From: Catellatospora sp. IY07-71
GTDB lineage: Bacteria > Actinomycetota > Actinomycetes > Mycobacteriales > Micromonosporaceae
DNA: 64,000 bases
Assembly (NCBI RefSeq): GCF_018326265.1
Contig: NZ_AP023360.1
Span: 3,339,501-3,403,500 of the forward strand
Direction of reading: 5' to 3'
The notes below the pieces were generated by a model. It was not told the origin of the DNA. It saw nothing but the letters and a program-made list of their open reading frames with translations, and did no database searches. Numbering within the stretch: the stretch's first letter is position 1; each line of letters opens with the position of its first letter. This document shows, in pieces, positions 1 to 64,000 of the stretch. The translations under genes and the position numbers were made by a program.

Positions 1-762
1 GTGCACGGGCCGGTCGACTCCGAGCTGCGCGGCTACTACCGCACCCTGGACCGCGACCTGTCGCTGGTGGCGATCAGCCACCGCCAGCGCGCGCTGGCCC
101 CGGAGCTGAACTGGGTCGGCGCCGTGCACAACGGGCTGCGCCCGCAGGACTGGCCGTTCCAGCGGGAGAAGAAGGACTACGCGCTGTTCCTGGGCCGGTT
201 CAGCCCGGACAAGGGCGCGCACACCGCGGTACGGGCGGCGCACGAGGCCGGGCTGCCGCTGATCCTGGCCGGCAAGTGCGCCGAGGCGGCCGAGAAGAAG
301 TACTTCGCCGAGCAGGTTGAGCCGCTGCTCGGGCCGCACGACGACATGATCGGCATCGCCGACGCGACACTCAAGCGCGAGTTGCTGGCAAACGCCCGCT
401 GCCTGCTGTTTCCTGTGCAGTGGGAGGAACCTTTCGGCATGGTGATGATCGAGTCGATGGTGTGCGGCACGCCGGTGGTGGCGCTGCGCGCCGGTGCGGT
501 GCCCGAGGTCGTGGAGGACGGCGTGAGCGGGTTCATCTGCGACGACCCCGGGCAGCTGCCCGCGGCGATGCGTGCCGCGGTGGAGCTGGACCCGGCGGAG
601 TGCCGCGAGCACGTGGTGCGGCGCTTCAGCGACGAGCGGATGGCGATGGGCTACGTGCAGGCGTACCGGGCCGCGCTGGCGGAACGGCGTCAGCCGCGCT
701 CCTCGCGTGGCGCGCGGCTTGCGGTGCGGTCCGGACGGCTGACCTCGGCGGGTGACCGGTGA
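1..762 (+). CDS. GT4-family glycosyltransferase, 5' end outside window
   Basis: Retaining GT-B glycosyltransferase (GT4 type) that would transfer a sugar from a nucleotide donor; the acceptor is not predictable. The frame is open from base 1, and the N-terminal acceptor domain is mostly missing, so the true start lies upstream of the window. The donor-binding C-terminal domain starts near residue 60 (YALFLGRFSPDKG). It carries the E-x7-E signature at E143 and E151 within EEPFGMVMIESMVCGTPVVA, followed by the usual GAVPEVVEDGVSGF loop. The stop overlaps the next gene's GTG start by 4 bases, so the two are translationally coupled. That suggests a shared role in glucan or compatible-solute metabolism, which is inference. 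Confidence 0.85.
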   Translation: MHGPVDSELRGYYRTLDRDLSLVAISHRQRALAPELNWVGAVHNGLRPQDWPFQREKKDYALFLGRFSPDKGAHTAVRAAHEAGLPLILAGKCAEAAEKKYFAEQVEPLLGPHDDMIGIADATLKRELLANARCLLFPVQWEEPFGMVMIESMVCGTPVVALRAGAVPEVVEDGVSGFICDDPGQLPAAMRAAVELDPAECREHVVRRFSDERMAMGYVQAYRAALAERRQPRSSRGARLAVRSGRLTSAGDR

Positions 763-2855
763 CGGCTCCCGCCCCCTTGAACGCAGGCGACCCCGCGCCG
801 CACGGCCAGGGTCAGGTGACCATCGTCGAAGGCACCACGTTCAGCATCTGCGCGCCCAGCGGGGACATGGAGCCCGGGGGCGCGCAGGGGCTGTTCTTCC
901 GGGACACCCGGATCATCTCGCGCTGGCAGTTGCGGGTGGACGGGCAGGCGCCGCAGCCGCTGTCGGTGGTCGACGCCGACGCGTACGCCGCCCGGTTCAT
1001 GCTGCGCCGCCAGCCCGCCGCCGGGCACGCCGACAGCACGCTGCTGGTGGTGCGCGAGCGCTGCGTCGGCGAGGGCATGCGTGAGATCGTCACGCTGACC
1101 AACGTCGGCCGCGAGGCGACGCTGGTGCACCTGGAGCTGCACGTCGACTCCGACTTCGCGGACCTGTTCGCGGTGAAGGAGGGACACGCCGGCGGCTCGG
1201 CCACGCACTCCAGCGCCAGCGGCGTGAACCTGGTGTTCAGCCGCCCTGACGGCTCGCGCGGCCTGCTGGTGCACGCCACCGGCGAGCCGACGAGCACGCA
1301 CAACGGGCTGAGCTGGCAGGTGGTGATCCCGGCGCGGGACGAGTGGCGCACCGAGATCGTGGTGCACCCGGTGGTGGAGAGCCGCCGCATCGAGCCGCGC
1401 TTTCGCGACCACATGGAGGCCGAGGAGGCCGAGGCGCACACCTGGCGGCGCAACGTCACCTCGATCCGCGCGCAGCACCAGGACCTCAACCTGGTGCTGC
1501 GGCGCAGCGTGCGCGACCTGGACGCGCTGCGCATCTCGACGGGGGAGGAGCCGGGGCAGACCTTCGTCGCGGCCGGCGCGCCCTGGTTCATGACCCTGTT
1601 CGGCCGGGACAGCCTGCTCACCTCGTGGATGACGCTGCCGCTGGACCCGAAGCTGGCGGTGGGCACCCTGCATACGCTGGCCGCGCTGCAGGGCCGCGGC
1701 GTGGACCCGCGCACCGAGGAGGAGCCCGGCCGGATCCTGCACGAGCTGCGGCTCGGCCCGCAGAGCGCGTCGGCGCTGGGCGGCACCCACTACTACGGCA
1801 CCATCGACGCCAGCCCGCTGTTCGTCGCCCTGCTGGGGGAGGCCTGGCGGTGGGGCGCGGCCGAGTCGGACGTGCGCACGCTGCTGCCCGCCGCCGACGC
1901 GGTGCTGGCCTGGCTCGACGGCTACGGCGACCGCGACGGCGACGGGTTCGTGGAGTACCAGCGGGCCACCGACCGGGGCCTGTTCAACCAGGGCTGGAAG
2001 GACAGCTGGGACGGCGTCAACGACGCGGCGGGGCAGCTCGCCGAGCCGCCGGTCGCGCTCGCCGAGGTCCAGGCGTACGCGTACGCGGCCTGGCTCGGCC
2101 GCGCCGACCTGGCCGACGCGTTCGGCGAGCCGGCCGTGGCCGACAACTGCCGCCAGCGCGCCGAGAAGCTGCGCGCCCGTTTCGCCGAGGCGTTCTGGCT
2201 GCACGACGAGGGCTACTTCGCGATCGCGCTGGACGGGCGCAAGCGGCAGATGGACGCGATGAGCAGCAACGTGGGCCACTGCCTGTGGACCGGCATCGTC
2301 ACCGACGAGCACGCCGAGCGGCTGGTCGCCCGCCTGTCCCAACCGGACATGGACAGCGGCTTCGGCCTGCGTACGCTGTCGGACCGGTCGGGGGCGTACA
2401 ACCCGATGAGCTACCACAACGGGTCGGTGTGGCCGCACGACACGGCGCTGTGCGTGGCGGGCCTGATGCGCTACGCCCACATCCCCGGCGCGGTCGAGCT
2501 GGCCCACCGGCTCACCGCGGGGCTGCTGCGCGCCGCGACGGCGTTCGGCGGCCGGCTGCCCGAGCTGTTCTGCGGGTTCGCCGCCGACCAGTTCCACCCG
2601 CCGGTGCCGTACCCGACCTCGTGCTCGCCGCAGGCCTGGGCCAGCGCCGCGCCGCTGCTGATCGTGCGGGCCTTCCTCGGGCTGGACCTGAACGTGCCGC
2701 GCGGCGAGGTGGTGCTGCGTCCGCGGCTGCCGCAGGAGTGGGGCACCGTCACGCTGGACCGGCTGCCGTTCAACGGCTCGCTGCTGAAGATCACCGCGTC
2801 GGGCACCGAGGCGGAGGTGCAGGGCCTGCCGGAACCCCCGAACGTCAGCGGCTGA
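759..2855 (+). CDS. Glycogen debranching-type glycoside hydrolase (amylo-alpha-1,6-glucosidase family)
   Basis: A 698-aa cytosolic-looking protein with no signal peptide. Residues about 14-200 match the N-terminal beta-sandwich of the GDE_N_bis family (TIVEGTTFSICAPSGDMEPG and FFRDTRIISRW motifs). The rest is an (alpha/alpha)6-barrel catalytic region with FGRDSL near residue 280, GWKDSWDG near residue 412 and a late YHNGSVWPHD motif, as in bacterial amylo-alpha-1,6-glucosidases. Such proteins trim alpha-1,6 branches or act on related glucosides. The start is GTG overlapping the upstream glycosyltransferase stop (GTGA). Substrate is not determinable from sequence. The gene ends two bases before the convergent sigma-factor stop. 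Confidence 0.85.
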   Translation: MTAPAPLNAGDPAPHGQGQVTIVEGTTFSICAPSGDMEPGGAQGLFFRDTRIISRWQLRVDGQAPQPLSVVDADAYAARFMLRRQPAAGHADSTLLVVRERCVGEGMREIVTLTNVGREATLVHLELHVDSDFADLFAVKEGHAGGSATHSSASGVNLVFSRPDGSRGLLVHATGEPTSTHNGLSWQVVIPARDEWRTEIVVHPVVESRRIEPRFRDHMEAEEAEAHTWRRNVTSIRAQHQDLNLVLRRSVRDLDALRISTGEEPGQTFVAAGAPWFMTLFGRDSLLTSWMTLPLDPKLAVGTLHTLAALQGRGVDPRTEEEPGRILHELRLGPQSASALGGTHYYGTIDASPLFVALLGEAWRWGAAESDVRTLLPAADAVLAWLDGYGDRDGDGFVEYQRATDRGLFNQGWKDSWDGVNDAAGQLAEPPVALAEVQAYAYAAWLGRADLADAFGEPAVADNCRQRAEKLRARFAEAFWLHDEGYFAIALDGRKRQMDAMSSNVGHCLWTGIVTDEHAERLVARLSQPDMDSGFGLRTLSDRSGAYNPMSYHNGSVWPHDTALCVAGLMRYAHIPGAVELAHRLTAGLLRAATAFGGRLPELFCGFAADQFHPPVPYPTSCSPQAWASAAPLLIVRAFLGLDLNVPRGEVVLRPRLPQEWGTVTLDRLPFNGSLLKITASGTEAEVQGLPEPPNVSG

Positions 2856-2856
2856 C

Positions 2857-3705
2857 TCACAGCTGATCGGCCAGGGCCTGGCGCAGCTGCTGCAGGCACC
2901 GCGCCAGCAGCCGTGACACGTGCATCTGGGACAGGCCCAGCCGCTGCGCGATCTCGGCCTGGGTGAGGTCGCCGCAGAAGCGCAGCGCCAGGATCTGCTG
3001 GTCGCGTGGGGTGAGCGTGGCGACGGCCGCCTGGATGGCCTGCCGGTCGGGCAGCGACTCCAGGCGGCGGTCCTGCTCGCCGAGCAGCTCGCCGAGCTCG
3101 GCGAAGCCGCTGCCGCTGCGCACCACGCTGTTGAGCGAGCTGACGGCGTACGCGTGGGCGCACTCCAAGCCGTCGCGAATGTCGTTCTCGGAGCGGCCGA
3201 GGTGCCCGGCCAGGTCACGTACGTCCGGGGTGCGCTGCAGGGCCTGGCACAGCTGCGGCACCGCGCGGCTGATCTCCAGATGCAGCTCCTGCAGCCGCCG
3301 GTGCACCCGCAGCGCCCAGCCGCGGTCGCGGAAGTGCCGGCGCAGCTCGCCGAGCATGGTGGGCGCGGCGAAGTGCTCGAACCGGACGCCGTGGCTGGCG
3401 TCGTACCGGTCCACGGATTTGATCAGGCCCAGCAGCGCGACCTGCACGAGGTCGTCGGGGTCCTCGCCGCGGCAGCTGAACCGCCGGGCCAGCCGCCGGG
3501 CCAGCGGCATCCCGGCACGGATGACCGCGTCCCGGGCCCGGTCGCGGGCCGGGTCACCCGGCGGTATGCGGCGCAGCCGCTCCAGCGCCACCGAGACCCT
3601 GCGGTCGCGCTCGGCTGTCCACGCCTCGGTGAGCGGTTCCGAAGAACCGCGTTCCGGGTCGGGTTCGATAGTCAACGTGTCGGCACGGGTGCTCATCGCC
3701 GCCAT
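2857..3705 (-). CDS. SigB/SigF-family RNA polymerase sigma factor
   Basis: A 282-aa alternative sigma factor of the general-stress/sporulation SigB-SigF group. Region 2 lies at about residues 55-130 (DPDDLVQVALLGLIKSVDRY, then FAAPTMLGELRRHFRD). Region 3 follows at about 140-200. Region 4 ends the protein with the DNA-binding helix-turn-helix QAEIAQRLGLSQMHVSRLL. An internal ATG at 3696 (MSTRAD) is an alternative start; neither has a strong Shine-Dalgarno. No anti-sigma or anti-anti-sigma gene is adjacent, unlike classical sigB loci, so regulation must come from elsewhere. A promoter of the form this class recognises occurs at 52812-52836. Confidence 0.92.
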   Translation of the reverse strand: MAAMSTRADTLTIEPDPERGSSEPLTEAWTAERDRRVSVALERLRRIPPGDPARDRARDAVIRAGMPLARRLARRFSCRGEDPDDLVQVALLGLIKSVDRYDASHGVRFEHFAAPTMLGELRRHFRDRGWALRVHRRLQELHLEISRAVPQLCQALQRTPDVRDLAGHLGRSENDIRDGLECAHAYAVSSLNSVVRSGSGFAELGELLGEQDRRLESLPDRQAIQAAVATLTPRDQQILALRFCGDLTQAEIAQRLGLSQMHVSRLLARCLQQLRQALADQL

Positions 3706-3762
3706 CCGCTGGTCACGCCGTCGCGCCGCCGGTGTGGCGGCTGTCGTCGGCCCTCAGCAGCT

Positions 3763-4176
3763 CTATGCGGATTTTAGCGACATGTCGGTAGCCGGCGCGG
3801 AGGTTGCCGGCTTTCTAGGGCGGGGCAGCGCGGCCACCTCCGCGTGCACCGCCGTGCCGTAGGCGCAGATCTCCACCCACGACTCGGTGACCTGGCGGTT
3901 GTCGAAGCGCATCGCGAGCACCGCGTTGGCGCCCATGCGCCGGGCGACGCGCGCCATGCGGTCGACGGCCTCCAGCCGGCACTCGGTCAGCATGTGGATG
4001 CGCACGTCCATGCTGACGCCGGTGCCGTCGTTGACGTTCTTGAAGCCTTCGGTGTACGGGCTGAGCGTCCGCGCCGACAGGCCGAGCACCTCGCCGAAGA
4101 CCGTCCTGACCGTGTACCCCGGCAGTTGGTCCGTCGTGACGACCAGCACGCCCCCGCGGTTGACCGCATCCCTCAT
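3763..4176 (-). CDS. YbjQ/UPF0145-family protein
   Basis: A 137-aa protein of the YbjQ (DUF74) family of small proteins that form a ring-like oligomer; the biochemical role is unknown. Family hallmarks are VLVVTTDQLPGYTVRTVFGE at the N-terminus and RMGANAVLAMRFDN in the second half. The ATG at 4176 is chosen because a strong GGAGGTGG Shine-Dalgarno (complement of 4181-4190) sits about 7 nt upstream. A longer in-frame reading to 4239 lacks family similarity. It is divergent from the Nudix gene across an unusually AT-rich 139-bp spacer (4177-4315), which probably holds both promoters. Confidence 0.85.
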   Translation of the reverse strand: MRDAVNRGGVLVVTTDQLPGYTVRTVFGEVLGLSARTLSPYTEGFKNVNDGTGVSMDVRIHMLTECRLEAVDRMARVARRMGANAVLAMRFDNRQVTESWVEICAYGTAVHAEVAALPRPRKPATSAPATDMSLKSA

Positions 4177-4315
4177 GACACCACCTCCTGGTAAGTCCGA
4201 TAAAGGTGTTATGTCCATCGTGAATGAAAAAGGCATCATCTGGTACTCATTTACCAGCCTTTTGTGTTAATGGGGTGAATGGGACAGCGCTCGTGAGCTG
4301 TGCGAACATGCCGTC

Positions 4316-4801
4316 ATGCCACTGACGCCGATCATCGCCACGCTCGCCTACGTGCTCTCCCCGGACGGCGGCAGCGTGCTGCTGCTGCACCGGGACAAGC
4401 GGCCCGACGACATCCACTACGGCAAGCATGTCGGGCTCGGCGGCCGGGTCGAGCGCGACGAGGACGTGCTCACCGGCGTCAAGCGTGAGGTGCAGGAGGA
4501 GTCCGGCCTGATCGCACGGGAGCTGTCGCTGCGCGGCACGGTGTCCTGGCCCGGGTTCGGCAAGGGCGGCGCGGACTGGTTCGGCTTCGTGTTCCGCGTC
4601 GACTCCTTCGACGGCGTCGCGCATGAGGGCAACCACGAGGGCACGCTGACCTGGCTGCCGCTCGAGCGGCTGTTCGAGGTGCCCATGTGGGCCAGCGACC
4701 GGGAGTGGCTGCCCATGGTCTTCGACGACGACCCGCGCCCGTTCCACGGCGTCATGCCCTACCGCGACGGCGAGATGCTCAGCTGGAGCTACCTGCGCTG
4801 A
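4316..4801 (+). CDS. Nudix hydrolase (8-oxo-dGTPase-like)
   Basis: A 161-aa Nudix hydrolase. The Nudix box GGRVERDEDVLTGVKREVQE, continuing EESGL, spans about residues 41-66 and supplies the Mg-binding glutamates (REVQEE). The neighbouring GKHVGLGGRV and the C-terminal WLPLERLFEVPMW resemble the MutT/MTH1-type 8-oxo-dGTP diphosphatases that sanitise the nucleotide pool. Substrate assignment is by family resemblance only; other NDP-X substrates are possible. The gene is monocistronic and convergent with the downstream toxin-antitoxin pair, with a strong hairpin at 4962-4992 between them. Confidence 0.9.
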   Translation: MPLTPIIATLAYVLSPDGGSVLLLHRDKRPDDIHYGKHVGLGGRVERDEDVLTGVKREVQEESGLIARELSLRGTVSWPGFGKGGADWFGFVFRVDSFDGVAHEGNHEGTLTWLPLERLFEVPMWASDREWLPMVFDDDPRPFHGVMPYRDGEMLSWSYLR

Positions 4802-5007
4802 GGCGCTGGCTGCGGCACAACACCGGGATGATGAACATCTCGTCTCTCGCTGGCGGTCGACGGCGTCTGGGGCAGGAACACCCGCAAGAGGATGTGGTTC
4901 TCGTCGGGCTTCAACGCCGACCGCGTGTACGTCCCGCGGGTCTGGCGATATGAGCCGTCCGGCCCGCCCGTCACCGCATCGCGGTGGCGGGCAGGCCTCT
5001 TGGCGGT
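4802..5007. other. Gene-free spacer between Nudix gene and antitoxin gene
   Basis: No convincing gene. A 61-codon minus-strand frame here has no recognisable family or Shine-Dalgarno. The only structure seen is the hairpin at 4962-4992, annotated separately. Confidence 0.5.
4962..4992. terminator. Bidirectional hairpin between convergent genes
   Basis: Inverted repeat GCCCGCC/CACCGC with complement GCGGTG/GGCGGGC around an ATC loop, interrupted by a 3-nt asymmetry. It lies between the convergent Nudix and antitoxin genes and lacks a long T-run, as is common in actinomycetes. Confidence 0.6.
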
Positions 5008-5340
5008 TCAGGCGATGTTGAGCTGGATGTTGCCGATGCGGGCGACGATGTCGAGGTGGCCGCCGAGCCCGGTCACATAGGCGCGCAGACTCTCCAGACT
5101 GGTCGCGGCACCGCTCTCGATTTGACTGATCCGAGCCTGGGACAGACCCGCGGTCTCGGCGAGCTGGCTTTGGGTGAGGCCGAGCTGCTTGCGGATCTCC
5201 GCGAGCTGGGCGCCGCTGACGGAGGCAAGCATCTCCTCGCGCATGCGGGCTCGACGGACCGTGCGCTCCTCGGTGTCCCAGGTGGGGTCCGCGGTGCGGG
5301 CCTTGGCCTTCACATCCCGCCAATTCGATGGGGCGGTCAT
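5008..5340 (-). CDS. XRE-family HTH antitoxin (HigA-like)
   Basis: A 110-aa DNA-binding antitoxin. A Cro/C1-type helix-turn-helix occupies about residues 40-95 (IRKQLGLTQSQLAETAGLSQ, then ARISQIESGAATSLESL). It is preceded by a basic and acidic linker that, by analogy to HigA/RelB-type systems, would contact the toxin. The ATG at 5340 overlaps the toxin stop by 4 bases, so the toxin precedes the antitoxin, the HigBA order. It is expected to repress its own operon through the palindrome at 5707-5737. A stand-alone repressor role is possible but less likely given the coupled partner. Confidence 0.85.
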   Translation of the reverse strand: MTAPSNWRDVKAKARTADPTWDTEERTVRRARMREEMLASVSGAQLAEIRKQLGLTQSQLAETAGLSQARISQIESGAATSLESLRAYVTGLGGHLDIVARIGNIQLNIA

Positions 5341-5705
5341 CGCCGTTCCTCCTTCAGCCTCGTCAGATGTTCTTCAAGCCGTTCGTCTGCCAGGGGAACC
5401 GCGCTCTGGTACCACCGTTTCCACTGTCCGGACTTGTCCCCGGCGATAAGGAAGATCGCCTCGCGTAGCGGGTCGAACGCGAAGAGCAGCCGAACCTCTG
5501 TCGAGCCGGAGGAGCCCGGTCGCAGTTCCTTCATATGGTGGAATCTGCTGGTCTGAATCCGATCGACCAACGGTCGGCCGAGCGCCGGGCCGTGCTCGGC
5601 GAGCAGATCGATGGCCTCGGCGACCAGGTCGGCGCTGATCGGATCGGTGGCGCACAGCTCCAGGAACCAAGTCTCGACCTCTTCGTGGAGGTTGATTTCC
5701 CACAC
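5337..5705 (-). CDS. RelE/HigB-type toxin (phage Gp49-like family)
   Basis: A 122-aa predicted mRNA interferase. The fold-defining stretches are EVETWFLELCATDPISADLV at the N-terminus, the substrate-facing FHHMKELRPG region in the middle, and EVRLLFAFDPLREAIFLIAG. The last resembles the beta-strands of the Gp49-like (DUF891) branch of RelE/ParE toxins; KSGQWKRWYQSAVPLADERL follows. The GTG at 5705 is chosen because it starts the conserved VWEINLHEEV segment. It sits only 1 nt after the operator palindrome, implying a leaderless message. Coupling to the downstream HTH gene supports a type II toxin-antitoxin system. Confidence 0.85.
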   Translation of the reverse strand: MWEINLHEEVETWFLELCATDPISADLVAEAIDLLAEHGPALGRPLVDRIQTSRFHHMKELRPGSSGSTEVRLLFAFDPLREAIFLIAGDKSGQWKRWYQSAVPLADERLEEHLTRLKEERR

Positions 5706-5706
5706 C

Positions 5707-5737
5707 CGCCCAGTATAAGCAGCACTTATACTGGGCG
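5707..5737 (-). promoter_or_regulatory. Palindromic operator overlapping the toxin-antitoxin promoter
   Basis: Perfect 13-bp inverted repeat CGCCCAGTATAAG / CTTATACTGGGCG with a 5-nt centre. Reading on the minus strand, TATACT lies 6 nt before the toxin GTG. A -10 here would start transcription at or near the start codon (leaderless), and antitoxin binding would occlude it. This is inferred from position and symmetry. Confidence 0.7.
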
Positions 5738-5782
5738 CCAGAAATGCGAGCGTCGAGCGCATACCAGAATGATCGGTACGGC

Positions 5783-6963
5783 TCAATCAGTGCGCAGCGC
5801 TACGACCGGGTCCAGCTTCCCGGCCCGCTGCGCCGGCGCCACTCCGAACACGATGCCGACCGCGCATGAGACGCCGAACGCCAGCGCGATCGACCACCAG
5901 GTCAGCGCCGCGGGCACGGGGCTCAGCGCGGCCACGGCGAGGGACACGCCCACCCCGAGCGCGATCCCGAGCAGGCCTCCCGTCGTGGTCAGCAGCACCG
6001 CCTCCAGCAGGAACTGCGTGCCGATGTCGCGCGGCCGGGCGCCCAGCGCCTTGCGCAGCCCGATCTCGCGGGTGCGCTCGCGGACGGATACCAGCATGAT
6101 GTTGGATACGCCGACGCCGCCGACCAGCAGCGAGATGCCCGCGATCGCGGCCAGCACGGCGGTGAGCACGCCCAGGATGTCGCCCAGCGCGCCCAGGATC
6201 TGCTCCTGGGTCACCGCGCTGAACTGCTCGTCCGGGTGGCGGCGGGTCAGCTCCGCGACGATGTCGTCGCCGAGTGAGTCGATGGTCGCGGCGTCGGGCG
6301 CCTTGACCGCGAACGCGTCCACCCGTTTGGTGGCCAGCAGCCGCTGCGCCGTGCTCAGCGGGATGTGCACCTCGTTGTCGCGGTCCACGCCCAGGCTCTG
6401 GCCCAGCGGCGCGAACACCCCGATCACCCGGAAGCGCACGCCCGCGATGGTGACCTGCTGCCCGACCGGGTCGCGCTCGCCGAACAGGACCCGCGCCACC
6501 GAGTCGCCGAGCACCGCCACGCGGCGGCCGGTGTCCACATCGGTGCGGGTCAGGTAGGTGCCGGTGCGCAGGTCGCGCAGGAACACCTTCGGCGTCGTCT
6601 CCAGCACGCCCAGCACGCTGGTGAACGCCGACTCCTTGCCGGCGCGTACGCTCTCGCCCGAGGTCAGCGACACCGCCACCCGGTCGCGCGAGCCGACCAC
6701 CCGGATGACCGCGTCCAGATCGGACTGGTCCAGCCGGGACACCGCCGGCGCGGCGTTGAGGCTCACCTGGCCGGGCACCACGATCAGCAGGTTCGAGCCG
6801 AGCCCTTCGACCTGGGCCTGCACCTCGTTCTTGGTGCCGGTGCCCAGCGCCACCAGGATCACCACGGCCGCGACGCCGATCACCATGCCCAGCATGGTCA
6901 GGCCGCTGCGCAGCCGGTTGGCCCGCAGCGCGTCCAGCGCGACCCGCCACGCCTCCGCCAGCC

Positions 6964-6967
<4 letters not shown>
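5783..6967 (-). CDS. MacB-type ABC transporter permease
   Basis: A 394-aa membrane component of a tripartite-like ABC exporter. The N-terminal transmembrane helix (LTMLGMVIGVAAVVILVALG, about 20-40) is followed by a large extracytoplasmic MacB_PCD domain (about 45-240). The C-terminal FtsX-like three-helix bundle (about 265-394) includes the conserved REIGLRKALGARPRDI coupling helix. The start ATG overlaps the stop of the upstream ATPase gene by 4 bases, making it the last gene of the operon. MacB-type systems are mechanotransducers that push lipoproteins, peptides or antibiotics across; the substrate here is unknown. Confidence 0.93.
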
Positions 6968-7727
<760 letters not shown>

Positions 7728-7731
<4 letters not shown>

Positions 7732-9068
7732 GGCAGCTCGTCGCCTTCGGCGACCCGGTCCACGCCGCGCACCACGACCCGCTCGCCCTCCTGCAGGCCG
7801 TCGGTGACCTGCAGGGTGTCCGCGCCGGACGCGCCGATCTCGACCGGGCGGCGCTGGGCGCGGCCGTCGGCGCCGCGTACCCACACGCAGTCCTTGCCGT
7901 CGCAGGTGAACACGGCCGCGGCCGGCACCGCCAGCGCGTCGGCCGCCTCGCGCACCCGCAGCCGGGCCACCGCGCTCATGCCCGGCCGCGGCGCGGGCGC
8001 GTCCGAAGGGACCTCCAGCGTCAGGTGCACCCGGTACGCCACCGCGCCGCGGCTGTTCGGCGTCGGCAGCACGTCGATCGCGCTCACCCGCGCCGGGTAG
8101 CTCACGCCGGGTGCGGCGTCCAGCTCCACGTCGGCGGCGACACCGGTCTGGACCAGCAGGATGTCGGTCTCGTCGACCTCGGCGACGACGCCCAGCTCGC
8201 TGGTGTCCACGATGGTCAGCACGGCGGTCCCGGTGCTGATCGGCGCACCGACCGCGGGTGCCGAGGCGACCCCGGCGGGGGCCGCCGCGACCGGGCCGGA
8301 CACGCCGCTGGGCAGGCCCGCGCCCATCCCGCCGAGCAGGCTGCTCAGGTCGGGTGCGGCCGCGGCCGAGGACGTGCCGCCGAGCTGCACCACCCCGGCG
8401 ATCGGGGCGCGCAGGCTCAGCGCGTTCACCGTCGACTTGGCCAGGTCGTACGCCTGCTGCGCCTGCAGCCGCTGCGCCGAGCCGAGCGCCTGCATCGCCG
8501 AGCCGAGCGAGGCCACGCCCCGCTGCACCGCGTCGGCGGCCGAGGCGACGCCCGCCGACGCCTGCCGGTAGCCGGTCTCGGCGGCGACGATGTGGGCGAG
8601 CAGCGCGTCCCGCACCGCCGGGTCGGCGATCTGCGCGGCGGCCTTGCGCGCCTCGTCGAACGCGTCCCGGGCGGCCTTGTCCAGCTTGCGCCGCGCCGCG
8701 CTCAGGTCCACCCGGGGCCCGCCGCCGCCGGAGCGCTTCGCCGCGTCCAGCGCCTGCTTGGCCTGGCGCAGCCGGGTCTGCGACGCCGGTGAGCTGATCA
8801 CGGCGAGCAGCTGGCCCTTGGCGACCTGCTGGCCGGGCGCGACGGCGAGGCGGGCCAGGGTCCCGTCGGCGGGCGCGGTGAGCGTGACGGCGGCGCGGGC
8901 GGTGACCGAGGCGGGGGCGTCGACCAGCTCGCTGACCGTGGACCGGCCCACGTCGGCCAGGCCGACATCGGGAGTGTCCTCACAGGACGCCGCGGTCAGC
9001 GATACGAGCAGGGCGATCGCGCCGAGAGCCAGCGCGGGGCGGGTGGTGCGGTCGAGGAGGGGTCGCAC
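7728..9068 (-). CDS. HlyD/MacA-type efflux adaptor, lipoprotein-like
   Basis: A 446-aa membrane-fusion-type adaptor, first gene of a three-gene exporter operon. A signal sequence (LALGAIALLVSLTAASC) with a cysteine near residue 29 suggests lipidation. The biotinyl-lipoyl half-motifs flank a long alpha-helical hairpin: TLARLAVAPGQQVAKGQLLA leads into coiled-coil helices (about 95-210), and LRAPIAGVVQLGG closes it. A beta-barrel (AADVELDAAPGVSYPARVSA) and a C-terminal membrane-proximal domain (EGERVVVRGVDRVAEGDELP) follow. In a monoderm the adaptor likely works as an extracytoplasmic extension of the permease rather than docking an outer-membrane channel. Confidence 0.9.
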
Positions 9069-9161
9069 TCAGGCGAGCCTACTGAGCCGCGGCAAGCGTG
9101 GCCAGACGCAGGGTGCCGCCGGGACAGTGGCATGTGGCACTCTCTTCCACGGAGGTGCCCG

Positions 9162-10307
9162 ATGGAGGCTGAGGCTCAGGCGGAGACGAACACGCAGGCG
9201 GAGGTGGCCGAAGCCACCGCCGCGCCGGTGCCCGCGCAGCGGCTGGCCGTGGTCGACCCGAACTCGCCCGACGCCCGCACGGCCCGGCGCAACCGGCACG
9301 TCTTCACCGTCGGGTTCCTGGGCGGCCTCGGCCTGGTCTGCGCGTTCCTGCTGGCCTGGGCGGTGCGCGAGACGCTGTCCGTGCTGCTGCTCATGCTCGC
9401 CGCGCTGTTCCTCGCGATCGGACTGCACCCGGCCGTGGCCTGGCTGCACCGGCGGGGCCTGCCGCGCGGCCTCGCCGTGACCCTGGTCGCGCTCGCCTGC
9501 CTGCTGGTGTCCTGCGGCGGCCTGGTCGCGCTCGCCCCGCCGCTGTTCAACCAGACCGCCGACCTGATCGCCAACCTCCCCGGCTACCTCGACGAGCTCA
9601 ACCGCAACCCGCAGGTCGCCGAGTTCTCCCAGCGCTACGACGTGATCGAGCGGCTCAAGTCGGCCGCCACGAACGAGAACATCACCAAGGCGCTCGGCGG
9701 CGCGCTGGGCGGCGTGCAGGCCGTCTTCGGCGTCATCTTCAACGTGCTCACCGTGTTCGTGCTGACGATCTACTTCCTGGCCGCCTGGACGCGGCTCAAG
9801 GAGGGCTTCTACAAGCTGTTCCCGGCCTCGCGGCGGGACACCGCGCGCGAGATCGGCGACGAGATCTTCGAGAAGATCGGGGCGTACCTGCTCGGTTCGC
9901 TGGCCATCGCCCTGGTCGCCGGGGTCAGCACGTTCGTGTTCCTGCTGATCCTCGGGGTGTCGTACGCCTTCGCGCTGGCCATGGTCGTGGCCGTGTGCGA
10001 CCTGATCCCGCAGATCGGCGCGACGCTCGGCGCGATCGTCGTGGTGATCGCCGGGTTCGCGCACTCGTCCACGGCCGGCATCGCCTGCGTCGTCTTCTTC
10101 ATCCTCTACCAGCAGCTGGAGAACTGGGTCATCGCGCCGCGGGTGCTGCGGCGCTCGGTCGACGTGTCCGACCTGGCGGTGATCCTGTCGGCGCTGATCG
10201 GCGCGGTGCTGCTGGGCGCGCTCGGCGCGCTGATCGCGATCCCCGTGGTCGCCGGTGTCCAGCTGACGATGCGGAAGATCGCGATGCCGCACCTCGACCG
10301 CATCTGA
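9162..10307 (+). CDS. AI-2E family transporter
   Basis: A 381-aa polytopic membrane protein of the AI-2E (PerM/YdiK) family, with about eight predicted helices. Two N-terminal helices (GFLGGLGLVCAFLLAWAV; VLLLMLAALFLAIGLHPAV) precede a soluble stretch. A C-terminal block carries the family's most conserved feature, ICDLIPQIG-like VCDLIPQIGATLGAIVVVIA, and later FFILYQQLENWVIAPRV. Members have been linked to AI-2 export and Na+/H+ antiport; the actual substrate is unresolved. The ATG at 9162 is preferred because GGAGG lies 6 nt upstream, whereas the in-frame ATG at 9132 has none. No partner gene adjoins it. Confidence 0.9.
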   Translation: MEAEAQAETNTQAEVAEATAAPVPAQRLAVVDPNSPDARTARRNRHVFTVGFLGGLGLVCAFLLAWAVRETLSVLLLMLAALFLAIGLHPAVAWLHRRGLPRGLAVTLVALACLLVSCGGLVALAPPLFNQTADLIANLPGYLDELNRNPQVAEFSQRYDVIERLKSAATNENITKALGGALGGVQAVFGVIFNVLTVFVLTIYFLAAWTRLKEGFYKLFPASRRDTAREIGDEIFEKIGAYLLGSLAIALVAGVSTFVFLLILGVSYAFALAMVVAVCDLIPQIGATLGAIVVVIAGFAHSSTAGIACVVFFILYQQLENWVIAPRVLRRSVDVSDLAVILSALIGAVLLGALGALIAIPVVAGVQLTMRKIAMPHLDRI

Positions 10308-10357
10308 GACGCGCGGGCGACAGGAGTCCGACATTCCGCCGCGGCCTGGTTTGCGGT

Positions 10358-10924
10358 ATGACTGTCGGCATGTTTCCCGACGCCACCCTCCCCGCCGCAC
10401 CGTCCACTGCCGACGGCGCGGACCCGGCGACCAGGCTGTCCGAGTCCGCGCGCGGCTGGCACGGCATCCAGCTCGGCGTGCTCGGCTTCATCGGCTTCTG
10501 CGGCGTACTGAAGATGGGCGCCGAGGCGCCGGGCCCGGACTGGCTGCAGTGGACGGCCACGGCCAGCACCGTCGGCGCGTTCGTCATGGCCCTGTGGTCG
10601 ATCATGCAGGTCGGCAAGGTCGCGTGGCCGGTCGAGGACCCGAGCGCCGCCCCCGACACGGCGGCGATGAGCGGGCAGCTGCGCGCCGGCATCCGTACCA
10701 CCATCGTCTCGGTGGCGCTGATGGCGCTGGCCGGGCTGTCCGCGTGGTGGCCCACCGAGAGCGCGGCGTCCGTCGAGGTCAGCGACGGCAACGGGGTCAC
10801 CGCCTGCGGCGTGGTCACCGAGGGCGCGCCCGAGGGCACCCTGTGGCTCACCACCGCCGACGGCCAGACCCTCCCCATCCGCCTCGCCGCCGTAGCCAAC
10901 GTCCGCCCCGTCACCTCCTGCTGA
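10358..10924 (+). CDS. Small membrane protein, unknown function
   Basis: A 188-aa protein, not recognised as a family. Three hydrophobic segments are visible: IQLGVLGFIGFCGVLKMG near residue 40, TVGAFVMALWSIMQVGKVAW near 70 and TIVSVALMALAGLSAWW near 115. A short extracytoplasmic domain with two cysteines (VTACGVVTEGAPEGTLWLTT, then PVTSC at the end) follows. An alternative ATG lies at 10370. The gene is isolated between the AI-2E transporter and a palindromic repeat (10943-11021), with no clear operon partner. Confidence 0.7.
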   Translation: MTVGMFPDATLPAAPSTADGADPATRLSESARGWHGIQLGVLGFIGFCGVLKMGAEAPGPDWLQWTATASTVGAFVMALWSIMQVGKVAWPVEDPSAAPDTAAMSGQLRAGIRTTIVSVALMALAGLSAWWPTESAASVEVSDGNGVTACGVVTEGAPEGTLWLTTADGQTLPIRLAAVANVRPVTSC

Positions 10925-10942
10925 CCCGGCGGCCACCCCCCC

Positions 10943-11021
10943 AAGATCCACCGAGTTGCCTGGCACGTGGGCGAAAGCGCGCTCAAGATACGCCCAGGTG
11001 CCAGGCAAATCGGGCGATCAT
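10943..11021. repeat. Interspersed palindromic repeat, family A, copy 1
   Basis: About 79 bp that folds on itself. The left arm (10945-10973) carries TTGCCTGGCACGTGGGCG and the right arm (10991-11019) carries CGCCCAGGTGCCAGGCAA. Copies 2-4 lie at 13873-13948, 50765-50842 and 56523-56599. It sits in the spacer between a plus-strand gene and the 3' end of the convergent Hsp70-like gene. Confidence 0.85.
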
Positions 11022-11036
11022 GCGAGGCCGGGCGGG

Positions 11037-13085
11037 TCAGACCTGCCAGATGTCGACGCAGGTGGTGTCGGGGGTCTGCCAGCGGGCCAGCAGGTGGTGG
11101 CCGTCGGCGCTGAAGGCGGTGCGGACCGAGCTGGCCTCGCCGATGTCGGTGCGGAACACCTCCTCGTCGGTGCCGGCCTCGTGCAGCCACACCGCGCTGC
11201 CCGCCACCCCGGCCCGCAGCCGCCCGTCGGGGCTGTCGCACTGCGGCGCGAACCCATCGTGCGGGCTGCGGTCGGTGAACCCGGCGTAGCGGCGGAACAG
11301 GTCCTCGCCGACCATCTCCTCGACCACGGTGCCGCTGCTCAGATCCCACAGCGTCGCCACGTCGCGCACGTACCGCCCGACGTGGACCTTGCGGTCGGCC
11401 TCGGCGATGAGCCGCCACTGGCCCTCGTGCACCAGCACCTTGACCGGCCGGTTGTTCGCTGCCGCCTTGAAACTGCTGGTCAGCTCGCCGCTGGCGACGT
11501 CCCACACGGAGAAATGACCGTCCGGCGTCCAGGAGACCAGGGCGAGCCGGCCGCCGGGGGCGACGAACACCTGCCCCTGGCAATCCTCGTCCCGCCGCCT
11601 GGGGCGGATCTCGTTGACCACCGCTCCGTTGTCGATGGCGCGCGTGCGCACGTACGCGCCGGTGCGCTCGCACTCCACGAGCAGCTCGTGGTCGGGGGTG
11701 AGCAGCCAGTCCCCGGCGACCTGCATGCGGTGGCGGCGGGCGGCCCGGTCGCCGCCGAGCAGCTTCGCCGACCGGCTCATCGCCGCGATGGTGTCCGAGG
11801 TCAGGTACGCGCCGGGCTCGGCGCGCCGCTCCATGAGGATGCCGTCGCGCTGCGCCGTCAGGTCGTAGACGCGGTCGTCGGCGGTGCGCACCTGCGCCAG
11901 CGTCGCCCCGGCGGTGTACTGGCCGCCCGGCTCCACCAGCCAGCGCACCAGCCGGGCCCGGCCGTCGGGCAGATCCCAGCTCAGCGGCTCCATGCGCCAC
12001 GTCGCGGTGTTGGCGGGCACCTGGCGCGCGGTGCGCCGGCCGGCCCAGCGGGCGGCGCCGCGGATCACGGCGTGCTCCGGCTCGGTCGGGTGCCGCACCG
12101 GCCGGCCCAGCTCGGCACGCAGCACGGCGCGGGCCGCCGGGAGCCGGGACGCGCCGCCGACCAGCAGCACCCCGGTCACGTCCGGGAGGCTGAATCCGGC
12201 GCGGGCCACCACGGCCCGGCAGCTCGCGGCCAGCCAGCGCAGCGCCGGTTCGGCGAGCCGGTCCAGGCCGGCCCGGTCGAGCCGATATGGCGGGGCGGTC
12301 GGGGTGATCCGGTCGACGACCTCGGTGGACTCCGACAGCCGGTGCTTGACCGAGCGCACGAAGTCACCCGCGGCGTAGCGGGCGAGCAGTCCCGTGTCGC
12401 CGCCCGCCTGCAGCGCCGGGGTCAGCCAGCCGTGCAGCGCGGCCCGCAGGTCGTTGACGAGCAGCAGGTCGAAGTCCTGACCGCTGCCGGAGGTCTCGTG
12501 GGCGAGGACCTCGACGCGCTCGCCGTGCACCCGGGCCAGGGACACCGTCCAGGCCGCGCCCAGGTCGCAGACCAGCACCAGCGCGCCGTCCGGCTGGTCG
12601 CCGTGGGTGTACGGGTCCAGCACCGCCGCGGCCGCGTCGCCGACCAGCTCGGCGTCGGGGAACCCGGCCTCGGTCGCGACCGCGAGCAGCGCCTCGCGTC
12701 GGCGGTCCTGCGGCTCGTAGTACGCGGGCACGGTCAGCGCGAGCCGCTCGACGGGCACGCCGAAGCGGTGCTCTGTCTCCAGCCGCAGCACGTGCAGGTA
12801 CGCCGCCAGCACCTCCTCGGCGGAGTGCTGCCGGTCGCCGAGGCGCACGGGCTCGCCGGTGTCGAGCGCCTGCCGGACTCCGGTGGCGAACCAGCGGGGC
12901 AGGGTCTCCCGGCGGCGTACGGCGGCGGTGCCGACGAGCAGGCTCTCCCCGTCGAGGCAGACCGCCGAGGGGCGGCTGAGGGCCCCGGTCACCGGGCAGG
13001 GGACGGGGTGGACCTGGGTCCCGGCGACGAGCGCCGCCGTGGTCTGGTGCGTGCCGAAGTCGACCACCAGGAGGTGCTGTGCCAT
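11037..13085 (-). CDS. Hsp70-like ATPase with C-terminal propeller-like domain
   Basis: A 682-aa protein. Residues 1 to about 370 are an actin/Hsp70-fold ATPase: phosphate-1 loop LLVVDFGTHQTTAAL, phosphate-2 region VLVCDLGAAWTVSLARV near 175 and adenosine motif GVLLVGGASRLPAARAVL near 330. The Hsp70 substrate-binding domain is absent. Instead residues about 400-682 contain repeated WD/YVTN-like strands ending in W/D motifs (RLALVSWTPDGHFSVWDVAS; TAFSADGHHLLARWQTPD), suggesting a beta-propeller. Such hybrids are known in actinomycetes but their function is unclear. The protein has no signal peptide. No DnaJ or GrpE gene is nearby. Confidence 0.85.
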   Translation of the reverse strand: MAQHLLVVDFGTHQTTAALVAGTQVHPVPCPVTGALSRPSAVCLDGESLLVGTAAVRRRETLPRWFATGVRQALDTGEPVRLGDRQHSAEEVLAAYLHVLRLETEHRFGVPVERLALTVPAYYEPQDRRREALLAVATEAGFPDAELVGDAAAAVLDPYTHGDQPDGALVLVCDLGAAWTVSLARVHGERVEVLAHETSGSGQDFDLLLVNDLRAALHGWLTPALQAGGDTGLLARYAAGDFVRSVKHRLSESTEVVDRITPTAPPYRLDRAGLDRLAEPALRWLAASCRAVVARAGFSLPDVTGVLLVGGASRLPAARAVLRAELGRPVRHPTEPEHAVIRGAARWAGRRTARQVPANTATWRMEPLSWDLPDGRARLVRWLVEPGGQYTAGATLAQVRTADDRVYDLTAQRDGILMERRAEPGAYLTSDTIAAMSRSAKLLGGDRAARRHRMQVAGDWLLTPDHELLVECERTGAYVRTRAIDNGAVVNEIRPRRRDEDCQGQVFVAPGGRLALVSWTPDGHFSVWDVASGELTSSFKAAANNRPVKVLVHEGQWRLIAEADRKVHVGRYVRDVATLWDLSSGTVVEEMVGEDLFRRYAGFTDRSPHDGFAPQCDSPDGRLRAGVAGSAVWLHEAGTDEEVFRTDIGEASSVRTAFSADGHHLLARWQTPDTTCVDIWQV

Positions 13086-13260
13086 AGCGGGCTCCCGATC
13101 TGCTCCGATGCGACCCGTGATGACGCCGTCGTCCGCCGCGTCGATGGTCGCCGATGCTAACGACCGGCTGTTGCATGCGGGTTAACCGTTCGCGTGTCCG
13201 CATTAACCGTCCGTGGGCTGTCCGGGGTCAGCGTCGCGCCGGTCCCGCGGTCGGCTAGCC

Positions 13261-13325
13261 AAGATCGCTGGTTCGTGTCAAGATCTGCGGTTCTACCGCA
13301 CCTTTGGACACGAACCAGCGATCTT
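13261..13325. repeat. Long nested inverted repeat
   Basis: Perfect 19-bp arms AAGATCGCTGGTTCGTGTC (13261-13279) and its complement (13307-13325) enclose a 27-nt loop. The loop itself contains the hairpin TGCGGT-TCT-ACCGCA and repeats the AAGATC start of the outer arm. It lies upstream of the Hsp70-like gene and downstream of the minus-strand L7/L12-like gene. No T-run follows, so it is not a standard terminator. Confidence 0.8.
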
Positions 13326-13364
13326 CACCCGGGAGCCGGGAGCCCGGAGCCGGAGCCGGGCGGG

Positions 13365-13763
13365 TCAGTGTGGGGAGACCGTGACGGTCGCGCCGACGGC
13401 GCGCAGGCGGCGGGCGAGTTCGTCGGCGTCGGGCTGGGCGACGTCGCGTATCACCGTGGCGGGCTGGTGCCGGATCCGCTCGAACGCCTGGCCGAGTGGG
13501 ATGTCCAGCGAGGCGCGGATCTCGGCGAGGACCTCGACGTCGCGTTCGGGGGCGCTGAGCACGACCCGGTGCACGCCGGGCTTGAACGCGATCGGCGGGC
13601 CGAACCGGTGCGCGGTGCGGGGTCGCAGGTTCGGGAGCAGCAGGGTGAGCACCGCGCCGACGACCAGGCCGATGGCGAGCGTCAGCGGCACCTGGGCCCA
13701 GGGCTGGGGCAGTAGCAGGCCCAGCCCGGCCAGCGCAGCGGCCACGATCATCCGGAGGGGCAC
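13365..13763 (-). CDS. Membrane-anchored protein with ribosomal L7/L12 C-terminal-like domain
   Basis: A 132-aa protein with two N-terminal hydrophobic helices (MIVAAALAGLGLLLPQ; VPLTLAIGLVVGAVLTLLLP). A soluble domain follows (about 65-130): VVLSAPERDVEVLAEIRASL, then DIPLGQAFERIRHQPATVI, then ADELARRLRAVGATVTVS. The pattern of strand, helix, conserved proline and the final 'A..L...GA.V.V' closely resembles the L7/L12 C-terminal domain that normally recruits translation factors. Similar short L7/L12-like proteins are common in actinomycetes with no known function. No ribosomal context exists here. Confidence 0.7.
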   Translation of the reverse strand: MPLRMIVAAALAGLGLLLPQPWAQVPLTLAIGLVVGAVLTLLLPNLRPRTAHRFGPPIAFKPGVHRVVLSAPERDVEVLAEIRASLDIPLGQAFERIRHQPATVIRDVAQPDADELARRLRAVGATVTVSPH

Positions 13764-14073
13764 CGGCGCAGGCTACGGCATCCGCGCGCCGCCAGGCGAG
13801 CCGCTTACCTGGCCCGCCGACCCGTACACCTCACCCACGGCGCCGACGTCACCGCCCGGGGCGTCCGGCCCGAAGATCACCCGACCTGCCAGGCAAATGG
13901 GCGAAAGACGGTCCAAGATATGCCCAGGTGCCTAGCCAGTCGGAGGTCCAGAAGGGGTATCCAACTGTTGGTGGAGTGAGCTTCGGCGCGCTTGAGTATG
14001 CATTGGTGTGCCGGCTCGCTGCCGGCTGCGGGTAATTGCTGGGATTGTCGTAGCCGGTGTCTAGTCTGCACGT
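13764..14073. other. Spacer holding repeat copy 2 and the presumed left end of the TnpB element
   Basis: No gene. The spacer contains family-A palindrome copy 2 (13873-13948). A less GC-rich stretch (about 13960-14060) leads into tnpB and should hold the left end of the insertion; its exact boundary cannot be fixed by eye. Confidence 0.6.
13873..13948. repeat. Interspersed palindromic repeat, family A, copy 2 (diverged)
   Basis: Same element as at 10943-11021 (CCTGCCAGGCAAATGGGCG ... TGCCCAGGTGCC). The right arm has decayed to GGTGCCTAGCCAGTCGGA. It ends 125 bp before the tnpB start codon. Confidence 0.75.
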
Positions 14074-15402
14074 GTGTCCGATGTGGCTGGTGGTGTGGTG
14101 GTGCAGGCGTATCGTTTCGCCCTGGACCCGTCCCCGGCCCAGGACCGTGACCTGCACCGGCATGCCGGTGCGGGCCGGTTCGCGTTCAACTGGGCCCTGG
14201 CCGCGGTGCGTGCCAACCTTGGCCAGCGCGCCGCTGAACGCACCTACGGCCTGGACAGTGAGCAGCTGACGCCCGCGCTGGGCTGGACCCTGCCCGCGTT
14301 GCGCCGCGCGTGGAACACGGCCAAGCCTGAGGTGGCGCCGTGGTGGGGGCAGTGCTCGAAAGAGGCGTTCAACACCGGACTGGATGGTTTGGCGCGGGCG
14401 CTGGGCAACTGGTCGGCGTCGCGATCGGGCCGCCGTGCCGGGCCGAGGGTGGGGTTTCCGCGGTTTCGGTCGCGGCGGCGGGTGACGCCGTCGGTGCGGT
14501 TCACCACCGGCACGATCCGCGTGGAGGACACCCGTCACCATGTGACCCTGCCCCGGCTGGGCCGCATCCGCACCCACGAGTCGACCCGCAAGCTCGCCCG
14601 GCGTCTGCACGCGGGCACGGCCCGGATCATGTCGGCCACCGTCCGCCACACCGGCGGGCGCTGGCACGTATCGTTCACCGTGCAGATCACCCGCACTGCG
14701 CGCACCGCGGCCCGCCCGCAGGCCACCGTAGGCGTCGATCTCGGGATCGCGAACCTCGCGGTGCTGTCGACCGGGCAGGTCGTGCCCAACCCCCGCCACC
14801 TGACCCGCGCACAAGCGCGGCTGCGCACAGCTGCCCGGACCCTGTCCCGGCGGCAGGGTCCCGACCGGCGCACAGGACAGCAGCCCTCCCGGCGCTGGCA
14901 GCAGGCCAATACGCGCCTGGCCCGCGCACACGCCCGCGTGGCGAACCTGCGCGCCGACGGCCTGCACAAACTCACCACCAGCCTGGCCGCGACCTACGGC
15001 ACGATCGTGGTCGAGGACCTCAACGTCGCTGGGATGATCCGCAACCGGCGCCTGGCCCGGCACATCGCCGACGCCGGGTGGGCCACCCTGCGCCGTCAAC
15101 TTGAGTACAAGATCGCATGGAACGGCGGGCGGGTCGTGGTCGCCGACCGGTGGTTCGCTTCCTCGAAGACCTGTTCGTCCTGCGGCGTGGCGAAACCCAA
15201 GCTGCCGCTGCGGAAACGGACCTACACCTGCCAGCATTGCGGCCTCAGCTTGGACCGTGATCTGAATGCCGCGATCAACCTGCAGCAGTACGTCGCCCGG
15301 AGTGGCTGGGAGACGCTAAACGGTTGTGGAGCCGACCGTAAGACCACCCCCGTGGTGGCAGGTGGCTGTGAAACGACCACCCCGCACCTCCCTGGTGGGT
15401 AA
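14074..15402 (+). CDS. tnpB: TnpB RNA-guided endonuclease, IS200/IS605-type, without TnpA
   Basis: A 442-aa TnpB. An N-terminal wedge/recognition region (AYRFALDPSPAQDRDLHRHA; FNWALAAVRANL) precedes a split RuvC domain. Catalytic D lies in VGVDLGIANLAVLS near residue 220, E in TIVVEDLNVAGM near 315 and the final D in LDRDLNAAINLQQY near 400. The zinc ribbon is CSSCG / CQHCG. All catalytic residues are present, so the nuclease is probably active. No TnpA transposase is adjacent. The GTG at 14074 is the farthest plausible start; in-frame GTGs at 14086-14101 are alternatives. The 3' end runs into the guide-RNA scaffold. Confidence 0.92.
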   Translation: MSDVAGGVVVQAYRFALDPSPAQDRDLHRHAGAGRFAFNWALAAVRANLGQRAAERTYGLDSEQLTPALGWTLPALRRAWNTAKPEVAPWWGQCSKEAFNTGLDGLARALGNWSASRSGRRAGPRVGFPRFRSRRRVTPSVRFTTGTIRVEDTRHHVTLPRLGRIRTHESTRKLARRLHAGTARIMSATVRHTGGRWHVSFTVQITRTARTAARPQATVGVDLGIANLAVLSTGQVVPNPRHLTRAQARLRTAARTLSRRQGPDRRTGQQPSRRWQQANTRLARAHARVANLRADGLHKLTTSLAATYGTIVVEDLNVAGMIRNRRLARHIADAGWATLRRQLEYKIAWNGGRVVVADRWFASSKTCSSCGVAKPKLPLRKRTYTCQHCGLSLDRDLNAAINLQQYVARSGWETLNGCGADRKTTPVVAGGCETTTPHLPGG

Positions 15403-15464
15403 GTCGGGGACCGTCGGCTGGCAACGGCCGACTGCCACACGAGTGCTCACCAGAGCTCACTCAA
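15403..15464 (+). ncRNA. Right-end guide RNA (reRNA/omegaRNA) scaffold of TnpB copy 1
   Basis: Immediately downstream of tnpB are two hairpins: GTCGGC...GCCGAC (about 15416-15433) and a terminal GAGTGCTC-ACCA-GAG-CT-CACTC stem (15441-15462). The sequence then ends ...CTCAA. By analogy with IS605-family elements the element terminates at about 15464, and the guide would begin TTGCAACGGGCGCGGG. The scaffold probably starts inside the 3' part of the gene. The boundary is inferred. Confidence 0.6.
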
Positions 15465-16003
15465 TTGCAACGGGCGCGGGTCTTGCCCCAGGGCTTGTAG
15501 ACGGACAGGACGGTGGCGGCGGTCAGGACGATCACGGACGCGATCGAGCCGTCGAGGACGCGGCCGTCGGGGGCGGTGAGCAGGCCCGCGCGGGCGGTGT
15601 CGACGGCGTCGACCAGGGCCGGGTGGCGGGTCAGCATCGGCACGACGAGGACGGCCACGTTCAGGACCAGCTTGACCGCGACCCACCAGTGGCGCAGCAC
15701 GCCCCAGTGCGTGCCCAGGCCCAGGATCACGCCGGTGACCAGCGCGGCCAGGCCCAGCGGCAGCATCGCGGCGGTGTCGAAGGACAGCATCAGGGAATAT
15801 GTCGCCGCACGGGTGCCCGCGTCGTCGGCGGCCTGCGCGGACAGCGCCATGACCAGCAGCGCGTACGCGACGCCGAGCCAGCCGACGGACGTGACGACGT
15901 GCGCGGTGAGCAGGAACCGGCGCGCGTTGCGGGGCAGCCGGGGCGCCTGCGGGCGGCCCGTCCGGGCGGGACGGGTGGCGGTGGCGGTGGCGGTGGCGGG
16001 CAT
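15461..16003 (-). CDS. Four-helix integral membrane protein (DUF2269-like)
   Basis: A 180-aa membrane protein with four hydrophobic helices: FLLTAHVVTSVGWLGVAYAL, MLPLGLAALVTGVILGLG, WVAVKLVLNVAVLVVPML and SIASVIVLTAATVLSVY. The HVVTSVGW and GVLRHWWVAVKL motifs resemble the DUF2269 family of uncharacterised membrane proteins. The ATG at 16003 is preferred: AGGAG is 7 nt upstream, inside the end of the response-regulator gene, so it is the third gene of the two-component operon and may be linked to the stimulus. Its stop codon lies within the last bases of the TnpB right end, so the original C-terminus may have been altered by that insertion. Confidence 0.75.
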   Translation of the reverse strand: MPATATATATRPARTGRPQAPRLPRNARRFLLTAHVVTSVGWLGVAYALLVMALSAQAADDAGTRAATYSLMLSFDTAAMLPLGLAALVTGVILGLGTHWGVLRHWWVAVKLVLNVAVLVVPMLTRHPALVDAVDTARAGLLTAPDGRVLDGSIASVIVLTAATVLSVYKPWGKTRARCN

Positions 16004-16005
16004 GG

Positions 16006-16683
16006 TCAATCTCCTGTCCAGCCGGGCCGGACCAGGCCCGACTCGTACGCCTCGACGACCAGGTGGGCCCGGTCGCGCACGCCGAGCTTCACCATCGCGC
16101 GGCTGACGTGGGTCTTGGCGGTGGCGGGGCTGACGAACAGCCGCTCGCCGATCTCGTCGTTGGACAGCCCGGCGGCGACCAGGGCCATCACCTCGCGCTC
16201 GCGGTCGGTGAGCGCGTCCAGCGCCGCGGCGCGGGCGTTGTCCCGGGGACGCCGCGAGCGCTGGGCGTACTCGGCGATGAGCCGCCGGGTGACGCCGGGG
16301 GACAGCAGCGCGTCGCCGCGGGCGACCACCCGCACGGCCTGGATCAGGTCGGCGGGTTCGGTGTCCTTGACCAGGAAGCCGCTGGCTCCGTCGCGCAGCG
16401 CGTCGAAGACGTACTCGTCGAGGTCGAAGGTGGTCAGGATGACTACCTTGACGTCGGCCAGCGCCGGGTCGGCGGCGATGCGGCGGGTGGCCTCGATGCC
16501 GTCCAGGCGCGGCATGCGGATGTCCATGAGGACCACGTCGGGGCGCAGGGCGGCGGTCTGGCGTACGCCCTCTTCGCCGTCGGGGGCCTCGCCCACCACG
16601 GTGATGTCGTCCTGCGCGGACAGCAGGGCCCGGAACCCGGCGCGGACCAGGGCCTGGTCGTCCACGAGCAGCACCTTGATCAC
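16006..16683 (-). CDS. NarL/LuxR-type response regulator
   Basis: A 225-aa regulator. The receiver domain (residues about 1-120) has the acidic pocket in VLLVDDQALVRAG, phospho-acceptor D in PDVVLMDIRMPRLDGIEATR near residue 54, T in VVILTTFD and K in GFLVKDTEPADL. A linker leads to a LuxR-type HTH (about 155-215): LTDREREVMALVAAGLSNDE, then IGERLFVSPATAKTHVSR. GTG at 16683 overlaps the kinase stop by 4 bases, so kinase and regulator are coupled. Target genes are not indicated by sequence. Confidence 0.95.
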   Translation of the reverse strand: MIKVLLVDDQALVRAGFRALLSAQDDITVVGEAPDGEEGVRQTAALRPDVVLMDIRMPRLDGIEATRRIAADPALADVKVVILTTFDLDEYVFDALRDGASGFLVKDTEPADLIQAVRVVARGDALLSPGVTRRLIAEYAQRSRRPRDNARAAALDALTDREREVMALVAAGLSNDEIGERLFVSPATAKTHVSRAMVKLGVRDRAHLVVEAYESGLVRPGWTGD

Positions 16684-17801
16684 GAGTCGCCTCCGGTGGG
16701 CAGGACGGCGCAGACGGTGAACCCGCCCTCGGGCCGCGGGCCGATGGCGACCGTGCCGCCGAGGGAGGCGGCGCGTTCGCGGATGCCGGACAGGCCGTTG
16801 CCCTCGGCGGCGTCGCCGCCGCGGCCCCGGTCGGTGATGTCCAGGACGATCTCGTCGGTGTCGTAGCCGACGGTGACCTCGGCGCCGTCCACTCCGGCGT
16901 GCCGGTGCACGTTGGTCAGCGACTCCTGCACGATGCGGTACGCGGCCAGGTCGACGGCGGTCGGCAGCGGCCGGGGCCGCCCGGTGACGCGGATCTCGAC
17001 GCGCAGCCCGGCGGCGGCGAAGCGTTCGACCAGCTCGTCGAGCCGGTCCAGGCTGGGGGCGGGGCTGCGCGGGGCCTGCTCGTCGACGCCGCGCAGCACG
17101 CCGAGGGTCTGCCGCAGCTCGCGCAGGGTGTCCCGGCTGGCCTGTTTGATCGCGGCGAGCGCGGTGCGGGCCTGCTCCGGGTCGTCGTCGAGCAGGTGCA
17201 GCGCCACCCCGGCCTGCACGTTGATCAGGGAGATGTGGTGGGCGACGACGTCGTGCACCTCGCGGGCCATGCGCAGCCGCTCGTCGCCGGCCCGGCGGCG
17301 GCGCTGCTCCACGATCCGGTCCCGGTTGGCGCGTACGACCTGGGCGAACAGCAGCACTCCGATGATCACCACGGCGGCCACGAGGCTGTGCCAGGACAGG
17401 GGGTCGATGCCGCGCCGCGCGGTGAGCCAGACGAACAGGGCGTACCCGGCGGCGGCGGTGAGCGCGGCGGACAGCTGCCGGCCCAGCACCACGGCCAGGA
17501 TCAGCATGAACAGGAACGCGAGGAAGAACGGGCCCCACGGGTAGCCGAGCGCGAGGTAGGTCGCGGTGAGCGCGGTGACCGCGGCCAGCGCCAGCTCGAC
17601 GCGTACGTGGACCAGCCACATCGCCAGCGCGGACCCGGCCAGCAGCGCGTACGCGAGCAGGTCCAGCGGGCGCGGCGTGGCGGGCGCCTGGTTCGCGGGG
17701 AAGTGGCTGGCGAAGGTCACGCCGATCATCTGGATCGCGGCGATGAGCAGCGGGATGAGCCGCTTCCTGCCGTGCCGTCGGTGCGGGTGGTCCCAGGTCA
17801 T
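16680..17801 (-). CDS. Sensor histidine kinase (NarL/DesK type, HisKA_3)
   Basis: A 373-aa membrane sensor. About five N-terminal helices span residues 15-150 with no large extracytoplasmic loop, implying a membrane-embedded signal. The dimerisation/phosphoacceptor motif ERLRMAREVHDVVAHHISLI holds the catalytic H near residue 183. The ATPase domain contains VQESLTNVHRHAG (N box) and DITDRGRGGDAAEGNGLSGI (G boxes). The start is ATG 17801, with GTG 17807 in frame as an alternative. It is divergent from the ECF sigma gene over 134 bp, and its partner regulator follows directly. Confidence 0.93.
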   Translation of the reverse strand: MTWDHPHRRHGRKRLIPLLIAAIQMIGVTFASHFPANQAPATPRPLDLLAYALLAGSALAMWLVHVRVELALAAVTALTATYLALGYPWGPFFLAFLFMLILAVVLGRQLSAALTAAAGYALFVWLTARRGIDPLSWHSLVAAVVIIGVLLFAQVVRANRDRIVEQRRRRAGDERLRMAREVHDVVAHHISLINVQAGVALHLLDDDPEQARTALAAIKQASRDTLRELRQTLGVLRGVDEQAPRSPAPSLDRLDELVERFAAAGLRVEIRVTGRPRPLPTAVDLAAYRIVQESLTNVHRHAGVDGAEVTVGYDTDEIVLDITDRGRGGDAAEGNGLSGIRERAASLGGTVAIGPRPEGGFTVCAVLPTGGDS

Positions 17802-17935
17802 GGTCACCACGCTAGGTCGGGTGGGGTGGTGGTGTCGTCGTACGGCGGGAGACCGTACGGGTACTCCCCGTGGAGTAGCGCCGGGCCGGGGTGTAACGCG
17901 GGCGGGGTCGGCGGACATGTGCTCGGCGGAGACCG

Positions 17936-18499
17936 GTGACGATGGCGGGACGGGACATGGCGGCGGCTGGAGAGACGACCCGGGTGGGCGCGGCGCGGCG
18001 CCGTGCCCTTTTCGAGGACGCCTACACGGCGAACTACCAGCTGATCCTGGCCTACGCGCTGCGGCGCGCGCCGACGCCCGACGACGCGGCCGACGTGGTG
18101 GCCGAGACGTTCCTGACCGCGTGGCGGCGGCTCGACGACGTCCCGGAGGGGTCTGACGCGAGGCTGTGGCTGTACGGCGTCGCCCGGCTCGTGCTGGCCA
18201 ACCAGCAGCGGGCACGGCGGCGCCGGGAGCGGCTCGGCGAGCGGTTGCAGTCGGATGCGGCCCGGGCCGAGGTGGTGCGGCCGCACGACGATGCGGCCGT
18301 GCCCGATGGGGTGCGGGCGGCGTTCGGGCGGCTGCGGCCCGACGATCGGGAGATCTTGACGCTGGTGGCGGTCGAGGGCCTGACGGCGGTCGAGGCCGCG
18401 CAGGTGCTGGGCTGCAGCGGGGTGGCGGTGCGGGTGCGCCTGCACCGGGCGCGGGCGCGGTTCGCCCGCGAGCTGGCGTCGGCTGGGGTGACCGGGTGA
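17936..18499 (+). CDS. ECF RNA polymerase sigma factor
   Basis: A 187-aa extracytoplasmic-function sigma factor. Sigma-2 region (about 25-95) has FEDAYTANYQLILAYALRRA and DAADVVAETFLTAWRRLDDV, the core-binding helix. Sigma-4 (about 120-178) includes LRPDDREILTLVAVEGLTAV and the HTH EAAQVLGCSGVAVRVRLHRA. ATG at 17942 is an alternative start; GGAG at 17928-17931 suits either. The following membrane protein gene (18555) starts 55 bp downstream and is a candidate anti-sigma partner. No promoter matching a known ECF group was recognised. Confidence 0.92.
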   Translation: MTMAGRDMAAAGETTRVGAARRRALFEDAYTANYQLILAYALRRAPTPDDAADVVAETFLTAWRRLDDVPEGSDARLWLYGVARLVLANQQRARRRRERLGERLQSDAARAEVVRPHDDAAVPDGVRAAFGRLRPDDREILTLVAVEGLTAVEAAQVLGCSGVAVRVRLHRARARFARELASAGVTG

Positions 18500-18554
18500 C
18501 GGCCCGAGCGAGTGCGGACGGGCTGCGGCGCAGCTCTGGCGGTGGGAGGAGACG

Positions 18555-19298
18555 GTGACGATGAGCGCGAAGGACGACCGGCTGGACGGGTATGTCGAGG
18601 ACGCCTGCCGGCTCGACGCGGAGCGCCTGGCGGTGCTCGGCGACCGTGCCGCGCGGGACGCCCTGCTGGAGCGGATCACGGCGGTGGACGCGTCCGCGGC
18701 CGTGGCTCCGCCGGTGCGCCGCGGGCGGCGGCCGGTGCTGGTCGCCGCCGGGGCGGCCGTCGTCGCGCTCGCGGCCGCCGGCCTGGTGCTGCCTGGCCTG
18801 CTGGGCCGCCCGGCGGATCCGTCCGGGGCGCAGCCGGGGGTGCCGTCCTCGTCGGCGGGTCCGGGCTTGTCGCCCACGCCCGAGCCGTCCGGGACGGCGC
18901 CGCGGGGCGACGTGTTCGGCGGTGGGGGCCTGATGAGCTGCGTCGAGGAGTACAACCTGCCGAACCTGGCGCGGCGGCGTTTCGCGTTCGACGGCGAGGT
19001 GGTGGGCATCGGGAACGGGCCGGTCCGCAAGGACCCGTTCGACCTGTACGCGCCGGTCACCTTCCGGGTGAACCGGTGGTATCGGGGCGGGACGGGGGAG
19101 CGGGTGACCGTGGCGATGCTGTACCGGAGCTCGCCCAGTGTGGACAACCCGACGTTCGGCGTCGGCTCCCGGCTGCTGGTCTCCGGCGAGGAGCGCTGGG
19201 GCGGTGCGGAGCTCGCCGATCCGATCGCGTGGCCGTGCGGGTTCACCCGCTGGCACAGTGAGGCGGACGCGGGGGACTGGGCGCGGGCGTTCGGGTGA
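18555..19298 (+). CDS. Single-pass membrane protein, candidate anti-sigma partner
   Basis: A 247-aa protein. Its cytoplasmic N-terminus of about 55 residues (DDRLDGYVEDACRLDAERLA...) is followed by one transmembrane helix, VLVAAGAAVVALAAAGLVLP, near 62-82. A Pro/Ser-rich linker then leads to an extracytoplasmic domain with two cysteines (GGGLMSCVEEYNLP; IAWPCGFTRWH). The architecture and position immediately after an ECF sigma gene suggest a transmembrane regulator. However, the zinc-binding ZAS motif (HxxxCxxC) is absent, so an anti-sigma role is inference. GTG 18555 or ATG 18561 can serve as start, with GGAGGAG just upstream. Confidence 0.7.
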   Translation: MTMSAKDDRLDGYVEDACRLDAERLAVLGDRAARDALLERITAVDASAAVAPPVRRGRRPVLVAAGAAVVALAAAGLVLPGLLGRPADPSGAQPGVPSSSAGPGLSPTPEPSGTAPRGDVFGGGGLMSCVEEYNLPNLARRRFAFDGEVVGIGNGPVRKDPFDLYAPVTFRVNRWYRGGTGERVTVAMLYRSSPSVDNPTFGVGSRLLVSGEERWGGAELADPIAWPCGFTRWHSEADAGDWARAFG

Positions 19299-19310
19299 GG
19301 CGCCGTCCGG

Positions 19311-19730
19311 TCAGGCGCGGACCGGTTGGCTCCCGGTGGACAGGGCGGCCAGCACGGTCATCGCGCGGTCGGCGTCGGCGCAGCGTACGAACAGGTGGTC
19401 GTGGAAGTAGCCCGCCACCACGTTGCAGCTCATGCCGATGTCGGCGAGCGCGCCGGAGACGGCGGCGGTCAGCCCGACCGCGTCCAGCGCCGAGTGCACG
19501 CGCAGGGTGATCCAGGCGGCCACGAAGTCGTACGGCAGCCCGGCCGCGTCCGCCTCGGCGCGCATCACGACCAGCGTGGTGCCCTCGGGTTCGGCGACCG
19601 TCACCACGGGGTGCACGCCCGGGGGGATCGCGCCGGTGACGGTGGTGAAGACGTACTCGTACGGGTGCCGCTGCGGCTGCAGCCCGCGCAGCAGCAGCGC
19701 CAGATCGTGTTCTCCGGTCACGACAGTCAT
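19311..19730 (-). CDS. ACT-domain protein (ACT_3 / DUF2241-like)
   Basis: A 139-aa soluble protein of two ACT-like repeats. Family features are TGEHDLALLLRGLQPQRHP at the start, YEYVFTTVTG, TTLVVMRAEADAAGLPYDFV and the C-terminal HSALDAVGLTAAVSGALADI followed by MSCNVVAGYFHDHLFVRCAD. ACT domains bind amino acids or other small ligands to regulate metabolism; no ligand is known for this stand-alone family. The ATG at 19730 begins the conserved sequence. Upstream codons in the same frame run into the palindromic repeat at 19811-19856 and are not coding. Confidence 0.85.
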   Translation of the reverse strand: MTVVTGEHDLALLLRGLQPQRHPYEYVFTTVTGAIPPGVHPVVTVAEPEGTTLVVMRAEADAAGLPYDFVAAWITLRVHSALDAVGLTAAVSGALADIGMSCNVVAGYFHDHLFVRCADADRAMTVLAALSTGSQPVRA

Positions 19731-19810
19731 GTTTCCATCCGGTGGCACGGGCCGGGGCTGATGACGGGCGCGCACGCCGTGAATGAGGCGGCCCGCCCGG
19801 CGAGGGGTTA

Positions 19811-19856
19811 GGAAGGGCACCTTCTTCTACGTATAACGATAAGAAGGTGCCCTTCC
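19811..19856. repeat. GAAGGTGCCCTTC-type inverted repeat (family B), hairpin form
   Basis: Inverted pair GGAAGGGCACCTTCTT (19811-19826) and AAGAAGGTGCCCTTCC (19841-19856) around a 14-nt loop. It lies between the fasciclin gene's 3' end and the ACT gene's 5' end. It may work as terminator for the former; other copies are at 23828, 43893, 47243, 48057 and 48922. Confidence 0.8.
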
Positions 19857-19864
19857 TTCGTCTG

Positions 19865-20524
19865 TCAGGACGGGGGCATGAGGACGCCGTCGATGAGGTA
19901 GACGGTGCCGTTCTTGGTCGGGATGTTGCCGCAGACGATGGTCGCGGTGTCGTTGACCTTGAAGGCCTGGCCGCTGCCGGTGACGGTGATGTCCTGGCCC
20001 TCCAGGGTCTGGAACGTGGCGGCCAGCTTGGCGGGATCGATCTTCTGGCCCACCACGTGGTAGGTCAGGATCTTCTTGAGCTGCTCCGGGTTCGCCAGCA
20101 CCTGGTCCAGCTGCTCCTTCGGGATCTTCGCGAAGGCCTCGTTGACCGGCGCGAAGACGGTGACCGCCTCGGCGCTGTTGAGCTGGTCGGCCAGGCCCGC
20201 CTGCTGGATCGCCGCGGTCAGCGTGGCCAGTTGCGGGTTGCTCGCCGCCGCCGTGGCGATCGGCTGCTGGGCCATCATCTCCGGGCTGCCCGGATTGGCC
20301 GGGTCCTGCGGCAGCGTGCCGCAGCCCGCGCCGATCAGGCCGTCGGCCGGCGAGGCCGTCCCGGTCGGCATCGTGGTGGGCACCGTGGTGGGCACCGAGG
20401 TGGGCACGCCCGTCGGCTGCGCGGCCGGGGTGGTCATGGTCTCGCTCCCGCAGGCCGCGAGGGCCAGCGAGAGCGAGAACGCGGCGACGGCGAAGACCGT
20501 CGTGAGCTTCCTCTTCCCGTACAT
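19865..20524 (-). CDS. Fasciclin-domain lipoprotein (MPT70/MPT83-like)
   Basis: A 219-aa secreted lipoprotein. The lipobox signal sequence FAVAAFSLSLALAACGS gives a lipidated cysteine near residue 25. A Thr/Pro-rich linker (TPAAQPTGVPTSVPTTVPTT) precedes one fasciclin (FAS1) domain: LTAAIQQAGLADQLNSAEAV, TVFAPVNEAFAKIP, KILTYHVVGQKID and NGTVYLIDGVLMPP. FAS1 proteins mediate adhesion or envelope interactions. ATG 20524 has AAAGGA upstream. In mycobacteria the FAS1 proteins MPT70/MPT83 belong to the SigK regulon, and here SigK/RskA genes lie immediately upstream. A CCAAAC-N16-TCGAAT element at 20566-20593 may be its SigK promoter. Confidence 0.92.
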   Translation of the reverse strand: MYGKRKLTTVFAVAAFSLSLALAACGSETMTTPAAQPTGVPTSVPTTVPTTMPTGTASPADGLIGAGCGTLPQDPANPGSPEMMAQQPIATAAASNPQLATLTAAIQQAGLADQLNSAEAVTVFAPVNEAFAKIPKEQLDQVLANPEQLKKILTYHVVGQKIDPAKLAATFQTLEGQDITVTGSGQAFKVNDTATIVCGNIPTKNGTVYLIDGVLMPPS

Positions 20525-20565
20525 GACGGTGGGTCCTTTCTTACCGGTGAAAACCTCCACCGGTG

Positions 20566-20593
20566 ATTCGACACTGAACCCGTCATGGTTTGG
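20566..20593 (-). promoter_or_regulatory. Possible SigK-type promoter for the fasciclin gene
   Basis: On the minus strand, CCAAAC-16 nt-TCGAAT lies about 42 nt upstream of the ATG. It partly resembles the stronger CCATCC-N15-CCGAAT at the sigK gene. Weak match; supported mainly by regulon logic. Confidence 0.4.
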
Positions 20594-20623
20594 TGCGATT
20601 AGCTCAAATTTTGTCTGATTTTT

Positions 20624-21370
20624 CTATTTCATAGGGATCTGAGCGATGATGGGCAGTGTCGGACTGGCCGAACCGCCCTCCGGCTCTATCGTCACGCCTA
20701 GGGCGTCGGCCGCGCCCACACCGTCGACCAGGTGCGTGGCGCTGCCCTGACCGGCCGCCAGCACGCCGGCCGAGCGCGGCGTGCCGCCGTCCATCAGCCA
20801 CAGCTGGTACGCCTTCTGCGCGCCCGGCGAGTGGGTGGCCAGCAGCACCACGGCCGCGTCCCGGCTCGGCGCGGCCACCACGGTGACCCTGCCGCCACCG
20901 GCCACGTCCGCCGTGCGCACCGTCGCGTCCGGCGCGGTCAGCACCGCCTGGGTGCGCGCCAGCTCCTGCCGCGCCGCCAGCGTCGCGGCCCGCTCCTCGC
21001 GCAGCCGCTGCTCCTGCACCGCGTAGACGCCGCCCACCAGCGCCGCGACCAGCAGGCACGCCGCCGCTGTCAGCGCCGCGGGATGCCGCCACCAGCGCAC
21101 CGGCGCCCGGCGCGGCTCGCGCACCGGCCGGGGCGGCGGCAGCTGGCGGGTCCGCCGCGCCGCCGCCAGCACCTGCTCGCGCATCGCCGGCGGCGGCACC
21201 GACCAGGTGTCCTCGGCCAGCCGGGCCGCGGTCTCGTTCAGCTCCGCCACCTCGGCCGCGCACGCCGCGCACCCGCGCAGGTGCTGCACGAACGTCTCCC
21301 GCTCGGCCTCCTCCAGGGCGTGCAGCACATACGCCCCCGCCAGCGAATGGATCTCCTCAGGCTGACTCAT
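20624..21370 (-). CDS. rskA: Anti-sigma-K factor (RskA family)
   Basis: A 248-aa membrane anti-sigma factor. The N-terminal domain has a zinc-finger-like HLRGCAACAAEVAEL motif (about residues 27-40) that binds the sigma factor. One transmembrane helix is at about 105-125 (AALTAAACLLVAALVGGVYA). The extracytoplasmic RskA domain ends with QLWLMDGGTPRSAG and LGVTIEPEGGSASPTLPI, a very conserved pattern. The ATG at 21370 overlaps the sigma-factor stop by 4 bases. RskA holds SigK inactive until regulated proteolysis releases it. Confidence 0.92.
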   Translation of the reverse strand: MSQPEEIHSLAGAYVLHALEEAERETFVQHLRGCAACAAEVAELNETAARLAEDTWSVPPPAMREQVLAAARRTRQLPPPRPVREPRRAPVRWWRHPAALTAAACLLVAALVGGVYAVQEQRLREERAATLAARQELARTQAVLTAPDATVRTADVAGGGRVTVVAAPSRDAAVVLLATHSPGAQKAYQLWLMDGGTPRSAGVLAAGQGSATHLVDGVGAADALGVTIEPEGGSASPTLPIIAQIPMK

Positions 21371-21984
21371 GCCGCCACCTCCACGCCGAGGCAGTCGCGC
21401 AGCCGGATCAGGCCGTCGCGCATGCGGGTCTTGACCGTCGGCAGCCCGGCCCCGAGCAGCTGCGCCACCTGCTGGTAGGTGTAGCCGCCGTAGTACGCCA
21501 GGGTGATCGCCTCCCGTTGCAGCTCGGTCAGCGTCCTGAGGCAGCGGCGCACCGCCTGCCGCTGCAGGTGCGCGGTGGCCTGCTCGACCACCTCGTCGGC
21601 CGGGGTCTGCGATGCCTCCGGCGCCAGCCGCTGCACCCGGTCCAGCGCCGCCTGCTCCGAACGCACCCGGTCGACGGCCCGCCGGTGCGTGATGGTGAAG
21701 ATCCAGGCGGTCGCCGAGCCGCGCGCGGAGTCGAAGCGGCTGGCGGTGCGCCACACCTCCAGCAGCGCCTCCTGGGCGACCTCCTCGGCCTGCGCCGGGT
21801 CACGCAGCACGCGCCGGGCCAGGCCGTACACGCGCGGCGCGACCAGGTCGTAGAGCCTGGTGAACGCGGCCTCGTCGCCGCGGGCCACCGCCCGCAGCAG
21901 CGACTCGGCGTCGGCGGGCGCGGGTGCGCCGGGCACCGCCGTCAGATGGTCGGGCCGTTGGTACGGCTGCTCGTCACCGTTCAC
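21367..21984 (-). CDS. sigK: ECF sigma factor SigK
   Basis: A 205-aa sigma factor of the SigK group. Region 2: FTRLYDLVAPRVYGLARRVL, then DPAQAEEVAQEALLEVWRTA. Region 4: LTELQREAITLAYYGGYTYQ, then VAQLLGAGLPTVKTRMRDGL. The YYGGYTYQQVA helix is diagnostic for SigK/SigL-like ECFs paired with RskA. GTG 21984 has GGAAGG 8 nt upstream and is preferred over GTG 21990. Upstream at 22040-22066 is a near-consensus SigK promoter, indicating autoregulation. It is coupled to rskA. Confidence 0.93.
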   Translation of the reverse strand: MNGDEQPYQRPDHLTAVPGAPAPADAESLLRAVARGDEAAFTRLYDLVAPRVYGLARRVLRDPAQAEEVAQEALLEVWRTASRFDSARGSATAWIFTITHRRAVDRVRSEQAALDRVQRLAPEASQTPADEVVEQATAHLQRQAVRRCLRTLTELQREAITLAYYGGYTYQQVAQLLGAGLPTVKTRMRDGLIRLRDCLGVEVAA

Positions 21985-22039
21985 TGTCACGCCCTTCCGG
22001 GGCCGAGGTGTTCCACCCGTCACTTGGGTACCACACCTC

Positions 22040-22066
22040 ATTCGGCGCCGCCGCGCGCTCGGATGG
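22040..22066 (-). promoter_or_regulatory. SigK-dependent autoregulatory promoter
   Basis: On the minus strand, CCATCC, 15 nt and CCGAAT, ending about 55 nt upstream of the sigK start. This matches the CCATCC/CCGAAT elements described for mycobacterial SigK promoters apart from a slightly short spacer. Confidence 0.7.
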
Positions 22067-22160
22067 GTCCGTCCACACCAATGAGAAACGGCGTTGATCT
22101 ATCGGGTGATCCCGCTCTCAGGGGAGCGCGCGCAGCCGTCCTACCTGCGTATGGTCAATT

Positions 22161-22178
22161 CGGAACGGTATCGTTCCG
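22161..22178. promoter_or_regulatory. Palindrome upstream of the MFS gene
   Basis: CGGAACG-GTAT-CGTTCCG, an 18-bp dyad about 135 bp upstream of the exporter start. It is typical in size for a TetR-family operator, but no regulator gene is adjacent. Confidence 0.45.
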
Positions 22179-22314
22179 CATCTCCCACACCCGGACGCAC
22201 CGCCTGGCACGGCGGGCGCCGACGGGTGCCCCGGCCAGCCCCCGCTCGACGAGGAGCACCTGGCCCCGGGTCGGCGACGACCCGACCGAGACACCCCCGT
22301 CGAAAGGCACCACG

Positions 22315-23817
22315 ATGACCGCCACGGTCTCCCGTACCCAGACGCCGGAGCCCGCCGCACCGGCTCTGCACCCCCGGCGCTGGCTGGCGCTGACCATCAT
22401 CGCGATCGCGCAGCTCATGGTCGTGCTCGACGCGACCATCGTGAACATCGCGCTGCCCGAGATGCAGCACGCGCTGGAGATCAGCGACTCGCAGCGGCAG
22501 TGGGTGCTCACCGCGTACACCCTGACCTTCGGCGGTCTGCTGCTGCTCGGCGGCCGCATCGCCGACTACTGGGGCCGCAAGCGGACCTTCATCGCGGGCG
22601 CGGTCGGCTTCGCGCTCGCCTCCGCCCTGGGTGGTCTGGCCTGGGACGGCACGAGCCTGTTCGCGGCCCGCGGCCTGCAGGGCGCGTTCGGCGCGCTGCT
22701 CGCCCCGGCGGGGCTGGCGCTGCTGACGGTGCTGTTCACCGACGCCAAGGAGCGCGCCAAGGCGTTCGCCGTGTACGGCGCCATCGCCGGCGGCGGCGCG
22801 GCGCTGGGCCTGCTGCTGGGCGGCGTGCTCACCGAGTACGCCGACTGGCGCTGGTGCCTGCTGGTCAACATCCCGATCGCGGCGATCGCGATCTTCGCGG
22901 CGGTGCCGGTCGTGCCGGAGAGCAAGGCCCACGGCGACACCCGCTACGACATTCCGGGCGCCATCGCCGTCACCCTCGGCCTCATCTCCCTGGTGTACGG
23001 CCTGACCAAGGCCGCCGAGCCGGAGTACGGCTGGGAGTCCGGGCAGACCCTGGGCTTCCTGGGCGCGGGCGCGGCCCTGCTGATCGTGTTCCTGGTCATC
23101 CAGAAGTTCTCGAAGAACCCGCTGCTGCCGCTGCGCATCCTGCTCGACCGCAACCGCGGCGGGGCGTACCTGTCCAGCACGCTGACCGGGGCGGGCCTGA
23201 TGGGCGCGTTCTTCTTCCTGACCTTCTACTTCCAGGGCACCCTCGGCTACACGCCGGTCGAGGCCGGTCTGGCCTCGCTGCCGGTGTCGGCGGGCGTGTT
23301 CATCTCCGCCGGTGTGGCCAGCCAGCTGCTGCCCAAGCTCGGCGCCAAGCCGCTGATGGTGGCCGGTGCGGTGCTCGCCGCGGGCGCGATGCTGTTCCTC
23401 ACCCGGATCGGCGTGGACACCGCGTACACCACGCACGTGCTGCCCGGCGCGATCGTGCTCGGCCTCGGCCTCGGCTTCACCTTCGTGCCGCTGTCCAGCC
23501 TGGCCCTGGTCGGCGTGCCGCAGCACGACGCGGGCGCGGCGAGCGCCACGCTGAACGCCACCCAGCAGGTCGGCGGCTCGCTCGGCGCGGCCCTGCTGAG
23601 CACGTTCGCGCTCAACGCGACCACGGCGTACGCCGAGTCGCACATGAGCCCGACCGCCGACCCGCGCGTGGTCATGGGCGAGGCGGCCGTGCACGGGTAC
23701 ACCGTCGCGTTCGCCTGGGGCGGCGGCCTGCTGGTCGTCTCCGCGCTGATCATCACGTTCCTGATCAAGGTCCGCAAGTCGGACCTGCCCACCGAGGGCG
23801 CCGTCCACGTCGGCTGA
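22315..23817 (+). CDS. MFS drug exporter, DHA2 (EmrB/QacA) family
   Basis: A 500-aa, 14-helix major-facilitator exporter that would extrude cationic or lipophilic drugs by proton antiport. Helix 1 carries motif D1 (MVVLDATIVNIALPEMQHAL). The loop 2-3 motif A is GGRIADYWGRKRTFIAGAVG. Motif C lies in helix 5 (AIAGGGAALGLLLGGVLTEY), followed by DWRWCLLVNIPI, all diagnostic of DHA2 members. The ATG at 22315 is preceded by GAAAGG. The gene is monocistronic, ending at a 50-bp perfect palindrome (23828-23877), with a possible operator at 22161-22178. Confidence 0.93.
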   Translation: MTATVSRTQTPEPAAPALHPRRWLALTIIAIAQLMVVLDATIVNIALPEMQHALEISDSQRQWVLTAYTLTFGGLLLLGGRIADYWGRKRTFIAGAVGFALASALGGLAWDGTSLFAARGLQGAFGALLAPAGLALLTVLFTDAKERAKAFAVYGAIAGGGAALGLLLGGVLTEYADWRWCLLVNIPIAAIAIFAAVPVVPESKAHGDTRYDIPGAIAVTLGLISLVYGLTKAAEPEYGWESGQTLGFLGAGAALLIVFLVIQKFSKNPLLPLRILLDRNRGGAYLSSTLTGAGLMGAFFFLTFYFQGTLGYTPVEAGLASLPVSAGVFISAGVASQLLPKLGAKPLMVAGAVLAAGAMLFLTRIGVDTAYTTHVLPGAIVLGLGLGFTFVPLSSLALVGVPQHDAGAASATLNATQQVGGSLGAALLSTFALNATTAYAESHMSPTADPRVVMGEAAVHGYTVAFAWGGGLLVVSALIITFLIKVRKSDLPTEGAVHVG

Positions 23818-23827
23818 TCCGCCTGCG

Positions 23828-23877
23828 AAGGAAGGGCACCTTCTTGACGGACGTCCGTCAAGAAGGTGCCCTTCCTT
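23828..23877. repeat. Family B repeat as a 50-bp perfect palindrome
   Basis: AAGGAAGGGCACCTTCTTGA..., a perfect 25-bp palindrome arm with no loop. It lies between the convergent MFS and M23 genes, so it can serve as a bidirectional terminator. Confidence 0.85.
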
Positions 23878-23887
23878 TCGTTTTCGG

Positions 23888-24580
23888 TCAGGCGCCGGGG
23901 GGTGGCGCCGTGGTGCAGCCGTGCTTGGCCTGCCAGGTGGTGACCTCGGCGACCGGGGACTTCGCGCCGCCCTTGCGCCAGGAGTCGAGGTAGCGCCAGG
24001 GCCAGACCACGCCGCGGCGGATCCACCAGTCGCCGGTGCTCGCACAGGACGGCGAGATGCCGAAGTGCAGGTGGCAGGCGCCGGCCAGGCCGGTGCGGCC
24101 GACCTTGCCCAGCTGCTGCCCGGCGGTGACCCGGACGCCGGGGCGGATCAGGCCGTCGATCGCCGAGAAGTGCGAGCCGTAGTAGCGCACGCCGTCGTCG
24201 CCGAGCAGGGACACCGACAGCCCGCCGCGGTCGGCCCCGTCGTCGGTCTTCGGGTCCCACTCGTCGACGCGGGACACCTCCAGCACGGTCCCGCCGGTGG
24301 CCGCCACGACGGTCGCGCCGCACGGGGCCATCACGTCGGTGGCCTGGTAGTCGTGGTGGGTGCGCCCGTAGGAGGTCTTGCCCAGCACCGGGAACACGTA
24401 CCGCACGGCGGGCGCGGACGGCGAGGCGGCCACGGACGGCGACGCCGTGGCCGAGGGAGACGCCGACGGGGCGGCCGCGGGTGCGGCGGCGGGCGCGAAG
24501 ACGGGTCCGGACACGGGGGAGGAGCAGGCGGCGAGCGCGAGCGCGGTCAGCAGCCCGGCCGGCACGAGGCGGGAGCGCAC
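23888..24580 (-). CDS. M23-family peptidase-like lipoprotein
   Basis: A 230-aa exported lipoprotein: LLTALALAACSS lipobox (Cys near residue 19), then an Ala/Ser/Pro-rich linker to about 58. An M23 (LytM-type) domain follows, with TSYGRTHHDYQATDVMAPCG carrying the first His/Asp zinc ligands and AGACHLHFGIS giving the HxH motif. The three canonical ligands (H, D, HxH) are present, so an active cell-wall endopeptidase is plausible. The C-terminus has two cysteines (ISPSCAS; AKHGCTT) that may form a disulfide. The gene is followed downstream by family-B palindrome 23828-23877. Confidence 0.88.
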   Translation of the reverse strand: MRSRLVPAGLLTALALAACSSPVSGPVFAPAAAPAAAPSASPSATASPSVAASPSAPAVRYVFPVLGKTSYGRTHHDYQATDVMAPCGATVVAATGGTVLEVSRVDEWDPKTDDGADRGGLSVSLLGDDGVRYYGSHFSAIDGLIRPGVRVTAGQQLGKVGRTGLAGACHLHFGISPSCASTGDWWIRRGVVWPWRYLDSWRKGGAKSPVAEVTTWQAKHGCTTAPPPGA

Positions 24581-24639
24581 CCGCCGACCCTACTCCTGCC
24601 GCGTGGGCGGGGCCGGGGTCCGATGTGCCCGGAGGCGGC

Positions 24640-25086
24640 TCAGTTGCGGCGGTCTACGTAGCGGACGACCGTGCCGAACAGGCGGTCGTGCCAGGCGCGG
24701 CGGCGGTCGTCGGTGAGCACGCCGACCAGGCCGATCAGCCACAGCACCGGCACGGCGAGCCCGACGACGGCGCGCAGCAGGGCGCGCAGCAGGCCGACGT
24801 GCCGGCCGTCGGTGCGGCGTACGACGGTGCCGAACAGCAGGGCGCCGAGGGTCTGCCCGGTCATCCACCAGCAGGCGGTGAAGTACGCGGCGGGCAGCAC
24901 CACGGCGATCACGCCGGCGGTCGCCTTGAGCCAGCCGGGCGGTTCGCCGTCGAGGGCGGCCCACAGGGCGGGCACACCTCCGGCGGCAAGCGTCGACGCC
25001 ACCGCGAGGAGGGTGGCGTCGATCGCTAGCCCGGCCAGCCGGGACACGAGGCCTGCATACGGCGGGTGACGGCTGGGAGCCGTCAC
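24640..25086 (-). CDS. RDD-family membrane protein
   Basis: A 148-aa membrane protein of the RDD family (named for Arg-Asp-Asp). Helix 1 contains SRLAGLAIDATLLAVASTLA. Helix 2 (VIAVVLPAAYFTACWWMTGQ) is followed by TLGALLFGTVVRRTDGRHVG. Helix 3 has VVGLAVPVLWLIGLVG, then DDRRRAWHDRLFGTVVRYVD. Some RDD proteins have Na+/H+ antiport activity; the function here is unassigned. The start codon overlaps the stop of the upstream 248-aa gene by 4 bases. Confidence 0.85.
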   Translation of the reverse strand: MTAPSRHPPYAGLVSRLAGLAIDATLLAVASTLAAGGVPALWAALDGEPPGWLKATAGVIAVVLPAAYFTACWWMTGQTLGALLFGTVVRRTDGRHVGLLRALLRAVVGLAVPVLWLIGLVGVLTDDRRRAWHDRLFGTVVRYVDRRN

Positions 25087-25829
25087 CGTTCACCGTTGGT
25101 GTGGTGCAGGTGGAACATCTTCCGGAACGACGTCTCGATCTTGTCGTCGGCCGTGGCGGAGGTCTCGCGCAGTTCGTCGGTGGCGTTGGCCAGCACGCCC
25201 CGGCTCTGCTCGGTGATCAGCTCCTGCAGGCGCGGGTCGCGGGTCAGGTCGCCGATCACGACCGGGATGACCTTGTTGCGGATCTCGGGTATGGCGCCCT
25301 CGACCAGCCGCGGCACCACGCTGTCGATCAGGTACGGCATCAGGTCGTCGACCATGCGGGGCACGACCGACTTCTCGAGCCAGCCCAGGCCGTCGTCGAC
25401 GGTGCCGCGCAGCGCGACGAGCGCGGCCGAGCGGCTGGCGATGAGCGTGTCACGGCCGCGCACCCCGGCGGCGGTGACGGTGTCGCGGGCGGTGTCGAGG
25501 GGCGAGGTGGCGGGCAGCTTGGCCCGGGTGGTGTCGGCGAGTTTCCTCGCCTGTTCCCGGGTGGCCTCGGCGACCTGGGCGCCGGTGCGCAGGGCCAGGC
25601 CGACGCCCTGTTGGGTGAGGTCGACGGCCTGCTGGGTGAGCCCCACGGCGACCGCCATCGGGGAGCGCGCGTCGGCCGGTGCGGGCTCGACGCCGCTGGT
25701 CAGCAGATCCTGTACTTCTTCGTCGGCGCGCCCGCCGCGGCCGATCCGCCGCAGGCGTTCGGCGACCAGCACCGCGGTGCCGAGGGCTACTCCAGCGAGC
25801 CCGGCAGGCGCCTGCACTCGATCGGACAT
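25083..25829 (-). CDS. Conserved hypothetical protein with long helical segments
   Basis: A 248-aa protein of unrecognised family. After a short hydrophobic N-terminal stretch (LAGVALGTAVLVAERLR) it is mostly amphipathic helix (VGLTQQAVDLTQQGVGLALR; QVAEATREQARKLADTT). A repeated hydrophobic/proline pattern follows (VVPRMVDDLMPYLIDSVVPR, then LVEGAIPEIRNKVIPVVIGD). This resembles a peripheral membrane-associated coiled protein of actinomycetes. It is coupled to the RDD gene downstream, suggesting a shared envelope role. Confidence 0.7.
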   Translation of the reverse strand: MSDRVQAPAGLAGVALGTAVLVAERLRRIGRGGRADEEVQDLLTSGVEPAPADARSPMAVAVGLTQQAVDLTQQGVGLALRTGAQVAEATREQARKLADTTRAKLPATSPLDTARDTVTAAGVRGRDTLIASRSAALVALRGTVDDGLGWLEKSVVPRMVDDLMPYLIDSVVPRLVEGAIPEIRNKVIPVVIGDLTRDPRLQELITEQSRGVLANATDELRETSATADDKIETSFRKMFHLHHTNGER

Positions 25830-26139
25830 ATTACCAACGTACGACAGATTAAAGATCTATCGGGGCGTTTCGGGAGCTTCGGCGATCGCACGTGTGCTCC
25901 GCCGCCGGCCTACCGGCTGGTGGGCGGGTGCTGCGGCCGGCCGTTCGGGCGGGCCCGGAGGCGCGGGGCGGGGTGCGGCGGCGGGAGGGCGGCGGGCGCG
26001 CGCGGACCTCAGGCCACATTGGAGGGAAGTCGATCGACGAGGGTTACCCGGATGTCCACATATTGATATCTTGATCCGGCCCGTGCCCCGGCCGAGCCGT
26101 CCGGCGCGCCGCGAAGGTGCGGCGACATGGGGAGGGTTC
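25830..26139. other. 310-bp divergent spacer
   Basis: Probably holds promoters for the 25829 (minus) and 26140 (plus) genes. Two AT-rich islands stand out (about 25830-25860 and 26050-26072, CCACATATTGATATCTTGAT). No RNA motif was identified with confidence. Confidence 0.5.
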
Positions 26140-29100
26140 ATGCGCTCTAGGCGCCATACGGCCCGTCTGGCCACGGCGGCGTTCCTGATAGGACTGCTTA
26201 CGCCCGGCGTTCCGGCCGGTCCGGCCGCCGCGGCCGCACCGCCCGCGGGCGGGATGACGGGTGCGCAGCTGACACAGCTGTTCGCGGACTACGGCGACAC
26301 CAGCGGCCGGTGGAGCGGGGCGGACAGCACCGCTTCGGTGCTGCTGCCCGACGGCCGGGTGGCCTGGCTGTTCTCGGACACGATGATCGGTGCGGTGAAC
26401 GCGGACCACACCCGGCCCCGCTCCAGCCCGATGATCAACAATTCGCTGGTGGTGCAGGACGGGGCGGCGCTGACCGCGACGGTGCACGGCGGTTCGGCGA
26501 GCGCGCCGCAGTCGCTGATCCCGTCGGCGGTCACCGGGGAGTGGTACTGGGTAGCCGACGCCACGGTCGAGGGCAGCATGATGAAGGTGCTGGTCAACCG
26601 GTATCGCAAGACCGGCGACGGAGGTCTGGACTTCGCGCTGACGGGCACCGCCCTGGCGACCCTGGCGCTGCCCGGCCTGACCGTCAGCGCAGTCACCGAA
26701 CTGCCGCTGGGCGACACCGTGGCCTGGGGTGCGGCGCTGCTGGAGGACGGCGCTCACACCTATGTCTACGGCTCGGAGTATGTGGCCGCCGACGCCATGC
26801 GCTTCGCGAGGCTGGCCCGGGTGCCCGCGGGCGGGCTCGGCGGCGCTTGGGAGTTCTGGACCGGCAGCGGCTGGTCGACCTCGGCGTCCGCGTCGGCCCG
26901 GCTGCCGTTGTCCGGGGTGGGCACCGCGTTCGGCGTGCAGAAGGTGGGCTCGCAGTACGTCGTGGTGACGATGGAGAGCAACACGCCGTTCGCCGCGCAC
27001 GCGGTGGCGTACACGGCGAGCAGCCCCAGCGGCCCGTTCGCCGGACCGATCGAGCTGTTCACGGCTCCGGAGCCGGCCGCGCGCGAGGGCGTCATCGTCT
27101 ACGACGCCCGGGTGCACCCGCACCTGGCCCCGAGCGGCCGGCTGCTGGTGTCGTACAACGTGCACAGCCTGGTCAGTGACGACCTGTACGCCGACGCCCG
27201 CATCTACCGGCCGCGTTTCGTCGACGTCGCGTGGCCGGTGCCGGCGCCGGACCCGGCCGCGGTCCCCGCCGCCCCGGCGAACCTGACCGCCGCGGCGGAG
27301 CCGACCGGCACCGTCAACCTGAGCTGGCCGTCCGTGGCGGGCACCGGTGTCTCGTACACCGTCTACCAGCGTGACGTCACCGCCGGGCAGACCCACTTCG
27401 GCCGGGTGGCCACGGCGTCGGGCACCACGCAGGCGCTGGGCGGGTTCCGCACCGGGCACACCTACGAGTTCCGGGTGACCGCCCGCAACGGCGCGGGTGA
27501 GGGCCAGCCGTCGGTGACGCGCAGCGTCGCGGTCACCATCGCGGCGCCGCCTGCCCCGACGGGGCTGACCGCGACCGCCGGCAGCGACGGCACCATCGCG
27601 CTGAACTGGAACAGCGTCCCGTACGCCTGGCGCTACGACGTGTCGCGGCGCGACCTGACGGCGGGGGAGACGGCGTTCACGCCGGTGAACGACGCCGCTC
27701 CGGGCGACACGTCGCTCACGGTGAACTGGCTGGCGCACGGCCACGAGTACGAGTTCGCGGTCACCGCCAGCCATGGCGGCGGCACCTCGCCGCAGTCGGC
27801 GACCGCGCGGGCCACGGCCGCCTACGCGCTGCCGCCGACCCCGGCGGGGCTGACCGCGGCCGCGCAGGGTGACGGCACGATCAGGCTGACCTGGTCCGGC
27901 CCGGCGCAGAACGTGTACTACCTGGTGTTCCAACGTGACGTGACGGCGGGGGAGACGACGTTCACCCAGCTGCCGCTGCCGCTGTCGTGCTGCGAGCTGG
28001 CGGCGGGCTACCTCAGCCACGGCCACGAGTACGAGTTCAAGGTCCGGTCCAGCAACCAGGGCGGGGAGTCGGCGGACTCGAACCTCGTCCGGGCCACGTC
28101 GAACCATCCGCTGCCGACGCCGCCGGGCACGCTCAGCGCGGTGGCGGGCAACGGCCAGGTCCAGCTGGCCTGGGGGGGCCGCCACCAGCCCGGACACCTG
28201 GTACTGGGTGTACCAGCGGGACGTGACGGCGGGGGAGACGGCGTTCACGCGGCTGCCGATCCCGATCAGCACCTGCTGCACGATGACCGCGGGCTACCTC
28301 GCCAACGGGCACGTGTACGAGTTCAAGGTCACCTCGACCAACCAGGCCGGGGAGTCGGCGGCGTCCAACACGGTGTCGGCGACGCCGCGGCGGCCGCTGC
28401 CGGGGCAGGTCACCGGCCTGACCGTGACCGCGCTGAGCACGGGCGAGCTGCGCCTGAACTGGACCGCGCCGGACACCGACCTGTACTACTGGGTCTACAT
28501 GCGCGACGTCACGGCGGGGGAGACGGCGTTCACGAAGCTGTCGCTGCCGGTCCCGACGTGCTGCACGTTCACGGCCGGATACCTGACGCACGGGCACGTG
28601 TACGAGTTCAAGGTCGCCGGCAACAACCAGACCGGCGACGGCCCGGCGTCGGTGGCGGTGCGCGGCACGTCCAACTACGCCAAGCCGCCCGCTCCGGCGA
28701 ACCTGACCGCGCGGGCCGCCGGTGACGGCAGCATCGACCTGGACTGGGACGCCACCGCGAGCAACGTCCTGTACTGGATCTACATGCGTGACGTGACGGC
28801 CGGGCAGACGAGCTTCACCCGGTCGGCGTACCCGACCGACCGCACGTCGATGACCTGGGGCTGGCTGGTGCACGGGCACGTGTACGAGTTCAAGGTGAGC
28901 GCCGACAACCAGGGCGGTGAGGGCCCGGCCACGGCCGCGGTGCGGGCCACGGCCACCGGTGGCCTGCCGCAGCCGCCCAGCGGCCTGACCGCGACCGCCG
29001 GGGACGGTCAGGTGACGCTGCGCTGGACGGCGAGCCCGAGCTCGAACGTGTACTACTGGATCGAGCAGCGGCCCGCCGGCGGCACGTGGACCCGGCTGTC

Positions 29101-30448
29101 GCTGCCGGTGAGCACATGCTGCCAGTTCACCGCCGGGCTGCTGGACAACGGCACGACGTACGAGTTCCGGGTGCGGGCCAACAACGTGCACGGCGACTCG
29201 GCCGCGTCGAACGTGGCCGGCGCCCGCCCGCTGCCGCCGCTGCCGCAGCCGCCCACCGGCCTGATCGCGATCGCGGGCGACGGGAAGGTGACGCTGCGCT
29301 GGACGGCCAGCCCCAGCCCGAACGTGTACTACTGGGTGGAACAGCGGCCCGCGGGCGGCACCTGGCAGCGGCTGCCCTATCCGGTCACCACCTGCTGCCA
29401 GTTCACCGCCGGGCTGCTGAACAACGGCACGTACTACGAGTTCCGGCTGCGGGCGACGAACCTGGCCGGGGACTCGGCGGCGTCCGTGGCGGCCGGGGCC
29501 AGGCCGATGCCGCCGCTGCCGCAGGCCCCCAGCGGGCTGAGCGTCGCCGCGCAGGGTGACACGGCGGCGAAGCTCACGTGGACCGCCAGCCCGACCGGCA
29601 GCGTCTACTACTGGATCTACTACCGCATCTCCGGGCAGAGCGCCTGGACCAAGGCGCAGTATCCGCTGGCCGGCTGCTGTTCGTTCACGATGAGCATGCT
29701 GACCCCGGGCAAGCGGTACGAGTTCCACCTCAAAGCCGAGAACCTGTCGGGCATGTCCGGGGCGTCCAACACGGCGGCGGTGACGCTGACCATCACCGCG
29801 CCGAGCAGACCCGCCGGGGTGAAGGCGGTGCCGCAGACGTCGTCGTCGGACGTGGTGGTGTCGTGGAGCTCGGTGGCCAACGCCACCGGGTACACGGTGG
29901 AGGCGCAGGTCTGCGGGGGCTCGACGTGGCACCGGGTCGGCTTCATGATCACGAGTACGGTGCACCGGGTCGGCTACGCCGCCGGCTGCTACGAGTACCG
30001 CGTGATCGCAGACCGCTTCGGGGTGTACGGCGGCGCGTCCACCGGCGACGTCATCGCCTTCGGCACGGTCGACGACTACCCGTGGAACAGCGGCATCCTG
30101 CCGATCGACCGGTACGGTTTCTGGCGTAAGCAGTGCACCTCGTTCGTGGCGTCGCGGGTGTGGCGCTACTACCCGACGCCGGACCCGCCGGGCTTCACCT
30201 CGATCAACTACTGGCACGCCAAGAACTGGGACGAGGCGGCCCGCGAGCACGGCGGCGTGGTCGGGCAGACGCCGACGCCGGGCGCGATCGCTCAGCGCAA
30301 CTCCGGTTCCTACGGGCACGTGGCGTGGGTCGCCGGGGTCGACGGGTCATACGTGATCATCGAGGAGTACAACGGGGTCAACTCCGAGGCGTACTCGCGG
30401 CGGCGGGTGCCCGCCTCCGAGTTCGACAACTACCTCACGGTCATGTGA
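26140..30448 (+). CDS. Secreted propeller-like / ten FN3 / CHAP protein, with frameshift as sequenced
   Basis: A very large exported protein. A signal peptide (LATAAFLIGLLTPGVPAGPA) precedes an N-terminal domain of about 340 residues with DUF4185-like propeller repeats (GRVAWLFSDTMIG). About ten fibronectin-III domains follow, several sharing the phrase RDVTAGETAFT. The end is a CHAP amidase-like domain with catalytic-looking Cys in WRKQCTSFVASRVWRYYP and His in SYGHVAWVAGVDGSYVIIEE. The frame breaks in FN3 domain 4 at a run of seven Gs (28172-28178). With one G fewer the whole reads continuously as about 1435 codons; as given, the first frame ends at 28725. It is likely a wall-targeted peptidoglycan hydrolase. 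Confidence 0.85.
28172..28178 (+). other. G7 run at which the reading frame shifts
   Basis: Seven consecutive Gs (TGGGGGGGCC) inside FN3 domain 4. Six Gs would join the two frames as LAWGAATSPDTWYWVYQRDV, matching the neighbouring FN3 repeats. It may be a sequencing error, a true mutation, or slippage. Confidence 0.85.
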
Positions 30449-30451
30449 CCG

Positions 30452-30486
30452 GGCCGGCCGGGGCTGCAGTGCGGCCCCGGCCGGCC
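30452..30486 (+). terminator. Hairpin downstream of the CHAP gene
   Basis: Perfect 13-bp stem GGCCGGCCGGGGC / GCCCCGGCCGGCC with a 9-nt loop, beginning 4 nt after the stop codon. It is followed closely by a second, stronger terminator. Confidence 0.75.
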
Positions 30487-30488
30487 GT

Positions 30489-30534
30489 CGGCCCGCCCCG
30501 CCCGGACATACCGCCGGGCGGGGCGGGCCGTTTT
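30489..30534 (+). terminator. Intrinsic terminator
   Basis: Perfect 17-bp stem CGGCCCGCCCCGCCCGG and its complement, 8-nt loop, followed by TTTT. It separates the CHAP gene from the glycosyltransferase operon. Confidence 0.85.
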
Positions 30535-30603
30535 CGGCCGCGGGCCGGTTTACAGCGGTGAAGCGGGCCGGACGGGGTCCGCCCGAACTGCTGGAGGCGG
30601 CAC

Positions 30604-31890
30604 TTGTCCCGGTTCTTCGACGGCGTCTGGTCGTGGCTGGTCGCCGCGGCCGCGGAGACGTCGTGGCGCGAGCTGATGCCGCTCGGCCTGGCCGGTGTCT
30701 TCGTATGGGGCCTGTGGTGCTACCGCGTGGTGCTGTCGCGCCTGGACCGGCCGGTGGTCAACGACTTCCGCACCACGGTGTCGGTGGTGGTGCCGTCCTA
30801 CCGCGAGGACCCCGACATCCTGCTGGACTGCCTGCAGACCTGGCTGGCGCAGGACCCGGCCGAGGTGATCATCGTGCCCGACGTGGGCGACACCGAGGTG
30901 CTGCGGCGGCTGTCCCAGGTCGGCGACCCCCGGCTGCGGGTGCTGCCGTTCACCCACCGGGGCAAGCGCTCGGCGCTGGGCGTGGGCATCCGCGCCGCCC
31001 GCGGCGAGCTGGTCGTGCTGGTCGACTCGGACACCCGCTGGCAGCGCGGGCTGCTGGCCGCGGTGCAGATGCCGTTCGTCGACCCGGAGGTGGGCGGCGT
31101 CGGCACCCAGCAGAACGTGTACCAGCGCACCAGCAGCGTGTGGCGGCGCATCGCGGACTGGCTGGTCAACCTGCGCTACTACGACTACGTGCCGGCCATG
31201 GGCCGGGCCGGGGCGGTGGCCTGCCTGTCCGGGCGGACCGCGGCGTACCGGCGCAGCGCCGTCATGCCGGTGCTGGAGCACCTGGAGAACGAGTTCTTCC
31301 TGGGGCGGCGCTGCGTGGCCGGCGATGACGGGCGGCTGACCTGGCTGGTGCTGGCCTCGGGTTACCGCACCGTGCACCAGTCCTCGGCCCGCGCGCTGTC
31401 GATGTTCCCGTCGTCGCTGCGCGCCTTCGTCAAGCAGCGGGTGCGCTGGAGCCGCAACTCGTACCGCTGCTACCTGACCGCGCTGTGGAAGGGCTGGCTG
31501 TGGCGTACCCCGCTGGTCACCAAGATCACGGTGCTGCAGATCCTGCTCACCCCGGTCACCATGGGCATGGCACTGGGCTACCTGCTGCTCAGCCGCCTGG
31601 AACTCACCGCCCGGGGCGGGATCGTGGTGCTGTTCTGGCTGCTGGCCGGGCGGGCCATCCGGGGCTGGTCGCACCTGCGGCGGCACCCCCGGGACGTGCT
31701 GATCCTGCCGCTGCTCGCGGCGGTGGTCATCGTGATCTCGCTGCCGATCAAGCTCTTCGCCTTCCTCACCATGAACAGGCAGGGCTGGCTCACCCGGGCC
31801 GGCGACCGCATCGGCGGGGAGGGCCAGCACGCCGGCACCCTCGCCCCCGCGGCCCGGCGGGGCGCGGGCACCCTGACGGAGGTGGCCTAG
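30604..31890 (+). CDS. GT2 processive polysaccharide synthase (hyaluronan/cellulose-synthase-like)
   Basis: A 428-aa membrane glycosyltransferase, GT-A fold. An N-terminal helix (LMPLGLAGVFVWGLWCYRVV) is followed by the catalytic domain: TVSVVVPSYREDPDILLDCL, IIVPDVGD, VVLVDSDTRWQRGLL (D-D metal site), CVAGDDGRLT (catalytic Asp) and the processivity motif KQRVRWSRNSYRC (QxxRW). Three C-terminal helices (about 300-405) form an export channel. The start is TTG 30604, with GGAGG 6 nt upstream. It is the first gene of a tightly coupled trio with two beta-helix proteins, suggesting synthesis plus modification of an exopolysaccharide. The sugar is not predictable. Confidence 0.9.
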   Translation: MSRFFDGVWSWLVAAAAETSWRELMPLGLAGVFVWGLWCYRVVLSRLDRPVVNDFRTTVSVVVPSYREDPDILLDCLQTWLAQDPAEVIIVPDVGDTEVLRRLSQVGDPRLRVLPFTHRGKRSALGVGIRAARGELVVLVDSDTRWQRGLLAAVQMPFVDPEVGGVGTQQNVYQRTSSVWRRIADWLVNLRYYDYVPAMGRAGAVACLSGRTAAYRRSAVMPVLEHLENEFFLGRRCVAGDDGRLTWLVLASGYRTVHQSSARALSMFPSSLRAFVKQRVRWSRNSYRCYLTALWKGWLWRTPLVTKITVLQILLTPVTMGMALGYLLLSRLELTARGGIVVLFWLLAGRAIRGWSHLRRHPRDVLILPLLAAVVIVISLPIKLFAFLTMNRQGWLTRAGDRIGGEGQHAGTLAPAARRGAGTLTEVA

Positions 31891-33962
31891 TGCGCCGCCG
31901 CTTTCATGCCGTCCCGCCGGCCGTCCTGCTCACCGGGCTGCTGGCCGGCGGGACCGCGCTTGCCACACCCGCCGCGGCCGCGTCCGGCGCCGCGCCCGCC
32001 GTCGCCACGCGTCCCAGCACCCTGGCGCCCGGCGCCGCCCCCGCCCGCGCCACGGCGGCCGGAGCAGCGCTGCGCCACCGCACCGCAGCCGGGCCCGCAC
32101 GAGCCGGTGCCGTGGCCGCGCCGGCCGCGCCCCCCGCACTGGCCGGTCCGGCCACCCGGACCCCGTCCCTGGTCGCCGCGGCCGCGGCGGGGGCCGACGA
32201 GGAGCGCCAGGCGGCGCTGGTCGCCGGGCAGGACACCTGGCTGGACCAGGTCCGCGCGGTGACCGCGGTGGCCCCGCTGCGCGAGCTGCTCAACCGCCCG
32301 CCGGGCACCACCCCGGACATGCAGAAGTGGAACCGGCCCTACCGGCTGGACACCGCGGGCGGCTACACGCTGGTGCTGACCCCGCGGGTGCAGCCCTACA
32401 CCATCGACGACCTGCTGAAACTCTCCCCGCAGACGTTCGTGCGGCAGTCGCAGGGGGCGTACCTGCTCACCGAGAACCTCTACGTCGTCTCCGGAGCCAA
32501 GCTGAAACTGTCCCACCCGGGCGGGCTGGAGCTGCGGCTGGCCAGCCGCAGCAGCGGCTTCGTCGCGATCGTGTCGTTCGGCGGCGAGCTGGAACTCGCG
32601 GGCACCAAGCAGGCGCCGCTGCGCATCACGAGCTGGGATCCGCGCGCCGGCAAGGCGGACACCCAGGTCGGCGACGGGCGGGCGTACCTGCGGGCCATCG
32701 GCGGGCGGTTCGCGATGAGCCATACCAAGGTGTCCCAGCTGGGCTTCTGGAGCGGCCGCACCGGCGGGGTGAGCCTCACCGGCACCGACCGGCCCGACAC
32801 CGGCGCGGTGTCCGGCCCCGACCCCGGCGGGAACGGGCGGCTGCTGCCCGGCGAGGTGCGCATCCTCGGCAACGGCCGGGTGAGCACGCCCGACAGCCGG
32901 TTCACCGTGCCCGGCCAGTCGTACGTGTCCGGGCGGATCACCGACAGCACCTTCACCGGCAACGCGTACGGGCTGTTCATCTCCAGCGCGGACGGCATCA
33001 ACGTGGCCGACACGACGGTGCGCGACAGCCTCGAACACGGGCTGGTGCTGCACCGCTTCGCCAGCAACGCGGTGATCGAGCGGACCGTCTCCCAGCGCAA
33101 CGGCGGCGACGGCTTCCTGCTGTCGCGCGCCACGCAGCAGGTGCGCATCACCGGTGCCACCGCCGAGGGCAACGGCGGCAACGGGTTCACCCTCAGCGGC
33201 CGCCCGCTGGCCGACGGGCCGTCGGCCTCCGGGCAGCCGGTCGTCAGCTACGGCAACAACACCCTGTCGCACAGCATCGCGCGCGGCAACGGCCACTACG
33301 GCGTCGAGGTGCTGGGCGGGCACGGCGTCAGCATCCAGGAGAACCAGGTCGACGGCGGCGACATGGGCATCGTGGCCCGGCAGGGCGTACGCGACCTCAC
33401 CGTCACCGCCAACAAGCTCACCAACCAGGACCGGCAGGCCGTCGCGCTGCGCGAGGGCGTGACCAAGGCCCGGATCACCGGCAACGTCATCGAGACCACC
33501 ACGACCGGGGTGTACGTGCGCGACTCCGTCGCCGAGGTCCGCGGCAACACCATCCACGACGCCGACAGCCACGGCATCACCTTCGTCGGGGCCGTCGGCG
33601 GATCCAGCGCCACCGGCAACGCGATCGAGGGCATCGGCCCCAGCGCGGTCGACACCGGCCGGGCAGAAGGAAAGATCACTGTGCGAGACAACCAGACCGG
33701 GGCCTGGCTGGACACCAGCACCCTGTGGGCGCGGGTGCGCCACTACGCGAGCCCGATGACCCTGCTGTGGACCGCGATCCTGCTGCTGATCGTGGTGCTG
33801 GGCATCCGCCGCACCAGCCGCGCCGTGGTGCACGGGCACCCGTACGACGCCACCAAGCCGCTGTTCGCGCCCGACGCCGCCCGGCACGCGGCCGGGCACG
33901 GACGGCCCCAGCCGCGCGAGGTCGCGCGCGGCCGCGCCCGGGTCCCGGTGATGGCCGAATGA
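31890..33962 (+). CDS. Secreted, membrane-anchored parallel beta-helix protein
   Basis: A 690-aa protein: signal sequence (AVLLTGLLAGGTALATPAAA), then a low-complexity Ala/Pro region to about 115. A right-handed parallel beta-helix follows (about 250-600) with short PbH1-type coils such as ISSADGINVADTTVRDSLEH and RVRITGATAEGNGGNGFTLS-like turns. One C-terminal transmembrane helix (LLWTAILLLIVVLGI) precedes a basic tail. Similar folds occur in mannuronan C5-epimerases and polysaccharide lyases. The GTG overlaps the TAG stop of the synthase gene by one base and GGAGG precedes it, indicating coupling and a role in polymer modification or guidance. Confidence 0.82.
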   Translation: MRRRFHAVPPAVLLTGLLAGGTALATPAAAASGAAPAVATRPSTLAPGAAPARATAAGAALRHRTAAGPARAGAVAAPAAPPALAGPATRTPSLVAAAAAGADEERQAALVAGQDTWLDQVRAVTAVAPLRELLNRPPGTTPDMQKWNRPYRLDTAGGYTLVLTPRVQPYTIDDLLKLSPQTFVRQSQGAYLLTENLYVVSGAKLKLSHPGGLELRLASRSSGFVAIVSFGGELELAGTKQAPLRITSWDPRAGKADTQVGDGRAYLRAIGGRFAMSHTKVSQLGFWSGRTGGVSLTGTDRPDTGAVSGPDPGGNGRLLPGEVRILGNGRVSTPDSRFTVPGQSYVSGRITDSTFTGNAYGLFISSADGINVADTTVRDSLEHGLVLHRFASNAVIERTVSQRNGGDGFLLSRATQQVRITGATAEGNGGNGFTLSGRPLADGPSASGQPVVSYGNNTLSHSIARGNGHYGVEVLGGHGVSIQENQVDGGDMGIVARQGVRDLTVTANKLTNQDRQAVALREGVTKARITGNVIETTTTGVYVRDSVAEVRGNTIHDADSHGITFVGAVGGSSATGNAIEGIGPSAVDTGRAEGKITVRDNQTGAWLDTSTLWARVRHYASPMTLLWTAILLLIVVLGIRRTSRAVVHGHPYDATKPLFAPDAARHAAGHGRPQPREVARGRARVPVMAE

Positions 33963-35278
33963 GCCGCAGCGAACCGATGACCTCCGGCGAGCAGCTGAGC
34001 CGCCGCGATGTGACCACCCGGGGTGACCGGCCGAGCCGTGGTGACCTGCGGCGGCCGCGTGGACGCGGCATCCACCGCGCCCCGTCCGCCGCCGCGCGGC
34101 TGCTGCAGCTGACCTGTGTCGTGCCCGTGCTGCGGCTGGCCCGGGCCACCGCGCCGCCCCGTCCGCTGTTCGCCGCCGGGGTGTGGCCGGGCCGCCCCAG
34201 CGCCGCGCGGGTCATGCGCCCGGCCCGGGACGCGGCGGCGGTCGCCGTGGTGTGCGCCCTGCTCGCGGTCCCGGCCGCGTGCGGCGGTCCGGAAGCCGCT
34301 CCGGCCGCGCAGGCGCCGGCTAGCGGGGAGGCGTCACCCGCCGCCGCGATGCCCTGGCCGTGGTCGGCCGCGAGCGCGACCGCGTGCCCGCAGCCCACCG
34401 TCACCGTCGGCGACGCCGGCGAGCTGGCCGACGCGCTGGACGACGCGAAGCCCGGCGACAGCATCCGGCTGCGCGACGGCGTGTACCGGGGCCGGTTCAC
34501 CGCGGAGGAGCCGGGCACGAAGGACCGGCCGATCCACCTGTGCGGCGGGCCGGGGGCGGTGCTGGACGGCGGCGGCACGAGCAAGGGGTACGCGCTGCAC
34601 CTCGACGGGGCCGACCACTGGCGGCTGACCGGGTTCACCGTGCGCAACGCGCAGAAGGGCGTCATGCTCGACGACACCAGCCACGCGGTGCTCACCGAGC
34701 TGACCGTCGAGCACGTCGGCGACGAGGCGATCCACCTGCGCCGCTTCAGCTCCGACAACGTGGTGCAGACCAGCACGGTGCGCGACACCGGCCTGCGCAA
34801 ACCCTCCTACGGCGAGGGGATCTACATCGGCACGGCGAAGTCGAACTGGTGCGACCTGACCGGCTGCAAGCCTGACCGCAGCGACCGCAACGTGATCCGC
34901 GGCAACCGGATCAGCGACACCACCGCCGAACCGGTCGACATCAAGGAGGGCACCACCGGCGGGCAGCTGACCGGCAACACCTTCGACGGCGCCGCGATGA
35001 CCGGCTCGTACGCCGACTCGTGGGTCGACGTGAAGGGCAACGGCTGGCTGATCAAGGGCAACACCGGGCGGAACTCGCGCGGCGACGGCTTCCAGACGCA
35101 CCGCGCCGCCGACGGCTGGGGCGATGACAACGTGTTCACCGCCAACACCGCCGACGTCGACGGGCCGGGCCTGGGCTTCCACCTCACCCCCGTCGCCGAC
35201 AACGTCGTGGCCTGTGACAACACCGTCACCAGGGCAGCCGAGGGCTTCGCCAACACCGACTGCCGCCGGACATGGTGA
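33959..35278 (+). CDS. Secreted parallel beta-helix protein, candidate polysaccharide-modifying enzyme
   Basis: A 439-aa protein. A long basic N-terminus of about 85 residues precedes a lipobox-like hydrophobic segment (VAVVCALLAVPAACGG). A beta-helix (about 140-430) follows, opening with TVTVGDAGELADALDDAKPG and IRLRDGVYRGRFTAEEPG, as in secreted pectate-lyase-like and chondroitinase-B-like proteins. Coils include WRLTGFTVRNAQKGVMLDDT and DEAIHLRRFSSDNVVQTSTV. Catalytic residues cannot be assigned by eye. The ATGA overlap couples it to the previous gene. A perfect hairpin right after the stop ends the operon. Confidence 0.8.
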   Translation: MSRSEPMTSGEQLSRRDVTTRGDRPSRGDLRRPRGRGIHRAPSAAARLLQLTCVVPVLRLARATAPPRPLFAAGVWPGRPSAARVMRPARDAAAVAVVCALLAVPAACGGPEAAPAAQAPASGEASPAAAMPWPWSAASATACPQPTVTVGDAGELADALDDAKPGDSIRLRDGVYRGRFTAEEPGTKDRPIHLCGGPGAVLDGGGTSKGYALHLDGADHWRLTGFTVRNAQKGVMLDDTSHAVLTELTVEHVGDEAIHLRRFSSDNVVQTSTVRDTGLRKPSYGEGIYIGTAKSNWCDLTGCKPDRSDRNVIRGNRISDTTAEPVDIKEGTTGGQLTGNTFDGAAMTGSYADSWVDVKGNGWLIKGNTGRNSRGDGFQTHRAADGWGDDNVFTANTADVDGPGLGFHLTPVADNVVACDNTVTRAAEGFANTDCRRTW

Positions 35279-35308
35279 GGCCCGGGGGAATGTCCATCCC
35301 CCGGGCCT
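35278..35308. terminator. Bidirectional terminator hairpin
   Basis: Perfect 12-bp stem AGGCCCGGGGGA / TCCCCCGGGCCT with a 7-nt loop. It lies directly after the plus-strand beta-helix gene and also downstream of the minus-strand permuted tRNA-like genes, so it can close both units. Confidence 0.8.
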
Positions 35309-35368
35309 CGCTGTGCCACCGAATTGCACACGCCGGCACGTTTAACCGCACAGGTCAGTCGTCATCTC

Positions 35369-35439
35369 TCCCGCGTCCTGCCTATTGGACTACCGCCCCG
35401 TGGAGAGGAGCGGGCCGGACTTGAACCGGCAACTCGGGA
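35369..35439 (-). tRNA. Circularly permuted tRNA-like gene 2 (3' half before 5' half)
   Basis: Order on the minus strand: anticodon-stem 3' strand TCCCG (35439-35435), variable loop AGTT, T arm GCCGG-TTCAAGT-CCGGC (35430-35414), acceptor 3' strand CCGCTCC (35413-35407), U73 and a 6-nt linker. Then come acceptor 5' strand GGGGCGG (35399-35393), UA, D arm GTCC-AATAGGCA-GGAC (35390-35375), G26 and anticodon-stem 5' strand CGGGA (35373-35369). Joined as a tRNA, acceptor (7 bp, G3-U70 wobble), D (4), anticodon (5) and T (5) stems all pair. U8, A14, G18G19, A21, the A15-U48 pair and TTCAA are present. The anticodon loop is where the gene is opened, so the anticodon is unassigned. Confidence 0.75.
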
Positions 35440-35516
35440 GCCCTTTCGCCCGTACGTGGTCGATCCGGCGATCGGCGGCGAATGCTGAGCTTCGAGCGAG
35501 AGTCTGAGTTTGATAC

Positions 35517-35592
35517 GCGGCTGCCTCTGCCAGGCTTGGGCTACCTCCGCAGGTGGTGCAGAGGGCGGGATTCGAACCCGCACTGGGACCGC
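35517..35592 (-). tRNA. Circularly permuted tRNA-like gene 1 (3' half before 5' half)
   Basis: Order on the minus strand: anticodon-stem 3' strand GCGGT (35592-35588), variable loop CCCAGT, T arm GCGGG-TTCGAAT-CCCGC (35581-35565), acceptor 3' strand CCTCTGC (35564-35558), A73, encoded CCA (35556-35554) and CCT. Then come acceptor 5' strand GCGGAGG (35550-35544), UA, D arm with GCC/GGC stem and a GG-containing loop, and anticodon-stem 5' strand GCCGC (35521-35517). The acceptor pairs over 7 bp with G3-U70. The anticodon stem pairs over 5 bp with one wobble and the T stem is perfect. A normal-order reading fails: no matching 5' acceptor strand exists upstream. Confidence 0.72.
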
Positions 35593-35636
35593 GTTCGTCA
35601 GCTTCGGCTTCAGCTTCAGCTTGCGCTCCTCGCGCA

Positions 35637-35656
35637 CCCCCGCCCTCCGGCGGGGG
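35637..35656 (-). terminator. Hairpin between the 243-aa gene and the permuted tRNA-like genes
   Basis: Perfect 8-bp stem CCCCCGCC / GGCGGGGG with a 4-nt loop, 8 nt after the upstream gene's stop codon. No T-run follows, so it may be an attenuator, an RNA-stability element or a processing boundary rather than a full stop. Confidence 0.55.
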
Positions 35657-35664
35657 AGTCTGGG

Positions 35665-36396
35665 TCAGGCGAACAGGTAGCCGAAGACCCGGTCGCCGAC
35701 GCGCTGGTCGACGGCCTCGGCGTTGTTGGCCTCCTCGCGGGCGAACTTGACCGCCTGCTGCAGCTTCTCCACCCGCTCCAGCAGCGTGGACACCCGCTTG
35801 GCCGGCAGCGCGCCGGAGAACTTCACCGTGGTCCAGTAGCCCACCGCGATGTCCTCGTAGTACACCTCGACCTGGGCCGGGTGCTTCTCGGTCGCCTCGG
35901 CCTTGACGTGGTTGCGGGGCACCTTCTTGGTCCGGATGGTGCGCACCGGCTCGGTCGACCAGCAGTCGGCCGACTCGCTGAACACCCACGACTCGGCGGC
36001 GTCGAGCACTGGCAGCTTCTTGACGAAGGTGTGCAGGTCGGTGAGCTGCTTCTCCAGGAACAGCAGGTACGTCACCGGCACGTCGGACAGCAGCACCCGG
36101 TCGTCGACCTTCACGTCGGCCTTGGCCACGCAGTTCGTCGAGTCCTTGGTCGCGGTGACGTCGAACAGCCGGGTCAGCGTGGTGCCGATCTGGCGCAGCA
36201 CGTCCTCGGCGCGGGTCTGCACCTTGGTCGACTCGGGCGGCAGCTGCTCGCCCTCCTCGTCCTTGGCCTGGTACGTCCGCGAGATGCCGGACAGCAGCGC
36301 CTGCTTCTGCACGGCGTGGTGGGCCTCGGTCAGGTCCTGGAACGAGCGGGACTTGACGCCCTTCTCCACCGCGATGATCTGGTTCAGCTTCGCCAT
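35665..36396 (-). CDS. Conserved actinobacterial protein of unknown function, upstream of permuted tRNA-like genes
   Basis: A 243-aa soluble protein with no signal peptide, transmembrane segment or recognised catalytic motif. It is rich in charged residues and looks mixed alpha/beta: MAKLNQIIAVEKGVKSRSFQ, DLTEAHHAVQKQALLSGISR, a central TYLLFLEKQLTDLHTFVKKL helix, VRTIRTKKVPRNHVKAEATE and a C-terminal coiled helix (RVSTLLERVEKLQQAVKFAR). Proteins with this start are, as far as I recall, conserved in streptomycetes and micromonosporas without assigned function. ATG 36396 has GGGAGGA upstream. Basic patches would allow RNA binding. The two permuted tRNA-like genes follow 73 bp downstream on the same strand, so an RNA-linked role is inference from position. 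Confidence 0.75.
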   Translation of the reverse strand: MAKLNQIIAVEKGVKSRSFQDLTEAHHAVQKQALLSGISRTYQAKDEEGEQLPPESTKVQTRAEDVLRQIGTTLTRLFDVTATKDSTNCVAKADVKVDDRVLLSDVPVTYLLFLEKQLTDLHTFVKKLPVLDAAESWVFSESADCWSTEPVRTIRTKKVPRNHVKAEATEKHPAQVEVYYEDIAVGYWTTVKFSGALPAKRVSTLLERVEKLQQAVKFAREEANNAEAVDQRVGDRVFGYLFA

Positions 36397-36520
36397 CTGT
36401 GTTCCTCCCGTCCGGTGACGTTAGGGGATCACCCGGGCGGGCGGCAATCAGGATTCACGCCGTCACTCCCCAGTTGATCAAGTACGGTGAATTCCTGGTG
36501 CAGGTCGGAGGTGGTCGGCG

Positions 36521-37486
36521 GTGGCGTTCGGTTTCGCGATGCTGGCCACCGGGTTCGTCTTCGTCTGCGGCGCCAACGACGGCGCGGCGCTGCTCGCGTT
36601 CGGGCTGCGCCAGCGGGAGCTGCCCCTCTACGCCATCCTGGCGGTGCTGCTGGCCGCGATCGTGGCCGGACCGGCGCTGTTCGGGCTGGCCGTGGCGCAC
36701 ACCTTCACCGACCGGCTGGTCGCCGCCGGCGACCGCGGGCCGCTGGTGGTGCTCGCCGGGGTCGGCGTGGCGCTGGCCCTGGTGCTCGCGCTGACCTGGC
36801 GCGGCGTGCCGACCAGCGTCACCCTGGCGGTGCTCGGCGGGCTGGCCGGGGTCGGCGCCGGGCTCGGCGTGCCGCCGCACTGGGCCACGCTGGCCGTGGT
36901 GCTGGCCGTCGCGGCGGTCGCGCCGCTGATCGGCGGCGGCCTCGGCTACCTCATCGGGCTGGCCGCGCGGCGGCTGCCCAGCACCTCCCGGCTGCCCGGG
37001 GCGCTGCGCCTGGCGCACGTCACCACGTTCGCCGGGCAGAGCCTGGCGTATGCCGCCAACGACGGCCAGAAGATGTTCGCCGTCGTCGGCGTGGCCGTCG
37101 GCGTCGCGCACCGGGCGCCCGGCATGCAGGCCCCGCCGCTGCTGCTGCTGTGCGGGACCGCGCTGGTGTTCGCCGCCGGGGCGGTCGCGAGCCTGCGGCG
37201 CATGGCGCGCGGCGCGGCCGGCGGCCTGACCCCGCCGCGCTCGTGGACCACCGTGTCGGCCGGGATCGCCGCGTCCACCGCCGTGCTCGGCGGGGCGGGC
37301 ATCGGCGTGCCCGTCAGCATGACCCAGTCCGCGACCGCCGGGCTGGTCGGCGCCGGAGCCAGCACGGGGATGCGCCGGGTGCGCTGGCAGTTCGCCATGC
37401 CGGTGCTCACCGCCTGGCTGATCACCCTGCCGGCGTCGCTGGCGCTGGGCTGCGCGGCCGGGCTGGCGCTGCGGGGGGTCGGATGA
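36521..37486 (+). CDS. PiT-family inorganic phosphate transporter
   Basis: A 321-aa membrane protein with about nine helices. PiT signatures appear in both inverted repeats: FVFVCGANDGAALLAFGLRQ at the N-terminus (GANDxA), and AYAANDGQKMFAVVGVAVGV and GIGVPVSMTQSATAGLVGAG in the second half. It imports phosphate, probably with protons or as a metal-phosphate complex. It starts at GTG 36521 with GGAGG 8 nt upstream. The stop overlaps the ATG of a DUF47 gene, a very common PiT partner. It is shorter than many PiT proteins but retains the conserved motifs. Confidence 0.92.
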   Translation: MAFGFAMLATGFVFVCGANDGAALLAFGLRQRELPLYAILAVLLAAIVAGPALFGLAVAHTFTDRLVAAGDRGPLVVLAGVGVALALVLALTWRGVPTSVTLAVLGGLAGVGAGLGVPPHWATLAVVLAVAAVAPLIGGGLGYLIGLAARRLPSTSRLPGALRLAHVTTFAGQSLAYAANDGQKMFAVVGVAVGVAHRAPGMQAPPLLLLCGTALVFAAGAVASLRRMARGAAGGLTPPRSWTTVSAGIAASTAVLGGAGIGVPVSMTQSATAGLVGAGASTGMRRVRWQFAMPVLTAWLITLPASLALGCAAGLALRGVG

Positions 37487-38121
37487 TCCGGCTGCGGCGG
37501 GTGCTCGACGACCTCGCGGGCCGCGCCCCCAAACGGGTGCTGGCGATCGTGGTGGCGCAGGTCGACGCGGCCCTGGAGGGCGTGGCGCTGGCCGTCGCGG
37601 TGACCATCGGCGAGGTGGAGCCGCCGCTGGCGCGGCTGCGCATCGCCGAGATCGAGCACGACGGCGACGCCCACCGCGGGCGGCTGGTCGCGGAGCTGGC
37701 GGCGACGCTGGCCACCCCGATCGACCGGGAGGACCTGTTCCGGGTGTCCCGCTCCGTCGACGACGTGCTGGACTACCTGCGCGACTACGTACGCGAGACC
37801 GACCTCTACGGCGTACGCCCCGGGCACGGCGCGGTGGCGATGCTGGAGCAGGTCGCCATCGGGCTGCGCGACCTGCGCCGGGCCCTGGACCGGCTGGTGG
37901 ACCGCCCGGCCGAGGCCGCCGAGGCGGCGCTGGCCGCGCACAAGCGCTCCGGCCGGGTGCGCCACCTCTACGCCCAGGGCCTGGCCGAGGTGCTCAGCGG
38001 TGAGATCACCGCCGGGGTGCTCAAGCAGCGGGAGCTGCTGCGGCGGCTGGACGTGGTGGGGCTGCGCCTGGCCGAGTGCGCCGACGCGCTCGCCGACGCG
38101 ATGCTCAAGCGCAGCCTCTGA
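37483..38121 (+). CDS. DUF47 (PhoU-related) protein, PiT partner
   Basis: A 212-aa all-helical protein of the DUF47/PhoU_div family, which regulates low-affinity PiT phosphate transporters. It shows repeated amphipathic helices with metal-cluster-type acidic residues: LRIAEIEHDGDAHRGRLVAE, ATPIDREDLFRVSRSVDDVL, DYLRDYVRETDLYG. ATGA overlap with the transporter gene makes the pair a classical pit-DUF47 operon. It is cytoplasmic and is expected to gate or tune the transporter. Confidence 0.9.
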   Translation: MIRLRRVLDDLAGRAPKRVLAIVVAQVDAALEGVALAVAVTIGEVEPPLARLRIAEIEHDGDAHRGRLVAELAATLATPIDREDLFRVSRSVDDVLDYLRDYVRETDLYGVRPGHGAVAMLEQVAIGLRDLRRALDRLVDRPAEAAEAALAAHKRSGRVRHLYAQGLAEVLSGEITAGVLKQRELLRRLDVVGLRLAECADALADAMLKRSL

Positions 38122-38122
38122 C

Positions 38123-38437
38123 TCACTTCTCGGTGCTGCCAGGGCCGACCCAGCGCCCCAGCGGCCGGTCGGTGGCGTGCTCGTCGTCGTCCTTCTTCGG
38201 CTTGTCCAGCGCGGCGAGCAGCCCCGCGAGCCCGCCGCTGCCGATGCCGCTCTTGGAGATGCGCTGGTCCAGCTCGGTCGGGCCGCCGGAGCCGGCGTCG
38301 GTGAGCGCCAGCATCTGGGCGGCCTCGGCTGGGCTCAGCCCGTACTCGGCGGTGACCTCGTCGGGGTGGGCGCGCGCGTGGGCGGCGAACTCGGGGTCGG
38401 TCGCCATCCGCTCGATGACCTCAGGGAACCGGGACAT
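38123..38437 (-). CDS. Small protein with RiPP-leader/LigA-like helical domain
   Basis: A 104-aa protein. The N-terminal half (FPEVIERMATDPEFAAHARA, then HPDEVTAEYGLSPAEAAQML) resembles the small helical domain shared by LigA-type proteins and Nif11/Franean1-like RiPP leader peptides. The C-terminal half is Gly/Ser- then Lys/Asp-rich (ISKSGIGSGGLAGLLAALDK) with no Cys and no recognisable core. No RiPP-modifying enzyme is nearby, so a RiPP precursor role is only a possibility. AAAGGA precedes ATG 38437. Its stop is 2 bp from the convergent DUF47 stop. Confidence 0.6.
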   Translation of the reverse strand: MSRFPEVIERMATDPEFAAHARAHPDEVTAEYGLSPAEAAQMLALTDAGSGGPTELDQRISKSGIGSGGLAGLLAALDKPKKDDDEHATDRPLGRWVGPGSTEK

Positions 38438-38546
38438 GATCTAGGTCCTTTCGCTGGGTGGTCCATTGTGCGGCGTCGGTGCGACCTCGTCCACATCCGG
38501 CAGTGATGACGACAATCACGTGACAATGCCCGCCCAGTCCTGCGGC

Positions 38547-39017
38547 CTACCAGGTGCGGTAGGGGTGCTCCTGGAGGTAGGAGTTCGCGTAGCGGTCGTC
38601 CTCGGTGACGTCGGCGCCTGCCCAGGACGGCGCCGGGGGCGCCTCGACGCCCTCGGGCAGCTCCACCTCGGCCAGCACCAGGCCCTCGTTGTCGCCGGTG
38701 AACACGTCGACCGTCCAGTCGCCCGGCGTGCGGCCGAGCGTGTGGCGCTCCTTCTCGATCAGCGGGCGCAGGCACAGGTGGTCGAGCAGGAACGCGGCGT
38801 CGGCGGCGGGGATCTCGTACTCGTACTCGGGCCGGGTGTCGCCGACCCGCTTGCCCTTGATCGTCAGGTAGCCGGTCCGGCCGTCCACGAGCCGCACCCG
38901 CACCGTGCGCTCCGGCTCCGTGGACAGGTAACCCTGGCGCAGCGAGCTGGACGAGGCCGCCTCCGCGCGCCAGCCCTCGTCGCGGACCAGGTATTTGCGT
39001 TCGATCTCGACGGGCAT
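38547..39017 (-). CDS. CYTH-domain protein (triphosphate tunnel metalloenzyme)
   Basis: A 156-aa protein with the CYTH signature ExExK at the very start (MPVEIERKYLVRDEG) and the tunnel strands RTVRVRLVDGRTGYLTIKGK, YEYEIPAADAAFLLDHLC, KERHTLGRTPGDWTVDVFTG and LVLAEVELPEG. Such enzymes hydrolyse triphosphates (inorganic tripolyphosphate, ThTP) or make cAMP; the prokaryotic short form is usually an inorganic triphosphatase. It sits 9 bp downstream of the GNAT-DUF402 gene on the same strand, so they are probably co-transcribed. Confidence 0.9.
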   Translation of the reverse strand: MPVEIERKYLVRDEGWRAEAASSSSLRQGYLSTEPERTVRVRLVDGRTGYLTIKGKRVGDTRPEYEYEIPAADAAFLLDHLCLRPLIEKERHTLGRTPGDWTVDVFTGDNEGLVLAEVELPEGVEAPPAPSWAGADVTEDDRYANSYLQEHPYRTW

Positions 39018-39026
39018 CCGGTCTCC

Positions 39027-40001
39027 TCAGTCCATCTTCGCGAGCCAGGCCAGTGCGGCGTCCCCGAACGGCTCGCGCCGGTCCCGCACGGCGGCCAGCA
39101 GCTCGTCGGCGGTGCGCAGCGCACCGGCGACGACCTCGTCGGGGTATCCGTAGGCGACGGTGTGCTCGGCGAACTCGTCCTCGTCGAGCAGCAGCACCTC
39201 GCCGTCCGCGCGGCGGCGTACCACGTCGAGGTCCAGGTCCACCGAGACGACCTCGGCGGTGCCGTGCCAGACGGGGCGGTCGGAGACGTCGATGTACAGC
39301 TCGGTGCGGTGCGGTGCGGCGTTGAACGCGGCCACCCACTCGCCCTCGTACGGGATGAGCACCACGTGCGTGGCCGGGATGAACACGGCCGGCTCGGTGC
39401 CGCGCCGCCACGGCGTGTGCCGCGTCGCGCCCAGCCACACCCCGTGCCGGTCCTCGCCGAGGCGCCGCATGACCGCGTGCCAGTGCAGCCGCCCGTCGAA
39501 CTTGCGGGCCACCACGTGCACGTCGCCGGGCTGCGGCCCGAGGTCCTTCTCCAGCCAGTGCCGGGCGTACGGGTTGCCGTTGTAGTCGCCGACCTCGTGG
39601 TAGCCGCCGGTCAGGTACAGCTGCACCGCCTCCGGCTGGCGGTCGCCGGTGTCCAGCCGCATGCGCCGGTAGCCGCGTACCCGGGCCAGGTCCTCCAGCT
39701 CGGCCATCAGTGCGCGGGCCAGGTTGCGCCCGCGCCCGGCCGGGCGGACGAACACCCGCTTCACCTCGGCGGTGTGGTCGTCGAGGCGGCGCATCCCGGC
39801 GCAGCCGACCGGCTCGTCGCCGTCGTAGGCCACCAGCCAGGCGCCGCTGGGGGCGCGCAGCTCGGCCACGTCCATCGGCGGAGCGCCGGAGGTGCGCATG
39901 TTCGAGACGGGGTAGCGCACGGCGATGTCGGCCAGGTACTCCTCGATCAGGCCCCGGGACACCGCGTCGTCCGGGTCCTGTACGACGATCCGCAGTCCCA
40001 C
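39027..40001 (-). CDS. GNAT acetyltransferase-DUF402 fusion
   Basis: A 324-aa two-domain protein. Residues about 1-155 are a GNAT N-acetyltransferase: AWLVAYDGDEPVGCAGMRRL, then VKRVFVRPAGRGRNLARALM with the acetyl-CoA pyrophosphate loop. Residues about 160-310 are DUF402: RKFDGRLHWHAVMRRLGEDR, GVWLGATRHTPWRRG, DVSDRPVWHGTAEVVSVDLD and LDVVRRRADGEVLLLDEDEF. Stand-alone DUF402 proteins include metal-dependent phosphatases such as FomD, so the fusion may couple acyl transfer to nucleotide hydrolysis; this is inference. It is co-oriented with the CYTH gene. Confidence 0.88.
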   Translation of the reverse strand: MGLRIVVQDPDDAVSRGLIEEYLADIAVRYPVSNMRTSGAPPMDVAELRAPSGAWLVAYDGDEPVGCAGMRRLDDHTAEVKRVFVRPAGRGRNLARALMAELEDLARVRGYRRMRLDTGDRQPEAVQLYLTGGYHEVGDYNGNPYARHWLEKDLGPQPGDVHVVARKFDGRLHWHAVMRRLGEDRHGVWLGATRHTPWRRGTEPAVFIPATHVVLIPYEGEWVAAFNAAPHRTELYIDVSDRPVWHGTAEVVSVDLDLDVVRRRADGEVLLLDEDEFAEHTVAYGYPDEVVAGALRTADELLAAVRDRREPFGDAALAWLAKMD

Positions 40002-40045
40002 ACCGGGCTCCCCTCGCTCGGATCACAGTTCAGATCGAGGATGTC

Positions 40046-40624
40046 TTACTGACCTGGAGCACCAGCCACCGGCCCCGCTTGAGCGCGGCGGACCTCATGC
40101 TCTTCCAGGCGCTCTCGCATCCGCTCCGTCCCGGCCTGATCCAGCTGGTAGCCCGCATCGCCGAGATCCTTCTCCAGCCGGTGGGGGACGGGCAGGCCGT
40201 CGTCGATCGGGGCGTAGCCCGCGCTGGTGTAGAGGCCGAGTGCCTCGGGCTGGCGGTCGCCGGTGCTCAGCCGCACGTGCGTGTACCCGAACTCCCGCGC
40301 CGCGGCCTCCAGCGCGCCGAGCAGCAGCCGCCCGGCCCCGCGTCCCCGCACGGACTCCTTCAGATACACCCATTTGATCTCGCCGGTCCGCGCGTCGAGC
40401 CCTTTCAGCCCACCGCACCCGACGGCGTCGTCCCCGTCGTAGACGACGAGCCACACCGCGCCCGGCGCATCAAGAACGGGCAGCTCGTCCGTCCCGGCGT
40501 CGGCGGAGAAGTCCTGCTCCGGATACCTGCGCGCCAGTTCGCTGACGAACTCCCGCCGCAACTCCCGCGACCCCGCCCCGCTGGTGTGCTCCCGCTCGAT
40601 CCGCACCGTCGCGCTCCTCTCCAT
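40046..40624 (-). CDS. GNAT-family N-acetyltransferase
   Basis: A 192-aa single-domain acetyltransferase. Core motifs are AVWLVVYDGDDAVGCGGLKG, the acetyl-CoA loop VYLKESVRGRGAGRLLLGAL and HVRLSTGDRQPEALGLYTSA, ending YAPIDDG. The second motif (RLSTGDRQPEA) is nearly identical to that of the fused neighbour at 39027-40001, so the two GNAT domains look like paralogues. Substrate unknown. Confidence 0.9.
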   Translation of the reverse strand: MERSATVRIEREHTSGAGSRELRREFVSELARRYPEQDFSADAGTDELPVLDAPGAVWLVVYDGDDAVGCGGLKGLDARTGEIKWVYLKESVRGRGAGRLLLGALEAAAREFGYTHVRLSTGDRQPEALGLYTSAGYAPIDDGLPVPHRLEKDLGDAGYQLDQAGTERMRERLEEHEVRRAQAGPVAGAPGQ

Positions 40625-40678
40625 CGGCGATCCTGCGCGGGTGGCCCGGTTGATGGGACACCCGCGCAGGATCGGCGG

Positions 40679-42382
40679 TCAGTTCTCCGTGGCGCGGAGC
40701 GTGTGGGTGGTGTGGGCCACGGCGCGGGCCAGCGGGATCTTCTCCGTCTGGCCCGTGGCGCGGTCGGTGAACTCGACGGTGCCCTCGGCCAGGCCCCGGG
40801 CCGCGACGGTGATGCGGTACGGGATGCCGACCAGCTCGATGTCGCTGAACTTCACGCCGGGGCGCTCGGCTCGGTCGTCGAGCAGCACGTCCACGCGCTG
40901 GGCGCGCAGCGCGGCGTAGAGGGTCTGCGCCTCGGCCACGACCTCCTCGGACGTGCCCAGCACGGCGATGGCGACCTCGAACGGCGCGACCGCGACCGGC
41001 CAGACGATGCCCCGGTCGTCGTGGTGCGTCTCGACGATCGCCGCGAGGGCCCGCTCCACGCCGATGCCGTAGCTGCCCATGATCGGGGTGACCCGCTCGC
41101 CGTCGGCGCCGAGCACGCTGACGCCGAGGGTCTCGGTGTAGCGGCGGCCGAGCTTGAAGATGTGCCCGATCTCGACGGTGCGCAGCACTTCGAGGGGCTG
41201 CTCGCAGCGCGGGCAGGGCTCACCGGCGGTGACCTCGCGCAGGTCGGCCCAGCGGCCCACGGCGATGTCCCGGGCGACGTCGACGCCGCGCAGGTGCACG
41301 CCGTCGCGGTTGGCGCCGGTGGTCATGTCCCGCCGGTCGCGCAGCGCGAGGTCGGCCAGGATGGGCAGCTCGGTGACGCCGACGCCGCCGAGGCTGCCGG
41401 GCAGCGCGCCGAGCGCCTCCTGGATCTCCTCCGGGTGGGCGGGGCGGATCGCGACGGCGGCCAGGGTGTCGATGAGCTTCTGCTCGACCAGGGCGTGGTC
41501 GCCGCGCATGAGCACCAGGGTGAGCTGGCCGTCGACGATGTACACCAGCGTCTTGATCTGCCGGTCGGCGGTGACGCCGTAGTCGCGGACCAGGTCCTCG
41601 ATGGTCCTGGCGGCAGGGGTGTCGAACGGCTCGGGCGCGTCGAGGCCCGCGCCGTCGGCGGCCGGGGCCAGGTGCGAGGTGGCCTTCTCCACGTTGGCGG
41701 CGTAGCCGCAGGCGCAGTGCACGACGAGGTCCTCGCCGGCGCTGGTGGGGCACATGAACTCGACGGAGTCGCTGCCGCCCATGATGCCGCTGGAGGCCTC
41801 GACGGCGATCGCGGGGATGCCGAGCCGGGCGAAGATGCGCACGTACGCGTCGTGGTGCCGGTCGAAGGAGCGGTCCAGCCCCGCCTCGTCGGTGTCGAAG
41901 CTGTACGAGTCCTTCATGGTGAACTCGCGCACCCGGATCAGGCCGCTCTTGGGGCGCGGCTCGTCGCGGAACTTGGTCTGGAACTGGTACCACAGCTGCG
42001 GCAGGTCGCGGTAGGAGCGCAGCTCCTGGGCGACGGTCGCGAAGATCTCCTCGTGGGTCATGCCGAGCGCGACGTCGGCGCCCTTGCGGTCGGCGAGCCG
42101 GAACATCTCCGCGCCGATCTTGTCCCAGCGTCCGCTCTTCTGCCACACCTCGGCGGGCTGCATCGTGGGCAGCAGGAACTCCTGCGCGCCGATGCGCGAC
42201 ATCTCCTCGCGGATCACCTCGATGATCTTCGCGCGGACCCGGACGGCCAGCGGCAGCAGCGAGTAGTGGCCCGCCATGAGCTGGCGGATGTATCCGGCCC
42301 GCAGCAGCAGCCGGTGGCTGACCGCGTCGGCGCCCGCCGGGTCCTGGCGGAGGGTCGGGACGTAGAGCTCTGACCAGCGCAT
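40679..42382 (-). CDS. proS: Prolyl-tRNA synthetase
   Basis: A 567-aa class II synthetase of the bacterial (long) type that charges tRNA-Pro. Motif 1 is in the N-terminal region (GAQEFLLPTMQPAEVWQKSG), motif 2 is FRDEPRPKSGLIRVREFTMK followed by DSYSF, and motif 3 is GIGVERALAAIVE. A YbaK-like editing insertion lies between motifs 2 and 3 (about 225-400), with QIKTLVYIVDGQLTLVLMRG and GSLGGVGVTELPIL. The C-terminal anticodon-binding domain is at about 470-567. ATG 42382 aligns with the family start MRWSELYVPTLRQD; ATG 42409 is an in-frame alternative. Confidence 0.93.
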   Translation of the reverse strand: MRWSELYVPTLRQDPAGADAVSHRLLLRAGYIRQLMAGHYSLLPLAVRVRAKIIEVIREEMSRIGAQEFLLPTMQPAEVWQKSGRWDKIGAEMFRLADRKGADVALGMTHEEIFATVAQELRSYRDLPQLWYQFQTKFRDEPRPKSGLIRVREFTMKDSYSFDTDEAGLDRSFDRHHDAYVRIFARLGIPAIAVEASSGIMGGSDSVEFMCPTSAGEDLVVHCACGYAANVEKATSHLAPAADGAGLDAPEPFDTPAARTIEDLVRDYGVTADRQIKTLVYIVDGQLTLVLMRGDHALVEQKLIDTLAAVAIRPAHPEEIQEALGALPGSLGGVGVTELPILADLALRDRRDMTTGANRDGVHLRGVDVARDIAVGRWADLREVTAGEPCPRCEQPLEVLRTVEIGHIFKLGRRYTETLGVSVLGADGERVTPIMGSYGIGVERALAAIVETHHDDRGIVWPVAVAPFEVAIAVLGTSEEVVAEAQTLYAALRAQRVDVLLDDRAERPGVKFSDIELVGIPYRITVAARGLAEGTVEFTDRATGQTEKIPLARAVAHTTHTLRATEN

Positions 42383-42477
42383 TACACGTACACCTGCACT
42401 CTCTGCCATCGGCCCGGCGGCCTGTGCGCCGGTGGATCCGCCGATCCTATGGGCAGCCCGGGGCGGCGGCGACGGGA

Positions 42478-43119
42478 TTAGGGCGTGGCGCGGTCCTGCA
42501 TCTCCCATACGTGGTCCATCACGTGCCAGGCGATGCGGCGGGTGGCGTACGCCACCGGCCAGCAGCCCACCGGCGGCGGGGCGCCCGAGGACGGGGTGGC
42601 GACCACCCGCTCGATGTCGGCCCGCAGCGCCGCGATCGCGGCGGTGTCGTCGAAGGCGGGGGCCTTGTGCCGGACGCCGATCCGGCGGGCGTAGGACGCC
42701 TCGGCGCCGACCACGTGCTCGATCATCCGGTCCCGGTCGCGGCCGCCGCCGCGCGGGCCTTTGCGCAGCTCGGCCGGGCTGGCCTCGGCGACGTCGGCGA
42801 ACAGGTCCCAGGCGGCGCGCAGCAGCGCGGCCTGCCGCCGGGCGGTCTGCTCGTCGCGCGGGCGGGAGTCGGCCGCGGCGGGCTGCGCCGGGGCGCCGAA
42901 GTCGGTGGTGCTGCCGCCCCGGACCCGCTCGACCACCCGCAGATCACCGAACTCGAACGGGATCCGCGCGCGCTCGGCGACGGGCGCGTAGCGCGCGGCG
43001 TAGGCGGTCAGCGCCGCCAGGGCCGACTCCGCGTCGCGGCCGGAGCGGCACCAGCCGGGCCACTCCAGCGCGCACGCGAAGATCCGTTTCGTGCCCAGTT
43101 CGAGATAGACCGATGTCAC
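42478..43119 (-). CDS. Hypothetical protein with DinB-like C-terminal part
   Basis: A 213-aa protein, family uncertain. The N-terminal 60 residues (VYLELGTKRIFACALEWPGW, then CRSGRDAESALAALTAYA) resemble a HicB-like fold. The C-terminal half has helices with spaced histidines typical of DinB/mycothiol-dependent isomerase folds (DRMIEHVVGAEASYARRIGV; TRRIAWHVMDHVWEMQDRA). Whether it binds metal is unclear. It is transcribed in the same direction as, and just upstream of, proS, with 95 bp between. Confidence 0.6.
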   Translation of the reverse strand: MTSVYLELGTKRIFACALEWPGWCRSGRDAESALAALTAYAARYAPVAERARIPFEFGDLRVVERVRGGSTTDFGAPAQPAAADSRPRDEQTARRQAALLRAAWDLFADVAEASPAELRKGPRGGGRDRDRMIEHVVGAEASYARRIGVRHKAPAFDDTAAIAALRADIERVVATPSSGAPPPVGCWPVAYATRRIAWHVMDHVWEMQDRATP

Positions 43120-43146
43120 ATAGACATGCTGTCATGTCTTGGGCGG

Positions 43147-43710
43147 CTATTTGAGGATTTCGTAGCGGACAGTTGTCACACCCGAGGACAGCTTCGCGAT
43201 CTCGGCGAAGGCGGCCCGGGACAGGTCCAGGCAGCGGCCGGAGATGTACGGGCCGCGGTCGTTGATGCGTACCACGACGGACTTGCCGTTGGCGGTGTTG
43301 GTGACGCGGACCCGGGTGTCGAACTTCAGCGACTTGTGCGCCGCGGTGAGCGCGTCGGGGTCGAAGGTCTCGCCGTTGGCGGTCCCCTGCGGCTCGTCGT
43401 AGTAGGACGCCTTGCAGGTGCCGGAGCCGAGCACGGAGGCCGTCTCGGTGGGGCTGGGGCTCACTGCGGTGCGCTTGGCGGCGCGGGAGGGCCGCTGCGG
43501 CTCGCTGCGGGCCGCGGTAGCGCTGGGTGACGGCGAGGGCCGGGCGGCCGCGTTCTGCTGTGCGGCGGCGGGATCGGTGCCGGTGTTCTCCGCGCCGACC
43601 TCTGCGGCGAGGAGACCGCCTCCGGCCAGGATGGCCGTGGCGACGGTGGCGGTGGCGAGCGGGGCGACGGATCGACGGGGCTTACGGGGAAGCGAATGTC
43701 GGCCGGGCAA
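43147..43710 (-). CDS. Exported RlpA-like double-psi beta-barrel protein
   Basis: A 187-aa exported protein: signal segment ([20 protein letters not shown]), a Ser/Pro/Ala-rich linker, then a DPBB (RlpA-like) domain (about 100-187): [80 protein letters not shown]. RlpA-type domains bind or cleave peptidoglycan glycan strands. The TTG at 43710 is chosen because GGAAGG lies 8 nt upstream; a longer in-frame reading to 43800 has no ribosome-binding site. Confidence 0.85.
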
Positions 43711-43892
43711 GGTGCTGACCTTCCGTAGGCAACAGGACGGGCGCCGGCCGCCGTTGCGGGCGGACCGGGGCCGAACCCGACCGTATCGAGGCGTGCGCAT
43801 GGCATGTCAAAACGATCGTGCACATTGACCCGATTTGCCCCGCGATTTTCGCCCGATCGAACGACCGCCGCCCCCCGATCCAGCCGACCGCA

Positions 43893-43940
43893 AGGAAGGG
43901 CACCTTCTTATCGGTTTCCGTAGTAGAAGGTGCCCTTCCT
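43893..43940. repeat. Family B inverted repeat
   Basis: AGGAAGGGCACCTTCT (43893-43908) and AGAAGGTGCCCTTCCT (43925-43940), 16-nt loop. It overlaps the very end of the potassium-channel gene, whose stop codon lies at its right edge. Confidence 0.8.
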
Positions 43941-44451
43941 AACTTTTCGGGGTGCTGCGGCGTTCGCGGACGCGGGCGGCGATCTGCCGGGAGAGCACGG
44001 ACAGCCCGGTGGCGATGATGACGGTGTTGAACAGCATCTGCACGATGACCAGGCCGCGGGCGAGCTGCCCCTGGGCGTGCACGTCGCCGAAGCCGACCGT
44101 GGCCAGCGTCGACAGCGCGAAGTAGAGGGCGTCGACGCGGGTCTGCAGGTCGACGAACTCGCCGGGGAAGCCGACGGCGATCAGGTAGTCGGCGAGGGAG
44201 AAGAACAGCACCCCGGCGACCAGGGCGGTGAGCAGGCCGGTGAGCGGGGTGGTCTCGTCGTCGAGCTGGCGGTTGATCTGGCGCACGATGAGGTAGATCG
44301 CGAGGCCGAGCCCGGCGGCGGTGGCCAGCCCGCGCCAGACCAGCTGCCAGGTCTCGTGGTCGCTGCCGACGGGCACGACGAAGTACACGGCCACCAGCAG
44401 CGTGCTGTTCAGCAGCGCCTGCCCGATCGGGTTCCGTGGAAGCAGCGACAT
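43939..44451 (-). CDS. Potassium channel (ion transport 2 family)
   Basis: A 170-aa membrane protein with about four helices. The pore loop and selectivity filter are LYFALSTLATVGFGDVHAQG (filter TVGFG), followed by the final pore helix LVIVQMLFNTVIIATGLSVL. No RCK, cyclic-nucleotide or voltage-sensor domain is attached, so this is a minimal channel. ATG 44451 gives a hydrophobic first helix (LLNSTLLVAVYFVVPVG). The stop codon abuts the family-B repeat at 43893-43940. FGE lies 36 bp upstream on the same strand, so read-through is possible. Confidence 0.85.
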   Translation of the reverse strand: MSLLPRNPIGQALLNSTLLVAVYFVVPVGSDHETWQLVWRGLATAAGLGLAIYLIVRQINRQLDDETTPLTGLLTALVAGVLFFSLADYLIAVGFPGEFVDLQTRVDALYFALSTLATVGFGDVHAQGQLARGLVIVQMLFNTVIIATGLSVLSRQIAARVRERRSTPKS

Positions 44452-44486
44452 GCCGGTATTGTCCCCGATGTCGGGGCATACCGTGC

Positions 44487-45470
44487 TCAGTCGGCGGCCA
44501 CCCGGAAGCCGATGTTGCCCGCGGAGCTGTCCGGGGTGTTCGACGAGCGCGCCGCGACCCGGTAGCGGTTGCAGTAGGAGTGGTGGCACATGTGCGAGCC
44601 GCCGCGCATCACCCGGGACTTGCCCTCCGGCGGCCCGGCCGGGTCCGTCCGGGGACCGGTGACGTGGAAGTCGGCGCTGAACCAGTCCGCGCACCACTCC
44701 CACACGTTGCCCGCCACGTTGTAGAGGCCGTAGCCGTTGGGCCGGAACGCCTTGACCGGCGCCGTGGCCAGGTGGCCGTCCGCGCCGGTGTTGCGGGCCG
44801 GGAACTCGCCCTGCCAGATGTTGCACTGGTGCCGCCCGCCGGGCGTCAGCTCGTCACCCCACGGGTAGCGGGCCTGCGCCAGCCCGCCCCGGGCGGCGAA
44901 CTCCCACTCCGCCTCGGTGGGCAGCCGGGTGCCGGACCAGTCGCAGTACGCCTGCGCGTCGTGCCAGGACACGTGCACCACGGGATGGTTCTGCAGCGCG
45001 CCGACGCCGGAGTCCGGCCCGTACGGGTGGCGCCAGTCCGCGCCGGGCACCACCACCCACCACGGGGCGGCCTGCACCCGCTGCGCGGCACGGGCCGGGG
45101 CAGGGGGCAGGAACTGCTCGAACACGAACGAGAACCCGAACCGCTCGGCGTCGGTGACGTAGCCCGTGGCCTTGGCGAACGTGGCGAACTGGGCGTTGGT
45201 GACCGCCGTCGGGTCGATCCGGAACGGGCGCAGCGTGATCTCGCGTACCGGCCCCTCGCCGTCGGCGGGGAAACCCTCGGCGTCGTCCGTACCCATCAGG
45301 AACCGCCCACCGGGCAGCGGGATCGTGCGGGCGGCGGCCCGGGACCGGGGCGCGTGGTGAACCGGGGCGGCGTGGACGCCGGTCGCGCCCGGCCGCGCGC
45401 CGACGGTCAGCAGCGCCGGGGCGGCGCTGCCCGAGGAGGGTGCGCAGCAGGCCGGTGGGTGCTCGGTCAC
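44487..45470 (-). CDS. Formylglycine-generating enzyme (sulfatase activator)
   Basis: A 327-aa FGE that oxidises the active-site cysteine of type I sulfatases to formylglycine. Features are IPLPGGRFLMGTDDAEGFPA, HPVVHVSWHDAQAYCDWSGT, RLPTEAEWEFAARGG, NVAGNVWEWCADWF, and the copper-binding cysteine pair in SRVMRGGSHMCHHSYCNRYR near residues 295-300. Both catalytic cysteines are present. The N-terminal 45 residues are Ala-rich and cysteine-containing (PPACCAPSSG). It lies 60 bp downstream of the sulfatase gene on the same strand, with a hairpin between (45488-45518), forming an enzyme/activator pair. Confidence 0.93.
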   Translation of the reverse strand: MTEHPPACCAPSSGSAAPALLTVGARPGATGVHAAPVHHAPRSRAAARTIPLPGGRFLMGTDDAEGFPADGEGPVREITLRPFRIDPTAVTNAQFATFAKATGYVTDAERFGFSFVFEQFLPPAPARAAQRVQAAPWWVVVPGADWRHPYGPDSGVGALQNHPVVHVSWHDAQAYCDWSGTRLPTEAEWEFAARGGLAQARYPWGDELTPGGRHQCNIWQGEFPARNTGADGHLATAPVKAFRPNGYGLYNVAGNVWEWCADWFSADFHVTGPRTDPAGPPEGKSRVMRGGSHMCHHSYCNRYRVAARSSNTPDSSAGNIGFRVAAD

Positions 45471-45487
45471 GGGTGCTCCTTCAGGGT

Positions 45488-45518
45488 GCCCGGCGGCGGG
45501 GACACTCCGCCGCCGGGC
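45488..45518 (-). terminator. Hairpin between sulfatase and FGE genes
   Basis: Perfect 12-bp stem GCCCGGCGGCGG / CCGCCGCCGGGC with a 7-nt loop and no T-run. It may attenuate FGE expression relative to the sulfatase. Confidence 0.65.
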
Positions 45519-45530
45519 GAGCGGTGGCGG

Positions 45531-46946
45531 TCAGGGTGCGGTGCTGCCGGAGCTGACCCGGTCGGCGGCCAGCTGCGCGGCCAGCGCCGGGATGCCCAGC
45601 GCCTGCTCCTGCGCAGCGGTCGCCTGGTACAGCTTGTTGGTCAGCTGGTGCGGGTCGCCGACCAGGTCGTAGTACTCCCGGAACAGCACCGCGCCGGTGC
45701 CGGTGGGCAACCCGTTGGCGTCGGTGTGCAGCTGGTAGTACTCGGTGTACTGCCGGTTCGCCCCGATGTAGGAGGCCCAGGTCTGCGGCCCGCCCTCGCC
45801 CGTGCCGTGCTTGAAGAACTCGGTCAGGATGTGGTCGCGCCGGTACGAGTCCAGCAGCGAGCGCCCGTCGATCGGGTACTGCGTGCTCGGCGTGATCCCG
45901 GCCGCGTCGAGGATGGTCGGCGCGATGTCGATGTTGCCGGTCAGCCGGCTGTCGTTGGTGCCGGTGTCCAGCCCGCCCGCGGGCCAGGACACGAAGAACG
46001 GCACCTCGACGACCGGGGTGTAGGGCACCGACTTCTTGGTCCAGCCGTGGTCGCCCCAGGCGAAGCCGTTGTCGGCGATGAAGAACACCAGCGTGTTCTC
46101 CAGCTGCCCCAGCGCCTCCAGCTTGTCGTGCACGGCCTGCACGGCGTCGTCGACCGACAGCAGGGTGCGCAGCTGGTTGGTGCGGATCGCCTTCCCGTCG
46201 GCCAGGGTGCCGGTCGCGTTCTTGATGAAGCCCGGCTTGTCCGAGCGGTCCGCCTCGGGCACCGACGGGCGGCCGTTCCAGGCGGGGACCTCGGTGTCGG
46301 CGTACTTGCCCTCGGGGGTGTTCGGGCCGTGCGAGGCGTACGGGGCCAGGTAGAGGAACCACGGCCGGGTGTCGTCCACGCTGCGGTCGAGGAAGCTCAG
46401 CGCCCGGTTCTTCACCACGGTGGTGGTGTAGTTGTTGATCGTCTGCACCGTCCCGTCGACGTTCCAGGTGCCGTTGTTGAACGTCGGCGGCGCGAGCACC
46501 GCGAACTCGTCGAAGTACGGCGGGTTGTCGGCGACGTCCCAGCCGTTGAGGTACTTGCCGTACAGGCCCGTGCGGTAGCCGGCCTGCTGCAGGTAGCGCT
46601 GCACCGTCGAGTGGTGGTTCAGGTTCGCGGCGTGCTGGTTGCCGCGTACGCCGTGGTTGTGCGCGTACTGGCCGGTGAAGATCGACGAGCGGCCCGGCGC
46701 GCACAGCGGCGTGGTGGCGTGCCCGCGGGTGAACTCGACACCCTGCCCGGTGAGCCAGGCCCGGGTCTTGGGCAGCGCCCACGCGGTCTGCTTCGGATGG
46801 TCGTCGGTGACGATGACCAGGATGTTCGGCCGGGTGTCGGCGGCCTGAGCGCTCGCCGCGGGCCAGCCTGCCGCCGCGCTCGCGCCTGCCGCGGCCGAGG
46901 CCGCCAGGAACGTGCGCCGCTTCAGCGAGGGGGTGTCGTCGGACAT
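45531..46946 (-). CDS. Tat-exported type I sulfatase
   Basis: A 471-aa arylsulfatase-family hydrolase. A twin-arginine signal (SLKRRTFLAASAAAGASAAA) precedes the metal site (NILVIVTDDHPKQT). The formylglycine motif CxPxR appears as TTPLCAPGRSSIFTGQYAHN near residue 80, so it requires the adjacent FGE. Other sites are GKYLNGWDVA, FLYLAPYASHGP, VFFIADNGFAWGDHGW (metal D/N) and TKKSVPYTPVVEVPF. ATG 46946 has AAGGAAGG upstream. It likely releases sulfate from an organic ester for sulfur supply; the substrate is unknown. Confidence 0.92.
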   Translation of the reverse strand: MSDDTPSLKRRTFLAASAAAGASAAAGWPAASAQAADTRPNILVIVTDDHPKQTAWALPKTRAWLTGQGVEFTRGHATTPLCAPGRSSIFTGQYAHNHGVRGNQHAANLNHHSTVQRYLQQAGYRTGLYGKYLNGWDVADNPPYFDEFAVLAPPTFNNGTWNVDGTVQTINNYTTTVVKNRALSFLDRSVDDTRPWFLYLAPYASHGPNTPEGKYADTEVPAWNGRPSVPEADRSDKPGFIKNATGTLADGKAIRTNQLRTLLSVDDAVQAVHDKLEALGQLENTLVFFIADNGFAWGDHGWTKKSVPYTPVVEVPFFVSWPAGGLDTGTNDSRLTGNIDIAPTILDAAGITPSTQYPIDGRSLLDSYRRDHILTEFFKHGTGEGGPQTWASYIGANRQYTEYYQLHTDANGLPTGTGAVLFREYYDLVGDPHQLTNKLYQATAAQEQALGIPALAAQLAADRVSSGSTAP

Positions 46947-47333
46947 GGCCTTCCTTTCGTACGCGCACGGCATCGCCCGCCGGGCACGGATCGGGGGACC
47001 GGCGTCACGCCGGTGAGGTGGGATTCGCTTCGGCCGGGGCGCCGCCCCGCAGCCGGAAGATCAGCGCCGTCGCCGAAACGGCGCGCTCAGCGCAGACAGA
47101 GGGCGCTCGCCTGCCGCCGCAGATCGACGTGCCGGCGGGCCGTGAACAGAACCCTGCGCCGCATACCCCCGAGCCTAGAAACCACCCTCGACGATCTCAA
47201 GAAACTCAATATTTCGTCTTCACGAACCGTATGAACAAAGGCAAGGAAGGGCACCTTCTTAACGCTTTACGTAGAGGAAGGGCACCTTCTTAACCTTCGC
47301 TGCGGTCTGGCGGCGGATCCGTACCATGCCGCC
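46947..47333. other. 387-bp divergent spacer with family-B repeat
   Basis: No convincing gene. It holds the sulfatase upstream region, an AT-richer stretch (about 47165-47240) and the 52-bp family-B tandem unit at 47243-47294. Confidence 0.55.
47243..47294. repeat. 52-bp family B tandem unit, left boundary copy
   Basis: Two direct copies of AGGAAGGGCACCTTCTTAAC separated by GCTTTACGTAG. The whole 52 bp is the exact reverse complement of 48922-48973. Confidence 0.9.
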
Positions 47334-48056
47334 ATGACCCCGACCGAGGCCCGGCGAAACGCCCTGTGGTTCCTCGCCTTCTCCGTGGCCACCGTGGCGT
47401 GCATGGGCACCGCCGCGCTGTGGGGCGAGCGGTGGCCGGCGCTGCTGGTGCTGTACATCGTGCCGCTGGCCGCCTTCGGCGTGCTGCTGTACCTCGCCCG
47501 GCGGCGGCGGGTGCGCATCGACACCAGGTTCGCCGCGTCGCACGGCGGATTCACCACCGGCATGTCCGATCGCCCCGTGATGGCGGTCTCCGCGGTGCTC
47601 TTCATCTCCTCGCAGATCGACGACGCGCTGGAGACCAGGCACGTCTGGTTTCGGGTCTTCGTCCCGGTGACGCTGGTGGTGGTCGTCGTCATGTGGACGT
47701 GGCTCATCTGGCGCGGGCATCCGCGGCTGCAGCTGCGTCCGGAGGGCATCCTTGTGCGGTCCACGCCACGTCGCAGGTTCGTGCCGTGGGAGGCGCTGCC
47801 CGTCGGGCGGCTCCCGATCTGGGCGAGGCGGCAGCCGAAGCAGTCGCCCGTGCTGCACGTGCCGGAGCCCGAGCTGATCGAACCGCCGTCCTACGAGCCC
47901 CGCGTGATCCTCGGTGACTGGGACGTCGACGAGGACCTGCTGGTGTACGCGATCGACTGGTACGCCACCCACCCCGAGGACCGCCCGCTCATCGGCACGC
48001 AGGAGGAACTCGACCGCCTCAACGCCCGCTACGACGCGACAGCGGCAGCCCTTTAG
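47334..48056 (+). CDS. Membrane protein of unknown family (paralogue 1)
   Basis: A 240-aa protein, family unknown. N-terminal helices ALWFLAFSVATVACMGTAAL and LLVLYIVPLAAFGVLLYLAR are followed by a hydrophobic stretch (VFVPVTLVVVVVMWTWLIWR). A soluble C-terminal half then has conserved blocks shared with the next gene: HPRLQLRPEGILVRSTP, RFVPWEALPVG, LGDWDVDEDLLVYAIDWYAT and PLIGTQEELDRLNARYDATA. It is closely related in layout to 48116-48844; the two probably arose by tandem duplication that included the repeat-containing leader. The stop abuts the family-B repeat at 48057. Confidence 0.75.
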   Translation: MTPTEARRNALWFLAFSVATVACMGTAALWGERWPALLVLYIVPLAAFGVLLYLARRRRVRIDTRFAASHGGFTTGMSDRPVMAVSAVLFISSQIDDALETRHVWFRVFVPVTLVVVVVMWTWLIWRGHPRLQLRPEGILVRSTPRRRFVPWEALPVGRLPIWARRQPKQSPVLHVPEPELIEPPSYEPRVILGDWDVDEDLLVYAIDWYATHPEDRPLIGTQEELDRLNARYDATAAAL

Positions 48057-48076
48057 AGGAAGGGCACCTTCTTAAC
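48057..48076. repeat. Family B single unit between paralogues
   Basis: AGGAAGGGCACCTTCTTAAC starting at the base after the upstream TAG stop, in the same orientation as the left boundary unit. Confidence 0.85.
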
Positions 48077-48115
48077 CCTCCGCGTGGCTGGTGCCGGCTC
48101 CGTACCATGCCCGCC

Positions 48116-48844
48116 ATGACGGTGTACCAGGTCGCCAGGCGCGAAGCGCTGCTCTTCCTCGTGATCGGGGTGACCGCCGTCGCGTGCAACGTGACCGCGG
48201 CGATGGTGTCGGCGCGCTGGCACTGGCCCGCGGCGGTGCTCGCGTTCGGCTGGCTGCCCATCGCGTCGATCCTGTCCGGGGCGCGCACCGCGCCAGGCTG
48301 TGCGGGGTTCACCGTCGGGTACGGCGGGTTCACCACGGGTGCGGCGCGGAGCCGGGTGAGCCCCGTGGGCTGGCTCGCAATGGGCCAGGTGGCTCTCGCG
48401 GGCACCGTACGCAGCTCACACGTGCATGTTCAGATCACGACGCTGGTACTGCTGGTAACCGGTATCGCCCTGGTCACCCTGCGGATCTGGCGAGGGTTCC
48501 CACGCCTGGAGCTGCGGCCGGAGGGCATCGTCCGGCGTACGCCGTGGCGCACGTTCATCCCGTGGGACGCGCTGGAGGCCGGGCCGCAGTTGTGGGTGAA
48601 CGGCCGGCGGCTCACGGTGCGCCTCGCCGAGCCCGAGTTCGTCGAACCGCTGCCAGCGCACGATCATCTGTCCCTCGGTGCCTGGGACGTGCCCGACGAT
48701 CGCCTGGCGCACGCGATCGGTTGGTATGCGGAGCACGTCGACGACCGGTCGGCCATCGGCACCCCTGCCGAGCTCGACCGGTTGACCTTGCGATACGACG
48801 CTGCGGCGTACGGCCTGGACGCAGAGGCTTCGACCCGCGGCTGA
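48116..48844 (+). CDS. Membrane protein of unknown family (paralogue 2)
   Basis: A 242-aa protein that parallels the preceding gene: N-terminal helices (ALLFLVIGVTAVACNVTAAM; AAVLAFGWLPIASILSG), a glycine-rich loop (GYGGFTTGAARS matching HGGFTTGMSD), a middle helix and the same C-terminal blocks (FPRLELRPEGIVRRTPW; LGAWDVPDDRLAHAIGWYAE; IGTPAELDRLTLRYDAAA). ATG 48116 aligns with the start of paralogue 1; ATG 48107 is an alternative. Both genes share a GTACCATG-x-CCGCCATGAC start region. Function unknown. Confidence 0.75.
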   Translation: MTVYQVARREALLFLVIGVTAVACNVTAAMVSARWHWPAAVLAFGWLPIASILSGARTAPGCAGFTVGYGGFTTGAARSRVSPVGWLAMGQVALAGTVRSSHVHVQITTLVLLVTGIALVTLRIWRGFPRLELRPEGIVRRTPWRTFIPWDALEAGPQLWVNGRRLTVRLAEPEFVEPLPAHDHLSLGAWDVPDDRLAHAIGWYAEHVDDRSAIGTPAELDRLTLRYDAAAYGLDAEASTRG

Positions 48845-48921
48845 TCACCTCCGGCATCCGGGCATGCGCGCCCGGAGAGCCGCACTTTGCCCGTCGTGTG
48901 CTGCCGCGCTGCCTGCGGTGC

Positions 48922-48973
48922 GTTAAGAAGGTGCCCTTCCTCTACGTAAAGCGTTAAGAAGGTGCCCTTCCTT
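48922..48973. repeat. 52-bp family B tandem unit, right boundary copy
   Basis: Exact reverse complement of 47243-47294: two GTTAAGAAGGTGCCCTTCCT copies separated by CTACGTAAAGC. Its right half overlaps the 3' end of the TetR gene. Confidence 0.9.
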
Positions 48974-49760
48974 TCGTCAAGGCGGTGAGGAGGAGGTTGA
49001 CGGCGGCGTCGAGGGTGTGGCGGGTGTGGGCCACGGGGTCGTAGGTGGACGGGGTGTCGGCCGGGGGCGGGGCGGTGGACAGGGCGGCCGAGTGGGGGAA
49101 GCGGGTCGCGAAGTCGGGGACGAGGGCGGCGAGCTGGGTGGAGCGTTCGGTCCACCACTGCTCGTCGGAGGTGCCGGTGGCGGCGGCCGCGGCGCGGGAC
49201 TCGGCGGCGGTCTGGGCGGCGCCGCGGATGAGGTGGAACAGGGCGCTGACGGTGGGGCGTACGGCGGGCGCGGACACGCCGGTGCCGTGCAGGATGCCGA
49301 GCAGCGACTCCAGGACGGACTGCTCATGCGGGCCGAGGACCGGGCGGGCGAAGGAGACCTGCAGCAGCCACGGATGCGTCAGGTAGCGGGTCCACAGGTC
49401 GCCGGTCCAGGCGTGTACGGCGGCGTCGCGGCCCGCGGCCAGGTCGTAGGAGTGCGGCAGGCCGGCGTGGGCCTGGTCGTACATGAGGTCGACGAGTTCG
49501 CGCTTGCTGGGCACGTACGTGTAGAGCGCCATCGCGGAGGTGCCGAGACGTTCCCCGACGGCGCGCATGGACAGCTTCTCCATGCCGTCGGCGTCGGCGA
49601 GCGCGATCGCGGCCTCGACGATGGCATCGACGGTGAGGCCCTGCTTCGGGCCGGGCGCGGTGCGGCGTTTCGAGCCGGCGGCCTCGGCGGCGGGGGAGTG
49701 GGCGCGCCACAGCAGGGCCATGGTGCGGGCTGGGTCGCCCTGGCCGCCGTAGACCGTCAT
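48954..49760 (-). CDS. TetR-family repressor (C-terminal domain of the TetR_C class)
   Basis: A 268-aa regulator. The HTH domain (about 40-90) contains LTVDAIVEAAIALADADGME, then KLSMRAVGERLGTSAMALYT and YVPSKRELVDLMY. A large C-terminal ligand-binding domain follows (DAAVHAWTGDLWTRYLTHPW ...; SALFHLIRGAAQTAAES). It is divergent from an alpha/beta hydrolase gene with a long operator-like dyad between them (49769-49820). It therefore probably represses that gene and itself, with a hydrolase substrate or product as inducer. Its last codons (KGRAPS-stop) are encoded by the family-B repeat. Confidence 0.88.
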   Translation of the reverse strand: MTVYGGQGDPARTMALLWRAHSPAAEAAGSKRRTAPGPKQGLTVDAIVEAAIALADADGMEKLSMRAVGERLGTSAMALYTYVPSKRELVDLMYDQAHAGLPHSYDLAAGRDAAVHAWTGDLWTRYLTHPWLLQVSFARPVLGPHEQSVLESLLGILHGTGVSAPAVRPTVSALFHLIRGAAQTAAESRAAAAATGTSDEQWWTERSTQLAALVPDFATRFPHSAALSTAPPPADTPSTYDPVAHTRHTLDAAVNLLLTALTKGRAPS

Positions 49761-49768
49761 GTGACAAC

Positions 49769-49820
49769 TCCGTACGTCGTAAGCTAATCTCGGCGAGAGG
49801 ATCGGCTTACAGCATACGGA
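49769..49820. promoter_or_regulatory. Operator-like dyad between TetR and hydrolase genes
   Basis: TCCGTACGTCGTAAGC (49769-49784) mirrors GCTTACAGCATACGGA (49805-49820), with identical 6-nt outer and inner arms around a 20-bp centre. The right arm overlaps the hydrolase Shine-Dalgarno. Likely bound by the divergent TetR protein. Confidence 0.7.
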
Positions 49821-49827
49821 GATGGTG

Positions 49828-50697
49828 ATGGAGAGCGTGCGGCTGCCCGGCGGCGAGACGATCGAGTTCGAGGTGCACGGTGCCGGGCCGGTGCTGCTGC
49901 TGGCCGTCGACCCCCGCCCCGTCGAGGGCGAGCAGGCGGCGTCGATGCGCGCGTGGGGCGCCGACCCGGCCCTGGGCCGGTCCCTGATCGACGGCCTGCG
50001 CGACCGGTTCCGCGTCGTCGCCGTCGGCTACGAGGCGCATGTGATGGCATCGCCCCGGCCGGGCACGCTCACGCCGGACGCCGTCGCGCGGGACCTGCTG
50101 GCCGTCGCCGACGCGGCCGGGGCCGACCGGTTCGCCTACTACGGCTACTCCTGGCTGGGCCTGGCCGGGCTCCAGCTCGCGCTGCGCACCGACCGGCTGT
50201 CGGCGCTGGTGATGGGCGGTTACCCGCCGATCGACGGCCCGTACGCGCAGATGCTGACGGTGACCACCACGGCGCACGACATGGCCCGCGCCGCCGCGGC
50301 GAACCCGCCGCAGCCGACCGGCCCCGCCGAGCCCGGCGACTGGTCGAACGCGCAGGTGACCACGTCCGAGGCGCAGACCGGGCAGTTCGTCACGCTGTAC
50401 GAGTCGCTGCGCGGCTTCGACGACCGCGCCGCGCTGCCCGCGCTCACCTGCCCCCGGCTGTGTGTCGTGGGCGGGGCCGACGTCATCGAGTACCCGGAGC
50501 AGTGGGGCGGCACGGTAGTCGACATCGCCGGCCCGGTCGTCCGCCACCGCGCCGAACTGGCCGGGCTCGGCTGGGACGTCTCGGTGCTGGACGGCCTCGA
50601 CCACCTGCAGGCCATGCAGGCTGCCGCCGTGCTCCCCGTCCTGCGCCCCTGGCTGGAGTCCCGCCTGGATCCGGCCGCCCCGCCCGTCCCGCGCTGA
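49828..50697 (+). CDS. Alpha/beta-hydrolase fold protein
   Basis: A 289-aa protein of alpha/beta-hydrolase fold. The strand LLLAVDPRPVEGEQ replaces the usual oxyanion HGxPG loop. The nucleophile-elbow position reads FAYYGYSWLGLAGLQLALRT, giving GYSWLG with Ser. The acid and His lie in LCVVGGADVIEY and VLDGLDHLQAM. The usual HG motif is absent, so catalytic competence is moderate. ATG 49828 is favoured: GGAG is 6 nt upstream, whereas ATG 49822 touches it. It is under likely TetR control (49769-49820). Confidence 0.82.
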   Translation: MESVRLPGGETIEFEVHGAGPVLLLAVDPRPVEGEQAASMRAWGADPALGRSLIDGLRDRFRVVAVGYEAHVMASPRPGTLTPDAVARDLLAVADAAGADRFAYYGYSWLGLAGLQLALRTDRLSALVMGGYPPIDGPYAQMLTVTTTAHDMARAAAANPPQPTGPAEPGDWSNAQVTTSEAQTGQFVTLYESLRGFDDRAALPALTCPRLCVVGGADVIEYPEQWGGTVVDIAGPVVRHRAELAGLGWDVSVLDGLDHLQAMQAAAVLPVLRPWLESRLDPAAPPVPR

Positions 50698-50704
50698 TCG
50701 AGTC

Positions 50705-50749
50705 CGCCCCGCCCCGCCCCGCCCCGCCACGCCACGCCACGCCACGCCC
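50705..50749 (+). repeat. 5-bp microsatellite (CGCCC)n/(CGCCA)n
   Basis: About four CGCCC and four CGCCA units right after the hydrolase stop codon. Confidence 0.75.
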
Positions 50750-50764
50750 GTCCGCGTCCCGCGT

Positions 50765-50842
50765 TGATCGTCCGACTTGCCAGGCATACGGGCGAAAGCG
50801 CGCTCAAGATACGCCCAGGTGCCAGGCAAGTCGGACGATCAA
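50765..50842. repeat. Interspersed palindromic repeat, family A, copy 3
   Basis: The most regular copy: TTGATCGTCCGACTTGCC ... GGCAAGTCGGACGATCAA, closing perfectly at both ends, with the shared inner GGGCGAAAGCGCGCTCAAGA. Confidence 0.85.
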
Positions 50843-50873
50843 GCAAGCGGGCCGCGGGCCGGGACGAGGCGGG

Positions 50874-51464
50874 TCAGGTGGTCTTGGGGCGGCGGGGGCG
50901 GCCCGCCAGGAAGCACAGCAGGCCGGTGGCCAGGTACAGGACCAGCAGCGCGAGCCAGCTCTGCCGGTGCTCGGCGACCTCGGCGGGCAGCATCGGGTGG
51001 GCCAGGCCGTCCGGCTCCTCCACCACGGTCAGCGACTCGCCCACCCGGTACGCCTGCTCGTCCAGGCTCAGCTCGCCGCCGATGGCGCGGCCGGACAGCG
51101 CCGTCACGGTGTAGTGGTAGCGGTCGGCCGGGCCGTCGCTCTCGCGCAGGCTCATCGTCTGCGCCTCCACCTGGCCGCCGCGCAGCTGCAGCAGGCTGGG
51201 TCCGGTCTCCTGCAGCACGCTCACCACGAACAGGAAGCCGAGCACCGCGGCCACGGCCGTCCACACCGGGCGGAACCCCGACAGCCAGAACCACCCCGCG
51301 ACCAGACCCGCCGCCAGCACGAGCCCGATCACCAGGCCACGGTGCTCGGCCGGCAGCAGCGCACTGCCGGCCAGCGCGGCGATCAGCGCGCCGACGGTGA
51401 TGATCAGGAACAGGCGTACACCCCGGAACTGGCGGGGGTGCAGCACGCGGAGGGGGTTGCGCAT
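50874..51464 (-). CDS. Membrane protein, unknown function
   Basis: A 196-aa protein with three N-terminal helices (FLIITVGALIAALAGSALLP; GLVIGLVLAAGLVAGWFWLS; VWTAVAAVLGFLFVVSVLQE). An extracytoplasmic beta-rich domain (YHYTVTALSGRAIGGELSLD) and a fourth helix near the end (LALLVLYLATGLLCFLAG) follow. Unrecognised family. Its 5' end faces the LPXTG gene's 3' end, separated by the terminator at 51518-51556. Confidence 0.65.
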   Translation of the reverse strand: MRNPLRVLHPRQFRGVRLFLIITVGALIAALAGSALLPAEHRGLVIGLVLAAGLVAGWFWLSGFRPVWTAVAAVLGFLFVVSVLQETGPSLLQLRGGQVEAQTMSLRESDGPADRYHYTVTALSGRAIGGELSLDEQAYRVGESLTVVEEPDGLAHPMLPAEVAEHRQSWLALLVLYLATGLLCFLAGRPRRPKTT

Positions 51465-51517
51465 GGCAGAGAGGGTAAGGCCCGCCCGCGGCGGCCGTCG
51501 TCCACCCGCACGGACAG

Positions 51518-51556
51518 AAAAGGAGGGCTCCCCGGCCGGGAAGCCCTCCTTTTCGG
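51518..51556. terminator. Strong intrinsic terminator
   Basis: Near-perfect stem AAAAGGAGGGCT...AGCCCTCCTTTT with a GC-rich loop, flanked by A and T runs so it works in both directions. It lies just downstream of the minus-strand LPXTG gene. Confidence 0.85.
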
Positions 51557-51568
51557 TATGCCTTACGG

Positions 51569-52552
51569 TCAGGCGCTCAGCTCACGCCGCCGCCGGACCG
51601 CGAGCAGCAGGACCGCGCCGGTGGCGATCAGCGCGACACCCGCGACGGCGATCGCGGTGACGGCGGTGCCGGTGCGCGGCAGCTCGGCGCCCGCGCTCGG
51701 GCTGGCCGACGCCGACGGCGTGTTGCCGGCCGACGGGCTGGTGGACGTGCTCGCCGACGGCGAGGCGCTGGCCGACGTGCTCGGCTCGGGCGAGTTGCTC
51801 GGCTCCGGAGAGTTGCTGGGCTCCGGCGAGTTGCTCGGCTCGGGGGAGTCGCTGGGCTCCGGGGAGTCGCTGGGCTCGGGCGAGTCGCTGGGCTCGGGGG
51901 AGTCGCTCGGCTCGGGCGAGACGCTGGTCTCCGGCGAGGGGGTGACCTCGGGGGACGGCGAGGTGCTGGTCTCCGGCGACGGGGAGACCGAGTCCGACGG
52001 CGACGGGCCGGGCGTCGGGGACTGGCTCACCTCGGGCGACGGCGAGGCGGACGGCGACGGGCTGGGCGACGGCGCCGGCTTGCCGGCGCAGGTGTGCGTG
52101 ACGACCAGCTTGAGCTCGTCCTTCGCGTTCTTCTGGTCGATCTTCGCCTGGGCGGTGAGCAGCTTCCAGCCCTGGGGCACGACGACCCAGGCCAGGTGCG
52201 GGTTGTTCGCGTTGGCGAAGCCGTGCGGGTACGGGTCGTTGTCGCCCGTCTTGATGTAGGTGGTGACGGTTCCGTCGCCGGTGTCGAACTTGGCCCACAT
52301 GCCGACGGCCTTGTCGAACTCGTTCGACGGGGAGTTGAACACCCAGCCGTCCTTGGTGTCGCCGATGTTGCCGACCTCGTTGCAGTCCCTCTTGTACGCC
52401 TTGGCGTAGGTGCCCTGGTGAGGCTCGTGCAGGACGGTGTTGTACGGCGCGTCCGGGGTCTCGTCGGCCAGTGCCGGGATGGCGGCGAAGCCGACGGTGC
52501 CGGTAGCGAGCACCGCGCCCGCGACGATCGCGATGCGCCAGCGCTTGTCCAT
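51569..52552 (-). CDS. LPXTG-anchored surface protein with PEPSDS repeats
   Basis: A 327-aa secreted wall protein. A signal peptide (IAIVAGAVLATGTVGFAAIP, then ALA) precedes a globular domain of about 130 residues (HEPHQGTYAKAYKRDCNEVG; VVVPQGWKLLTAQAKIDQKN). A long Ser/Pro/Glu stalk of repeats SPEPSD/SPEPSN follows. The sorting signal LPRTG near residue 290 precedes a hydrophobic helix and an RRRR tail, so it should be attached by sortase; no sortase gene is in the window. DNA-level 15-bp repeats underlie the stalk. Confidence 0.85.
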   Translation of the reverse strand: MDKRWRIAIVAGAVLATGTVGFAAIPALADETPDAPYNTVLHEPHQGTYAKAYKRDCNEVGNIGDTKDGWVFNSPSNEFDKAVGMWAKFDTGDGTVTTYIKTGDNDPYPHGFANANNPHLAWVVVPQGWKLLTAQAKIDQKNAKDELKLVVTHTCAGKPAPSPSPSPSASPSPEVSQSPTPGPSPSDSVSPSPETSTSPSPEVTPSPETSVSPEPSDSPEPSDSPEPSDSPEPSDSPEPSNSPEPSNSPEPSNSPEPSTSASASPSASTSTSPSAGNTPSASASPSAGAELPRTGTAVTAIAVAGVALIATGAVLLLAVRRRRELSA

Positions 52553-52834
52553 GTTCTCTCCGAGGGGGCGTGAGGTCAGCAGAGTGCACGGTCATCCTGC
52601 CGGTCCCCGCCCCTGTTTTGATCATGTCGATGGCCCGTCCTGCCGGGCCGGGAGGCCACCTGACCTGGCCGAACGGTCAGGTCGTGACGTGCACTTGTCG
52701 TTCGGTGGCGACAGGTCGTCAGCCGATCGGCGGCACATTCCACCGGAGCGTGCCTGATCCGGTGTGAGGACGGTCTCGCGCCGCGGTCGGGTCCGCGGCC
52801 GGGGCGGGCCGGTTTTCGTCCCGGCGGCGCGGGT
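52553..52834. other. Spacer with divergent promoters
   Basis: Separates the minus-strand LPXTG gene from the plus-strand Ca-repeat gene. The only pattern recognised is the SigB-like promoter at 52812-52836. Confidence 0.5.
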
Positions 52835-52836
52835 AT
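52812..52836 (+). promoter_or_regulatory. SigB/SigF-type promoter
   Basis: GTTT, 15 nt, GGGTAT (52831-52836) matches the actinobacterial SigB/SigF consensus. The predicted transcription start falls near 52843, just before ATG 52847. Confidence 0.6.
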
Positions 52837-52846
52837 GACCAGCGGC

Positions 52847-53086
52847 ATGACGCAGACAGTGCAGACCCGAGGTGACGGGCACGACGAGATCCTCGCCCTG
52901 GACACGACCGGTGACGGCAAGCCCGATCTGTGGGCCATCGACACCGACGGCGACGGCACCGCCGACCTGTTCCAGTCGGACACCGACGGTGACGGCAAGC
53001 CGGACGTGACGATGGTCGACCTCACCCAGGACGGCACCATGGACGTCATCGTCGACGGCGACGGCGGCCACCCGCCGGTGGCCTGA
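52847..53086 (+). CDS. Small protein with Ca-binding DxDGDG repeats
   Basis: A 79-aa acidic protein composed of repeated EF-hand-like loops without a signal peptide: LDTTGDGKPDLWAIDTDGDG, TADLFQSDTDGDGKPDVTMV, DLTQDGTMDVIVDGDGG. The TxDGDG loops resemble thrombospondin type-3/dockerin-type calcium repeats, normally extracellular, here apparently cytosolic. ATG 52847 is favoured over 52835 because the SigB-like promoter would begin transcription near it. A stress-induced calcium buffer is one reading; function is not established. Confidence 0.7.
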   Translation: MTQTVQTRGDGHDEILALDTTGDGKPDLWAIDTDGDGTADLFQSDTDGDGKPDVTMVDLTQDGTMDVIVDGDGGHPPVA

Positions 53087-53220
53087 CCGGTGCATTTCAC
53101 GAGGATGGATGCCGTGCTCCGCCACAGACCGTCCACAGTGTTCACCCGCAGGTCACGGCGGCGGGTGGACCGGATATTGACTGGCCAGTAGGGTCATCCT
53201 CCTAACCCCGGGAGGATCTG

Positions 53221-56200
53221 ATGCGTCGCACTATGCGCGCCGCCGTTGTACTGGCCGTGTTGGCAGGCTTCACGGCGGTGGGACCCGCCGCCGTGGCCGC
53301 GCCCACCGACCTGCTCATCTCCGAGTACGTCGAGGGCAGCTCCAACAACAAGGCACTGGAGTTCTACAACGGCACCGGCTCGGCCGTGGACCTGGCCGCC
53401 GGACAGTACGTCGTGCAGTTCTACTTCAACGGCGCCACCACCGCCGGCGGGACCGTCGCGCTGACCGGCACGGTCGCCGACGGCGACGTGTACGTGCTGG
53501 CCCACGCCAGCGCCGTCGCCGCGGTCCTCGCCCAGGCCGACCAGACCAGCTCGGCCAGCTTCTACAACGGCGATGACGCGATCGTGCTGCGCAAGGGCGG
53601 CGCGGCCGGGACGGTCGTGGACTCGATCGGGCAGATCGGCACCGACCCCGGCACCGAGTGGGGCACCGGCCTGAACAGCACCGCCGACAACACCATCCGC
53701 CGCGACGCGGCCGTGACCACGGGCGACACCGAGCCTGGCGACGCGTTCGACCCGGCCACCGGCTGGACCGGCTTCGCTGTGGACACCTTCGACGGCCTGG
53801 GCGCGCACAGCACCGGCGGCGGCCCCGTCGACGCTCCCGCGACGCTCACCTGCGGCGGAGCCCTCACCGTGTCGCAGGGCCAGGCCGGCACCCGCACGGT
53901 CACCGCCACGGACCCCGACGACACGATCGTCGACCTGGCCGTCACCGCCGTCAGCCCGGCCCCCGCCGCGGGCACCATCACCCGCACCGCGTTCACCCCG
54001 GCCTCCGCGACCGGCGGCACCGCCTCCGCGACGATCACCGCCGACGCGGACCTGCCCTTCGGCGCGTACGCGGTCACCGTGGCCGCCACCGACACCGACG
54101 GCACCACCGCCACCTGCGGCTTCACCGTCAACGTGAACCGGGTGCTGACCGTCGGCGAGGTCCAGGGCGCCACCACCGACGCCGAGAACGGCGTGCAGGA
54201 CCGCTCGCCGCTGGCCCCGGCCACCGGCACGGGCACCAGCAGCGCGCTGTACGACGTGCGCGGCGTGATCACCCAGCGCACCCTGGCCAAGACCTCCGCC
54301 GGCGCCGCGCAGTACGGCTTCTACCTGCAGTCGCGCAACGGCGCCACGGACGGCGACCCGAACAGCTCCGACGGGATCTTCGTGTTCATGGGCGGCTTCA
54401 GCTCGCTCATCGGCGGCTACGTGCCGCAGGTCGGCGACGAGGTCGTGCTGCGGGCCCGGGTCTCGGAGTACTTCTTCATGACCCAGCTGTCGTCCGCGTC
54501 GCTGGTCCGCGTCATCGAGTCCGGCGTCACCGACTACGCCGTCACGAACGCCATGCCGCCGCAGGAGCTGGCCGCGGCGAACCGGTTCTGGGAGCGCCAC
54601 GAGGGCGAGCAGCTGCGCGTGCGCGCCGGCAGCGTCGCCGCCAGCGGCCGTGACGTGTTCGGCTCCACCGCCGACTCCGAGATCTACGTGCTCGACGTCG
54701 ACGACCCGCTGCTGGACCGGACGGACCCGGTGACCCGCCGCGTCTACCGCGACGCGCACCCGATGGACAACGACACCGCGCACGTCTTCGACGACGGCAA
54801 CGGCACCCGCATCATGCTCGGCACCACCGGCGTGAAGTGGACCAGCCAGAGCGTGGACACGCTGCTGCCGCCCGCGCACACCTTCGACGTGCTGGCGGCC
54901 GACGCGGTCGGCGGCCTCGGCTTCTCCTTCGACAAGTACGGCATCCAGGTCGCCGCCGCCGACTTCGGCGCGGGCACCGACCCGTCCGCGAACAACCCGC
55001 CCGCCCCGGCGCAGCGCGACCGGGAGCTGGCCGTGGCCACGTACAACGTCGAGAACCTGTACGACTTCCGCGACGACCCGTTCGACGGCTGCGACTTCCT
55101 GGGCAACTCCGGCTGCCCCGGCGTCTCCCCGCCGTTCGACTACGTGCCGGCCAACGCGGCGGACTACCAGGCGCACCTGGGCGCGCTCGCCGCGCAGATC
55201 GCCGGTGACCTGCACGCCCCCGACCTGCTGCTGGTGCAGGAGGCCGAGGACCAGGACATCTGCACCGTCACTGACGGCGCGATGAGCTGCGGCGACGTGA
55301 ACAACGCCGACGGCAAGCCGGACACGCTGCAGGAGCTGGCGCTGGCCGTCGCGGCCGCGGGCGGGCCGGCGTACGACGCCGCGTACGACCGTGACGGCTC
55401 CGACGCCCGGGGCATCGTCGCCGGGTTCCTCTACCGCACCGACCGGCTGTCGCTGGCGGCCCCGGCCTCGGTGCTGACCGCGGAGCCGGGCGTCGTGTAC
55501 CGCGGCGAGGGCCTGGCCTACAACGCTCACGTGCAGAACCCGAAGGTGCTCAACGCGGACCTGCCCTCGGACGTGGACACGTCCACCGGCGTGGACGGGT
55601 CGAACGTGTTCACCCGTGCCCCGCAGGTGGCCCGGTTCACCGTCGCCGCCGCGCCCGGCGGCACGGAGTCCTACGAGCTGTGGGCGGTCTCCAACCACTA
55701 CTCGTCGACCCCGCAGGCGCGCGTCGGCCAGCGCACCGAGCAGGCCGCGTACGGTGCGGCGATCGTCGCCGCGATCGAGTCCGCCCAGCCGCACGCCCGG
55801 GTGGTGTACGGCGGTGACCTGAACGTGTTCCCGCGCCCGGACGACCCGATCGCGATGTCGGACACCGACACCCCGTCGGACCAGCTCAAGCCGCTGTACG
55901 ACCTGGGCCTGCACAACCTGTGGCAGGACCTGGCCGCGCAGGTGCCGGGCAGCGCGTACTCGTACGTGTTCCAGGGCCAGGCGCAGACGCTGGACCACCT
56001 GTTCGTCAACGACGAGCTGTACGGTGACCTGGTGAAGATCCGGGCCGCGCACATCAACGCGGACTGGCCGGCCGAGCACGACGGCGACGGCGCGCGCGGC
56101 GCCAGCGACCACGACCCGCAGGTGGCCCTGTTCCGCAGCCGGGCCCGCCTGTCGGTCTCGGACGCCACGGCCGCCGAGGGGCAGCCGCTGCCGTTCACGG

Positions 56201-56460
56201 TCACCCTGTCCCGGCCGCTGTCGCAGGACCTGACCGTGTGCGCGGCCACCGTGCCGGACTCGGCGAAGGTGAACGCGGACTTCACGCCGTACCTGGGCTG
56301 CAAGACCATCCCGGCGGGCGAGGTGTCGGTGACGTTCCCGGTGGAGACGAAGCTGGACCGGCACGCCGAGCCGGCCGAGCGGCTGTACCTGGCCGCGGTG
56401 GCCGACCCGCGCGTGGTCGACCTGGCCGACCTCTCCGGCACCGGCACCATCACGAACTAG
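53221..56460 (+). CDS. Secreted ExeM/NucH-family nuclease
   Basis: A 1079-aa exported enzyme. After a signal peptide (VLAVLAGFTAVGPAAVAAPT), a lamin-tail domain (LLISEYVEGSSNNKALEFYN) is followed by Ig/OB-like modules (TVTATDPDDTIVDLAVTAVS). An endonuclease/exonuclease/phosphatase domain spans about 590-970 (AVATYNVENLYDF; LLLVQEAEDQDIC; WAVSNHYSS; VYGGDLNVFPRP; GASDHDPQVALF). A C-terminal Calx-beta module follows (RLSVSDATAAEGQPLPFTVT). Such ExeM/NucH enzymes degrade extracellular DNA for nutrient or biofilm turnover. GGGAGG precedes the start. It ends just before family-A repeat copy 4. Confidence 0.9.
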   Translation: MRRTMRAAVVLAVLAGFTAVGPAAVAAPTDLLISEYVEGSSNNKALEFYNGTGSAVDLAAGQYVVQFYFNGATTAGGTVALTGTVADGDVYVLAHASAVAAVLAQADQTSSASFYNGDDAIVLRKGGAAGTVVDSIGQIGTDPGTEWGTGLNSTADNTIRRDAAVTTGDTEPGDAFDPATGWTGFAVDTFDGLGAHSTGGGPVDAPATLTCGGALTVSQGQAGTRTVTATDPDDTIVDLAVTAVSPAPAAGTITRTAFTPASATGGTASATITADADLPFGAYAVTVAATDTDGTTATCGFTVNVNRVLTVGEVQGATTDAENGVQDRSPLAPATGTGTSSALYDVRGVITQRTLAKTSAGAAQYGFYLQSRNGATDGDPNSSDGIFVFMGGFSSLIGGYVPQVGDEVVLRARVSEYFFMTQLSSASLVRVIESGVTDYAVTNAMPPQELAAANRFWERHEGEQLRVRAGSVAASGRDVFGSTADSEIYVLDVDDPLLDRTDPVTRRVYRDAHPMDNDTAHVFDDGNGTRIMLGTTGVKWTSQSVDTLLPPAHTFDVLAADAVGGLGFSFDKYGIQVAAADFGAGTDPSANNPPAPAQRDRELAVATYNVENLYDFRDDPFDGCDFLGNSGCPGVSPPFDYVPANAADYQAHLGALAAQIAGDLHAPDLLLVQEAEDQDICTVTDGAMSCGDVNNADGKPDTLQELALAVAAAGGPAYDAAYDRDGSDARGIVAGFLYRTDRLSLAAPASVLTAEPGVVYRGEGLAYNAHVQNPKVLNADLPSDVDTSTGVDGSNVFTRAPQVARFTVAAAPGGTESYELWAVSNHYSSTPQARVGQRTEQAAYGAAIVAAIESAQPHARVVYGGDLNVFPRPDDPIAMSDTDTPSDQLKPLYDLGLHNLWQDLAAQVPGSAYSYVFQGQAQTLDHLFVNDELYGDLVKIRAAHINADWPAEHDGDGARGASDHDPQVALFRSRARLSVSDATAAEGQPLPFTVTLSRPLSQDLTVCAATVPDSAKVNADFTPYLGCKTIPAGEVSVTFPVETKLDRHAEPAERLYLAAVADPRVVDLADLSGTGTITN

Positions 56461-56522
56461 CGGTGGGGCACGTGGGGCCGGGGCGCTGACGCGCCCCGGC
56501 CCCACTGTCGTTCCGCCCCGCT

Positions 56523-56599
56523 GATCATCCGACTTGCCTGGCAGGTGGGCGTATCTTGGCCTCCCTTTCGCCCGTGTGCTCGGCAAGTCGGGCGATCTT
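56523..56599. repeat. Interspersed palindromic repeat, family A, copy 4 (reverse orientation)
   Basis: CCGACTTGCCTGGCAGGTGG ... GGCAAGTCGGGCGATC with the loop (GTATCTTGG...CTTTCGCCC) inverted relative to the other copies, so it is the element in the opposite orientation. It lies 80 bp from the right end of the second TnpB element. Confidence 0.8.
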
Positions 56600-56611
56600 G
56601 GTGCGATGGGG

Positions 56612-56678
56612 TCAGGTGGCCGTGATCGTGGCGTTGTTGGTGATGAAGTCCTTGCCGCCGGAGGACGAGGTGATCTCT
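56612..56678 (-). pseudogene. Amputated C-terminal tail of a gene at the TnpB insertion junction
   Basis: A 22-codon in-frame tail (EITSSSGGKDFITNNATITA plus T and stop) begins exactly at the TnpB right end and is not preceded by its own start. It probably belongs to a secreted protein whose body is missing. Short, so moderate confidence. Confidence 0.45.
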
Positions 56679-56730
56679 TGACGATCTCTTCGCCCTAAAG
56701 GACGGAGATTCCCTCCACGCTGCGCGTGGA
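56679..56730 (-). ncRNA. Right-end guide RNA scaffold of TnpB copy 2
   Basis: Overlaps the end of tnpB. It has hairpin TCCACGC-TGC... GCGTGGA (56714-56730) and hairpin ATCTC...GAGAT around CCTTTAGG (56684-56709), then ends GATCGTCAA at 56679. The implied guide starts GAGATCACCTCGTCCTCC. The layout matches known IS1341-type right ends. Confidence 0.65.
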
Positions 56731-57936
56731 CCGCGCGGCGTCCGGGTGGATTCCTGCTTCCCGGCGCGGTGCCGGCACGGATGCCGGTCTTACCTGCGCT
56801 CCACAGGCGTTTGAGTTGTCCCGGCGTCCCCGGGCCAACACGTTGATCGCCGCGTTGACGTCCCGGTCGTGGACCGTGCCGCACGGGCAGGTCCACGACC
56901 GGACCGACAGCGGTTTGGGTCCGTCGAGCCGGCCGCACGCCGAACACGTCTGCGACGTGGGCGCGAACCGGTCGATCCTGGCGAAGGTGCGCCCGTACCG
57001 GGCGGCCTTGTACTCCAGCATGCCGGTGAAGGCGGCCCACCCGGCGTCGTGGACGCTCTTGGCCAGCCGGGTCCGGCCGAGACCGGCAACGCACAGGTCC
57101 TCGACGTACACCGCTTGGTTGTCGCGGATGATCGCCGTGGACAGCTTGTGCTGCCAGTCCCGCCGGGTGTCGGCCACCCGCGCGTGAGCGCGGGCGACCT
57201 TCACCACGGCCTTGCCGCGGTTGGCCGAGCCCTTCTGCTTGCGGGACAGGGCCTGTTGCAGCCGCCTGAGCTTGCGGGCGGCCCGGCGCAGGAACTTCGG
57301 CGCGGCTGTCTTCGTACCGTCGGACAGGACGGCGAAGTGGGTCAGGCCCAGATCGATGCCGACCTCGGAGGTGACCGGCGGCAGCGTCTCGTCCTCGGCG
57401 GTGGTCACGACGAACGAGGCGAAGTACCGGCCTGCCGCGTCCCGGATGATCGCCACGGACGACGGGTCGCAGGGCAGGCTTCTTGACCAGCGCACCTGCA
57501 GGTCGCCTATCTTCGGCAGGCGCAGTCGGCCGTTGTCGCAGACCTTGAACCGGGAGTTCTTCGTGAACCGGATCGCCTGCCGGTTGTCCTTGCGTGACCG
57601 GAACCTCGGCGGGCCGACCTTGCGGCCCTTGCGCCTGCCGGTGACCGAGGAGAAAAAGTTGCGGTATGCGGTGTTCAGGTCCGCCAGGGCCTGCTGCAAC
57701 ACCACAGCCGACACCTGTCCGAGCCACGCCCGGGCCTCGGTCTGCTTGGCCTCGGTGATCACACGGCGCGACAGCTCCCCGTCCGACAGGTATTTCCCGC
57801 CCTGCTCGCGGGCCTGCTGACGCAGCCGCAGCCCGTCGTTGAACACCACCCGCGCACACCCGAACGCCTTCGCCAGCTCGATCTGCTGGCCGGGCGTCGG
57901 GTAGACGCGGAAGTTGTAACGCAGCTGCACGATCAC
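56695..57936 (-). CDS. tnpB: TnpB RNA-guided endonuclease, second copy, without TnpA
   Basis: A 413-aa TnpB, only distantly similar to the copy at 14074. N-terminal region: LRYNFRVYPTPGQQIELAKA, FGCARVVFNDGLRLRQQA. RuvC residues lie in SEVGIDLGLTHFAVLSDGTK (D), AVYVEDLCVAGLGRTRL (E) and VHDRDVNAAINVLARG (D). The zinc ribbon is CSACGRLDG and CPCG. All catalytic residues are present. The GTG at 57936 starts the conserved QLRYNFRVYP segment. No TnpA. The end overlaps the guide RNA scaffold, as usual. Confidence 0.92.
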   Translation of the reverse strand: MIVQLRYNFRVYPTPGQQIELAKAFGCARVVFNDGLRLRQQAREQGGKYLSDGELSRRVITEAKQTEARAWLGQVSAVVLQQALADLNTAYRNFFSSVTGRRKGRKVGPPRFRSRKDNRQAIRFTKNSRFKVCDNGRLRLPKIGDLQVRWSRSLPCDPSSVAIIRDAAGRYFASFVVTTAEDETLPPVTSEVGIDLGLTHFAVLSDGTKTAAPKFLRRAARKLRRLQQALSRKQKGSANRGKAVVKVARAHARVADTRRDWQHKLSTAIIRDNQAVYVEDLCVAGLGRTRLAKSVHDAGWAAFTGMLEYKAARYGRTFARIDRFAPTSQTCSACGRLDGPKPLSVRSWTCPCGTVHDRDVNAAINVLARGRRDNSNACGAQVRPASVPAPRREAGIHPDAARSTRSVEGISVL

Positions 57937-58251
57937 AAATCATATCATGTTGGTCTATGGCCGATATCGAAGGCATCCGTACTGGCAGACACCGTGTCTT
58001 CGCGATGCACGAGTCGTCGAAACGCTTCGACAGCCCGCGCGTGCTCTGGCCATGTCCGAACGTCCGATATCTCGACGTTAGCCATGAGATTCATCGAAAT
58101 CAATGCCAATTTCGCGGGTCGGCAAACTATTTCGAGGCAGCTCATCGCATAAGAGCCGGCTCGGGATCGACCTGACCGAACGGCTGATCTTGACGGTATG
58201 TCGGGCGGTCGATACCGTCTGCCGGATTCTGATCACGGAACGGGGACGGCG
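57937..58251. other. 315-bp spacer with TnpB left end and AT-richer flank
   Basis: The TnpB left end should lie within the first few tens of bases (CATGATATGATTTGTGATC on the minus strand). The remainder is markedly less GC-rich than neighbours, suggesting recent transfer or relic DNA. No gene recognised. Confidence 0.5.
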
Positions 58252-58842
58252 ATGGACGACCAGGCTCGGCAGCCGATGGCTCCGGCACTGCGCAACACGT
58301 TGATCGGGCTGGTCGCGCTGGCGGTCGTCGGCGCGGCTGGCGCATACGCCCTCTCCCGGCCGAGCGGCCCAGAGGCGGCCCCGGCGGCAGTGCTCGTCAG
58401 TTCGCCGTCGGCCACGGCGAGCGCGTCGCCGAGCCCCGCCCCCTCGCTGAGTGCTGCCCCGTCGCCGAGCGCCAGTCCGGCCGCCGCACCGAAGCCGTCG
58501 CCCACGAAGGCGCCGACGCGCAAGCCGAGCCCGTCGCCCACTGCGAAGCTGAAGCTGCGTGCGCTCAGCGTGCAGTCGACCATGGACGGCAGCAGGTACA
58601 TGGTGAACATCACCGCGACGGTTTCCGGCAGCGGCAGCGTGAAGCTGTGGGTCACCGTCAGCTACGGCGGGGGCAAGGACATGAGCAAGACGGTCACCCT
58701 GACCGGCAGCACCGGGCAGCTCACCCGCACCGTGACCTTCGACCGGAAGACGTTGTGCCCGTCGGCCGAGCACGGCGTCGCGCTCGTCGTGCAGCCGTAC
58801 CCCGGCGGCGACCCGGCTGCGTTCGACCAGGCGAGCTGCTGA
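58252..58842 (+). CDS. Membrane-anchored secreted protein with Pro/Ser linker
   Basis: A 196-aa protein: cytoplasmic start, one transmembrane helix (LIGLVALAVVGAAGAYALSR near 15-35), a low-complexity Pro/Ser/Ala linker (SPSATASASPSPAPSLSAAP). A beta-rich extracytoplasmic domain follows (LRALSVQSTMDGSRYMVNIT; ATVSGSGSVKLWVTVSYGGG; TRTVTFDRKTLCPSAEHG) with two cysteines near the end. Unrecognised family. GGGGAC upstream of ATG 58252 is a modest ribosome-binding site. Confidence 0.7.
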   Translation: MDDQARQPMAPALRNTLIGLVALAVVGAAGAYALSRPSGPEAAPAAVLVSSPSATASASPSPAPSLSAAPSPSASPAAAPKPSPTKAPTRKPSPSPTAKLKLRALSVQSTMDGSRYMVNITATVSGSGSVKLWVTVSYGGGKDMSKTVTLTGSTGQLTRTVTFDRKTLCPSAEHGVALVVQPYPGGDPAAFDQASC

Positions 58843-58988
58843 CCAGCAGGCCACTCGGTGCGTTGCGGCGGCTGGAAGCACACCGGCCGGACGTCGCGCC
58901 GGATCGGCGCACCCGGCCCGGCCGGTGGCCAGGCTCCCGACCTCCCGTGCTGACGGCAGCCTTGATCGGGCAAGGGGACGGAAGCGGT

Positions 58989-59684
58989 TCAGCTCGGGTC
59001 GGCCAGGGCCGCTTCCACGCCGGCCTTCGTGGCGCCGGCCGAGGTGAGCAGGGCGACCACGTCGCCCTCGCCGAGTTCGAGGACGCCGAGCAGGAGGTGC
59101 TCCGTGCCGATGTGCTCGTGGCCGAGGCGCAGCGACTCGCGGTGGGCCAGTTCGAGGGCCTTCTTGCCCTGCGCGGAGAACGGCACCGGCCCTGCCGTCG
59201 GCGTGCCGGTCGACGGGAAGCGTGTGGTGAGCCCGGCGACGACGGTCTGGTAAGGCGCGACGGCGCTGAGGGCCGCCGAGCCCCTGCTCGTGTCGCGCAG
59301 CATGGTGAGGATCAGGTGCTCGGGGCCGATGTGGTCGTGGCCGGCCTGCATGGCCAGCTGCTGGGCGCCGACGAGCGTCTGCCGGGCGCCGTCGTCGTAA
59401 CGGGCGAACACCTTCATGTCCGCCTCGGACGGCGCGCCCTGGTCCTTGGGCACGAAGCGCTTCTGTGCGGCCTGTTTGGTGACGCCCATGCTCTGGCCGA
59501 TCTCGGTCCAGGAGGCGCCGGAGTGACGGGCCCGGTCCACGAAGTGGCCGATGAGGTGGTCGGCGAGTTCGCCGAGGTGCTGCCCGAGCGCGACCGCGTC
59601 GCTGAGCTGCTCCAGCGGGTCGCCGTCCGGGTGGCGCTGCCTGATGACGTCGATGAGGTCGTCGAGCCGAGGTGTTCCAGTCAT
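58989..59684 (-). CDS. Clp_N-domain protein with HTH, autoregulator candidate
   Basis: A 231-aa protein. An N-terminal segment (about 1-90) with a helix-turn-helix-like GASWTEIGQSMGVTKQAAQK is followed by a duplicated Clp N-terminal domain: LVGAQQLAMQAGHDHIGPEH, LILTMLRDTSRGSA and KKALELAHRESLRLGHEHIG, TEHLLLGVLELG. There is no AAA+ ATPase. Clp_N repeats normally bind adaptor or substrate proteins for ClpC/ClpA; here they are joined to DNA binding. Two near-identical 19-bp dyads sit directly upstream of the ATG (59684), indicating autoregulation. Confidence 0.82.
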   Translation of the reverse strand: MTGTPRLDDLIDVIRQRHPDGDPLEQLSDAVALGQHLGELADHLIGHFVDRARHSGASWTEIGQSMGVTKQAAQKRFVPKDQGAPSEADMKVFARYDDGARQTLVGAQQLAMQAGHDHIGPEHLILTMLRDTSRGSAALSAVAPYQTVVAGLTTRFPSTGTPTAGPVPFSAQGKKALELAHRESLRLGHEHIGTEHLLLGVLELGEGDVVALLTSAGATKAGVEAALADPS

Positions 59685-59685
59685 G

Positions 59686-59704
59686 CGTCAACCTTAGGTT
59701 GACG
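59686..59704 (-). promoter_or_regulatory. Operator dyad 1 (adjacent to start codon)
   Basis: Perfect 19-bp palindrome CGTCAACCTTAGGTTGACG, 1 nt upstream of the ATG. Binding here would block transcription or a leaderless start. Confidence 0.7.
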
Positions 59705-59713
59705 AATCGCGAC

Positions 59714-59732
59714 CGTCAACTCCTGGTTGACG
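59714..59732 (-). promoter_or_regulatory. Operator dyad 2
   Basis: CGTCAACTCCTGGTTGACG, same arms as dyad 1 with two changes. Centres are 28 bp apart, roughly 2.7 helical turns, allowing cooperative binding. Confidence 0.65.
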
Positions 59733-59874
59733 ATCAGGTGCCGGTTGTCTGTCGGGCGTCGGTCGAACCTGGTGCTGCTCGAACGCCGGGTGTTCGATGG
59801 AGGGTGAGTATCCGGCGCCGGGCCGATCGGCGCCGGCGATCGGCATGCCTGGCATCTGACCAGGGGAGGCTGCC

Positions 59875-60732
59875 ATGGATCTGCTACTGCGTCCGGGGAC
59901 GCCCGCAGACGCGGCCGACTGCGGCCGCATCTGCTTCGAGGCGTTCGACCGCATTGCCCGCGAGCACGGCTTCCTCGGGGACTTCCCGAGCGCCGACGCC
60001 GCGACCGGGCTGATGGAGACCCTGCTGGACCATCCAGGCTTCTACAGCGTCGTCGCCGAGCAGGACGGGCGGGTCGTCGGGAGCAACTTCCTCGACGAAC
60101 GTTCCCCGATCGTCGGGGTCGGCCCGGTGACCGTCGACCCCGACCGCCAGAACCGCGGACTTGGCCGCCGGATGATGGAGGACGTCATGTGCCGGGCCGC
60201 GGAACGCAACGCCCCGGGGGTCCGGCTGCTCCAGTCGAGCTACCACTGCAGGTCGTTCGCCCTGTACGCCGGGCTGGGCTTCGAGTTCCGGGAGACGCTC
60301 GCCTGCCTGCAGGGCGCCCCGATGGCGGTCCCGGTCGCCGGGCGCACCGTGCGCGCCGCGACGGACGCGGACGTGGCGGCCTGCGACGACCTCTGCCGCC
60401 GGGTGCACGGCACCGACCGTGGCGGTGAGCTGGCCGACGCCCTGAAGCAGGGCACGGCACGGGTCGTCGACCACGACGGCCGGCTGACCGGCTACGCCAC
60501 GGACATGGCCTTCTTCGGCCACGCCGTCGGCGAGACGACGGACGATCTCAAGGCCCTGATCGGCGCGGCCACGGGCTTCGCCGGGCCCGGCATCCTCGTG
60601 CCGGCGAGCGACAGCCTGCTGCTCCAATGGGCCTTGCGACACGGGTTGAAGGTCGTCCAGCTCATGACCTTGATGACCGTCGGCCTCTACCACCAGCCGG
60701 CCGGCGCCTACCTGCCCAGCATCCTGTACTGA
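59875..60732 (+). CDS. Tandem GNAT acetyltransferase
   Basis: A 285-aa protein with two GNAT modules. The N-terminal one (about 1-155) has VVGSNFLDERSPIVGVGPVT and VDPDRQNRGLGRRMMEDVMC (acetyl-CoA loop), then SFALYAGLGFEFRETLACLQ. The C-terminal one (about 160-285) lacks a clear acetyl-CoA loop and is probably structural (AATDADVAACDDLCRRVHGT; LLLQWALRHGLKVVQLMTLM). Substrate unknown. The ATG at 59875 has AGGGGAGG about 8 nt upstream. Confidence 0.85.
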   Translation: MDLLLRPGTPADAADCGRICFEAFDRIAREHGFLGDFPSADAATGLMETLLDHPGFYSVVAEQDGRVVGSNFLDERSPIVGVGPVTVDPDRQNRGLGRRMMEDVMCRAAERNAPGVRLLQSSYHCRSFALYAGLGFEFRETLACLQGAPMAVPVAGRTVRAATDADVAACDDLCRRVHGTDRGGELADALKQGTARVVDHDGRLTGYATDMAFFGHAVGETTDDLKALIGAATGFAGPGILVPASDSLLLQWALRHGLKVVQLMTLMTVGLYHQPAGAYLPSILY

Positions 60733-60775
60733 CGGGCCGGACCAACCTGAGTGGGTCCGGCACCGGCGGGAGCGG

Positions 60776-62995
60776 TCAGTCGCGGCGGCGCCAGCGCAGC
60801 GGGCCGGGGTGCAGGGTCCAGATGAGGCGGCGCCACCAGGAGCGGCGGGCCTTCAGCTCGCCGATGTACGCCACCGCCCGTGACCGGGCCGCCTCCGCGT
60901 CGGCGTCGCGGGCCGTGCCCGCGCCGAACACCGTCGCGTTGACCGAGTCGGCCAGCTCGTCCAGCGCGGGCGCGCTGAGCCGCACCTCATGCTTGCCGCG
61001 CACCGGGGCGGCCGCGTCGGCGGCGTGCACGGCGACCTCGGCGGCGCTGAGATGCTCGGGCGCGGGCCGTCCGGCCAGCCGCAACGCGTCGCCGACCTCC
61101 AGCCAGGCACCCTCGATGCGCTGCTCGGGGCTGCCCTCCTCCAGCCGCCTGCGCCGCAGCGCGGCCCGCCCCAGCAGCACGAACACGATGAACGCGGCCA
61201 GCAGCAGCACGGCCAGCCCGCCGCCGCCCGCCCCCGCGACCAGGGCGACGTTCACGCCGCCGCCGGTCGCGCCGGTGTCCCCGGCACCGGGACCGGCGCT
61301 CTCGTCGGTCGGCGGCAGCGTCGGGACGGGCGCCTCGGACTCCGGGGGCTCGGACTTCTCCGGCTCGGGCTTGTACTCGTCCTCCAGGGGCTTGGCCTCC
61401 TGGTTCGGCTGCGGCAGCGGGTGGAACGGCACCCAGCCCAGGTCGGTGAAGTACACCTCCGGCCAGGCCAGCGCATCCCCGGCGGTGACCGGGTGGCTGC
61501 CCGCGCGGGCCCGGAAGCCGACGACGACCCGGCTGGGCAGGTTCAGCAGCCGGGCCAGCACCGCGAACGAGGCCGAGAACTGCTCGGAGGTGCCCTTGCG
61601 CCCGCCGCCGTGAGCCGGCCCGAACAGGAAGAAGTTCAGATTCGGGTACGCATGCCCGCTGGGCGCCTGCGGGTCGAGCCGGTAGTGCTCGGCGAGGAAC
61701 TGCTCGATCGCCAGCGCCCGCTGGTAGGGGGCGCCGTTGTCGGCGCCGAGCTGCTGGGCGAGCCGGCTGATGTTCTCCGGCACGTTCGGGCCCAGGGCCA
61801 GGTAGCGGGACATGGCGCTGCCCGTCGGCACGTCGGCGCCGGGCAGCAGGTTCACGTCGGCTTCGGCGTGCTGCGAGGTGACCGTGTAGGTCATGCCCTC
61901 GGTGAGCCCGTCCGGCCGGATGACGGTGCCGGTGGCCTGGTCGTACGCGACGCGTACGCCGTCGACGCGGCTGGGGGTGGCGACGGCGGGCAGCAGCTTG
62001 CCGGTGAGCCCGGCGACGACGAACCGCTGCTGGACGGTCTCGGTGGCGAGCTCGCCCGGCGGCCGGGGCAGGCTGCGCCCGGCGGGGCGGTAGGTCGCGC
62101 CGACCTTCCAGGTGACGCCGTCGTAGTCGGACAGCACGGCGAGCCGGATCCGGCTGTCGGCGGCCAGTTCGGCGTCGAGCAGCTTCTCCTGGGGTTGCAG
62201 GGCCCAGCCGGACAGCCGGATCAGCGGGTTCTCGTCGAGGGCGTCGAGGTCGGGCGGGTCGATGAGGCTGCGCGGGTCGAGCGGCACGGTGCCGACCTGC
62301 TGCGCGACGGGCGGGGCGGCGACCGCGACCAGCACCAGGATCAGCGCGAAGCCGGTGCCGCCCGCGATCGCGGCGCGGATCCGCAGCGCCCGGCGGGTGA
62401 CGGGGTCGATGCCGCTGTCGGGGGTGCGGACCCGGCCGGTGAAGGCCAGCGCCGCGATGGCCAGGCCCGCGAAGGCCAGGGCATACCAGGGTGTACGCGG
62501 TGCGGACGGCCCGACCAGCCACAGCGCGCCGGCGAACAGCGCCACCGGCGGAGTGAGCCCGACCAGGGTGCGCCGGGTGCGGGTGGTCAGCTCCATGGCG
62601 GTGAGCCCGGCCAGCCAGGTGACGACGATCGGCAGGGCGACGGTGTCGGGCTGGGGCTCGACGGGCACGAGCGCGGCGAGCAGCCGGGGGATGCCGTCGC
62701 GCAGCGCCTCGGCGGCGACGGTGAGCAGGTCGCCGGGCACGTCGGCGCGCTGGGCGGACAGGTTGAGCGCGAACGCGAGGTAGGCGGCGAGCGCGAGCAC
62801 GGACAGCGGCGCGACGGCCCAGGCCCGCAGCCGCGTGCAGGCGACGCTGATCAGCACCGAGCCCGCGGCCGCACCGGCCAGCAGCTGCGCGAGCAGCATC
62901 CCGGAGTAGACGCGGTCGGCGACCAGGCCGCTGAGCACCAGCATCGCCGTGATCAGGACCGGGGAGACCAGTGCACGGAACACGCGGGTCACCAT
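60776..62995 (-). CDS. TgpA-like membrane protein with degenerate transglutaminase domain
   Basis: A 739-aa membrane protein: about six N-terminal helices (DUF3488/TgpA-type), a large extracytoplasmic part and a C-terminal helix near 590 with a cytoplasmic tail. The transglutaminase-like domain has lost its catalytic residues. The Cys position reads KGTSEQFSASFAVLARLLNL with Ser, the usual His in HAW is Leu in GDALAWPEVYFTDLGWVPF, and the DPTP acid is His. It overlaps the stop of the upstream DUF58 gene by 7 bases. DUF58-TgpA pairs usually follow a MoxR ATPase, which would lie beyond the window. Confidence 0.88.
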   Translation of the reverse strand: MVTRVFRALVSPVLITAMLVLSGLVADRVYSGMLLAQLLAGAAAGSVLISVACTRLRAWAVAPLSVLALAAYLAFALNLSAQRADVPGDLLTVAAEALRDGIPRLLAALVPVEPQPDTVALPIVVTWLAGLTAMELTTRTRRTLVGLTPPVALFAGALWLVGPSAPRTPWYALAFAGLAIAALAFTGRVRTPDSGIDPVTRRALRIRAAIAGGTGFALILVLVAVAAPPVAQQVGTVPLDPRSLIDPPDLDALDENPLIRLSGWALQPQEKLLDAELAADSRIRLAVLSDYDGVTWKVGATYRPAGRSLPRPPGELATETVQQRFVVAGLTGKLLPAVATPSRVDGVRVAYDQATGTVIRPDGLTEGMTYTVTSQHAEADVNLLPGADVPTGSAMSRYLALGPNVPENISRLAQQLGADNGAPYQRALAIEQFLAEHYRLDPQAPSGHAYPNLNFFLFGPAHGGGRKGTSEQFSASFAVLARLLNLPSRVVVGFRARAGSHPVTAGDALAWPEVYFTDLGWVPFHPLPQPNQEAKPLEDEYKPEPEKSEPPESEAPVPTLPPTDESAGPGAGDTGATGGGVNVALVAGAGGGGLAVLLLAAFIVFVLLGRAALRRRRLEEGSPEQRIEGAWLEVGDALRLAGRPAPEHLSAAEVAVHAADAAAPVRGKHEVRLSAPALDELADSVNATVFGAGTARDADAEAARSRAVAYIGELKARRSWWRRLIWTLHPGPLRWRRRD

Positions 62996-64000
62996 CGGGT
63001 GACTCCGTCCCAGACGGCGGCGAAGTCGGCGCCGTCCTCGGCGCGCAGCAGCAGGACCCCGGCGGGTTGCGGTTCGTCGGCGGTGCGTGGGCCGAGCACG
63101 CCGAGCGCGACCGACGGGAACGAGCCCTTGAGCCCGCTCACGAGGGCGAGGTCGCCGAGCCCGGCGGTGCCGGTGAGGTAGATCAGGGTGTCGCCGGGGC
63201 GGTGCTGGCGCAGCCGGTTGGTCGCGGTGACCAGCGGCTCGTCCGGGGTGCGCCCGTCGGTGTCGGCGGGCGGGCCGGTGGGGGCGTCGCGCAGCTCGGC
63301 TTCGGCGAGCAGGTCCAGCAGGTCGCGGGAGGCGCCGCGGATGCGGCTGCCCCCGGCGGCGGGGCCGCTGACCAGGTGCATGGTGATGGGCAGGTCCTCG
63401 CGGGTGGCGGCGGAGACGATGGACGCGGCGGCCTCGCAGGCGCTCTCGAACGCGGCCGACCCGTCCAGGCCGCGGTCGGCCCAGGACGCGGCGCGGTCGT
63501 CGAGCAGCACCACCAGCCGCGGCAGGCTGGTGTCGAGGTGCTCGCGCACCATCAGCTCGCCGACCTTGGCGCTGGTGCGCCAGTGCACGTGGCGCAGCTC
63601 GTCGCCGATGACGTACTCGCGCAGCGTGTCGAAGGTGATGGCGCCGTGCGGGACGCGGTCGAGGCGGCCGTCGAGGCTGCGCGAGATGCCGGCGGGCACG
63701 GCCCGCATGAGGTGGCTGCGCGGATACACCCAGATCCGGGCGGTTTCGCCGTGGCTGCGCGACACGGAGACCAGGCCGAGCGGGTCGCGGCGGGTGACCT
63801 GCAGCGGGCCGACCTCGACCACGCCGCGCCGGTCGGTGGGCACGGGGTAGGACACGTCGGTGTCGCGGCCGGGGCGCAGCCGCAGCAGCGGCACGGGCAC
63901 GGTGGCGGGCCGGTGGGCGGGCCCGCAGCGGTCGTGCGCGACGAGCGTGGCGGCGCCGAAGCGCCCGGTGTTGCGCACGGTCAGCGTCACCGTGCTGCCC
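62989..64000 (-). CDS. DUF58 protein (partial, continues beyond window)
   Basis: The 3' part of a DUF58 protein (the window end cuts its 5' end). The family core EYVIGDELRHVHWRTSAKVG (about two-thirds through) and a VWA-like C-terminal region (SLPRLVVLLDDRAASWADRG) are clear. DUF58 proteins work with MoxR AAA+ ATPases in envelope or metallo-protein maturation. Its stop overlaps the TgpA start by 7 bases, so the two are coupled. Confidence 0.9.
   Translation of the reverse strand, partial: GSTVTLTVRNTGRFGAATLVAHDRCGPAHRPATVPVPLLRLRPGRDTDVSYPVPTDRRGVVEVGPLQVTRRDPLGLVSVSRSHGETARIWVYPRSHLMRAVPAGISRSLDGRLDRVPHGAITFDTLREYVIGDELRHVHWRTSAKVGELMVREHLDTSLPRLVVLLDDRAASWADRGLDGSAAFESACEAAASIVSAATREDLPITMHLVSGPAAGGSRIRGASRDLLDLLAEAELRDAPTGPPADTDGRTPDEPLVTATNRLRQHRPGDTLIYLTGTAGLGDLALVSGLKGSFPSVALGVLGPRTADEPQPAGVLLLRAEDGADFAAVWDGVTRW

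What the first reader, a model, noticed from the sequence alone, without database searches (positions are those of the whole stretch)
35369..35592. Two circularly permuted tRNA-like genes in tandem
Two tRNA T arms with 3' acceptor strands are each followed, not preceded, by their own 5' acceptor strand and D arm. Joined in tRNA order, the downstream 5' half pairs with the upstream 3' half in both cases: acceptor 7/7 (one G3-U70 wobble each), anticodon stem 5/5, T stem 5/5. Copy 2 also keeps a perfect D stem, U8, A14, G18G19, A21 and A15-U48. A conventional reading fails because no 5' acceptor strand matching CCTCTGC or CCGCTCC lies upstream. Permuted tRNA genes are known in some algae and archaea; I do not know of an established bacterial case with a complete canonical core. 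Two independent full matches in 225 bp make chance unlikely.
Basis: partly seen in the sequence, partly recalled or inferred. Interest (0 to 1): 0.95.

Follow-up and report, generated by a model that had tools for sequence, protein, structure and literature searches.

The report
Twin permuted tRNA mimics beside DUF7873
What looked like two scrambled tRNA genes is one structured noncoding RNA carrying two tRNA look-alikes, of the kind known from bacterial Y RNAs, that travels with one uncharacterised protein family through soil bacteria and phages and is probably part of a widespread RNA-protein machine.

Summary
On the minus strand (about 35277-35660) two tRNA-like domains each have the T arm and 3' acceptor strand before the 5' acceptor strand and D arm. 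Re-joined with an invented anticodon loop, both are called tRNAs by ARAGORN; no shuffle gave such a unit.

The interpretation changes. These do not look like tRNA genes awaiting circularisation: acceptor stems are capped by short loops, and the anticodon-position stems run on into long helices without an anticodon loop. Rfam's highest-scoring match for both is YrlA, the bacterial Y RNA, with the same permuted order, but at 27.5 and 23.4 bits (cutoff 69).

The domains cap two arms of one RNA just after a DUF7873 gene (function unknown). A covariance model of arm 2 reaches 58.8 bits or more in exactly the DUF7873 genomes: 24 of 61 relatives, 7 of 396 in the phylum. The pair also occurs in phages of Arthrobacter, Gordonia, Rhodococcus, Rhizobium, Vibrio, Klebsiella and cyanobacteria; 10 of 11 phages read have no Ro60 hit.

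Verdict: a new variant of the Y RNA kind, double-headed, tied to DUF7873 instead of Ro60. Function is inferred.

The parts
35665..36396 (-). DUF7873 gene (PF25283, 243 aa), just upstream of the RNA; probable protein partner
   Evidence: 398.5 bits, E 1.6e-119; found just upstream of the RNA in all 21 homologous loci (window included) and L031
35277..35660 (-). whole structured RNA (approximate limits; transcript ends not known)
   Evidence: conserved elements; fold
35637..35656 (-). 5' GC-rich hairpin just after the DUF7873 stop codon
35622..35636 (-). small UGCGC/GCGCA hairpin leading into arm 1
35594..35621 (-). arm 1, 5' strand, with CUGA repeats about 6 nt apart
35589..35593 (-). unit 1 anticodon-position stem, 3' strand CGCGG
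35565..35581 (-). unit 1 T arm (GCGGG TTCGAAT CCCGC)
35558..35564 (-). unit 1 acceptor 3' strand CCTCTGC
35551..35557 (-). unit 1 acceptor cap ACCACCT (A73 and CCA encoded)
35544..35550 (-). unit 1 acceptor 5' strand GCGGAGG
35523..35543 (-). unit 1 D arm
35516..35520 (-). unit 1 anticodon-position stem, 5' strand CCGCG
35483..35508 (-). arm 1, 3' strand CUCAGACUCUCGCUCGAAGCUCAGCA, among the most conserved stretches
35458..35480 (-). arm 2, 5' strand outer helices CGCCGCC and CGCCGG, then the conserved internal-loop side AUCGACC
35449..35457 (-). arm 2, 5' strand inner helix ACGUACGGG (in relatives all 9 pairs show changes on both sides; in the window 8 of 9 pair)
35414..35430 (-). unit 2 T arm (GCCGG TTCAAGT CCGGC)
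35407..35413 (-). unit 2 acceptor 3' strand CCGCTCC
35400..35406 (-). unit 2 acceptor cap TCTCCAC
35393..35399 (-). unit 2 acceptor 5' strand GGGGCGG
35375..35392 (-). unit 2 D arm
35346..35354 (-). arm 2, 3' strand inner helix CCUGUGCGG
35339..35345 (-). UUAAACG, strongly conserved internal-loop side (CUUAAACG in most relatives, many phages included)
35315..35336 (-). arm 2, 3' strand outer helices (CCGGCG, CGGUGGC)
35277..35309 (-). 3' hairpin with conserved GGAYA-type loop; in viral contig L181 it is followed by a U run like an intrinsic terminator

Best explanation
The region encodes one noncoding RNA of roughly 340-420 nt on the minus strand, just after a DUF7873 gene. The linear RNA folds into a 5' hairpin, two long arms and a 3' hairpin. 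Each arm ends in a tRNA-like domain (T arm, acceptor stem closed by a cap, D arm, and an anticodon-position stem that is the arm itself), the circular permutation seen in bacterial Y RNAs. Shown by computation: the anatomy, the covariation, and the genomic pairing with DUF7873. Inferred: DUF7873 binds the arms and conserved loops and forms an RNP with the RNA, as Ro60 does with Y RNA, while the two tRNA mimics dock proteins that recognise the tRNA elbow (PNPase as in RYPER, tRNA-modifying or tRNA-processing enzymes, or a tRNA nuclease that is decoyed). No splicing or circularisation is needed.
For: Anatomy: unconstrained MFE; consensus of 57 non-redundant loci; RNAalifold, 31 pairs, 28 with compensatory changes. 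Covariation, arm 2, 36 sequences: 96.1% of cells paired against 73.0% in shuffles and 40.6-46.6% when slid; score 0.665 against 0.213; 0 of 500 shuffles reach it. Adding five rows that I had left out changes nothing (41 sequences, 96.2%, 28 of 31 pairs). The arm helices, on which no row was selected, are 96.3% and 90.7% paired. Unit 1 helices 99.6%, 0 of 500. Acceptor test without circularity.

Protein link: model R1 reaches 58.8 bits or more in 24 of 61 relatives, exactly the 24 with DUF7873, and 68.9 bits or more in 7 of 396 phylum genomes, exactly the 7 with DUF7873. The samples overlap slightly and the threshold was set after seeing the gap; the best genome without DUF7873 reaches 53.1 and 52.7 bits. 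In 21 loci from 11 groups no other gene within 4 kb is shared by four or more groups. RNA accompanies DUF7873 in phages down to about 30% protein identity.

Acts in trans: in viral contig L181 the RNA lies upstream of DUF7873 and ends in a hairpin plus U run.

Y RNA kinship: RF02553 has the highest Rfam scores for both units (E 0.0007 and 0.011). RNAs beside Ro60 genes in relatives have the same permuted domain.
Against: No expression or binding data were available. YrlA scores are far below the family cutoff; over the whole genome the YrlA model also hits adjacent ordinary tRNAs (L039); and for unit 1 a 17-nt T-arm match to the tmRNA model has a better E-value (0.0028, 13 bits) than YrlA. Two Herpetosiphon loci (L110, L120) have DUF7873 but no RNA by finder or model, and L173 gave only a weak match (E 0.16). 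DUF7873 is not basic overall (34 K+R against 35 D+E) and its model has no confident structural relative, so RNA binding is not visible from sequence or fold. TROVE genes are commoner in DUF7873 genomes (15 of 24 against 4 of 37), which leaves a role for Ro60 open. Arm 1 helices outside the tRNA-like domain are conserved in sequence more than they covary, and RNAalifold on A3 does not draw them. A3 and A4 took only rows whose acceptors pair at 6 of 7 or better, so the acceptor helix there is not an independent test; one search is.
Confidence: 0.72

Rival explanations
1. Circularly permuted tRNA genes: the precursor is cut at the arms, circularised or ligated at the anticodon, and the cap removed by RNase P and a 3' processing enzyme, giving two working tRNAs.
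For: Complete tRNA-like core and 7/7 acceptors; with an invented anticodon loop ARAGORN calls both units tRNAs; A73 in 86 of 97 unit 1 copies, CCA after it in 43.
Against: No anticodon loop; the anticodon-position stems continue into further helices. Caps of 4 nt occur. CCA in a minority. Unit 1 gone and the arm a simple hairpin in L028, L048, L053. The splicing endonuclease used by archaea and eukaryotes is not known from bacteria (recalled, not searched).
Confidence: 0.04
2. Ordinary Ro60-bound Y RNAs (YrlA and YrlB type) that act in trans with the Ro60 gene elsewhere in the genome; DUF7873 is a passenger.
For: Highest-scoring Rfam match is YrlA; the own genome has a TROVE gene 427 kb away with no Y RNA found near it; TROVE is commoner in DUF7873 genomes.
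Against: The RNA tracks DUF7873. Nine of 24 relatives and 10 of 11 phages with DUF7873 have no TROVE hit (most TROVE matches cover only part of the profile, so absence is soft, and a phage could use the host's Ro60). Ro60-linked Y RNAs exist as separate loci with their own 5' flank, GGTGCGCAG..GGNTACTTC; the shared letters GGTGCGC also occur in many DUF7873 RNAs.
Confidence: 0.12
3. RNA-antidote system: DUF7873 is a toxin (for example one acting on tRNA) and the tRNA-mimicking RNA is its antidote or inhibitor.
For: Two-part unit of protein plus structured RNA, found in bacteria and in phages; the RNA resembles tRNA twice.
Against: No PADLOC hit and no confident fold match; present in all 10 other genomes of the genus examined; no repeat array as in type III systems (recalled); Herpetosiphon has the protein without a recognised RNA.
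Confidence: 0.08
4. Cis-acting 3' untranslated element that only controls or stabilises the DUF7873 message.
For: Nearly always downstream on the same strand.
Against: RNA upstream of the gene in L181 with its own terminator-like end and about 650 nt downstream in L169; size and double tRNA mimicry exceed what a stabiliser needs (inference).
Confidence: 0.06

Closest known systems
Bacterial Y RNA, YrlA (Rfam RF02553; review PMC8394870, passages read; Chen 2014 and Wang 2018 not held, recalled only)
   Same: Same permuted order (T arm, acceptor 3' strand, cap, acceptor 5' strand, D arm) on a long stem made by flanking strands (alignment); tRNA mimic docked on a stem.
   Different: Two such domains in one RNA; different stems and loops; scores 27.5 and 23.4 against a cutoff of 69; tied to DUF7873 and not to Ro60.
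rsr-yrlBA-rtcBA locus of Salmonella (PMC7790460, passages read)
   Same: Two Y RNA genes next to the gene of an RNP protein.
   Different: Protein is Ro60 (Rsr), with RtcB and RtcA; here only DUF7873 is shared among the neighbours compared.
Circularly permuted tRNA genes of algae and archaea (PMC3978253, passages read)
   Same: 3' half encoded before 5' half.
   Different: No anticodon loop; no sign of a tRNA product.
Two-piece permuted tmRNA (named in passages of PMC3978253; details recalled)
   Same: tRNA-like domain with permuted halves and an extended anticodon-position helix; protein partner.
   Different: Here a D stem and two domains; only a 17-nt T-arm match to the tmRNA model, 13 bits. 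A tag reading frame was not looked for.

Membership tests
Bacterial Y RNA (YrlA, RF02553) | permuted tRNA-like domain with capped acceptor stem | tested here: met
Bacterial Y RNA (YrlA, RF02553) | score above the curated Rfam cutoff (69 bits) | tested here: not met
   27.5 and 23.4 bits, (Ro60-linked candidates of relatives score 35-40 and also miss it)
Bacterial Y RNA (YrlA, RF02553) | gene next to a Ro60 (TROVE) gene | tested here: not met
   own TROVE gene 427 kb away; neighbour is DUF7873
Bacterial Y RNA (YrlA, RF02553) | Ro60 present in the same genome | tested here: inconclusive
   15 of 24 DUF7873 relatives have a TROVE hit, 9 do not; 1 of 11 phages; TROVE matches are partial
Bacterial Y RNA (YrlA, RF02553) | physical binding by Ro60 | not testable with these tools
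   needs pull-down
Permuted tRNA gene | 3' half before 5' half with matching acceptor | tested here: met
Permuted tRNA gene | anticodon loop formed on joining | tested here: not met
   stems continue as helices
Permuted tRNA gene | bulge-helix-bulge splice motif | not tested
   no dedicated search was run
Permuted tRNA gene | mature tRNA product | not testable with these tools
   no RNA data
tmRNA (RF00023) | match to the tmRNA model above cutoff (47 bits) | tested here: not met
   only 17 nt of the T arm, 13 bits, E 0.0028
DUF7873 (PF25283) | score above the Pfam gathering cutoff (27 bits) | tested here: met
   398.5 bits

The most novel reading that the evidence does not exclude
A Ro60-independent ribonucleoprotein family, present in Actinobacteria and in phages of very different hosts, in which DUF7873 carries an RNA with two tRNA mimics held on two arms. 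The pair could occupy two tRNA sites at once (for example neighbouring ribosomal sites, or two copies of a tRNA-handling enzyme); phages that keep it inside their tRNA gene arrays may use it to control or protect tRNAs during infection.
Probability: 0.5. Interest if true: 0.88.

Novelty: new variant of a known kind. Interest (0 to 1): 0.8.

Why it matters
Y RNAs are known as partners of Ro60. Here the same permuted tRNA mimic appears twice in one RNA, with another protein, and in phages of which 10 of 11 have no Ro60 hit. That would make tRNA mimicry by permuted domains a more general building principle of bacterial and phage RNPs. It gives a DUF a testable partner and function, and adds what seems to be an undescribed RNA class to phage tRNA arrays. 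ARAGORN in its normal mode misses such domains.

Tried and rejected
Ordinary tRNA or tmRNA: ARAGORN none in the window; Rfam at gathering finds only an unrelated transposase-linked RNA in the window. Conventional order across the two units: 0 of 97 loci reach 7/7. Protein-coding reading of the region: set aside by eye because the alignments have gaps out of frame; not formally tested. YrlA model alone as proof: rejected, since at E up to 10 it rings in 13 of 14 control genomes and hits adjacent tRNAs. Weaker R1 matches: at E 0.01 or better 38 of 61 relatives have some match. Of matches of 42-53 bits in the phylum sample, the three that I checked for tRNAs (L220, L221, L222) span tandem tRNA-Asn or tRNA-Gly pairs, and three others lie beside TROVE genes. 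G3-U70 as an alanine signal: not conserved. First two versions of the finder that does not use acceptor pairing mis-set the D arm and were replaced; the relaxed finder also printed three hits that look spurious (L191, L192, L198). Protein families: no PHROG or PADLOC hit; no solved relative by sequence or fold (no match at E 0.001; 3kdq chain A, function unknown, probability 0.60). Viral fold library: no match at E 0.001; Vibrio phage Vp_R1 A0A2H5BQ40 has probability 0.99 but E 0.044, not followed. Promoter and terminator pattern scan: nothing. Literature searches; no paper in the held library contains 'DUF7873'.

Full report
OBSERVATION. The finding is on the minus strand. Two units in tandem each run T arm, acceptor 3' strand, 7-nt spacer, acceptor 5' strand, D arm. 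Both acceptors pair 7/7 with one G3-U70. Neither 60 resamplings of the window nor 100,000 of the region gave one such unit. Put back in tRNA order with an invented anticodon loop, ARAGORN calls both tRNAs with each of three loops tried, and neither without a loop; in place it finds none.

CONSERVATION. The 321-nt region matches all 10 other genomes of the genus that were examined (E 5.1e-74 or better) and 10 of 26 further members of the family at E 1.8e-11 or better. In all 21 of these loci (window included), and in L031, a gene of family DUF7873 lies just upstream; in the window it is 35665-36396 minus.

ONE RNA, TWO ARMS. Sequence after DUF7873 in Micromonosporaceae and Streptomyces shows one conserved RNA: 5' hairpin, GAGCGCAAGCUGA repeat strand, unit 1, a highly conserved middle stretch, unit 2, a CUUAAACG strand, and a 3' hairpin. 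Alignment of 48 loci, phage contigs included, keeps this order. The consensus fold of 57 non-redundant loci gives arm 1 (GCUGA/UCAGC, CUG/CAG, AGC/GCU, CUGA/UCAG) and arm 2 (GCCGCC with GGGUGGC-type, CGCCGG with CYGGCG, and a 9-bp inner helix). RNAalifold on 36 arm 2 sequences finds 31 pairs, 28 with compensatory changes, in the permuted arrangement; counting gives 96.1% paired cells against 73.0% in shuffles and at most 46.6% when slid. With the five rows first left out the values are 96.2%, 72.4% and at most 46.5%. Unit 1 helices give 99.6% against 85.6%, but RNAalifold on those 33 arm 1 sequences draws only the tRNA-like domain and not the arm. The unconstrained fold of the window's own RNA shows both arms. 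A hairpin follows unit 2 in 92 of 92 loci examined and holds a GGAYA- or GGCYA-type loop in 80 (no control was run for this).

TEST WITHOUT CIRCULARITY. Units were located by T arm and D arm only. Of 155 distinct loci (159 plus 8 further phage records, minus duplicates; the bacterial loci are the best 80 of a capped list plus those of the genome search) 144 gave units: 242 units, 229 with 7/7 acceptors. Among 107 different acceptor combinations 94 are 7/7, against 1.5% for mixed strands. The anticodon-position stem (best of 18 registers) is 5/5 in 86 of 97 unit 1 and 71 of 97 unit 2, against 68 of 1940 and 172 of 1940 control draws. Of the 11 loci without a unit, model R1 gives a match at E below 0.001 in 8 (L064, L116, L141, L169, L180, L181, L193, L198; in L181 upstream of the gene, in L193 about 2 kb downstream), not in L110, L120 and L173. 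Many loci have one unit by this finder (47); part of that is its D-loop limit, which the window itself shows, and part is real loss: of 22 single units that look like unit 2, 14 have no T arm before them.

PAIRING WITH DUF7873. Model R1 (arm 2) over 61 relatives: 58.8 bits or more in 24 genomes, the same 24 that carry DUF7873. Over 396 genomes of the phylum: 68.9 bits or more in 7, the same 7 that carry DUF7873. The best genomes without DUF7873 reach 53.1 and 52.7 bits; the threshold was read off this gap, and a few genomes are in both samples. In 21 loci from 11 groups no other gene within 4 kb is shared by four or more groups. Eleven phage records were read: Arthrobacter Mimi, Gordonia Fryberger and Phendrix, Rhodococcus NiceHouse, Pseudanabaena Pam2 and PA-SR01, Microcoleus My-WqHQDG, Rhizobium TM30 and Y1_11, Vibrio K479, Klebsiella KpLz-2_45. 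The relaxed finder shows a permuted unit in 10 of the 11 (not in the Microcoleus phage) and two units in Mimi, Phendrix, NiceHouse, Pam2 and KpLz-2_45. R1 also matches twice in Fryberger and once, 34.7 bits, in the Microcoleus phage. In Mimi, Phendrix, NiceHouse and TM30 the pair lies inside or beside a tRNA array.

NOT TRNA GENES. There is no anticodon loop: the stem is the arm. Caps are mostly 6-8 nt for unit 2 and 4-48 nt for unit 1; two 2-nt values belong to mis-set units in L157 and L195. CCA follows nucleotide 73 in 43 of 97 unit 1 and 18 of 97 unit 2. L028, L048 and L053 lack unit 1 and their arm folds into a simple hairpin; in L031 a longer, degenerate structure remains. In L181 the RNA precedes the gene and ends in a hairpin with U run, so it can be its own transcription unit. 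A bulge-helix-bulge motif was not searched for.

Y RNA KINSHIP. The two highest-scoring Rfam matches of the region are YrlA hits, whose consensus line shows the same permuted order. They are sub-threshold, a short tmRNA T-arm match has a better E-value than the second, and the YrlA model also hits adjacent tRNAs, so the link rests on architecture. In relatives, R1 also finds permuted domains beside TROVE genes, one or two per locus in L205-L207, with a flank of their own; these look like Ro60-linked Y RNAs. TROVE is in 15 of 24 DUF7873 genomes and 4 of 37 others (not corrected for phylogeny), and in 1 of 11 phages. The own genome has one TROVE gene without a detectable Y RNA in 13 kb around it. 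Ro60 is thus not adjacent and not always found, but a contribution in trans is not excluded.

PROTEIN. AlphaFold2 gives a confident monomer (mean pLDDT 91.6, pTM 0.68), with long helices and a beta region holding the conserved NHVKAEAT..HPAQV stretch. No confident fold or sequence relative. Net charge is near neutral.

MECHANISM. Shown by computation: RNA anatomy and genomic pairing. Inferred from Y RNA work (review PMC8394870, passages read: stem binds Rsr, tRNA-like domain binds PNPase and is modified by DusA and TruB): DUF7873 holds the stems, the mimics recruit elbow-binding proteins. A competitive-inhibitor role towards an anticodon nuclease has been proposed, not tested, for YrlA (PMC7790460, passages read).

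NOVELTY. Within the held literature and libraries I found no description of this RNA: no Rfam family at gathering in the window or in 13 phage or viral loci except tRNAs and one unrelated RNA, no paper containing 'DUF7873', no PHROG or PADLOC family. Chen 2014, which listed many Y RNA candidates (recalled), could not be read, so overlap with its list cannot be ruled out.

Noticed in passing
L205 and L208 (Micromonosporaceae genomes G030, G036): Ro60 (TROVE) genes with Y RNA-like permuted domains sit next to arrays of about 20 or more ordinary tRNA genes.
   Followed up: partly
L223 / G000:C1:3796000-3809000: The window's own genome has a TROVE gene with no detectable Y RNA within 13 kb, while genome G002, identical over the 321-nt region, has a YrlA-like match (40.3 bits, L224) beside another TROVE gene.
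   Followed up: partly
L194 record NC_070966.1 (Rhizobium phage RHph_TM30): Carries both DUF7873 (from 133927) and a TROVE gene (about 140589-141332), under 8 kb apart, in a tRNA-rich region.
   Followed up: no
L110, L120 (Herpetosiphon): DUF7873 without any recognised two-armed RNA; repeat-like noncoding sequence follows the gene instead (by eye).
   Followed up: partly
window 35277-35309 minus and the same hairpin in relatives: The 3' hairpin keeps a GGAYA/GGCYA loop although its stem sequence varies and it often lacks a U run, which suggests a binding site rather than a plain terminator.
   Followed up: partly
L025, after unit 2: An extra normal-order tRNA-Leu-like sequence follows the RNA by eye.
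   Followed up: no
window 15370-15436 plus: Rfam match Transposase-2 RNA (RF03015), 52.3 bits.
   Followed up: no
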